Assembly: GCA_028686145.1 (NCBI GenBank)
Contig: JAQUCQ010000003.1
Location: 1,020 to 35,500, forward strand
Direction of reading: 5' to 3'
Length of the DNA: 34,481 bases
Source: Desulfuromonadaceae bacterium
GTDB taxonomy: Bacteria; Desulfobacterota; Desulfuromonadia; Geobacterales; Pseudopelobacteraceae
Positions 1 to 34,481 of the stretch are shown here, one piece after another. Position numbers and translations under genes: made by a program. The notes below the pieces were generated by a model that did no database searches, was not told the DNA's origin, and saw only the letters and a program-made list of their open reading frames with translations. How positions within the stretch are numbered: position 1 is the stretch's first letter; each line of letters opens with the position of its first letter.

Positions 1-18
1 ACGGATAATTGCATAGTT

Positions 19-450
19 TTGTATAAAACCCCATTCATAACTGCAGATGATAACCGCAAGGGATACCCCCGTCAACCTACAACACTTGGGGAGCATATCA
101 GAAAAGCACGCATGGACAGGGGAGAGTTGCAAAAAGATGTTGCTGAACAAATTGGAGTTTCAAAGGACACTATTTGCTACTGGGAAAATGGCAGGGTAGA
201 ACCCGAAATACGATACCATCCTGCCATTATAGATTATCTTGGATATAATCCCTTCCCTGAGCCGGAGGATACAATCAAACGGCTTGAATGGTTCAAAATG
301 ACAAACGGGCTGGCATTTGAAGGGCTGGCAGCAAAAACAGGAATACATTCACAGCAACTGCAGGCATGGATTAGCGGTTCAAAGACGCCAATTGATAGAA
401 GCATAAGAAAAATAGAAAACATGTTAAGCAAAACTCACTTAATCACTTAG
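19..450 (+). CDS. XRE-family HTH DNA-binding protein (start uncertain, near window edge)
   Basis: TLGEHIRKARMDRGELQKDVAEQIGVSKDTICYWENGR is a typical HTH_3/XRE motif; ORF opens with a TTG codon, so the true start may differ. Confidence 0.8.
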   Translation: MYKTPFITADDNRKGYPRQPTTLGEHIRKARMDRGELQKDVAEQIGVSKDTICYWENGRVEPEIRYHPAIIDYLGYNPFPEPEDTIKRLEWFKMTNGLAFEGLAAKTGIHSQQLQAWISGSKTPIDRSIRKIENMLSKTHLIT

Positions 451-465
451 TGGTTTGCTGTCCTT

Positions 466-2445
466 TCAATATTTTTCCATGTCAAGAGCATCTCGGGACT
501 TCCAAAATATACTTCTGAATTTATTTAATGCATTTTTTAGATAGACTTCAACGCAACTATAATCTCTACTATATCTTCCAGATTTATAATTAATTACCCA
601 TTTACCTGAATATTTCTTTAACTCACCTGATATTCTTGCTGGTTTAAATCCTGTAAGAGTGGGATGCCCTTTGTCTTCCCCTATAAGCAGAGCACCATTA
701 CTTGATATAGCCCATATCAGGCTTAAATTTAACTGCTCAGGATAAATTTCATCTAAATCATCATCTACAGCATCATAAAAAACTCTAACTGAATTGTTTT
801 CTTGTATGTAACCATTAATACACTCTTCTTTATTTATGTACTTTGGGGCTCTTAAGTCTCCATAAGTGGTACTCAGGTAGTCTGCATAATTATCTTTAGA
901 TTTTTTGAAGTTCTTCAATAATGAGCTAAAGAAGTTTTTTGAATGTTGTTCTGTTATAGATATGTTTGATTCAACACACTTGTTAATTATACTCAAAGGA
1001 AATTTTGAACTTTCGCCATTCTCAATATATAACCATGAAACAGCGTTTCCCTGAGGTATGTCCGTTGCATCGAATAAAATCTTAAATGCAGGTATGCCGT
1101 TGACTTGAAAACTTGCAACCCACTGGAATCGTGCAAAACTATGAGTTAATAGTTGTGCTTTCTTTAGTTGAGCAATCTCAATGTCACAGTTTGCTAAGCT
1201 TACATCAGATTCAAATATAGTATTCTTTAGTTCAGAAATTCCGCACAACTTGAGGTTAAAAGAATAGTATTTATCTAATTCCTCTTTACTAATTTGTGTA
1301 TCCGTCTTTAAGTGCCATTTTTTGCATTCCGTCAGCAATAATTGACATGTATTTCTTGGTAACTCATAGGAGATACGCACCTTCTTATGTGTAGGAACTA
1401 TTAGAGTTTGAGGCATCAAGAATTCATGAGGCTCTTCCCAATTTCCGTTGTCATCTTTCCTCTGCAAAGTTAGTTCGCACTTTTTACCAACTTCTGTTAT
1501 CACTGCTTTTGCAAATGGACCGAGGCGGTCATCGTGTACGTACAATACATTATGAACATCTTTTTCAGCGTAGCCCAATATTGTAACAGCATGCCCGCCA
1601 CTCTCTTCGCCTTGCTTGCGAATAACTACGCCTAAAATTAACGGTATATTGCTATCAATGTGATATTTAACTGTATCAAAAAGCCTCTTTGCACTCACCT
1701 CATTCAGTGACTCATTATGATACTTTAGTCCTTCTGCATCAAGAGCGCGAAGAATTTGCTTATTTGTCAAGCCGTCATTTGGAAAACGATTACTCGAACC
1801 GTCTATATGATTAATTGCGTTTGTAGTAATTTCGCTGCAAGCAGGAATTTGTCGGACAGATTTCTCTTGGCTTCCATGAAGGGCAGTCCAAATGGCTGTA
1901 GTGGCGCAAGCTGATACGACTGTATCTTGCTCTTGAAACGCGACGGTATCAATGTTTAGCTTAATTCCAAAGAGATTTACATCGTAGCGCTTAAAAAGGA
2001 ACTTATTGCCGGGTTCATTAACCCCAAGAGAGGAATATTGCTTTAAGCAGGTTTTGCCAATAAAGGTCTGTGAGAGGGGTTTAATAACAATAAATCCAAG
2101 GTAGGATTCAACGATTGACATGCACTCTTCAGAGGAGGGACTTGTTTTTAATGCTTTATCAAGTGTTGTGTGGTCAATTTTGCTATTAAAAAAGTGCAGT
2201 CTTGCACACTTATGACCGCCGTTGTTGAAACATTTGACATAGTACCTTGAATAATCTTCAAGATAATCTTTATCAATATATTCTCTCTCAAGCAATACAG
2301 ACTTCGCACCTAAATCTTTTAGATAGTGGAAGAGATATACAAGCTGAGTTTTCTTAAAGATGTCGGGAAAGTCAGAGCCAAAACATTCTTTGACTAAATT
2401 ACTTACGGTAGGTCTACTAAACTCACAGACTAAGTATGGAATCAT
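466..2445 (-). CDS. Large protein with C39/papain-like cysteine peptidase-type central domain
   Basis: Long 659-aa ORF; motif order Cys (TVVSACATTAIWTALHG), His (GGHAVTILGYAE), Asp (VHDDRLGPFA) resembles papain/C39-fold proteins; rest unrecognised. Confidence 0.7.
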   Translation of the reverse strand: MIPYLVCEFSRPTVSNLVKECFGSDFPDIFKKTQLVYLFHYLKDLGAKSVLLEREYIDKDYLEDYSRYYVKCFNNGGHKCARLHFFNSKIDHTTLDKALKTSPSSEECMSIVESYLGFIVIKPLSQTFIGKTCLKQYSSLGVNEPGNKFLFKRYDVNLFGIKLNIDTVAFQEQDTVVSACATTAIWTALHGSQEKSVRQIPACSEITTNAINHIDGSSNRFPNDGLTNKQILRALDAEGLKYHNESLNEVSAKRLFDTVKYHIDSNIPLILGVVIRKQGEESGGHAVTILGYAEKDVHNVLYVHDDRLGPFAKAVITEVGKKCELTLQRKDDNGNWEEPHEFLMPQTLIVPTHKKVRISYELPRNTCQLLLTECKKWHLKTDTQISKEELDKYYSFNLKLCGISELKNTIFESDVSLANCDIEIAQLKKAQLLTHSFARFQWVASFQVNGIPAFKILFDATDIPQGNAVSWLYIENGESSKFPLSIINKCVESNISITEQHSKNFFSSLLKNFKKSKDNYADYLSTTYGDLRAPKYINKEECINGYIQENNSVRVFYDAVDDDLDEIYPEQLNLSLIWAISSNGALLIGEDKGHPTLTGFKPARISGELKKYSGKWVINYKSGRYSRDYSCVEVYLKNALNKFRSIFWKSRDALDMEKY

Positions 2446-2471
2446 TCGGTAGACCTGACGTATAGTCTACT

Positions 2472-2633
2472 TTAAAGGCAGTAAGAGCGGGAAAGGAAGG
2501 CTTCGTCAATAATTCTACTACGTGATTCAAGTTCAAAGTTAACTTCAGCATCTTCTAAACGTGCCTCAACTTCTTGCCTAAATTCATCATTACTTATCCC
2601 TTCAAACGCTGCAACCAATTCATCAATTGACAT
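2472..2633 (-). CDS. Small acidic protein (53 aa) directly upstream of the papain-like gene
   Basis: Translated by hand: MSIDELVAAFEGISNDEFRQEVEARLEDAEVNFELESRSRIIDEAFLSRSYCL*; GGAG about 9 nt before ATG; 26-nt gap to next start on same strand; below ORF-track size cutoff. Confidence 0.55.
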   Translation of the reverse strand: MSIDELVAAFEGISNDEFRQEVEARLEDAEVNFELESRSRIIDEAFLSRSYCL

Positions 2634-2900
2634 TAGATTGGACTCCGTTCGTAGAGATTACTCGCCCAGAATGAACGAGCTACATTACTTAGAGCGTCCG
2701 GGTTTGTCAAGTTCATTATGAATTATGCCAGATGCTTTTAGCATACAGCATGTATTTGGGTTTAGCTACTGTTTGTCTTTTCTTCTTGTGTTTGTATAAA
2801 TTGCTAATAGGCTGATATTACTCCTGTAATACAAAAATAAGAGTTCCCATCTAAGGTAAAGAGAGTTATAATTTCCTCAGCAATAACGAGGAGATATCTT

Positions 2901-4562
2901 ATGGCAAAGGCGATGAAAGTCTCGGCAGGCAAAGCCGGACAGTATTACTATGAGAAAGACCCAATCTGTGCCAAAGAAGGACTTGGTAGTAATCTTACTT
3001 GGTTCGGAACAGGAGCTGAGACTCTCGGTTTATCTGGCAAGCTACACGAAGCAAACGGGCTGGAATCCTTTACCAACCTTCTTTATGGCTTGACCCCTGA
3101 CGGCAGCTCCCGTCTTGTCGGGCATGAGACCGGCGCAAAATCCCACGACAAGAATTCCGCAACCGATATTCCTCTCACGCTTTCAAAATCTTTTGGGATT
3201 GTTGCATTGGAAGACCCGCAGGCACGGGAAGCAATCAGCCGTGTATTCCATAATGTAGCTGAACGCATTGAAGACCACGTTTTCGGTAGACAGACTGTTG
3301 ATGGGGAGACCAGTCAGGTCAAGGGACAAATGATAGCTGTGCTTGCAGAACATTCTGTATCACGGGCAGGCGACACCCACCCACACGGACATTTGGTTAT
3401 CATGAACAATGTAATCAGACCTGACGGAACCCACAGCACTTTAGAAAATTTCGAGCTGATGAAAGCCCAGAGTAGTATTCAACAGGATTTGTATAACGAA
3501 GTGGCACGGGAATTTAAGTCCCTCGGTTATGCAATTGAAACCAGCAAGGTCGGAAACCATGTAATTCCAGAGGTCGCTGGCATTGATAAGGAGACCAGAG
3601 ACCTTTTCTCAAAACGCCACCACGAAATCAAAAATGCATCAGAATTGAAGGAAAGCCTGCGTGAGCGTATGCCGAACGCAAGCGATATCAGGATAGATAA
3701 CCTTGCCCAGTTGCTAACCAAAAATGCCAAAGACCAAAACCTGACTGAACGGGAGGTTGTTGATTCCCATAGAGAGCAAGTTTCTGCTGCCGGTAAAAGC
3801 TTACCAGTAATGATTAGCGAAGCAAAGGCAATGGGGCAGTCAGCAACACATGAGCAACACACAGCAGACGATTACGTCAGATTCGCAATTCAGGACGAGC
3901 AAGAAAAAGAAAGCGTCTTCTCCTCTCGGTCAATCATAAACAGCGCAATCCGTCTCGGCTGTGGCGACGTAATCCGGTCAGAAGTTGAAGAAGCATTTAA
4001 TAAAGCGGTTCAATCCGGGGAACTGGTCAAACTCGGCAGAGACAGCCGAGGGAATGAAGCCTTCTCAACCCCTCAAATGATTGCCATTGAAAAACAGATT
4101 GCCGTGGCAACCGTTGACGAGGCAAACAAGTTTTCCCCACTCCTCACACCAGAGCAGACTGAAAAGGCTATTCAAACCTTTCAAGCTGAAAAAGGCTGGC
4201 AGGTATCTGCAGGACAACGGAATGCAATTGAGACTGTTCTGCAAAGTTCAGGTCGCCTTGCAATCATTCAGGGCGATGCAGGAGCCGGAAAATCCACAGC
4301 CTTTGAGTGTATCAACAATGCCCTTAAAGATATTCCGGGGCTGGAAGTAAAAGGACTAGGCTTTCAGGGTAAAGCTTCCGCCGAACTGGAACGCAGCAGC
4401 GGTATCGCATCGCAAACCGTTCATTCATTTCTTGCAGAAAAAAAAACTCCTTCCCATCCGAGACATCTCGCCAGCTTTGGGTCGTTGATGAAGCCTCCAT
4501 GCTTGGCTCCGTTCAGCTTGGACAACTTTTGGAACGCGCTCAAGACCAAAACGCCCAAATAG
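2901..4562 (+). CDS. MobF (TrwC/TraI-like) conjugative relaxase, N-terminal part including helicase Walker A; frameshifted
   Basis: TrwC-type relaxase features (AGKAGQYYYEKDP, His cluster THPHGHLVIMNN), Walker A GDAGAGKST; ends in nonsense residues after A9 run. Confidence 0.88.
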   Translation: MAKAMKVSAGKAGQYYYEKDPICAKEGLGSNLTWFGTGAETLGLSGKLHEANGLESFTNLLYGLTPDGSSRLVGHETGAKSHDKNSATDIPLTLSKSFGIVALEDPQAREAISRVFHNVAERIEDHVFGRQTVDGETSQVKGQMIAVLAEHSVSRAGDTHPHGHLVIMNNVIRPDGTHSTLENFELMKAQSSIQQDLYNEVAREFKSLGYAIETSKVGNHVIPEVAGIDKETRDLFSKRHHEIKNASELKESLRERMPNASDIRIDNLAQLLTKNAKDQNLTEREVVDSHREQVSAAGKSLPVMISEAKAMGQSATHEQHTADDYVRFAIQDEQEKESVFSSRSIINSAIRLGCGDVIRSEVEEAFNKAVQSGELVKLGRDSRGNEAFSTPQMIAIEKQIAVATVDEANKFSPLLTPEQTEKAIQTFQAEKGWQVSAGQRNAIETVLQSSGRLAIIQGDAGAGKSTAFECINNALKDIPGLEVKGLGFQGKASAELERSSGIASQTVHSFLAEKKTPSHPRHLASFGSLMKPPCLAPFSLDNFWNALKTKTPK

Positions 4563-5938
4563 TTCTGGTCGGCGATAGCAAACAGATTTCTGCCATCAAT
4601 AGCGGCGACCACCACGGACGACTCCAGCAGTTTGAACTCGCCCAGACAGCACACATGACAGAAGTCAAACGTCAGAAATTTTATGACAAGGACGGCAACC
4701 AACTGCGTCCTGAGCGGGGAGATAATCTTGATAATGCAGTCAACCGTTATGCAGTGGAAATGGCTCAGGATTTAAAAATTGGAGACTTCAAATCCGCTTT
4801 TGAAAAACTTGAACAGGCTGGTCAAATCACAGAGTTTTCCGACCGGCAGGAGCGCCTTGATTATGTTGCACAAAGATATGTTGAGCACAACGACCAGCAG
4901 AACATTACAGTTATCACTGCTACCAATCGGGACAGGAAAGACGCAGTTGAACAAATCAGAGAATTACAGAAAGAGCATGGTCAAATCGGGCAGAGAGATT
5001 TCACCGTCAACGTCAATGACCCAGTCGCAACGTCTGGCGTGTTCCGCCGACTGGCGACCAGCTATGCAGTCGGTAATTTTGTCTCTCTCGGCAAAGACAT
5101 TGGAGAGTTAAAAGCCGGTTCTGTTCTGCGAATTGCAGATATTGACCGTGCAAATAATCAGCTTGTCTTTGACTACTCTGACCCAGCTAACCGGCTCAAG
5201 TTTGAGTACTCCAATACAGATAAGATTGCGGAACTTTCCACCAGTGCAGAGACCGGTACTATCAGCCTGAAACAGAATGGTGCCAGCCTTGCCCAGTTTC
5301 AGCAAGTTGAGACCAATTTTTCCGAGGGTGAAAAAGTCATGTTCTTGAAAAATGACAACACCGAGTACGGCAAAGCCAACGGCATAAAAAACGGGGTGCA
5401 AGGCTACATTCAGGAAATAAATGAGTCTGGCATCGCAAGGATAAAACTTGAAAACGGCAAAGAGATTGAACAGCAGCTTGAAGGTGCATATCTCACCAAC
5501 GGGCAGGCAATCACTATCAACAAATCACAGGGAATATCTGTTGAGCGCGCACTTGTTCTGACGCCAGCAGAAGGCGTCGGAGACCTGCTTAACTCCAAAT
5601 CCGGCTACACGGCTTTGACCCGCCATGAAAAAGAGGTTGAGGTAATAACCGACAACAAAGAAGAGCTTCTGGAGGCGGTCAGCCGGAATGCAGAAAAGAC
5701 CAGCACGCTGGATTACATGGACAAGGCTGAAATGCAGGAACTGCAATGCAGGGTACGGGAGAGTAGGCAGGAGCAGGAACCCCAAAATGAACTGACTGAA
5801 ATAGCGGAACGGGTTTCGGAGGGCGGAGAGCAGGAACCAGATAATAAACAGCAGCTGACCGACAGAGACCAAGAGCCAAGCGAGAAAACAGCCATCAGTA
5901 AAGATGAACAAGAACAGGAACTAGAATTATCCAAATGA
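4499..5938 (+). CDS. MobF relaxase C-terminal helicase part (continuation of previous ORF in -1 frame)
   Basis: The frame upstream reads PSETSRQLWVVDEASMLGSVQL (Walker B), then VLVGDSKQISAI and late TraI helicase motifs (AITINKSQGISVERALVL, YTALTRHEKEVEV). Confidence 0.85.
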   Translation: MLGSVQLGQLLERAQDQNAQIVLVGDSKQISAINSGDHHGRLQQFELAQTAHMTEVKRQKFYDKDGNQLRPERGDNLDNAVNRYAVEMAQDLKIGDFKSAFEKLEQAGQITEFSDRQERLDYVAQRYVEHNDQQNITVITATNRDRKDAVEQIRELQKEHGQIGQRDFTVNVNDPVATSGVFRRLATSYAVGNFVSLGKDIGELKAGSVLRIADIDRANNQLVFDYSDPANRLKFEYSNTDKIAELSTSAETGTISLKQNGASLAQFQQVETNFSEGEKVMFLKNDNTEYGKANGIKNGVQGYIQEINESGIARIKLENGKEIEQQLEGAYLTNGQAITINKSQGISVERALVLTPAEGVGDLLNSKSGYTALTRHEKEVEVITDNKEELLEAVSRNAEKTSTLDYMDKAEMQELQCRVRESRQEQEPQNELTEIAERVSEGGEQEPDNKQQLTDRDQEPSEKTAISKDEQEQELELSK

Positions 5939-5963
5939 CCAGATAACGAAAGGAGTAGCACAC

Positions 5964-6227
5964 ATGGCAAGTAAACTATCAATTGATGAACGGCGTCAAA
6001 AAATGTTGGCAGAGTTGAAGAAGCTGGAAGAGGAAGAGAGAAGAGAGCGCACCTCAAACCTGATTAAGCTGGGTAAGCAGACCGAGCTGCTTCTTAACGG
6101 CGTAATAGATTTTCCGGTTTTTATCAACGAGGCTGAGACTATCACCGGCTGGAAATTCAAAGGTCAATTACCACGTCAAAATCCGCAAATGCAGATTGCA
6201 GCTGCTATACCTGAGACGGTCCAATAA
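5964..6227 (+). CDS. Small conjugation-associated protein
   Basis: Charged 87-aa ORF directly after relaxase with the same orientation; MASKLSIDERRQKMLAELKKLEEEERRERT. Confidence 0.55.
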   Translation: MASKLSIDERRQKMLAELKKLEEEERRERTSNLIKLGKQTELLLNGVIDFPVFINEAETITGWKFKGQLPRQNPQMQIAAAIPETVQ

Positions 6228-6601
6228 TGTCAGTCAACCCGCGCACAAAAGGTGTGGTGTCCAAGCATGGACACCACAATCTGACCGAGGTTCCGGCAGA
6301 GTTCAGCTCACACGGTAAGGCGTTTGGTAGCTTGCAGGTTCATAAACAATCCACTTGGCTATCACCGCAAGCATTATCAGAATCTGCGTCGTCGTTCCCA
6401 CCTTTTGGGCAAAGTCAAAAACGACGAAATATTAATGGCACTGCACGCAACTGGCTTGCTGTCCCGTGAGTGCCAACCAAAAATGTTATTTCTGCTTAAC
6501 ACTAAATGATTACCAGTAATAGGTATCCGTATTACCGGTATTACTGGCAAGGGGCAAACACCTATAACAACTTGATTCTTCTGTAATACAAGGAGGGCTA
6601 C

Positions 6602-6913
6602 ATGGCGAGAAAAATACCGGCGAAAATGACCCGCCACCTGAATATAAAATTGGATGAACAAACCTACGTCAGACTTGAACAGAATGCAAATTCCAAAGGC
6701 GTGTTTTTATCGGAAGCTGTCAGAGATTGTATCAACGGAAGCCACAACGAATTTGCCAATGACCTGCGTGTTCTCCATCTGGAAATGAAGGAGGTCCGCC
6801 TTCTGTTGCAGGACGTGCTCCCCCAACTTGCCACAAGAAAAGAAGCCCAGACCAACTTTGACGCTATCGGCAAGATTCTGGAAGTCATGCTCCAGAAGCA
6901 AACTCGCAACTAA
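6602..6913 (+). CDS. Ribbon-helix-helix mobilization accessory protein (MobC-like)
   Basis: RHLNIKLDEQTYVRLEQNANSKGVFLSEAVRDCI RHH motif; located between relaxase and coupling protein; preceded by aaggaggg SD. Confidence 0.65.
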   Translation: MARKIPAKMTRHLNIKLDEQTYVRLEQNANSKGVFLSEAVRDCINGSHNEFANDLRVLHLEMKEVRLLLQDVLPQLATRKEAQTNFDAIGKILEVMLQKQTRN

Positions 6914-6927
6914 GTGGAGCCGACACC

Positions 6928-7380
6928 ATGAGCCGACTACAGGACATAGCAAACATGGCAACGGACCTTGCTGACAACTTGGAAACCAAATCTGCAACCG
7001 AACCGCTGCCGGAATCTCCACCACAGCAACCAGAAGATATAAAGGCACAAATTGAAAACCTGACAGAAGAGATTAAGGCAACCATCAGAAAACAGGTCGT
7101 TGACGAGACCAAGCCATTCTTTCTTGCCGTTCATTCTGCCACAACAGAACTCCGTCAGCTTACAGAATCAGCAAGGTCAAGTGCCAGCGGCTTGAAACAT
7201 TATCTGCGGGTTGCCCTTGTTGCCAGCGTTGCGGGAGCCGCCTGTTTTTTCCTACTCAAAATCCAGTTAGGTCTCGGAGCAGATGCAGATTACGGACGGC
7301 GAGCACGGGCGGTCATTCAACAACTTGACCAGAAAAACCGTCAGATACTTGAACAGCTCATAGCAGGAGCAGGAAGATAG
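6928..7380 (+). CDS. Membrane-anchored coiled-coil conjugation protein
   Basis: Single hydrophobic segment VALVASVAGAACFFLLKIQLG; in operon just before coupling protein. Confidence 0.55.
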   Translation: MSRLQDIANMATDLADNLETKSATEPLPESPPQQPEDIKAQIENLTEEIKATIRKQVVDETKPFFLAVHSATTELRQLTESARSSASGLKHYLRVALVASVAGAACFFLLKIQLGLGADADYGRRARAVIQQLDQKNRQILEQLIAGAGR

Positions 7381-7383
7381 AAC

Positions 7384-9324
7384 ATGGGAGAACGAAACCG
7401 TCTCAGCGGAACCTTATCAATTCAGAACCGTCTAAATCAGATAATCGCAGCAATCAGGTTTTGGAAACCGTGGATAATCTCAATCGTGGTTAGCGGCTAT
7501 CTTGCAGGATTTTGGTGGATTATCAATCAGCAGTCATTAACAACTGTCTGGTTTTATATCCGTTTCCGGGCACAATCATTTTCAAATTCTCTTGCCCAGA
7601 AATATCCAGAATATTCCGCCAAACTTTCAGGACTTGCTGACCTTCTGGCACCGACACAAGCAGTTCAGAACTTCATTGAAAACGGCGGAACCGAGAGCGA
7701 ACTTCAAGCATTGATAACAAATATTGACCAGTATTTATTTCGCCTTCACATGGCAACTGTTGTGGCATTTATAGCCCTCTGTGTCCTTGCATATATATAT
7801 GCACGTTGGGAGGCAAAAGAGCAGACCGAGGACAAATTTATCAGGGGAGCACGGCTGTTATCAGCCAAGGAATTGACCCGTCTACTCAAGAAGGCATACG
7901 GCGAAGGCACTTTGAAAATCAGTAATGTAGTTATCCCCAAGAAGATTGAAAACCTGAGTTTCTTCGTTATCGGCAAACCCCAGCAGGGGAAAACCGTTCT
8001 TATCAACAGCATCCTGACCGAGATACAGCACAGGCAAGAACGGGCAGTCGTGTTTTGTGCAAAACGAGAGGATTTCGTTACCACCCACTATCGCCCCATG
8101 ATTGATGGAATTTTCTGCCCACCAGACCTGCGAAGCCTAGGTTGGTCGTTGAAACATGACATCAAAACGATTGAAGATTTTTCGGTTCTCGCCAACGTTC
8201 TCTCCCCAAGCAACCCGCAGGCAAAAGACCCCATGTGGGACAAGGGAAAACGCATGGCGGTTGAAGCCTTGTTTAAGCATTGGTGGTTGGCAACGGACCG
8301 GAGCAACAGAGAACTAGGACGGATAGCCAAGTTATCTCACCCTGAGATGGCAAAAATCCTGAAAGACACCCCCGGCGTTGAGGATGCCCACGGACTTATT
8401 GCAAACACCAAAAGTCAGACCGCTTACAGTTTTTACGTCAATATCTTAACAGACCTCCAGCCATTACAGTTGTTGGCAAAGAATGACGGTGATTTCTCAA
8501 TTACCCAATGGCTCCAGAGCGGAACCGGTTGTATTTTTCTCCCATGTTCCGACAGGCTGGAAGCCATGCTTGCCCCTATCTACGGTATGTTCATTGAGTT
8601 GGTGGCAATTAATCACATGGACCTGCCACAAGACCGCTTGCGTCGGATTTGGTATCTCATGGACGAGCTACCAGCAATCAGTAAAATATCCAAACTGCCC
8701 AGCCTTCTCAACAAAGGTCCAAGCTATGGGGTGGCGGCGGTTATCGGCAGTCAGTCAGTTGTTCAACTTGATTCTCGCTATGGTGAGCAGGACAGACGGG
8801 CAATACTAAACTCATGTGCAACAAGCGTTATCTATTGTGTTGAAGACGATAAAACCGCTGAAGAAATGAGTAAACGTATTGGTCAGTCGGAAACAGAAAA
8901 AGCGAAAGAGAACTTGTCAACAGCCAGCGTTGATAGCCGAGACGGGGTCACTGTGATGGCGGAGTATAAAAAGGATTACGTCATAAGCCCCGACCAGCTG
9001 AGAAACCTTTCAGCACTGACTTGTTATGTTCGTGTTGCGGGTTTCGGCACGGCGGATAAGATTAAAATAAATCCTGTCTCCTACCCAACTCTCAACGCCG
9101 ATTTTGTCCCCAATCCTGAATATTCCTTGCAAGCACTTGAACAAGAATATCATCGCAAGATGCAGGAGCAGGGCAATCTGGGAATGCAGAGAGCCAAGGC
9201 AAAGGAACTTGCTGCAACGGCAGAATTGGAACAGGCAGTTGAACCAGCACAGTCACAGGATGATTACTCAGTTCAGATGATTATCGACCAGACAGACACG
9301 CAGGAACACCAGAACCAAATGTAA
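7384..9324 (+). CDS. Type IV coupling protein (TraD/TrwB/VirD4 family)
   Basis: Two N-terminal TM segments, Walker A VIGKPQQGKTVLIN, Walker B-like RIWYLMDELPAISK, TraD-type C-terminal motifs. Confidence 0.88.
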   Translation: MGERNRLSGTLSIQNRLNQIIAAIRFWKPWIISIVVSGYLAGFWWIINQQSLTTVWFYIRFRAQSFSNSLAQKYPEYSAKLSGLADLLAPTQAVQNFIENGGTESELQALITNIDQYLFRLHMATVVAFIALCVLAYIYARWEAKEQTEDKFIRGARLLSAKELTRLLKKAYGEGTLKISNVVIPKKIENLSFFVIGKPQQGKTVLINSILTEIQHRQERAVVFCAKREDFVTTHYRPMIDGIFCPPDLRSLGWSLKHDIKTIEDFSVLANVLSPSNPQAKDPMWDKGKRMAVEALFKHWWLATDRSNRELGRIAKLSHPEMAKILKDTPGVEDAHGLIANTKSQTAYSFYVNILTDLQPLQLLAKNDGDFSITQWLQSGTGCIFLPCSDRLEAMLAPIYGMFIELVAINHMDLPQDRLRRIWYLMDELPAISKISKLPSLLNKGPSYGVAAVIGSQSVVQLDSRYGEQDRRAILNSCATSVIYCVEDDKTAEEMSKRIGQSETEKAKENLSTASVDSRDGVTVMAEYKKDYVISPDQLRNLSALTCYVRVAGFGTADKIKINPVSYPTLNADFVPNPEYSLQALEQEYHRKMQEQGNLGMQRAKAKELAATAELEQAVEPAQSQDDYSVQMIIDQTDTQEHQNQM

Positions 9325-9340
9325 AAAGGAGAAAAACACC

Positions 9341-9625
9341 ATGTTCAAGACCATAGATATAAACGATTACCAGTCATGCTTAAAAGAAGCCGGATTACAA
9401 GACGAAGCTGCCGAAGCGACTGCGAAGGTGATAGCAGAGAAAATTGCAACTTTTCAGCAGCAAACGAAACCCATTTACTGGCTCATAGTCCCAACTCTGG
9501 GTATGACATATTTTCTTCAAAGACATTTGACGGACTACCTGAAGCAAGAAATTATACATATCCTAACCAAATCCGGCGTCAATATCGACGAGGTAGACCG
9601 GTTGATTATGATGACGCAAAAATAG
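9341..9625 (+). CDS. Small hypothetical protein at end of the mobilization operon
   Basis: 94-aa ORF with SD (aaaaggag) following coupling protein and preceding a terminator. Confidence 0.5.
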   Translation: MFKTIDINDYQSCLKEAGLQDEAAEATAKVIAEKIATFQQQTKPIYWLIVPTLGMTYFLQRHLTDYLKQEIIHILTKSGVNIDEVDRLIMMTQK

Positions 9626-9640
9626 AACCAGCACAAAAAA

Positions 9641-9664
9641 TGCACTCATTACGAGTGCTTTTTT
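9641..9664 (+). terminator. Rho-independent terminator of the mobilization operon
   Basis: GCACTC-attac-GAGTGC followed by T7. Confidence 0.85.
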
Positions 9665-9735
9665 GTGTGCTTATCTGGCAATTATTACCGGTATGACTTC
9701 AAGCCATAAATGCCTTATACCTGAGACAACTATTT

Positions 9736-10425
9736 TTAATCTTGGTAATTTGTGTGCCTGAGTGAAGTTGCTGTTGTGCCTACGATATAGATTCCTGTCG
9801 GGACAACAATGGTAGGGTGTTGAATGCCGTCAGTTGCATGGTGAATGAGCGTAGTAGGCTCAGTTATTTTATATTGTCTCCCACAGTCGCCTGATGCGTA
9901 CAAAACCGGCATTTCAAAGTTGTGATGCCCCGCACCCATAGTTTCATGCTTGAATGCCTCATCTGGATACGCATTTCCGTTTGCAGGTTTCAGAAGAAAA
10001 TCCCCCTGCTGGATAACGTTGTAATCGGCACCAATTCCGAGTTTTCTGAGACGCTTGGTTATATTTGCCGGATTGCATTCCATCCAGCCTTTTGTTGCCG
10101 GTGCGCGATGAACATAAATATGTCCGCTATCACCTACAAAAACAGCAAAGCAAAAATGCTGACGACCTCCTACATGTCTCCTGCGGTTAGCAAACCCACA
10201 GAGTCCAGTAATTAGCAGCGCCTGCCCATCATTTGACAAGACTTCAGTATGTTCATGGGTTTTCCCGCCGCCGTATTTGTCATTCCACTCGAAATCATAA
10301 TAGGTTATTGTGACCATTCCAGATTCTTGGCAAATATCAATGTCCGGGAACATATCTTTTGCCGTGGTCCAGTTACTGCTGTGAGTGATAGTTCGGTGAG
10401 TTGTTGTAAAGCTAATTACTTTCAT
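9736..10425 (-). CDS. Conserved-looking hypothetical protein (229 aa)
   Basis: Intact ORF with SD-like gaaagg upstream; no family recognised. Confidence 0.55.
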   Translation of the reverse strand: MKVISFTTTHRTITHSSNWTTAKDMFPDIDICQESGMVTITYYDFEWNDKYGGGKTHEHTEVLSNDGQALLITGLCGFANRRRHVGGRQHFCFAVFVGDSGHIYVHRAPATKGWMECNPANITKRLRKLGIGADYNVIQQGDFLLKPANGNAYPDEAFKHETMGAGHHNFEMPVLYASGDCGRQYKITEPTTLIHHATDGIQHPTIVVPTGIYIVGTTATSLRHTNYQD

Positions 10426-10447
10426 GCCTTTCTCCTAAATTTACGTG

Positions 10448-10622
10448 CCCTACACATGTAGGGGTTCTGTTGCTCCATCAGCGGAGACAACGCAAAAAAT
10501 CCACTCCACAGTTCAAACTCAAGTTGCCACGCTTGGAGTTTTTCAGTGGAGTGGATTGCAAATCCAATACGAGTACTCAGTATTGGAAACATCTGTATTT
10601 TCAGGTACTCCAAGCATGGCAA
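10448..10622. other. Multi-hairpin intergenic element
   Basis: CCCTAC/GTAGGG hairpin (10448-10463), 12-bp perfect stem AATCCACTCCAC/GTGGAGTGGATT (10498-10557), CCAATAC/GTATTGG (10564-10586), and TTGCCACGCTTGGAGT (10524-10539) complementary 15/16 to ACTCCAAGCATGGCAA (10607-10622). Confidence 0.7.
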
Positions 10623-10842
10623 GAAAATTATGCTCGATATTTGGACTTTGTAAATAAAATAATCTGTAATATCGGCATGTTACATTGACAAATTGTTATT
10701 TTCATGGTAATTCAAATACACTCAATATCTTCAACCAATAGATATTGTTGATATTTTAAAAAACTAAGAAAAATTGATTTTTTTGTTGTTTTTTTGTGTG
10801 TCGGGGTTTTGACATACCGATAATTTGGGTTTTGGGGGAGAT

Positions 10843-11124
10843 ATGACCAAGGCAACACTTGCAGACAACATGGCAGAAAGGTTGAAGATTAGTAAAAAAG
10901 AGGCGTCTGCCCATTTGGAAGAGCTACTGGAGCTTATTAAGACCACCTTGGAGTCTGGGGAACAGGTGAAAATTGCAGGTTTTGGGGTTTTTCAGATTCA
11001 GCAGAAGAAGAACCGTCGTGGCAGGAATCCTCAGACAGGTGAAGCGATTACCATTGGTGCCCGTAAAGTCATGTCATTTAAGGTAAGCAATGTCCTGAAA
11101 GAAGCAATCAACAGAGAGGCATAA
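10843..11124 (+). CDS. IHF/HU-family DNA-binding protein (IHF-alpha-like)
   Basis: MTKATLADNMAERLKISKKEASAHLEELLELIKTTLESGEQVKIAGFGVFQIQQKKNRRGRNPQTGEAITIGARKVMSFK; ATG at 10843 preferred over track start. Confidence 0.92.
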   Translation: MTKATLADNMAERLKISKKEASAHLEELLELIKTTLESGEQVKIAGFGVFQIQQKKNRRGRNPQTGEAITIGARKVMSFKVSNVLKEAINREA

Positions 11125-11125
11125 A

Positions 11126-12433
11126 ATGAATGGCATTGAAAGAATAGCACTTTTTGTTGATTTAGAAAATTTTGTTGGCTTCTGTTGTAAGCATGGTTTG
11201 GTGATTGACTTGGAGCCAGAGATTGAAAAATTAAAAGAACTAGGCAAGGTCACGGTACGAAAATCATTCGGAGATATCCACAAACTACCAATTGCACCCG
11301 ATGATAAAAAAGCTGTCAGAAAAATGCTTCAACAAAATCTAATTCAGCACGAAGATATTCCCTACCAGAATGAATTTAAGAACAGTGCCGATATCAGGCT
11401 AGTTATAGATGCATTATCACTGGTTTATCAAAATGAGCATATCGACAAAATAGCCGTGGTTGCTTCCGACCGTGATTATTTACCTTTGTTTGCCAAAATA
11501 AGGGAAATAGGAAAAGAAATAATTGGCATTGGTGGAAACTATGAAGCTACCCCAACTCTTATAGTTAAAGCCTGCGATTATTTTTTATACCATGAAAATC
11601 TTGTTAAAAATAACAAGCCTGCTCAAATAGAGCAGTCAGCCCAACCCAAATATATCGATATTAAAAATGACCTAAATAATCAGGAAGAAGAAATTATTCA
11701 GCACGAAGAACTAAGCTTCGAGCCAAGTAAAGCTTTTGAATTACTCTGTGAAGCTATTAAGTCTTTGGAGAGATATGGCGTAAATGAAATAGTTGGAGTT
11801 AAAGTTATCCATACAATGCGAAATATGCAACCAGACTTTGATTATGTCAATTATGGTTTTAAGAGCTTCAAAGACTTATGTTATGCAGCGGAAAATAAAG
11901 GGCTAATATCAATAAACCACAACGGTATCGTGTTTGAATTAAGTCTTAACAACGATATAGTACAAAAACAAGAATTAGTTATTGATTTACCTTATCTTAG
12001 AAGCTGGTTTTATGACAAAATTAAAGTTGATTTGCCAAATAATGATGAACGCAATGAAATTTACGAAAAGCTGCTGTCTCCAAATATATACGAAATTGAA
12101 TTGAGCTTAAATGAGCTTTCAAAAAACATAGCAGGTTCAATACATTCTATTAAAGCATCAAAAGCATGTTATAAAATTTTATTCAGTTTATATAAGAGCG
12201 GATGTTTTGATTGTATACCCGGACAAACACCATACAATCCAATCATACTTAAACTTAGCAATCAATATGAGGACTGTAATACACTTGATTACAAATTAAT
12301 CGAAAACACTATCAAAGTTTACAACCGCGAAAACAGTGTAAAAATTCCATCATCAATATGGAGCCAGTTTTTCTTTGAAACAGACAATAGCGAAGCTTTG
12401 ATTGACGATATTATTAAAGGCTTAGATAGATAA
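11126..12433 (+). CDS. NYN-domain (LabA/PIN-like) protein with OST-HTH/LOTUS-like domain
   Basis: N-term RIALFVDLENFVGF...IDKIAVVASDRDYLPLFAKIREIGKEIIGIG (NYN); middle SFEPSKAFELLCEAIKSLERYGVNEIVGVKVIHTMRNMQPDFDYVNYGFKSFKDLCYAAENKGLISI (LOTUS). Confidence 0.85.
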   Translation: MNGIERIALFVDLENFVGFCCKHGLVIDLEPEIEKLKELGKVTVRKSFGDIHKLPIAPDDKKAVRKMLQQNLIQHEDIPYQNEFKNSADIRLVIDALSLVYQNEHIDKIAVVASDRDYLPLFAKIREIGKEIIGIGGNYEATPTLIVKACDYFLYHENLVKNNKPAQIEQSAQPKYIDIKNDLNNQEEEIIQHEELSFEPSKAFELLCEAIKSLERYGVNEIVGVKVIHTMRNMQPDFDYVNYGFKSFKDLCYAAENKGLISINHNGIVFELSLNNDIVQKQELVIDLPYLRSWFYDKIKVDLPNNDERNEIYEKLLSPNIYEIELSLNELSKNIAGSIHSIKASKACYKILFSLYKSGCFDCIPGQTPYNPIILKLSNQYEDCNTLDYKLIENTIKVYNRENSVKIPSSIWSQFFFETDNSEALIDDIIKGLDR

Positions 12434-12434
12434 T

Positions 12435-12617
12435 ATGAAACTATGCGATAAACATATAGATTTACTCACCGGCGAAGGCGATTGTCTTGCTTGCAAACAT
12501 GCAGATATCTTGGAATATCTTGAAGCCATAAAAGCCTCGCATCGCAAGGAAATACTTGAATTAAAGACACGAATAGCGGAGCTGGAAGAGAAATATCAAT
12601 TCGTAATATCGGAATAA
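12435..12617 (+). CDS. Small Cys-rich coiled-coil protein downstream of NYN-LOTUS gene
   Basis: MKLCDKHIDLLTGEGDCLACKHADILEYLEA...; starts 1 nt after the NYN stop. Confidence 0.55.
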   Translation: MKLCDKHIDLLTGEGDCLACKHADILEYLEAIKASHRKEILELKTRIAELEEKYQFVISE

Positions 12618-12637
12618 TTGTTTTTGATAGAATTGAG

Positions 12638-13381
12638 TTATTGTCTTTCAAATATATTGAATTTATAAATATTATATTTTTGTAACATATATTTAATAGT
12701 TGTTATCAATACTCCAAAACCATATTTTATAGAATTGATAAAACTAATTGAGGAAGCATCGTTGAAATAATTAGTAGGACAGCTTATTTCACCTATATTA
12801 TATTTAAAATAAATAGATTGTATTAATATTTCATTGTCAAAAACGAAGCTGTCTGAATTATTTTTTAACGGAATTGTTTTGAGTAAACTACTTCTATAAG
12901 CTCTAAACCCTGTGTGATATTCAGATAATTTCGCACCTGTCATAATATTTTGGAAAGCAGTTAACAATCTGTTTGATATATATTTATAAATAGGCATACC
13001 ACCAGTTAAAGCCCCGCCTCCTAAAATTCTTGAACCAAGAACAATATCGTAGTGACCAGATATAACCATAGAAGCCATTGCCGTAACTAAGCGTGGTGAA
13101 TATTGGTAGTCAGGGTGTAACATTATAATTACGTCAGCAGAAAGATTTAACGCTGTTTCATAACAGGTCTTTTGATTAGCCCCATAACCTTTGTTGTTTC
13201 CATGTACAATAGTCGTAATTCCAAGAGATAATGCTGTTTGAACAGTATTATCATTAGACGCATCATCAACGAGGACTATATCATCAATATATTCGTGTGG
13301 TAATTCATCATATGTTCGTAATAATGTTTTATCAGCATTATAAGCAGGCATTACAACGATTATTTTATTGCCAAGCATCAC
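12638..13381 (-). CDS. Glycosyltransferase family 2 (dolichol-phosphate-mannosyltransferase-like)
   Basis: [23 protein letters not shown]...[14 protein letters not shown]...[14 protein letters not shown]...[13 protein letters not shown]. Confidence 0.9.
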
Positions 13382-13382
13382 T

Positions 13383-14936
13383 TTATCTACCTGACCTATC
13401 GCTTTTTAACAAAAGTATTAACTCATAATCATTATTTATTTTTGCTACTCTTTTAAAAGTAAAGTTATCTATTATTTTTTTAAAGTTATCATACCTTACT
13501 ATATTTTTGTCGTTATCAATCTTATTCAAAAAATATATTTTGAAATTACCACTATCAGCAATTGAGTTGATTCTTTCAAAACTCACATTATGGCTATCTA
13601 AAAAAATCCTGTTTACATCAGCATACAAATGAAATACTGAAGTCATGTCGGTTAAAACTATATCATTTTCACTTGTAATCTCCAGTGTCTGAGTTATTGG
13701 TAATATTATTTTAGCATGCTCAATTTCGCTTAAATTAATCCTTAGTTTGAAGTTAGAATAAATAACAAATAGCATAAAAAATACGATAACTAATCGTATA
13801 GTGATTTTATTTATTCTATGTGAATAATTTAGTATTAGTCCATAAAAATTAGATAAAGCCAAACAAGCAATAGGATAAAAGTTTGAAGAGTATCTTAGAG
13901 TATCAAACACCTCGACATCACCATAATGAATCTGATAATAGCTTCTGTAATGGCTTGAATACATAACAAGATATAACACAGATAAAATAGAAGTTATTTT
14001 AAGCTCGTCATTGTTCTTTTTGAATATGGCATATATACAGAATATGATTACAATGATGCCAGATATCCCATACAAATTAAAATTGAAGTATGATTTTAAA
14101 TATACTGGAAAGAGTTCTTTGAAAATATCAAAACTAAATGTAGATACACCAAGTTCTTTGCTTTCAGCCATTTCCATCTCATTCACTTTTGAAAACATGT
14201 TGTATATTAAAGCGAATACCGATGGAATAATAGTAATTGAAGATAGCCTAAAAGCATTTCTATAGCTTATATCTTTATAATATAAATCTACTACTATTTT
14301 TAAAACGGGTAATATTAGTAGTATCAAGTTTTCGCGCTTAGTTAGAAACGAGAGTATTACAAAAGTTATGGCTAAAACATAGTATTTAAAATCACATTCA
14401 CTGATTTCTATACATATTTTAAAAAAGAAGTAAACAAATGATAGGACTAGAAGTGATGAAAAAGTCTCTGAAAGACCAGAAGTATTAAATACATTTATAA
14501 ATGGAGTTGAAGTAAACATCACCATTGCAACTATTATTTCGTTTTTATTTTTCTTGAGAGATTTGAGTAATTTGTAAAAAACATAAAGAACAAGTACACT
14601 TGCTATAAAGTTTATTATAAATACATTTAAAACAGAGAAGCCTATTAGCTTATTTAATAAATAAAGCACAAATGGAAACACCATGTAGTGTCCACCATAT
14701 GTTTTGGTCATATAACATTCTTTTAAACTTCCATCCATGCAGCTTTTTGTTTGGAATATGTCAGTACTCCAATCATAATCAAACATAAGGCTTCTTGCTG
14801 TGTCAGCAAAAATATATGCATCTTCATACTCAATGCCGTGAAAGTTGTACCAGACGAATAAAAGCCGTATAGATATTGCAAAAGCAAAAACTAAAATAAT
14901 AAAATTTATTTTATATTTCGATATATGTTCAGTCAT
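13383..14936 (-). CDS. Multi-pass membrane protein, GT-C/ArnT-PMT-like glycosyltransferase candidate
   Basis: Many TM helices; N-terminal loop [17 protein letters not shown] typical of GT-C acidic motif; adjacent to GT2 gene. Confidence 0.65.
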
Positions 14937-14946
14937 ATTTTTTTGG

Positions 14947-14983
14947 ACAAAAAAAACGGCAACTTATTAAGTCGCCGTTTTTG
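14947..14983 (-). terminator. Rho-independent terminator downstream of hxs genes
   Basis: ACGGCaACTTattAAGTcGCCGT stem followed on the minus strand by T8. Confidence 0.8.
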
Positions 14984-15002
14984 ATAGAGATAATAAATTA
15001 AT

Positions 15003-15248
15003 TTAATATCTGCTCGAATAGTGAGAAGAGTGTGAAGAATGTGAAGAATGTGAGCTGTGTGAATAGTGCCCAGCCTCTTCCATGTTGGGTCTGAACTGGT
15101 TGCTGGCATGGTCTAAAACAAGCGGTGAACTTTCGGTAACACCAGATTGATAAATCTGGGTTGAAGCTTGTGAAGCAGTGTCAGTGAATCCAATTACAGC
15201 TGCAAGTGATGCACACACGGTTAAAAGCTTTCTAAATCCAATCGCCAT
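15003..15248 (-). CDS. hxsA: His-Xaa-Ser repeat peptide (HxsA-type precursor)
   Basis: Signal-like MAIGFRKLLTVCASLAAVIGFTDTASQAS; C-term HYSHSSHSSHSSHSSHYSSRY; SD gggaggtg before ATG at 15248; adjacent to hxsC/B/D. Confidence 0.85.
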   Translation of the reverse strand: MAIGFRKLLTVCASLAAVIGFTDTASQASTQIYQSGVTESSPLVLDHASNQFRPNMEEAGHYSHSSHSSHSSHSSHYSSRY

Positions 15249-15340
15249 TTCAACACCTCCCTTCAAGTATTTTAATTTTATTAAATTGAACTCATTTATA
15301 GAATGTAATTACCATATTTCAAATAAAAATCAAGCGAGAA

Positions 15341-16468
15341 TTAAATTATTTTGCTAACCGTTGGGCTAACAAACTTACCAGAAGTGCTAAAAAAGCCACA
15401 ACACTCTGATATTTTTATACAACCATCACAAGCAGGTAGATAGTCATTTTTCCAGTCCGAAATGGATTGACGAGCAAATAGCCAAGATGCGGGAGTGAGA
15501 AGGCAATAAGGAATATTGTAAATTGAAGTATTCAGGAACGCTCTGTGAAGAATTTTAGAAGCATTTTCAAGCTGTTTTTTATATTCAGCAGGGTCAATCC
15601 ATACCTTATCGTAGTTGCTTCTTGCATAACCTGTTATTTCCATACCCATGAAAGCAACATGGTAGACGAACGGAAAGTTCCGATATAAAAAATATGCAAA
15701 CTCTTCAAGTCGCCCATAGTTCAATTTGTTTATAACGTGCCTGATTTCAACTTTTTGTCTGAATTTTGCGAGATTGTAGAGACCTTGAATAGTCTTTTGA
15801 AAGCTACTTTTGCTACCAGATATTTCATCATTCAATTCCTCTATATCTGAATGCAATGAAATACAGATAAGGCAATTAGAAAGGTTTACAGAAGAAAATT
15901 CTTTTGCAAAATTGAAATCAGAAAAACTCCTTCCATTAGTTAGCAACATTACTAATGCGTGGTCAAACCTTTCTTTTATTTTCTTTAATATATTTAAAAA
16001 TTTCTCACCTAGTAATGTCGGTTCACCACCTGAAATACATATTTTTGAAATTTTGCTTGGTTCAAGTCTATCCAGAAGCTCCATAGCGATATAGTACAAC
16101 TCATCGTCGTGCTTCTGTGGAGGTTGTGGACACATAAGACATCTACAATCACACGAAGCAGTAGGAAATATGGTGTTGCTATCAGATTTGGTGTCCCATA
16201 CAGTAGTTAATAATCCATTGTTTCCTATGTGTATTATGTCACCTTCATTTAAATCAGCTAAATCTTTATTTTCAATTATGAAAACAGATTTAGCTTTATC
16301 AGATACGTGTTTATTGTCTGTTATTAAAACAGAATATCCGAATGGGCTAGAAGATATTCCTGACCCAACGTAAGCTTTTCCTCTACGATTAAATACTGTT
16401 TTATTGTATGTTACTTCCGCAATAATATTTTTATCAATATTTTTTAGCTCACCTTTAAATACCTTCAA
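15341..16468 (-). CDS. hxsC: His-Xaa-Ser system radical SAM maturase HxsC
   Basis: CxxxCxxC-type site SCDCRCLMCPQPP, ISGGEPTLLG; position between hxsA and hxsB. Confidence 0.87.
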   Translation of the reverse strand: MKVFKGELKNIDKNIIAEVTYNKTVFNRRGKAYVGSGISSSPFGYSVLITDNKHVSDKAKSVFIIENKDLADLNEGDIIHIGNNGLLTTVWDTKSDSNTIFPTASCDCRCLMCPQPPQKHDDELYYIAMELLDRLEPSKISKICISGGEPTLLGEKFLNILKKIKERFDHALVMLLTNGRSFSDFNFAKEFSSVNLSNCLICISLHSDIEELNDEISGSKSSFQKTIQGLYNLAKFRQKVEIRHVINKLNYGRLEEFAYFLYRNFPFVYHVAFMGMEITGYARSNYDKVWIDPAEYKKQLENASKILHRAFLNTSIYNIPYCLLTPASWLFARQSISDWKNDYLPACDGCIKISECCGFFSTSGKFVSPTVSKII

Positions 16469-17912
16469 GGCGAACCTCCTTTAACGGACGTCTCGTAATC
16501 CAAGCCCAGAAAACATCCAATGTATCGCTATCTTTTTCTTTCAGCTTTTTAAACAGAATGTCGAATATAGCCATATTTTTTTCACAAAAACTACTTCCGG
16601 GTCTTTTCCCTATTAAATCACCATATTCAAGATAATTTCTGATGGGGTCTGCTCCACAATATGTTTTATACATACATGTAGAACATCCCGGCATAATTTC
16701 TACAATCGACTTTGATACAATTTCACGTAATACCGAACCACCAAATATCTCATCATAAGAATCAACAAATACGTTTCCCATTTTAAATTTAGTATCACCC
16801 ATTCGTGCTAACATTCTTGCTTCATCAGCTGGGTAAACATCACCATTATAATCATAAATTACGCCAGCTATGCCTGCACCAGAAGGAGATTGTAAATCAA
16901 CAAAACCAGTTGAAAATGGTGTAAGTATCCTTGATAAAAGAAGTGTAGTAAAATATTCTGAGAAATCTACACCGTTAAGATTAAGTTCGATAATGTAGTC
17001 AAGCGTCTCTTCAAATTTTTCTGTAAAGCGTTTTATTGAATAGCCCAAGTCTGTTGAATTTTCAGCAGCAAGTCCATAAGGATTTAAACTTCTAAGAAAA
17101 ATTCCGTTAAACCCAAGCCTAATATATTCGTCTACTACTTCATTCATGTTCTCAATATTATCAATAGTCGTCGTCATTAAAGCCGAGACTGCGTCATAAC
17201 CACATATACTTCTGGCTTCTTTGAGCTTGTCCAAGAAAATATCATATGTACCAACGCCACTTCTTAATATCCTATTTTTATCATGCAGATACTTAGGACC
17301 ATCTAATGACGTAGATATATAAACACCGTTTTCTTTAAGATATAAGAGCTTGTCGGTGGATATATTTGTGAGATTAGTGCAAATAACAAATTCGAGTTTT
17401 TTCTTTTTGCTTTTGTTAATCAATTTTGCGTGTTCAATAGCACCTGTAAGTGCATTCCAATTTAAACTTGGTTCTCCACCTTGTAATTCAATTTTTATTG
17501 AATTACTTGGTGAATTAAAAGCCATTTCAACAGATTTTTTAGCAACTTCTGGTGACATATCATATTGCATTGCTGTATCGCTTTCAGCGGATACTTGGCA
17601 GTATTTGCAATCTTGATTGCACCTAACAGTTAATACCATCATATGCAAGGTGGTAAATGAAGATATGAAATGTTTTCTTGTTCGATAGCGTGTAGCTATC
17701 ATGTTTACGGCATTGGATAAATCACCAGTAACCATAAACTGTTTGCTTTTTAAAGAATTTATATCTGGCGAATTAGTGGTAAAATCACCTTTAATAAAAT
17801 TGTTCAGCTCAATATAGTCAATAAAGTGATATTCACCACTTTCATTTACCATTAAATATTTGTCTTCAAATCTTCCAAATTGAAATGGCATTATATGATA
17901 ATTATATTGCAC
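16455..17912 (-). CDS. hxsB: His-Xaa-Ser system radical SAM maturase HxsB
   Basis: TLHMMVLTVRCNQDCKYCQVSAESD..., IKIELQGGEPSLNW, C-terminal SPASM-like Cys cluster CSTCMYKTYCGADP. Confidence 0.9.
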   Translation of the reverse strand: MQYNYHIMPFQFGRFEDKYLMVNESGEYHFIDYIELNNFIKGDFTTNSPDINSLKSKQFMVTGDLSNAVNMIATRYRTRKHFISSFTTLHMMVLTVRCNQDCKYCQVSAESDTAMQYDMSPEVAKKSVEMAFNSPSNSIKIELQGGEPSLNWNALTGAIEHAKLINKSKKKKLEFVICTNLTNISTDKLLYLKENGVYISTSLDGPKYLHDKNRILRSGVGTYDIFLDKLKEARSICGYDAVSALMTTTIDNIENMNEVVDEYIRLGFNGIFLRSLNPYGLAAENSTDLGYSIKRFTEKFEETLDYIIELNLNGVDFSEYFTTLLLSRILTPFSTGFVDLQSPSGAGIAGVIYDYNGDVYPADEARMLARMGDTKFKMGNVFVDSYDEIFGGSVLREIVSKSIVEIMPGCSTCMYKTYCGADPIRNYLEYGDLIGKRPGSSFCEKNMAIFDILFKKLKEKDSDTLDVFWAWITRRPLKEVRLEGI

Positions 17913-18195
17913 GATTATCTATTTCCTGTTTCAAATTAGTGATAGGCTTAAATGCATGTTCAACGATTAGTTCCCTAACTTTACCTGCCTTGCTTTCTAA
18001 TTCATAACGTAATTGCTCATCTAAAATATCATCTAATATTTTCTTCTTTAATAAGTCAGCTTTATCTGTTGGTTCTAGCATTAAAAACCAGCAAAACTCA
18101 TTTTCTTCAACATGTATATTTTTATTCAGATATTTATAAAGGACGCCACGGACTACATCAGCCTGATAAAGACTTTTACTTACCTCAATTTTCAT
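17902..18195 (-). CDS. hxsD: His-Xaa-Ser system protein HxsD
   Basis: 97-aa ORF overlapping hxsB start; DDILDEQLRYELESKAGKVRELIVEHAF resembles HxsD. Confidence 0.82.
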   Translation of the reverse strand: MKIEVSKSLYQADVVRGVLYKYLNKNIHVEENEFCWFLMLEPTDKADLLKKKILDDILDEQLRYELESKAGKVRELIVEHAFKPITNLKQEIDNRAI

Positions 18196-18320
18196 TACAC
18201 CACCCCAAATTCAGCATATTATGTATCAGCAGATTGACTTGTTTTTTATGATGTATATAACTATCTAAACGACTTTTAATTTATTGTCAAAATACATTTT
18301 ATGAACATTTTCAGGATAAT

Positions 18321-18627
18321 ATGAAACCTATATTACTAATTAGCCTACTATTTTATCAGTTCCAGTATGGTCTGTTCCCCTACCATCCACTGGAACCGTT
18401 GCCGTTTACTTTTCCCCCAGAGGTGGAGCGACAGAAGCAATCATTTCTGAAATTTCCAAAGCCAGCATACCATCCAGCTCCAACCATACTCCTTCACGTC
18501 GGCTCCAATTGCCAAAGCTCTTCTTGACGCCAACAAACGAGGCGTGAAGGTTGAAGCCATACTTGATAAAAGCTAAAATTCTGTTAAATATCTAACAGCA
18601 GCATTTCTGATAAATGCACGATTAATA
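18321..18627 (+). pseudogene. Degenerate copy of the PLD-family nuclease gene
   Basis: Near-identical nucleotide stretch to 19090-19330 (ctaccatccactggaaccgttgccgtttacttttcccccagag.tggagcgacagaagcaatcatttctga) but frame-disrupted and truncated. Confidence 0.75.
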
Positions 18628-18641
18628 TATTGGGAGATTTT

Positions 18642-19052
18642 ATGTCATGGAACTGTGATTGTGGGCAAATTAACGATGATGACATTTTAAGATGTGTTTG
18701 TGGATTAGAAGTCCATAACAAGATTGAAATAAGTAAAAGTCAAATTATCAGCATCGAAGAACAGGACATAAACTGCTTCAATTATATGAAGTATTCGCTG
18801 ATTGCCACGTTCATACTTGCGCTTTCAGCTGTTTTAATGCCTAAAAGCTTAGGCTTAATAAGGCTTTTACCAGTTGTAATTCATTATGTAACTTTCATTG
18901 CATATCTTGTGTTTTTAATAAAGTTTTTAAAGAAAATGGGTAAAAATGTCATACTTTGGGCATTAATCACTTTTTTTCTGTATTTTGCAGGAATGGTTAT
19001 TTCTTACCTGTATGCCCAAACAATTGCACGCAAAGCCCAAATGGATATTTAG
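18642..19052 (+). CDS. Zinc-ribbon-like N-terminus plus membrane segments, hypothetical
   Basis: MSWNCDCGQINDDDILRCVCGLEV followed by hydrophobic helices. Confidence 0.6.
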   Translation: MSWNCDCGQINDDDILRCVCGLEVHNKIEISKSQIISIEEQDINCFNYMKYSLIATFILALSAVLMPKSLGLIRLLPVVIHYVTFIAYLVFLIKFLKKMGKNVILWALITFFLYFAGMVISYLYAQTIARKAQMDI

Positions 19053-19055
19053 CTC

Positions 19056-19571
19056 GTGATACGACTTAGCTTTATATTCCTATTCGCACTTACAACCACT
19101 GCATGGTCTGCTCCCCTACCATCCACTGGAACCGTTGCCGTTTACTTTTCCCCCAGAGGCGGAGCGACAGAAGCAATCATTTCTGAGATATCAAAAGCCA
19201 AGCACACCATCCAGCTCCAAGCGTACTCTTTCACCTCGGCTCCGATTGCCAAAGCCCTTCTGGAAGCACACAAGCGAGGCGTTCATGTTGAAGCCATGCT
19301 TGATAAAAGCCAGAAAACGGCAAAGTACACTTCTGCAACATTCCTTGTAAATGCTGGTATTCCAGTTCTAATTGACAGCAAGCACGCTATCGCACACAAC
19401 AAAATCATAATTATTGACCAGTCAACATTAATAACTGGAAGTTTTAACTTTACGAAGGCGGCAGAAGAGAAGAATGCAGAGAATTTGCTGGTAATTAAGG
19501 GAAATCAACCGCTTGTTGATAAATACATGCGGAATTTTGAAGAGCATAAGTTTCATTCATGGAGTTATTAA
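19056..19571 (+). CDS. PLD-family endonuclease (Nuc-like), secreted
   Basis: Signal peptide, HKD motif HNKIIIIDQSTLITGSFNFTKAAEEKNAENLLVI. Confidence 0.88.
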   Translation: MIRLSFIFLFALTTTAWSAPLPSTGTVAVYFSPRGGATEAIISEISKAKHTIQLQAYSFTSAPIAKALLEAHKRGVHVEAMLDKSQKTAKYTSATFLVNAGIPVLIDSKHAIAHNKIIIIDQSTLITGSFNFTKAAEEKNAENLLVIKGNQPLVDKYMRNFEEHKFHSWSY

Positions 19572-19596
19572 TACGAGTCAAGCTTAACCAATGAGT

Positions 19597-20919
19597 CTAA
19601 ACAGAATTACCTTTTTGAAAAATCACTTCTATTTTTTCACTTTCTTGCTCGATTCGCGCTAATAGCCTGTTCCACAAAGGGCGAATCTGCTTTCTAATAG
19701 ATTCTGAGTCCATTATTTTTGCAGCTTTATAAGCATACGATATAAAGTTTCTTCTGCCAACATAACCATATTTCTTGTAAAGTTTACTTCTGTAAAACTT
19801 AGAAGGTGGTAAACCATGTTTTAACCTAATTTTATCAGAATTCAGTTTTGCTTTTCCATAAAGATAAACTGAAGATTTCATGCGTTCAGAATACCGTGAC
19901 AGCGCTGCATTTCTAATCAAAATCCTTTGCCCATCAAACAAGAAGCCCAGATATTGCAGTGGTTTATCAGATATCAAATTACCAAAAGAATCAGTATGAA
20001 ATGTTCTAATTTCTTTTTTGTTTTGGTTGATTTCTAAATAATATTCGCTGATTTTCTTCAGAAGACAATCAATAATCTCATCTTTATTATTTACTGGAAC
20101 AATACAAAGTATATCATCGCAGTATCTAAGATACTTACCATCAACTGCATCCATTAGCTGATTTACTTCAGAATCAAATTTAATAAGGTAAATATTCGAT
20201 AAAAGAGCACTTATAGGTGAGCCTTGAGGTATGCCTTTATTTTGCTTGTTTTGATTGATTATACCGGCACGTCTTACTGTTTTTCTGAACGTATCTGAAG
20301 AACAAATCTTATGTCTTCCATTCCTAGGATTATTCAAGGGTATTTTTAGCAGTTTATAAAGCTCAGTCTTATTAACTTCCGAATATCTAGTTATTGATTT
20401 GTAAATGTTAAAATGGTCAGGAGGCAAGCTATTGGTTTCCAATATATATTGCCATGACTTCTTTAATTGTAAATGATTTAGTTCATCAAAGTATTTTGTA
20501 ATATCAAGCCCGATTGCTACACAACTTTTTCTTGACTTTATTTCATCAAAAGCCATTTTAGCAAAGTCTATATTCGATTTACCTAATTTTCTGAAAGCTA
20601 ATATATTTTTATCTAAGTTAAGTTCCTTTAGTTTAATCTCATACTCATTAGATAACAACTGCGAATAATAAGCATATATATAAGAATCAACATGAGATGA
20701 ATACGATATTTTTCTATTCTTTATGACAGTCTCGAGTTTATTTGTTTCTTTATTAAATTTAAATTTTCTAGTTTTTATTATGAAATTAATTGAGGGATAA
20801 AACGGATGGGATGCAATTTTGTCTGGTGATTCTACAAGCTTGATTGCGTTGTCAATAGAAATAGGCTGGTCGAAATGTAAATATGTTCTTTTTTTATGCC
20901 AGCTATATTCTAGTAGCAT
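19597..20919 (-). CDS. drt2: Antiviral reverse transcriptase, DRT2 (UG2)-like
   Basis: RT domain with PQGSPISALLSNIYL and YCDDILCIV; N-term YLHFDQPISIDNAIKLVESPDKIASHPFYPSINF matches the DRT2 family as recalled; solitary RT with ~290-nt structured upstream region. Confidence 0.82.
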   Translation of the reverse strand: MLLEYSWHKKRTYLHFDQPISIDNAIKLVESPDKIASHPFYPSINFIIKTRKFKFNKETNKLETVIKNRKISYSSHVDSYIYAYYSQLLSNEYEIKLKELNLDKNILAFRKLGKSNIDFAKMAFDEIKSRKSCVAIGLDITKYFDELNHLQLKKSWQYILETNSLPPDHFNIYKSITRYSEVNKTELYKLLKIPLNNPRNGRHKICSSDTFRKTVRRAGIINQNKQNKGIPQGSPISALLSNIYLIKFDSEVNQLMDAVDGKYLRYCDDILCIVPVNNKDEIIDCLLKKISEYYLEINQNKKEIRTFHTDSFGNLISDKPLQYLGFLFDGQRILIRNAALSRYSERMKSSVYLYGKAKLNSDKIRLKHGLPPSKFYRSKLYKKYGYVGRRNFISYAYKAAKIMDSESIRKQIRPLWNRLLARIEQESEKIEVIFQKGNSV

Positions 20920-21213
20920 TCAAAATGCCTTTGTTTAAGATAATAGCCAACCGAGAGGGAGTTAGATGGCGGCAGTCTACAATCTCCACTCTCGGCTAAA
21001 CCGGAACGATAAATTCGTTCATTTCACCGACAATAGTCGATTTAGCCGCGTATGCTAGAAATGATGTACAATACAATCAGGGAGACAATAAATATGTTAT
21101 ACAGCAACACATTCAGCGTCTGGCGTCTGCTGTTCACAGTTACGATGAAACTGCTACTTGACAGACTGCTGCATTTCCCTCGCCCCATTTGCTAGGCAAG
21201 GCAGTTTATATTT
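20920..21213 (-). ncRNA. Putative DRT2 template ncRNA
   Basis: Noncoding, densely paired: CCTTGCC/GGCGAGG, CAGTT/AACTG, ACAGCA/TGCTGT, three-way junction CGGCTAAA/TTTAGCCG enclosing CGAC/GTCG and GAACGA/TCGTTC, CCGAGAGtGGAG/CTCCCTCTCGG; weak -35 CTTAAA and -10 TATAAT upstream (21220-21225). Confidence 0.7.
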
Positions 21214-21419
21214 GAACTTATTATAAAAAAACTCAAGCTAAATTTAAGCACGAATCTTTAAAAGGAAGTCTTCCAATAAGCGATTTCAAACTTCTTTAAA
21301 GAATTTTTCAGGGATATACCAAAAGTAGATACCAACCTGATAAACGTCTTTATTTATTAAGTATTGCACGTTTCGTGTCTGTTTCATCCTTCATTGCGCT
21401 TCATTCTGTACTTCCACCG

Positions 21420-21730
21420 CACGCCAATCTGCACCATTCCCACAAATAATTTTCACGGTCTCCCCCAAATTTACGTGTCAATTCGGTTCCCCCAATAAAA
21501 TTACCACTACGTTTTGTCAGTCATTCGCAGACCGCCCCTTTTAAGGGGCTTTGTCATTTGTTCCAGTCCTTCATTCCGTTTCATTTCGGTAATGCTTTCC
21601 TTTGCAGTGATTGCCAGAGTTCCCCCGCTATTGCCCTGCTGTCCTTGTTTTCCCCCACCCCGACGAGTTGTGAGGGGTGAGGAAACTCAAGGAACAAATG
21701 CAGTACAAAACCACAAGCGGAGGGAAAAAA
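21420..21730 (+). promoter_or_regulatory. Structured leader L1 (copy 1 of 3)
   Basis: Aligns with 27132-27414 and 30622-30912: CACGCCAAT...ATAATTTTC.CGGT.TCCCCCA...CGGTTCCCCC..AAAATTA...GTCAGTCATTCG...; terminal stem-loop 21647-21686. Confidence 0.75.
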
Positions 21731-21973
21731 ATGAATGCAATCACTACAACAAATCAAAATCCTATTGAGAGGTTTCAGAAATCTAAGGAACAAATTGTTC
21801 ACCGTCAGTTGGAGCTGATTGAAGAACTTGTTCAGATTGACCTCCGCCTCATTGATTACCAGCGGAAACTTGACCTGTCGAGCCGTTGCGAGCAAATCGC
21901 CATTGTTGAGCTTGCAAACGCTCGAAGCCTTATCTTTAAGGCGCTCAGCCATATCCGCAACCAAGCAATTTAA
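21731..21973 (+). CDS. Small helical hypothetical protein
   Basis: 80-aa ORF with ggaggg SD following leader L1. Confidence 0.6.
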   Translation: MNAITTTNQNPIERFQKSKEQIVHRQLELIEELVQIDLRLIDYQRKLDLSSRCEQIAIVELANARSLIFKALSHIRNQAI

Positions 21974-22002
21974 CCAATACCAACAACAAGGGAGAATTTA
22001 CC

Positions 22003-22884
22003 ATGAACGTTTACGAAATCATCACCAACAAAATCATCGAGAAGCTGGAAACAGGTTTTATTCCGTGGCATAAGCCGTGGTCAGGTTCAGCCAGCAAAAA
22101 CGCTCCTCGTAATTTGATTACCGGTAAACAATATCGCGGTGTAAATGTGTTCCTGTTGAGCATGGCTGGTTATGCCTCCCCTTATTTTGCCACATTCAAG
22201 CAGATATCAGAAAAAGGTGGCTCGGTTAAAAAAGGGGAGCAGGGGCACATGGTCGTGTATTACGGAACCGCAGAACTGGAAGACAGGGAAACTGGCGACC
22301 CGAAGGTCATTCCATTTTTGAAGTATTACAAGGTTTTCAACATTGTTCAATGCGAAGGTTTGACCGTCCCTGTCATTGACGAGGATGCAGAAGAAAACGA
22401 GTTTCTGCCAGTTGACCAAGCCGAAGCGATTTTTAACGCAATGCCACAACGTCCTGAAGTTCATTTCGGTGGGAACCGTGCTTATTATTCACCCTCGCTT
22501 GATTACGTGCAGATGCCACAGAAAGAAAGCTTTGACACCCCTGACGCTTATTACAACACCCTTTTTCACGAATTAGCCCACATCACGGGACATGCAGACC
22601 GCCTCGCACGTAAGGGAGTGACCGAAGCCTCTTATTTCGGCTCACATGAATACAGCAAGGAAGAACTGGTCGCAGAAATGACCGCAAGTTTCCTGAGTGC
22701 CGAGGCAGGGATTGAAAGCACTTTTGAAAATAGTGTTGCATACCTCCAGAGCTGGATGCGTGCCCTGAAAAATGACAAGACCATGCTAGTTCGTGCCGCT
22801 TCTATGGCACAAAAAGCCGCTGACTTTATCCTGAGCCGTCAGGCAACGGCAACCGTAGCGGAACCGGACAAACTCGCAGCATAG
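22003..22884 (+). CDS. ardC: ArdC-like antirestriction protein (ssDNA-binding N-term plus zincin)
   Basis: MNVYEIITNKIIEKLETGFIPWHKPWSG (ArdC-N), LFHELAHITGHADR zincin motif. Confidence 0.88.
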   Translation: MNVYEIITNKIIEKLETGFIPWHKPWSGSASKNAPRNLITGKQYRGVNVFLLSMAGYASPYFATFKQISEKGGSVKKGEQGHMVVYYGTAELEDRETGDPKVIPFLKYYKVFNIVQCEGLTVPVIDEDAEENEFLPVDQAEAIFNAMPQRPEVHFGGNRAYYSPSLDYVQMPQKESFDTPDAYYNTLFHELAHITGHADRLARKGVTEASYFGSHEYSKEELVAEMTASFLSAEAGIESTFENSVAYLQSWMRALKNDKTMLVRAASMAQKAADFILSRQATATVAEPDKLAA

Positions 22885-23014
22885 ATAGCCAGCCGAAAGG
22901 GGGGAGCATACCTCCCCCCAGTGCTCTTAGATGTTTACTGGTAACTACTTATGATATATATTACTGATATTACTCAATAATACATATTATCAAAACGCAC
23001 AACAGGACAAAATT

Positions 23015-23641
23015 ATGAAAACTATTACAATTGGAAATTCAAAAGGCGGGGTCGGAAAAAGCACCCTTGCGTGCAACCTTGCAGTAGCCGTTGCACGGGA
23101 CGGGAAAAAAGTTGTGATTGTTGACGCAGACGTGCAGGGGTCAAGCCTTGCTTTCCGTGAAATACGGGAATCTGACGACATTGGAGCCGTCAGCATCACA
23201 ACCCCAACCATACATAAAGACATCACCCGACTCAATGCCGACCTTGTCATTGTAGACGCAGGGGGCAGGGACAGTGCAGCATTCCGCTCCGCAGTCGTTG
23301 CAAGCGACCTTTTTATAATTCCCATCCTGCCCAGTCTTTACGATTTCTGGGCAACGTCCGACACCTGCGGAATTCTGGACGAGGCAAGAACATACAAAGA
23401 CATCCAAGCCCGTCTTTTGATTAACCAGTATGTTCCGGGTACCGTGCTGGCAAGAGATATTGAACAAGCCCTTGCAGAATTTGCAGATAAAGCCGCACTC
23501 ATGCAAGCAAGGATTCCACGGCAGGAAGTGTTTAAACGTAGTCTGGTAAAGGGTTCAGGAGTTCAGGAGACTGACTCCAGAGGCAAAGCTGCTGCTGCAG
23601 TGAAAGCCCTTTATGATGAGATAATAAGTATTATCCAGTAA
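23015..23641 (+). CDS. parA: ParA-family partition ATPase
   Basis: NSKGGVGKSTLACNLA deviant Walker A, VIVDADVQGSSL, LVIVDAGGRDS. Confidence 0.92.
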   Translation: MKTITIGNSKGGVGKSTLACNLAVAVARDGKKVVIVDADVQGSSLAFREIRESDDIGAVSITTPTIHKDITRLNADLVIVDAGGRDSAAFRSAVVASDLFIIPILPSLYDFWATSDTCGILDEARTYKDIQARLLINQYVPGTVLARDIEQALAEFADKAALMQARIPRQEVFKRSLVKGSGVQETDSRGKAAAAVKALYDEIISIIQ

Positions 23642-23673
23642 TACAGATTACCCAATAACAGGAGTAATACAAA

Positions 23674-23931
23674 ATGCTACCTAAAAAACCTGAAAATAAG
23701 AAAACCGTAAGCCTTGACGATTTCATCGGTGGCGCAAAGGCGGAAACGGCACCGGCTCCACCAGCAGAGAAGCCACTGGGACGCCGTAAAGCCGCCGACC
23801 ATGAAGACTGGGAGCGGCAAACGTTCATAATTCGCAAGAGCCACCATCAGAAGCTGAAAGACTTCGCCTATACCGAGCGCATTACACTAAAAGAAGCACT
23901 TGATAAGGCGCTTGATGCTTTTTTGAAGTAA
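23674..23931 (+). CDS. RHH-like partner of ParA
   Basis: Basic/proline linker and TFIIRKSHHQKLKDFAYTERITLKEALDKALDAFL; immediately downstream of parA. Confidence 0.65.
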   Translation: MLPKKPENKKTVSLDDFIGGAKAETAPAPPAEKPLGRRKAADHEDWERQTFIIRKSHHQKLKDFAYTERITLKEALDKALDAFLK

Positions 23932-23954
23932 TACCTATTACCAGATAATACAAA

Positions 23955-24019
23955 AGCCCCTTCAAATGGGGCTAATGCCATAAAAAAGCCTGCCGGGGAT
24001 ATACCTGACAGGCTTTAAC
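23955..24019 (+). terminator. Two successive intrinsic terminator-like hairpins
   Basis: AGCCCCttcaaatGGGGCT and AAAGCCTGccggggatatacctgaCAGGCTTT. Confidence 0.65.
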
Positions 24020-24040
24020 ATTTTGATATTATTTGTAAAC

Positions 24041-24079
24041 CAAGAACGTTCTTGACAAAATTTTAATTTTGTATATAAT
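24041..24079 (+). promoter_or_regulatory. Consensus sigma70 promoter with overlapping palindromic operator
   Basis: Perfect 14-bp palindrome CAAGAACGTTCTTG (24041-24054) overlapping TTGACA (24052-24057), 16-nt spacer, TATAAT (24074-24079). Confidence 0.75.
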
Positions 24080-24296
24080 TACGCCCCTTGAATAAACGAG
24101 GGTATTTAATATTTAAACTATACCACGGGTCAAAATACAAATGCAATAACTTTTTTTGTAGTGCCCGTTTAAGGAGACACCAGCACCCAAAATTAAAATT
24201 TTGAAACACCTCATATCCTCCCGGTCCGGACCATCAGCACAGCAAACATAGATAGCCGCCAAGAACATTAATGCTTGGCTACATGAGGATACAACA

Positions 24297-24419
24297 ATGA
24301 ATAATGGATTTTTTAAAGAACGTCATTTAGGGGAACTGCGAAGCAAATCAAAGTCAAGAGGTGTAGCCGGAATTAGCAGGATAGAATTTCCCGTCATTAC
24401 GGGGGCAGTAAAACAATGA
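24297..24419 (+). CDS. Small 40-aa leader ORF coupled to the helicase gene (RepF-like position)
   Basis: MNNGFFKERHLGELRSKSKSRGVAGISRIEFPVITGAVKQ*; gagga SD; ATGA overlap with next start; below ORF-track cutoff. Confidence 0.55.
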   Translation: MNNGFFKERHLGELRSKSKSRGVAGISRIEFPVITGAVKQ

Positions 24420-25402
24420 AGGCATCAGAATTAGCAAAGAAGCGTCAGCAATCTTACAAGGAAGAAAAACTGGCACCACCACCTAAAATCTTTTTACCGG
24501 GTGAAGCAGAAGGGACACCAATCTTTTTAAAGCAGAGGAAGCACCGTTTAACAATTATCGGTGGAATGCCGGGAGCAGGCAAAACCGCATACACAACAAT
24601 TCAGACGGCTCTTTCACTGTCAGAACAGGGGTTCATTGTCCTTATTTGCACCTATGAAATGCATGAAGACGCAATTATTGACCGTCTTTGGTCAAATGGT
24701 CATGAGATACCATGTAATGATATTGACGATTACAAACTAACTGATATCGAGCTTGACGAGCTGGCTGCAGACAGTCGTTTGAACTGTATCTTTATCACCA
24801 CTCCTCGCACAGTTTCAGACGTTCACAAATACATCAATGAAAACATTTATGCAGACCCTGACCTGTACGACACAAAAAAGCCGGAGGTCGTAATAATTTG
24901 GGACTATTTACAGCGTATCCCTTTCCATTCAGAGCTTTCAGCTGCAAAAGACCGTGTTTCTGCCAATCTACAAGATATCCTTTCAATCAATAACACCCTT
25001 GACGTTCATAGTATTGTTCTGGCGTCTCTGAACCGCGAAGGCTATCACTTAACGAGCATGGAAGCCTTTAAGGAAGCAGGAGACATTGAGTCAGATACCG
25101 ATATGGCTGTGATAATGCGACTTGGATATCAAAAAGAAGGAAACTGGGTACCAGTTCCAAAGGAATTGTTAAATCAGGCAAGAAAAAACAAGCAAGTAAA
25201 CATTATATTCTCAATGGTTAAAAATCGCCACGGTGCAGAAGTTGAATATGTGATGGGTTTTGACAAAACAGTGCAAAAATTCAGACCTGAAACTTATGAT
25301 ACAGTTTTGATTGATGCAACAGATATATACAAAAAATCCAAGAAAGCTGAGGTGATAAAAAATAATAACAACGGGAAGGTGGTGAATAAAAATGGAAAAT
25401 AA
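24416..25402 (+). CDS. DnaB/RepA-like hexameric replicative helicase
   Basis: LTIIGGMPGAGKTAYTTIQTAL Walker A, EVVIIWDYLQRI Walker B, ASLNREGYHLTSMEAFKEAGDIESDTDMAVIM. Confidence 0.82.
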   Translation: MKASELAKKRQQSYKEEKLAPPPKIFLPGEAEGTPIFLKQRKHRLTIIGGMPGAGKTAYTTIQTALSLSEQGFIVLICTYEMHEDAIIDRLWSNGHEIPCNDIDDYKLTDIELDELAADSRLNCIFITTPRTVSDVHKYINENIYADPDLYDTKKPEVVIIWDYLQRIPFHSELSAAKDRVSANLQDILSINNTLDVHSIVLASLNREGYHLTSMEAFKEAGDIESDTDMAVIMRLGYQKEGNWVPVPKELLNQARKNKQVNIIFSMVKNRHGAEVEYVMGFDKTVQKFRPETYDTVLIDATDIYKKSKKAEVIKNNNNGKVVNKNGK

Positions 25403-26222
25403 TAATCAATTAGAACCATTTGACATAAATCAACTGTATTTAACAGGCGCACATCCAACAAGCACAGTATCACAAAGTAGATTACCCGCATTCAGCGGTG
25501 TAAAAAAGTCAAATTCAAATAAAGTTGAATTGATAATAATAGAAAATAGCTATGGAACATTGACTTATGAAAAATGCCGTCTAACTCAAAGACACAGAGA
25601 TATTCTTGACTGGATTTTTTCATTTTATCGTGAAGCAGAACAAAATGGAGACGGTTCAGTTACGTATTCATTTAATCCGTATGCCATGCTTAAAGATTTT
25701 GGACATGTAAAACCCGATATCGAAAATTTAAGAACATGGATAAAAGAATTGAGAACAGCTTCAATAACTGTTGAAACCAAGAAATTCAAAATTGAAACGT
25801 CAATTATAACTGAACATGGTTATAACAAAATGAATAATGGTCGAACAACTAAGTTTGGCGACGGTCATTTATATCAAATTACTATTTCACGTCGTTTTAT
25901 GCAATTTTTTGAAAACGATTTACATATTTTTTACAACAAACTATTGCCTGACATCTTAAAAATTAAATCCGCTGAAGTTAGAGCAATTGTAAGATTCTTA
26001 ATTACACAGAAAAAAATAACGAAGAAACTTGAAGAGTTGCTTTATTTTCTGGACGTTATCAATAACGGGCAAGACAAATCAAACAGATATAAAACAATAA
26101 GGCTGGTCAGGAATCTTTTGCAGTCAAGTGATATAACTAAAAAAATCGGAATATCAATTGATAAGAATGATATCGTCTCATACGTTCAACATGAATTTGT
26201 GTATTTCAAAAACCCTGCATAA
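25392..26222 (+). CDS. Replication initiator, RepC-like winged-helix protein
   Basis: Overlaps helicase end; followed by iterons; LTQRHRDILDWIFSFYREAEQ...YAMLKDFGHVKPD... initiator-like. Confidence 0.7.
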   Translation: MENNNQLEPFDINQLYLTGAHPTSTVSQSRLPAFSGVKKSNSNKVELIIIENSYGTLTYEKCRLTQRHRDILDWIFSFYREAEQNGDGSVTYSFNPYAMLKDFGHVKPDIENLRTWIKELRTASITVETKKFKIETSIITEHGYNKMNNGRTTKFGDGHLYQITISRRFMQFFENDLHIFYNKLLPDILKIKSAEVRAIVRFLITQKKITKKLEELLYFLDVINNGQDKSNRYKTIRLVRNLLQSSDITKKIGISIDKNDIVSYVQHEFVYFKNPA

Positions 26223-26269
26223 CATGAACTATGTGCACAAAAAACCACTTAAACCCGCATAGAATGAGG

Positions 26270-26355
26270 GAGTGGTAGAAAAGGCGTCGGTGAGTGGTAG
26301 AAAAGGCGTCGGGAGTGGTAGAAAAGGCGTCGGCGAGTGGTAGAAAAGGCGTCGG
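26270..26355 (+). repeat. Four iterons (probable oriV)
   Basis: Four exact copies of GAGTGGTAGAAAAGGCGTCGG at 26270, 26292, 26313, 26335 (spacing 22, 21, 22). Confidence 0.9.
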
Positions 26356-26401
26356 TCCTTAGAGCATTATAGAACTTATTTAGTTCTATAAGGATACACC
26401 A

Positions 26402-26442
26402 GAAGACGGCATAGGGTTTGCCCCTATCCCGCCTTCTTTACT
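26402..26442 (+). terminator. Terminator-like hairpin after iterons
   Basis: GAAGaCGGcATAGGGtttgcCCCTATccCGcCTTC followed by TTTACTTT. Confidence 0.6.
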
Positions 26443-27048
26443 TTAATCCTATTATTCTGTTTTTATCAGAAACCTGATTAAAAGCATATTAAAGATAAAA
26501 GCAGAATCAAAAACCAAAAAAAAATTGGCATCGCAAGGAAAAACTCTTTAAGGAAAAGCAACCTGATAATCTAAATCATGCAAAACCCCAAATGGAGAAC
26601 CAATATATATAAGGAGCATAAGACATTGTGGCGGCGGCCGGGCCGCTGCCGAAGACTTACAATTATTTCCCTCTTGCGATGCTAAGGACTTTATCTTGTA
26701 TGGTTGCGTCAGCCGGACCATGTCCCGCTTACACATAAAGGCTTTTATCGTTTGCAATTGATTTGTTCCTTGCGCCGTTAAAAGATTTCCCTTGCGAGGC
26801 TGATTTGTGCTTTTAATTTTAGTTCTTATGTCTTCAATTGGAGAGGAATCCTTTTGACAGTCATAATTCTCTAACTTCTCTAAATCATGGACACTTATTA
26901 GCACCACAGAAGCTTTTTTAAATACAAATCCATATCAAGACAAGCCTAAACCATGCTGGCGTTCCCCTACGGGGCATTCTGGCGGTCTTTGACCCAAGCC
27001 TAGAGTCTTGTTCCGTCCGGACGCCGGTCATTAACGCAAAACGCTAAA

Positions 27049-27073
27049 AGGGGGTATGTCTTACCCCCTTTAC
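27049..27073. terminator. Perfect GC-rich hairpin
   Basis: AAAGGGGGTA-tgtct-TACCCCCTTT. Confidence 0.55.
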
Positions 27074-27131
27074 AATCCCCCGCAACCGGCAGACTTGCTT
27101 AATTCATTCCTTCTTTCCACCTGTTTCAGTT

Positions 27132-27414
27132 CACGCCAATCAACTTCATTTTGCCAATAATTTTCCGGTTCCCCCAATTTCTTAACAGAAATCGGCACCC
27201 CCTGAAAATTACCGCTTTGCTTTGTCAGACATTCGTTGAACGCCTACCGGCTTTGTCATTCCTGCTCCTGCTTCCATTCAGTCAATCACGCACTGCGTCC
27301 AGATACTCAGCTTAGTTTTTGCGTGTGCCAGGTGTCCCTCCCCAGTTGAGTTTCCATCACCCCCGTTGCCGAGTGAGGGGTGACGGAAACTCAACAAACA
27401 TGGAGGAACACAAA
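27132..27414 (+). promoter_or_regulatory. Structured leader L2 (copy 2 of 3)
   Basis: See L1; terminal stem GAGTTTCCaTCACCCC/GGGGTGAcGGAAACTC at 27348-27392. Confidence 0.75.
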
Positions 27415-27960
27415 ATGAAAAATTCGCACACACCAAAACATAACGAAGTTGAGCCGAAGGGTTCAGAAAATCTAACAAACATGGTTAAGGAGACTACGAC
27501 AATGACACAGCAATCATTTACCACCACCCCCGTTTACAATATCCAGATGGTGAAGGAAAAAACCCTGCTTTACAACGGCAACCGCCTGACCGCACCGGAA
27601 CAAGCAGCTGCCGCCTTTTGTGCATTGGTTGGCGACCCAGACCGTGAGTATTTCGTTGCCCTCTTGTTGGACGGTAAGAACAAGATAACTGGCATTTATC
27701 AGGTATCACAAGGCTCCCTCAATCAGTCCATTGTGCATCCACGGGAAACCTTTAAAGCCGCCATCCTCGCAAATTCCGCCGCCATTATCCTCGCCCATAA
27801 TCACCCCTCCGGCGACCTTGCCCCCAGTCGTGAGGATATCGAAATCACCCGCAGATTGAAGGAAGCTGGCGACCTTCTTGGTATTAGAGTTCTTGACCAT
27901 GTAATTATTGACACTGAAACCCAGAATTACAAATCATTTACGGAAAGCGGTTTGATATGA
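27415..27960 (+). CDS. radC: RadC/JAB-domain protein
   Basis: AAIILAHNHPSGDLAPSREDIEITRRLKEAGDLLGIRVLDHVII (JAMM motif). Confidence 0.93.
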   Translation: MKNSHTPKHNEVEPKGSENLTNMVKETTTMTQQSFTTTPVYNIQMVKEKTLLYNGNRLTAPEQAAAAFCALVGDPDREYFVALLLDGKNKITGIYQVSQGSLNQSIVHPRETFKAAILANSAAIILAHNHPSGDLAPSREDIEITRRLKEAGDLLGIRVLDHVIIDTETQNYKSFTESGLI

Positions 27961-28122
27961 AGACAACCCACCAGCTGACAACCCCCTACGCCTGCGGAGG
28001 TGTAGGGGGTTCAAGACGGTAAGATAACAGGCGGAGCGCCCATTTTTAAAAAGCTTACTGGTAAACATATTGGCGAACTACCCAAAAACTACAAAACAAC
28101 TAAACTTTAAGGAGATTTTACC

Positions 28123-28914
28123 ATGTTCAACACAACCGACATCGCCATCAGAGACAACCTCGCCGCCATGATAAGCACATACAACCGAGCTCTGGCGGAG
28201 ATTGAAGACGCTTACTCCATTCTGGAACAAGCCCAGAACAAGCTCCGTAAAGCCTTTATTGACGGGAAGGGATACAGTTTTAACGTAATTGACCGGAATA
28301 ATTATTCTGATGTTGGCACAGCAGCCAGCGACAAAATAAAGGGACAAATCCAGAAATCAGCGTGGTCTCATGTGATTGAAAGGATGTCTCTCCGCCGTAT
28401 GCTATCAATCAAGCGCAGGGACGAGCTGGACAAGCAGATTGATAAAGGTGAGCTGCCTGAACTTACCATTGAAAACGTTGTTGCCTTATTCACTACCTCC
28501 GCCGAAAACGTGAATACCTACTTAACAGAAGCCGTGCATGAAGTTTTTGAGTTCTTGCGCCCCCACGGAAGCAAGCACAAAACAAACACTGAATTTGAAC
28601 TCGGTAAGAAAGTGGTTTTGACTTGGATGGTTCAGGAGGGATATGGAAAAAAGCCTTTTCGTGTAAATTATCACAGGGAAAAATACCTGACCGCTTTGGA
28701 TAACGTTTTTGCCATGATTGACGGCAAGCCCCCAATTAAAACCTATCACGGCGAACTATATGATTCTATCTGCGATACAGAAGACGGAATCGGCAAAACC
28801 CAATATTTCAAATTCCGCTGCTTCAAAAATGGCAATTTGCATCTGGAATTCTTGCGCCCTGACTTGGTTGAGCGCCTGAATGCAGTAGCAGGAGGAAACA
28901 GGCTGAAAAAGTAA
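28123..28914 (+). CDS. DUF4942 domain-containing protein
   Basis: C-terminal YFKFRCFKNGNLHLEFLRPDLVERLNAVAGGN typical of DUF4942. Confidence 0.75.
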   Translation: MFNTTDIAIRDNLAAMISTYNRALAEIEDAYSILEQAQNKLRKAFIDGKGYSFNVIDRNNYSDVGTAASDKIKGQIQKSAWSHVIERMSLRRMLSIKRRDELDKQIDKGELPELTIENVVALFTTSAENVNTYLTEAVHEVFEFLRPHGSKHKTNTEFELGKKVVLTWMVQEGYGKKPFRVNYHREKYLTALDNVFAMIDGKPPIKTYHGELYDSICDTEDGIGKTQYFKFRCFKNGNLHLEFLRPDLVERLNAVAGGNRLKK

Positions 28915-29026
28915 TACATATTACCAGTATTACCGGATAATACAGAAGCCCTAGAAATGGGGCTTTTGTTGTCAAAATACAAAATCTGAAACCGCCGCTC
29001 CGTGCCAGTCGTGGCGGCAAGTATAA

Positions 29027-29055
29027 AAAAAGCCCCGGAATTTCTTCCGGGGCTA
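29027..29055 (-). terminator. Terminator for the minus-strand Acr-like gene
   Basis: AGCCCCGGAAgaaaTTCCGGGGCT then T7 on minus strand. Confidence 0.8.
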
Positions 29056-29068
29056 CTTGCTTAATTAC

Positions 29069-30088
29069 TTATGCAGCCAGCATAGCATCTTCATAGTTAT
29101 CTGCAAACCGTGGTTCTTTGTAAATAACCTCATTGACGAATTGAGCTGGCAACCATTGAGCAACTAACTCCCTATGCTTACTATCTCGGGGACCATGCCA
29201 ATAGTGGTTCCAGTGAGCACGCCTTACATGGGAGCGCCTGCCATTGAAGTTTGTACTTCTCTTTCCAGCCCCATTCATTCGATAATGTCTAACTTTCTCT
29301 CCGGTTTCAACCCCTATAAGCCAATACGTCGGTTTAGCTGGTGGAAAAAGCCTGTCGCCGTGCCGTGTTGACGTTACATCAATGTATCTATTCGGACGTT
29401 TTCGAGAGTTTGATACATTATTGATTTCTGGCTGTTCAGAGCACAAGTAATATATTGCTGACAGCATGTGCTGAATATGGGTAGGGTAATCTCTTAAATT
29501 TATGAAAGCATCCGGTGATATTCGCTCCATGCAATCTTTTACCCCATCATCAGACAACAAAAGAATGGAAATGTTCAATACGCCGGATTCATTTTGTATC
29601 TGAGTTACCCAAAATCCATCAAAAGAAGCGTTATCAATAATCAAATATGGCATTTTTATATATAAGCTTAACTCTGGCAACTTTTTGAAAGCGTCCATTG
29701 GAATTTTCTTCGGTATAGATTCTAAAAACATTTCTGCAAAATCAGCATCAAAACTATAAATGCTTTGTTTGTATCTCCAGGTACAAAGTGCGATTAATTT
29801 AGACAAATCCTTATACCTTTTTATGGGGTCAGCACACATCCATACTCGTGTACTTGAAAACTTTGAAAAAACGTTTAACCAGTCATAATCAGTAAGAAAG
29901 TAAAATGAATGCCTACTTATATTTATATCTCTAACTTCCCAATATTTTTCTTCAATTTCTCTCCAAATTCCCGGCATGCTTCTGGAAATTTCATTCACAG
30001 CGTCCAACGGAATTTTACTTGAAATGCCATTATCAATTTTCTTAGCCTGACCATTACTTATTTTTGAAAACATATTAACCTCGTACAT
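29069..30088 (-). CDS. AcrVA2-family-like anti-CRISPR protein
   Basis: C-term RRSHVRRAHWNHYWHGPRDSKHRELVAQWLPAQFVN parallels recalled AcrVA2 RPHIRRGHWHGYWQG...RVRWQPAVFVN; also LPELSLYIK...FDGFWVTQI and LSAIYYLCSEQPEI match AcrVA2 order. Confidence 0.78.
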   Translation of the reverse strand: MYEVNMFSKISNGQAKKIDNGISSKIPLDAVNEISRSMPGIWREIEEKYWEVRDINISRHSFYFLTDYDWLNVFSKFSSTRVWMCADPIKRYKDLSKLIALCTWRYKQSIYSFDADFAEMFLESIPKKIPMDAFKKLPELSLYIKMPYLIIDNASFDGFWVTQIQNESGVLNISILLLSDDGVKDCMERISPDAFINLRDYPTHIQHMLSAIYYLCSEQPEINNVSNSRKRPNRYIDVTSTRHGDRLFPPAKPTYWLIGVETGEKVRHYRMNGAGKRSTNFNGRRSHVRRAHWNHYWHGPRDSKHRELVAQWLPAQFVNEVIYKEPRFADNYEDAMLAA

Positions 30089-30461
30089 ATTTGAAACCTG
30101 CTACTTTTTATACAGCTGCCGCTCGTGCCCGATTAGTTTTACAGATAGACGTTTATGTCTTAATCACCCCCTTTCGTATTTTTCGTATTCAGTTGCCAAA
30201 GACCGGCTTTAAAAAAGTGCTTGCTTTTTCTTTTTCGATTGTGTTATTGTTAAAAGATAAACGTAATCTACCATATATATGCAAAAATGTCAAGAAAATT
30301 ATGAAATTTCCTTGAAAAATCCCCCTTTTTGACAGGATTTACCCCTCCCTAAAACGTAAAACAATAATCATATCAGATATTTATAAGGCACACTGAGAAT
30401 TACGCGTTTTAAAGCGTTTTTAGCGCCAAGTCTAAGCCTTGACCACCCTTTAAAATAAAAA

Positions 30462-30564
30462 AGCCCTTCACTACACGGTTTCATTATGCACGCTTCATTA
30501 CACCGTAAAGTTTCGGGCTAATTGTGGCTCCACGCTACCTTCTTTAAGCTTATAGCGTAGAGCC
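30462..30564. other. Structured intergenic element
   Basis: AGCCC...ACGGT...ACCGT...GGGCT nested stem, then GGCTCcaCGCTA/TAGCGtaGAGCC stem-loop (30526-30564). Confidence 0.55.
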
Positions 30565-30621
30565 AATATATACGCAAAATCGCTTGTTTAGCTGCAACCA
30601 CTTCAAATTTCCGTTTCGTGG

Positions 30622-30912
30622 CACGCCAATATCCTTCACGCCTTCTACTATTTTTTCGGTATCCCCCATTCTTCCGCACGCCGTTTGTGCAGAACGGCTC
30701 CCCCTAAAAAATATCATTGCATTGTATTGACGCTTGGATATCGCCTACGGCTTTGGCATTTCTTCATGGAAACTTTCGGGGTCTTGCTTCACTGCGCCGG
30801 AACCATGTTCTTAGTTGTGTATGTGCCAAGTTCCTCTCCACCTGTTTTCCTTTTGCGCCTCCGGTCTGGGCGAGAGGCGAAAAGGAAACTCAGGAAACAG
30901 GAGGAACATAAA
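30622..30912 (+). promoter_or_regulatory. Structured leader L3 (copy 3 of 3)
   Basis: See L1; terminal stem GTTTtCCTTTTgCGCCTC/GAGGCGAAAAGGAAAC at 30844-30889. Confidence 0.75.
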
Positions 30913-31362
30913 ATGACCGCACATACCACAACAACACAAAAGGCACAGGCTGAGATGGCTCAAGAAAATCTTGGAAACAAGGTTTTCGCAGAAAGGTATT
31001 CAAGCATGGAAGACCTATTCGGGGCACCGATTTACACCTATACCCGCAAACAGGCTGTTGAAGACGGCGTTCTTGTTAATTTGGGACGTATTGCACGAGA
31101 ATACTATAAATACCCCGTTTGTGTAACCGCATCAGTCTGGGCGGAAATCATGGAGGGGGCAACACACCCAGCGCACGAAATATCTGCAATTGTCCGTGAT
31201 GTACTTTGGATGTCTCAAAAAGGTATCAGCCAGCGGATTGACGAAACACAGCACTTGTTTAAAGTTGTTATTGCCGACCGTACCCACGAATACAAGGCTA
31301 TGTGCCACCCCGGCGACAACATGGAACCCGTGATTACCATTTTACAGGCAAACGAAGATTAA
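30913..31362 (+). CDS. DUF6573-like protein
   Basis: DLFGAPIYTYTRKQAVEDGVLVNLGRIAREYYKYPVCVTASVW; ATG at 30913 with ggagg SD. Confidence 0.7.
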   Translation: MTAHTTTTQKAQAEMAQENLGNKVFAERYSSMEDLFGAPIYTYTRKQAVEDGVLVNLGRIAREYYKYPVCVTASVWAEIMEGATHPAHEISAIVRDVLWMSQKGISQRIDETQHLFKVVIADRTHEYKAMCHPGDNMEPVITILQANED

Positions 31363-31429
31363 GCATCTGATTTAACTGGACTCATTACGATTAAACAGCT
31401 ACTGACTAACAAAATAGGAGAAACAAGAC

Positions 31430-31744
31430 ATGCAAAAATTACAGAACACTATTGACGAACGCATCCTCCCCTTGATTTACCAGAACGACCGCTGCCTCAG
31501 CAGTTATGCCGCCGAAAAGGTACAAAAAATGGTAGACGTGTTAAAAGACGCTGAACGTTGCCAGCAGTGGGGAGAAATGGAGTTTTGCTTGTCAAACCTT
31601 GCAATTATCCGCAAATTGATAACCGACTTGATTGAGGTAATTACACCGTTCAATGAGGCTTTCAGGTCCGCCCTGCTTGCAGCATATACGGCAGTTGATG
31701 ATAAAATGTGTGCAGTTCTGGACGACATGAAAGGAGCAAAATAA
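31430..31744 (+). CDS. Small helical hypothetical protein
   Basis: 104-aa ORF with ggagaaa SD; stop overlaps next start (TAATG). Confidence 0.6.
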   Translation: MQKLQNTIDERILPLIYQNDRCLSSYAAEKVQKMVDVLKDAERCQQWGEMEFCLSNLAIIRKLITDLIEVITPFNEAFRSALLAAYTAVDDKMCAVLDDMKGAK

Positions 31745-32007
31745 TGAAAGCACTTGAAAATATAAACACTTACTACCATACACGGATGGAAAATAAATCT
31801 ATCTATTTTGATGGGAAAATCCAAGAAATACGCCTTGCCCTATTAAACGCCAGAGATTGTAAACAGGCAGGGGATACAGAATGGTTTGCTATCAACAGCA
31901 TGATTGCCCTGAAGCTCACGGAAGACTTGATGGCGTTTTGTCTTAAAGAGAGTGCTCCCCGCCAGTTCCTGAAAGCCTTATATATGCAGATTATGGAAGA
32001 GAATTAG
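31744..32007 (+). CDS. Small helical hypothetical protein, possibly paralogous to preceding ORF
   Basis: ATG at 31744 overlapping previous TAA; similar pattern (RLALLNARDCKQAGDTEWFAINSMIALKLTEDLM vs MVDVLKDAERCQQWGEMEFCLSNLAIIRKLITDLI). Confidence 0.6.
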   Translation: MKALENINTYYHTRMENKSIYFDGKIQEIRLALLNARDCKQAGDTEWFAINSMIALKLTEDLMAFCLKESAPRQFLKALYMQIMEEN

Positions 32008-32009
32008 TC

Positions 32010-32354
32010 ATGAATAAAACAGCCCGTATAGAAAAGATTGCCCAAGACTATTTACATATTGAAAACCTTAGAACCCGTAATTCAGACCGCCTTGATTTTC
32101 ATGATATAGGGGTGGGGAGTCTGTCGGACGCATTACATGTAGCTTTTGATGCAGGATATAATACAGCCATACTGGAGCAACGCACCCAGAAAGCAACAGG
32201 CGACGGCATAAATGCTTTCTGGTCAACAATAGCAAGTCATTTCAGGGAAATCAAAACTGGTGACTTCCCGCCCGATTTAACGTTTGAAATGGAAACACAA
32301 CTGACAAACATGGTCAAAATCTGGGTTGATATAAATGGCGAGTGCCACCCATGA
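32010..32354 (+). CDS. DUF6900-like protein
   Basis: MNKTARIEKIAQDYLHIENLRTRNSDRLDFHDIGVGSLSDALHVAFDAGYN. Confidence 0.65.
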   Translation: MNKTARIEKIAQDYLHIENLRTRNSDRLDFHDIGVGSLSDALHVAFDAGYNTAILEQRTQKATGDGINAFWSTIASHFREIKTGDFPPDLTFEMETQLTNMVKIWVDINGECHP

Positions 32355-32617
32355 AACAATATTTGCCATGACCAGAAATACTGACTGCCGTAAATGGCAC
32401 TGAAGCAGGAGAGGCACTTTACAACAATAAATCAGGCGAGGTTTGCGGCTTTGTTTGCCAAGAAAACAGTGTGTTTACGGATATTGACGAGACAAAGGAG
32501 ATACTTGCAGAATATTTGAAAGATTGCTCAATTAACATTATTGGCGATTTTGCACCAGCTTACACGGAGACCGGAAACTTTCGTGGATTCTATTACCGCA
32601 CAACCGACTCCACGTAG
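32351..32617 (+). pseudogene. Short ORF interrupted by an in-frame TGA at codon 7
   Basis: MKQYLP(TGA)PEILTAVNGTEAGEALYNNKSGEVCGFVCQENSVFTDIDETKEILAEYLKDCSINIIGDFAPAYTETGNFRGFYYRTTDST*. Confidence 0.5.
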
Positions 32618-32836
32618 ACCGGAGCCAACGCTTTACCGTTTTCGTAGAGCTTCAAGCTCATTTGTTTTAAGACGCATTTCCTGCTTCTTGGTTTTGTTAT
32701 CGGTAAAATTAAGTTAATGCGCCCGAGTAAAATATTATCCATTTTTGCAGACAGGATAAAACTCCCTTTTAAAGCACACTAAAATATGTGATAAAGCTAG
32801 AAAAATTATATTTTGCATGTAACAAGGGAAACTTCA

Positions 32837-34481
32837 ATGGCGAGTAAGCGCAAACGTTTCGCACTTGATTGCATTCTTGCTGCCGTTTTTATAGGGGCAG
32901 TGACTGCAGGAGTTTATTACGTCGCTCAAAAGCGTATCTTAAACCGTGCTCAGCAGGATATCGAACACTTAATTCTCTCCCACCGTGGACTGCACCATTA
33001 TATTCAGCGAGTTTTGCATCCCACCTTTTTCAAAGCTGTTGATAATGGTGATATTGCTAAGGACTATTATGCTCCCGAAATATTTTCATCCTCTTACATC
33101 GTTAGAACCATGCACGGTTTTTACAATGAAGAGCTTGTAAAACACGAACTCCCTGAAGCTTACTACAAGCTTGCCTCTGAAAATCCCCGTAATCCAGTCA
33201 ATAAAGCAGATGAACATGAGTTAAAGCTGCTTAAAATGTTCAATGAACACAGAGAAATCAAAAGCCACACTGATATCATTACAGTCGATGGCAAGAGATT
33301 TTTACACTACTCAATCCCATTTTTAGAAAATACCAAGGCTTGCTTACGCTGTCATGGCAAACGTGAGGATGCCCCGCTAGGTTTACAGGCACTTTATCCG
33401 GGTAGTGGAGGCTACAACGAAAAAATTGGACATATACGTGCGATAGAATCAATTCGGGCACCTCTAGGAAAAGAATACCAATCAATTTACGCGGTTTTTG
33501 CTGCCGCTGGCGCAGCATCGCTGTGTATCTTTGGGCTATTCTGGTTTTCCACACGACTACGTACAGAAGTAGCAATTAAGACAGAAAATCTTGAAGAAGA
33601 ATTATCTGCACGTATAGAAGCAGAAAACGAACTCCGTATTCAGGCTACTATGCTTGAAGAAGAAATAGCAGAACGCCAAAAGACCCAAGAAGCTTTACAC
33701 CATGCCAAAGAAATGGCAGAGGCTGCTAACAAGGCAAAATCCCTCTTTCTTGCAAATATGAGCCATGAGCTACGCACCCCGCTGAATGGTGTTGTAGGTA
33801 TGGCACAGTTGCTGTCCATGTCAGAAATTTCAGAAGAACAAAAGGACTATTTAGATACTCTTCAATATTCCGCAGATAACCTGATAGCTCTTATCAGTGA
33901 CATTTTGGATATCACCAAAATAGAAGCAGAGCGGTTTGAAATCCATCATGACCAATATTCACTCCGAAGTTGCATCGATGAAGTTGTCATGATGCAACGA
34001 GCAAAAATTCATGAGAAAAATCTTCAGGTAGAAAAATTTATTCCAGATAACATCCCTGATACGCTTACAGGCGACCGTATCAGGATTTTACAGATACTCT
34101 CAAACCTTTTATCAAATGCGATAAAATTTACCGATTGTGGAAATATTAAAATTTCTATCGCAGTTAAGGAGCAGCACAGCTCCACTATCCTGTTGGATAT
34201 TGCTGTTGCAGATACAGGTATTGGTATTGAACCTGATATGCTTGAATATATCTTTAATATGTTCACCCAAGCAGACGAATCAAATACTCGCAGGTACGGG
34301 GGGGCAGGGTTGGGTCTGGCAATTAGTAGAAGACTGGCAGAACTGATGGGAGGCAGCATTACAGTTGAAAGTAAGGTTGGTATCGGCAGTACCTTCCATC
34401 TTATTCTACCATGCACTGTACCTTCTCAACCAAATGTTCTTGATACGTCTTCAAGTGAGTCAATTGAAGCAACCACTCGTT
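32837..34481 (+). CDS. Membrane sensor histidine kinase with periplasmic heme-type CxxCH domain (DUF3365/Tll0287-like), incomplete at window end
   Basis: Starts MASKRKRFALDCILAAVFIGAVTAGVYY; ENTKACLRCHGKREDAPLG; HisKA ANMSHELRTPLNGVVGMAQ; HATPase RILQILSNLLSNAIKFT, GGAGLGLAISRRLAELMGG; omitted from ORF track because it runs off the end. Confidence 0.88.
   Translation, partial: MASKRKRFALDCILAAVFIGAVTAGVYYVAQKRILNRAQQDIEHLILSHRGLHHYIQRVLHPTFFKAVDNGDIAKDYYAPEIFSSSYIVRTMHGFYNEELVKHELPEAYYKLASENPRNPVNKADEHELKLLKMFNEHREIKSHTDIITVDGKRFLHYSIPFLENTKACLRCHGKREDAPLGLQALYPGSGGYNEKIGHIRAIESIRAPLGKEYQSIYAVFAAAGAASLCIFGLFWFSTRLRTEVAIKTENLEEELSARIEAENELRIQATMLEEEIAERQKTQEALHHAKEMAEAANKAKSLFLANMSHELRTPLNGVVGMAQLLSMSEISEEQKDYLDTLQYSADNLIALISDILDITKIEAERFEIHHDQYSLRSCIDEVVMMQRAKIHEKNLQVEKFIPDNIPDTLTGDRIRILQILSNLLSNAIKFTDCGNIKISIAVKEQHSSTILLDIAVADTGIGIEPDMLEYIFNMFTQADESNTRRYGGAGLGLAISRRLAELMGGSITVESKVGIGSTFHLILPCTVPSQPNVLDTSSSESIEATTR

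Follow-up and report, generated by a model that had tools for sequence, protein, structure and literature searches.

The window (the whole stretch of DNA analysed here, 34,481 nucleotides) carries on its minus strand a reverse transcriptase (RT) gene preceded by a structured non-coding RNA. It lies on a 35.5-kb contig encoding a MobF relaxase, a TraD-like coupling protein and ParA. A preliminary description of the sequence had called this DNA a plasmid, which these three genes make likely, but the ends of the contig do not overlap and it does not close. The relaxase, which is MobF/TraI-like, is encoded by two ORFs that overlap and lie in different frames (2901-4562 and 4499-5938, together 2901-5938 on the plus strand), the split being either a natural frameshift or an assembly error. 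Elsewhere the window encodes a protein with a NYN (putative nuclease) domain (11126-12433, plus strand) and a His-Xaa-Ser peptide system (15003-18195, minus strand), in which the HxsB and HxsC radical SAM maturases and HxsD scored above the cut-off and an HxsA-like His-Ser repeat peptide below it. The RT locus itself is made up of the following features, in window coordinates.

19597-20919, minus strand: Drt2 reverse transcriptase gene (440 aa; catalytic D139, D268 and D269), from profile, PDB and residue-mapping evidence
20926-21201, minus strand: DRT2 non-coding RNA (z of -3.6, RT-12 match inside), its ends placed by comparison with the Klebsiella RNA of 280-281 nt
21178-21201, minus strand: 5' handle hairpin, CCUUGCCU / GGGCGAGG (MFE and centroid fold; homologs have a hairpin in this position ahead of the template)
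21171-21174, minus strand: left arm AUGC of an SL2-like stem, with partner GCAU at 21055-21052 (from the sequence)
21167-21169, minus strand: jump triplet 1, GCA (ACA-1 in Klebsiella)
21056-21169, minus strand: predicted template, 114 nt or 38 codons long and equal to one repeat unit, from the junction promoter, identical flanking triplets and stop-free frame
21053-21055, minus strand: jump triplet 2, GCA (ACA-2 in Klebsiella)
21058-21062, minus strand: predicted primer-binding site AUUUC (AUAUC in Klebsiella), from the register with PMC12039810 and homologs
21158-21163, plus strand: -35 element TTGACA of the cDNA sense strand, to be used only where two repeats join
21067-21072, plus strand: -10 element TACAAT of the cDNA sense strand, separated by 17 bp from the -35 in the repeat before it
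21079-21084, plus strand: Shine-Dalgarno-like AGGGAG for neo (from the sequence)
21094-21096, plus strand: predicted ATG start of neo, lying in the frame without stops
20942-21057, minus strand: 3' scaffold, Rfam RT-12 (RF03016; 74.6 bits, E 5e-11)
21045-21049, minus strand: pseudoknot strand 1, GCGGC (97.4% of cells paired, compensatory changes)
20969-20973, minus strand: pseudoknot strand 2, GCCGC (covariation across loci)

The earlier reading of the ORF at 19597-20919 as an RT of the DRT2/UG2 family, with YCDD and PQGSP motifs and the N-terminus YLHFDQPISIDNAIKL in its translation, was correct. The PADLOC search proposed at that stage returned Drt2 (PDLC02173) with 589 bits and an E-value of 1.4e-177, the next-best PADLOC class being UG17 with 82.7 bits, and the NCBIfam Drt2 model NF041746 gave 545.5 bits, above its curated cut-off of 390. 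Likewise, the best solved relatives are Drt2 structures (PDB 9c0i, E 4.2e-125). A retron, a group II intron or another UG/Abi RT accompanied by an unrelated structured leader would be the obvious alternative, and the shared RT core does produce weak matches of that sort, to UG17 and to group II introns (73.8 bits, cut-off 300); retron St85 reached 43.6 bits (cut-off 235), and neither retron nor group II models were the best match. Over its whole length, the protein scores seven times as high for Drt2 as for other classes; RNA and template, described below, fit DRT2 too. Given the Drt2 profile scores, the RT-12 match and the tree position, another RT class is refuted and hardly conceivable.

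The protein had also been called divergent, and indeed it is 48% identical to Klebsiella Drt2 over 415 aligned residues and 51% identical to the nearest relative found. Its catalytic triad is intact, D139, D268 and D269 mapping to Klebsiella D140, D269 and D270, and 9 of 9 primer-duplex residues mapped with the help of PMC12596737 are conserved. Differences from Klebsiella occur at several RNA-contact residues (K377R, K378S, H386Y, S195P and R204H). An 86-row tree of Drt2 relatives sets the window RT inside a 58-row clade (support 99/95) together with Photorhabdus and Enterobacteriaceae systems, a placement that holds for the clade and not for an exact neighbour. By its protein sequence, therefore, the window locus belongs to the neo-making DRT2 clade; in membership it is an ordinary DRT2, an addition to a known family and no new kind. 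Because DNA-level relatives are nearly absent (one plasmid match of 134 bases, and none in E. coli genomes), the comparison was made at the protein level. The other genomes sampled in the genus lack a strong Drt2 match, a sporadic occurrence that is as expected for a mobile defence gene.

No gene of its own was found in the minus-strand stretch upstream of the RT. The preliminary description had placed there a non-coding, hairpin-dense RNA at 20920-21213. Its non-coding and structured nature held, while its 5' end at 21213 did not: the conserved 5' hairpin, and the roughly 28 nt that precede the template in Klebsiella, put the start probably near 21201-21197, by analogy with homologs. The fold of 20926-21201, with -88.3 kcal/mol, beats 200 of 200 dinucleotide shuffles, whose mean is -71.2 (z of -3.6). 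Within it, the 3' scaffold fits the whole 117-position RT-12 model, well above the gathering score of 44.2. This model covers neither the template nor the 5' handle, and at the jump-2 triplet its consensus is UAACA where the window has UAGCA.

The search for conserved upstream structure suggested earlier thus found the RT-12 family, and it also found compensatory changes across 31 loci. The structure tested there was named by hand: the GCGGC/GCCGC pseudoknot, a long stem, and a short stem enclosing the 3' strand of the pseudoknot. In it, 86.9% of cells are paired and both-sided changes occur in 65 cells, compared to 21.5 in shuffles; none of 500 shuffles scored as high, and the signal was clearly weaker once the structure was slid by 1-3 columns. 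Within the pseudoknot itself, two pairs change from C-G to U-A, and changes from G-C to A-U also occur. Part of this support derives from the relatedness of the loci.

In the DRT2 systems described in PMC12039810 and PMC11100668, two ACA triplets bound the template in the RNA, and in the cDNA repeats a -35 and a -10 are joined across the junction at 17 bp while the frame stays open. Going past the preliminary description, we located a predicted template and a predicted neo in the window that follow this plan. When the 114-nt cDNA is concatenated, TTGACA-17-TACAAT appears at every junction, so the sigma-70-type promoter of the predicted neo is assembled only there. The unit is divisible by three, and one cDNA-sense frame (frame 2) runs through the junction for 38 codons free of stops, with AGGGAG nine bases ahead of an in-frame ATG. 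The endless-frame unit of the window Neo is predicted to be EMMYNTIRETINMLYSNTFSVWRLLFTVTMKLLLDRLL, and it carries the family pattern xMxYN...LDxLL. One frame is open in the RNA sense as well. From the primer-binding site AUUUC, the RNA 3' end primer is predicted to be GAAAT.

How readily such a combination arises by chance was gauged from 5000 dinucleotide shuffles. Promoter, length and open frame occurred together, at any offset, in 385 of them; identical triplets in addition reduced this to 33, and identical triplets with an adjoining SL2-type stem to 2. Two overlapping -10 candidates are present in the template (TACAATACAAT), of which one only yields matching triplets and an in-frame repeat, and the choice between them relied on the expected outcome. 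The neighbouring -10 register would give a repeat of 109 nt and was rejected, being indivisible by three and having mismatched triplets.

The window locus thus resembles Klebsiella pneumoniae DRT2 (PDB 9c0i; PMC12039810, PMC11100668, PMC12596737) in its full-length RT, catalytic triad and primer-duplex residues, and also in the RT-12 scaffold with its pseudoknot, the matching flanking triplets, the 17-bp junction promoter and the endless frame. Unlike it, the window has GCA triplets instead of ACA, a repeat of 114 nt instead of 120, the primer-binding site AUUUC instead of AUAUC, and a different Neo sequence.

Transcription of the operon is a weaker point. The -10 named earlier, TATAAT at 21225-21220, is possible, as is TATAAA at 21210-21205, but a sigma-70 scan found no site with at least 9 of 12 matches, so that the operon promoter is weak by consensus. 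This, and the sporadic occurrence in the genus with no strong Drt2 match in its other sampled genomes, would suit a DRT2 locus that is carried as plasmid cargo in a decayed or silent state, right in family and no longer working. However, the 440-aa ORF is intact, the active site and RNA structure are conserved and the neo frame is open, and we regard decay or silencing as very improbable.

The reading that we favor, with a probability of roughly 0.92, takes the locus for a complete anti-phage DRT2 that makes neo as the Klebsiella one does. RT family, RNA family and structure, template geometry, junction promoter and endless frame are established at the level of sequence, whereas for cDNA synthesis, phage triggering, translation, toxicity and defence we infer from the tested Klebsiella system. 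By that model, the RT would bind the upstream pseudoknotted RNA and, upon phage infection, copy the 114-nt template (21169-21056). The nascent cDNA 3' end TGC, copied from GCA-1 at the template 5' end, would re-anneal to GCA-2 just past the template 3' end, and copying would then restart to give head-to-tail repeats of 114 bp. Each junction would unite TTGACA and TACAAT, 17 bp apart, allowing transcription from the concatemer only. The concatemer mRNA would be an endless frame, and its Neo protein would halt growth of the infected cell. The GCA triplets in place of the published ACA, the changed RNA-contact residues, the weak operon promoter and the two overlapping -10 candidates were counted against this explanation.

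The concatemeric cDNA of a DRT2 might also act as DNA, or by some other route that does not pass through an encoded Neo. PMC11100668 describes neo as harder to annotate where DRT2 clades are more divergent, and DRT9 and DRT10, two related systems, are described as making repetitive or homopolymer DNA products (PMC12483538, PMC12632851), both of which lend this idea some weight. Here, however, the locus lies inside the neo-making clade, and its repeat is stop-free, divisible by three and provided with a Shine-Dalgarno sequence and an ATG; a product acting without Neo is thus very improbable.

Comparison with relatives bears on the neo-making reading and on the jump in particular. Of 80 fetched Drt2 loci, 56 remained once template bounds were chosen solely from the geometry of the junction promoter and the presence of the pseudoknot motif. 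Repeat length is divisible by three in 47 of these 56, and 44 of the 47 are stop-free in the same frame. The flanking triplets are identical in 28 loci, pairable through one G-T wobble (ACA/ATA, ACA/GCA) in 17, and mismatched at the first-choice register in 11. Among the last, a neighbouring register matches in the window and in L016, L024, L057 and L058 (our locus labels), a choice made knowing the model. The types found are ACA/ACA, GCA/GCA (window), ATA/ATA (L054), TTG/TTG (L057, L060), GCT/GCT (L058) and wobble pairs. In Pseudomonas, DRT2 loci whose repeat measures 132 nt (L017 and L032 among them) share the GCA jump-2, endless frame and promoter geometry with the window; their jump-1 is ACA, leaving one G-T wobble, whereas GCA/GCA in the window pairs perfectly. 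The start of RT-12 is an independent check of the template register at the sequence level, since it lies precisely 2 nt ahead of the predicted jump-2 triplet in the window and in L012, L017, L021, L030, L041, L045 and L054. This variety of triplets supports re-annealing as the proposed jump. The main texts of PMC12039810 and PMC11100668, supplements aside, make no mention of triplets other than ACA, and priority is not claimed. A universal SL2 stem was considered and rejected, a compatible left arm being present in only 23 of 35 loci, against a background of 16.4 and at most 22 in shuffles.

Some relatives depart from the endless frame. Upstream of the Drt2 gene, five Pseudomonas loci forming one clade (L045, L046, L050, L052 and L112; 100/99) have repeats of 125 or 131 nt, all 3n-1. 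Starting from an ATG that has a GGAGG site, a frame reads across the junction and, after 42 or 44 codons, ends in a TGA overlapping the next ATG (ATGA). In the Thiotrichales locus L047, the 108-nt repeat upstream of the Drt2 gene holds a 35-codon neo frame with TAA directly before ATG. A predicted neo that is terminated and coupled, and not never-ending, is for the Pseudomonas clade and L047 a lead and not a result. A 42-codon open run has an estimated chance of about 0.14 and is not rare, so that the case for termination is carried by the family motif spanning the junction, by the start site and by a length change of 6 nt that preserves 3n-1. Insertion or deletion of 1 nt at the junction was rejected as the origin of the 125-nt repeats, since either brings a stop soon past the junction. 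Across four Pseudomonas neo frames, changes are synonymous in 4 codons and non-synonymous in 7. In Nitratidesulfovibrio (L005), ACT/ACT triplets match and the predicted repeat of 145 nt is not divisible by three, with no obvious neo. A broader proposition, to which we give even odds, is that the jump is set by the flanking triplets pairing with each other rather than by ACA as such, and that the endless frame is itself evolvable, the Pseudomonas 3n-1 clade having a terminated Neo, ATGA and tandem coupled genes.

The DRT2 mechanism rests mainly on one Klebsiella system, to which the window locus adds a distant member. Its GCA/GCA pair is in effect a compensatory double mutant made by nature, and it supports the proposed re-annealing jump. 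The Pseudomonas 3n-1 loci, in turn, put in question whether being never-ending is a necessary property of neo.

What the first reader, a model, noticed from the sequence alone, without database searches (positions are those of the whole stretch)
21045..21191. Stop-free frame through the putative DRT2 template: candidate neo repeat
Seen: one ncRNA-sense frame is open for 147 nt between the 5' hairpin and the 3' three-way junction, reading QMGRGKCSSLSSSSFIVTVNSRRQTLNVLLYNIFIVSLIVLYIISSIRG. Antisense frames are also open (about 21046-21194 and 21000-21158). The sense product would be strongly hydrophobic, so a concatemer could be membrane-active. I cannot fix the template boundaries; ACA triplets, which I recall as jump motifs in studied DRT2 systems, occur at 21131-21133, 21095-21097 and 21065-21067 but give no convincing ~120-nt pair. 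An open stretch this short is not improbable by chance.
Basis: partly seen in the sequence, partly recalled or inferred. Interest (0 to 1): 0.7.

Follow-up and report, generated by a model that had tools for sequence, protein, structure and literature searches.

The report
DRT2 hidden gene, altered jump motif

Summary
The 147-nt sense frame exists, but dinucleotide shuffles of the ncRNA give one as long 47% of the time, and it is on the wrong strand. The adjacent RT is a DRT2 (NCBIfam equivalog, 545 bits; cut-off 390) and Rfam RT-12 covers the ncRNA 3' scaffold. In experimentally studied DRT2, neo is antisense to the ncRNA. Anchoring the window on 11 related ncRNAs fixes the template at 21056-21169 (+): 114 nt, 38 codons. 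Joining repeats creates TTGACA-17-TACAAT, a ribosome-binding site, an ATG and a continuous antisense frame, EMMYNTIRETINMLYSNTFSVWRLLFTVTMKLLLDRLL. The register matches all 11 relatives (repeats 111-138 nt, all multiples of 3). A candidate this good arises in 5/3000 shuffles. The same scan on divergent DRT2s gives complete neo anatomies with other matched motifs (CGTT/CGTT in rhizobia with RT-13 ncRNA; GTAT/GTAT in two phage contigs), against 1/2268 control windows. So the two jump copies must match, but ACA itself is not required. Everything here is sequence inference; the mechanism is known from KpnDRT2.

The parts
19597..20919 (-). DRT2 reverse transcriptase, 440 aa, YCDD active site intact
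   Evidence: PADLOC Drt2 1.4e-177; NCBIfam NF041746 Drt2 545.5 bits, cut-off 390; KpnDRT2 structure 9c0i 4.2e-125; 46-50% identity to RT-12-type relatives
20936..21204 (-). ncRNA (approximate ends): 5' handle, template, 3' scaffold
   Evidence: alignment with 11 related ncRNAs; single copy in the genome
20942..21057 (-). 3' scaffold, Rfam RF03016 RT-12
   Evidence: 74.6 bits, gathering 44.2, full model 1-117
21178..21201 (-). 5' handle hairpin (8 bp, 21201-21194 with 21185-21178)
   Evidence: fold and alignment with relatives
21056..21169 (+). predicted neo repeat unit (cDNA strand), 114 nt = 38 codons; the ncRNA template is its complement
   Evidence: anchored by relatives, frame open across the junction
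21167..21169 (-). jump motif copy 1: GCA (AGCA with 21170) in place of ACA-1; the first of a tandem GCAGCA lies at 21170-21172
   Evidence: aligned with ACA, 6 nt before TGTCAA in the relatives
21053..21055 (-). jump motif copy 2: GCA (AGCA with 21056) in place of ACA-2
   Evidence: aligned with ACA just before the conserved GCGG block
21171..21173 (-). UGC, left half of the template basal stem (SL2), pairs with GCA copy 2; UGU in the Klebsiella-type systems
   Evidence: sequence and flanks; pairing inferred
21158..21163 (+). -35 element TTGACA of the junction promoter
21067..21072 (+). -10 element TACAAT, 17 bp from the -35 only after repeats are joined
21079..21084 (+). ribosome-binding site AGGGAG
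   Evidence: sequence
21094..21096 (+). neo start codon ATG, in the open frame
   Evidence: sequence
21220..21225 (-). TATAAT, possible -10 of the genomic ncRNA/RT promoter
   Evidence: sequence only; -35 weak

Best explanation
This is a DRT2 anti-phage system. The RT binds the ncRNA encoded just upstream. On infection it copies the 114-nt template (ncRNA 5'-GCAGTCTGTCAA...CATTTCTA-3') into cDNA whose 3' end reads ...GACTGC. That end leaves GCA copy 1, re-anneals to GCA copy 2 just 3' of the template, and synthesis repeats. The concatemer becomes double-stranded. Each junction brings TTGACA and TACAAT to 17 bp, followed by AGGGAG and ATG, so the strand antisense to the ncRNA is transcribed and translated as an endless 38-residue-repeat Neo protein that arrests the cell. 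Shown here: RT and ncRNA homology, template anchors, junction promoter, open frame, matched jump motifs. Inferred from KpnDRT2: jumping, second strand, phage trigger, toxicity.
For: RT is Drt2 and RF03016 covers the scaffold. 12 of 12 RT-12-type systems, window included, have repeat lengths divisible by 3 (111, 114, 117, 129, 138) and one antisense frame open in the same register relative to the junction; the promoter pair stands at 17 bp in the 11 of them measured. The junction LL|EMMYNTI matches LL|EMIYNVI in L007 and LL|ETLYNVI in the Klebsiella type. The unconstrained scan's best hit in the window is this one; 5/3000 shuffles reach it, 2/2000 with a 4-nt match, 1/2268 real control windows. 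Antisense strandedness, the 17-bp junction promoter and the need for homology between the two ACA copies are experimental facts in KpnDRT2 (PMC12039810, PMC11100668).
Against: An open antisense frame alone is weak: 19% of template shuffles have one, 7% the particular frame. The -10 is 5/6 and the RBS-ATG spacing is 9 nt. No close relative (above 50% RT identity) sharing GCA was found, so the motif change rests on one sequence from a draft assembly. Codon-position and synonymous/non-synonymous counts in Klebsiella-type neo show no purifying selection on the peptide; only openness, length and promoter are conserved. The 117-nt alternative from the other GCA of GCAGCA is also open but gives 20-bp spacing.
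Confidence: 0.86

Rival explanations
1. Sense-strand neo: the concatemer is read in the ncRNA sense, giving the peptide QMGRGKCSSLSSSSFIVTVNSRRQTLNVLLYNIFIVSLIVLYIISSIRG or its 38-codon core.
For: The frame is open over 147 nt and stays open across the 114-nt junction.
Against: Opposite strand to experimental neo (PMC12039810, PMC11100668); no junction promoter in that orientation; all sense frames are stopped in 5 of 12 relatives; chance 25% for a circular template and 47% for the 147-nt run; 39% when only the order of the antisense codons is shuffled.
Confidence: 0.03
2. Slip variant: jump from the outer GCA of the tandem GCAGCA, a 117-nt repeat (39 codons), alone or mixed with 114.
For: Both GCAs are adjacent and the frame stays open either way; 117 is the commonest published length (PMC12039810).
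Against: Promoter spacing becomes 20 bp; relatives place the motif exactly 6 nt before TGTCAA.
Confidence: 0.08
3. Degenerate or inactive DRT2: the loss of ACA means jumping no longer works and the open frame is a relic.
For: ACA is conserved in the 42 close homologs of the published set (PMC12039810), and mutants breaking homology between the ACAs lose defence (PMC11100668).
Against: Both copies and the basal-stem partner changed together to a matched set; RT full length with YCDD; frame, length and promoter kept; other DRT2 clades carry other matched motifs.
Confidence: 0.05

Closest known systems
Klebsiella pneumoniae DRT2 (KpnDRT2, PDB 9c0i; neo)
   Same: RT family, 5' handle, template position, TTGACA-17-(-10) at the junction, RBS and ATG, antisense frame in the same register (compared through the Klebsiella-type relatives L015-L021 and the published description)
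   Different: Repeat 114 nt instead of 120; jump motif GCA/GCA instead of ACA/ACA; -10 TACAAT; Neo peptide unrelated beyond the promoter-constrained LLExxYNxI stretch
Photobacterium damselae plasmid DRT2 (L007)
   Same: Closest RT found in the plasmid collection (48%); RT-12; junction TAGAAATGAT identical; promoter 17 bp
   Different: 111-nt repeat; jump sites ACA and AUA (wobble) followed by GAU in both
Rhizobial DRT2 with RT-13 ncRNA (L104, L107)
   Same: RT homology (L104 32%); matched jump motif, 17-bp junction promoter, RBS, ATG, antisense open frame (129 nt)
   Different: Motif CGTT/CGTT; ncRNA is Rfam RF03017, not RF03016
DRT9 and DRT10
   Same: ncRNA-templated repetitive cDNA by UG RTs
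   Different: Protein-primed; homopolymer or short tandem repeats, no coding repeat (PMC12483538, PMC12632851)

Membership tests
DRT2 (UG2) | Drt2 RT, about 425 aa, no extra domain, YCDD | tested here: met
   NF041746 545.5 bits vs cut-off 390; PADLOC; RYCDD in the alignment
DRT2 (UG2) | ncRNA of about 280 nt directly upstream with conserved 3' scaffold | tested here: met
   RF03016 74.6 bits; alignment
DRT2 (UG2) | Two ACA motifs bracketing the template | tested here: not met
   Both aligned positions read GCA. This is a feature of the published close homologs rather than of DRT2 as a whole
DRT2 (UG2) | The two jump motifs are homologous to each other | tested here: met
   AGCA/AGCA
DRT2 (UG2) | Repeat divisible by 3 with one stop-free antisense frame across junctions | tested here: met
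   114 nt, frame 2
DRT2 (UG2) | -35/-10 reconstituted across the junction at 17 bp, RBS and start codon | tested here: met
DRT2 (UG2) | Concatemeric cDNA, Neo translation, growth arrest, phage defence | not testable with these tools
   needs experiment

The most novel reading that the evidence does not exclude
The DRT2 template jump is set by any short matched pair flanking the template, not by ACA: natural systems carry ACA, GCA, CGTT, GTAT and probably TTGA, GAAG or TATGT pairs. Divergent DRT2 clades, where the first papers could not readily annotate Neo, therefore use the same rolling-circle gene synthesis with their own motif.
Probability: 0.65. Interest if true: 0.62.

Novelty: new variant of a known kind. 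Interest (0 to 1): 0.52.

Why it matters
Covariation of the two jump sites in nature is independent evidence that the nascent cDNA end re-pairs with a second copy, as in telomerase. It also gives a simple rule (matched motif, length divisible by 3, open antisense frame, 16-18 bp junction promoter) for reading hidden neo genes in DRT2 systems that lack ACA.

Tried and rejected
ACA pairs in the window: none with a usable repeat. Sense-strand neo: no promoter, not conserved. L008 with anchors ACT/ACT: 145 nt, no open frame; TTGA/TTGA gives 144 nt and an open frame, but no ATG and a hydrophilic peptide, so tentative. L009 and L108: motif and promoter found, start codon context weak or misplaced. 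L003 gave only weak candidates, and L004, L006, L012, L023, L101-L103, L109, L111, L112 no convincing one. Close relatives of the window's RT: none above 50% in the genus, class or phylum samples, genome contigs or viral contigs. Species not established: no 16S in the draft assembly.

Full report
The observation. Alone it carries no weight: in dinucleotide-preserving shuffles of the 265-nt ncRNA a sense open run of at least 147 nt appears in 46.5% of cases.

What the locus is. The gene at 19597-20919 (-) is a DRT2 reverse transcriptase: PADLOC Drt2 1.4e-177, NCBIfam Drt2 equivalog 545.5 bits against a cut-off of 390, and KpnDRT2 structure 9c0i at 4.2e-125. Rfam RF03016 (RT-12) covers 20942-21057 (-) over its full length. 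The ncRNA, about 20936-21204 (-), aligns with 11 related DRT2 ncRNAs in the 5' handle hairpin, the template ends and the 3' scaffold.

Which strand. Two experimental studies of KpnDRT2 show that the template is copied into head-to-tail repeats, that a sigma-70 promoter forms only at the junctions (-35 and -10 at 17 bp), and that neo lies on the strand antisense to the ncRNA (PMC12039810; PMC11100668). Here that is the window's + strand.

Template boundaries. In all the RT-12-type relatives the 5' motif starts 6 nt before TGTCAA (or TGTCCA), the complement of the -35, and the 3' motif lies just before a conserved GCGG block. In the window both places read GCA, or AGCA. The repeat is 21056-21169, 114 nt. 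Joining gives TTGACAGACTGC|TAGAAATGATGTACAAT: TTGACA and TACAAT 17 bp apart, then AGGGAG and ATG at 21094. One antisense frame is open through the junction: EMMYNTIRETINMLYSNTFSVWRLLFTVTMKLLLDRLL.

Comparative test. Twelve systems (window, L007 Photobacterium plasmid, L013, L014 and L100 from genomes of the window's phylum, L015 and L016 E. coli, L017-L021 viral contigs) all give lengths divisible by 3 (111, 114, 117, 129, 138) and the same antisense frame open; the junction promoter spacing is 17 bp in the 11 of them measured (L100 was not measured). Around the junction the window reads LL|EMMYNTI, L007 LL|EMIYNVI, the Klebsiella type LL|ETLYNVI. The sense frames are all stopped in 5 of the 12.

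Chance. An open antisense frame alone has a probability of 19% (7% for the particular frame). The whole set of features is rare: 5 of 3000 shuffles contain any candidate as good, 2 of 2000 with a 4-nt match, and 1 of 2268 real 280-nt control windows. In an unconstrained scan the window's best candidate is the homology-anchored one. The relatives are not independent of each other, so the 12 of 12 is a consistency check rather than twelve separate tests.

The jump motif. ACA is described as conserved in the published close homologs, and breaking the homology between the two ACAs abolishes defence. Here both copies are GCA, and the left half of the basal stem is UGC instead of UGU, so stem and jump homology changed together. 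L007 has ACA and AUA, followed by GAU in both copies, which a G-U wobble tolerates. Beyond RT-12 systems the same scan finds full anatomies with other matched motifs: CGTT/CGTT in Neorhizobium and Rhizobium plasmids (L104, L107; 129 nt; ncRNA RT-13, RF03017), GTAT/GTAT in a Clostridioides phage and a faecal phage contig (L105, L110; 132 and 135 nt), and less complete cases GAAG (L108), TTGA (L008) and TATGT (L009). L104 and L107 are close relatives and count as one case. Several other divergent systems gave nothing. The preprint noted that Neo was harder to annotate in divergent clades; a fixed ACA criterion would be one reason, though I have not seen its methods applied without it.

What is shown and what is inferred. 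Shown: homologies, boundaries by alignment, promoter, frame, matched motifs, chance estimates. Inferred from KpnDRT2: RT activity, jumping, second strand, infection trigger, Neo toxicity. A synonymous-change test on Klebsiella-type neo found no purifying selection on the amino acids, so constraint acts on openness, length and promoter rather than on a fixed peptide.

Setting. The window is nearly all of a 35.5-kb contig of a draft assembly, with MobF relaxase, TraD and ParA: a mobilizable plasmid-like element. Assignment of the contig to that genome rests on the assembly.

Noticed in passing
window 15003-18195 (-): A complete HxsABCD His-Xaa-Ser radical-SAM peptide-modification cluster: HxsA-like SHSSHSSHSS peptide (below the family cut-off), HxsC, HxsB, HxsD.
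   Followed up: partly
window 2901-5938 (+): MobF/TraI-type relaxase-helicase appears as two overlapping ORFs in different frames (2901-4562, 4499-5938): a frameshift, a split gene or an assembly error.
   Followed up: no
L104 1406-1475 and L107 918-987: Rfam RT-13 (RF03017) lies directly upstream of rhizobial DRT2 RTs, so RT-12 and RT-13 are both DRT2 ncRNA scaffolds.
   Followed up: partly
window 466-2445 (-): 659-aa protein with a C39-like peptidase domain and otherwise unassigned.
   Followed up: no
G000:C39:13577-13816 (L002): Second, distant RT fragment in the same assembly (37% over 78 residues).
   Followed up: no
L011 3001-3123: Shewanella baltica plasmid pS22302 carries a 41-residue remnant of a DRT2 C-terminus (63% identity to the window RT) beside the same kind of integrase and methyltransferase genes as the intact Photobacterium copy L007.
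   Followed up: no
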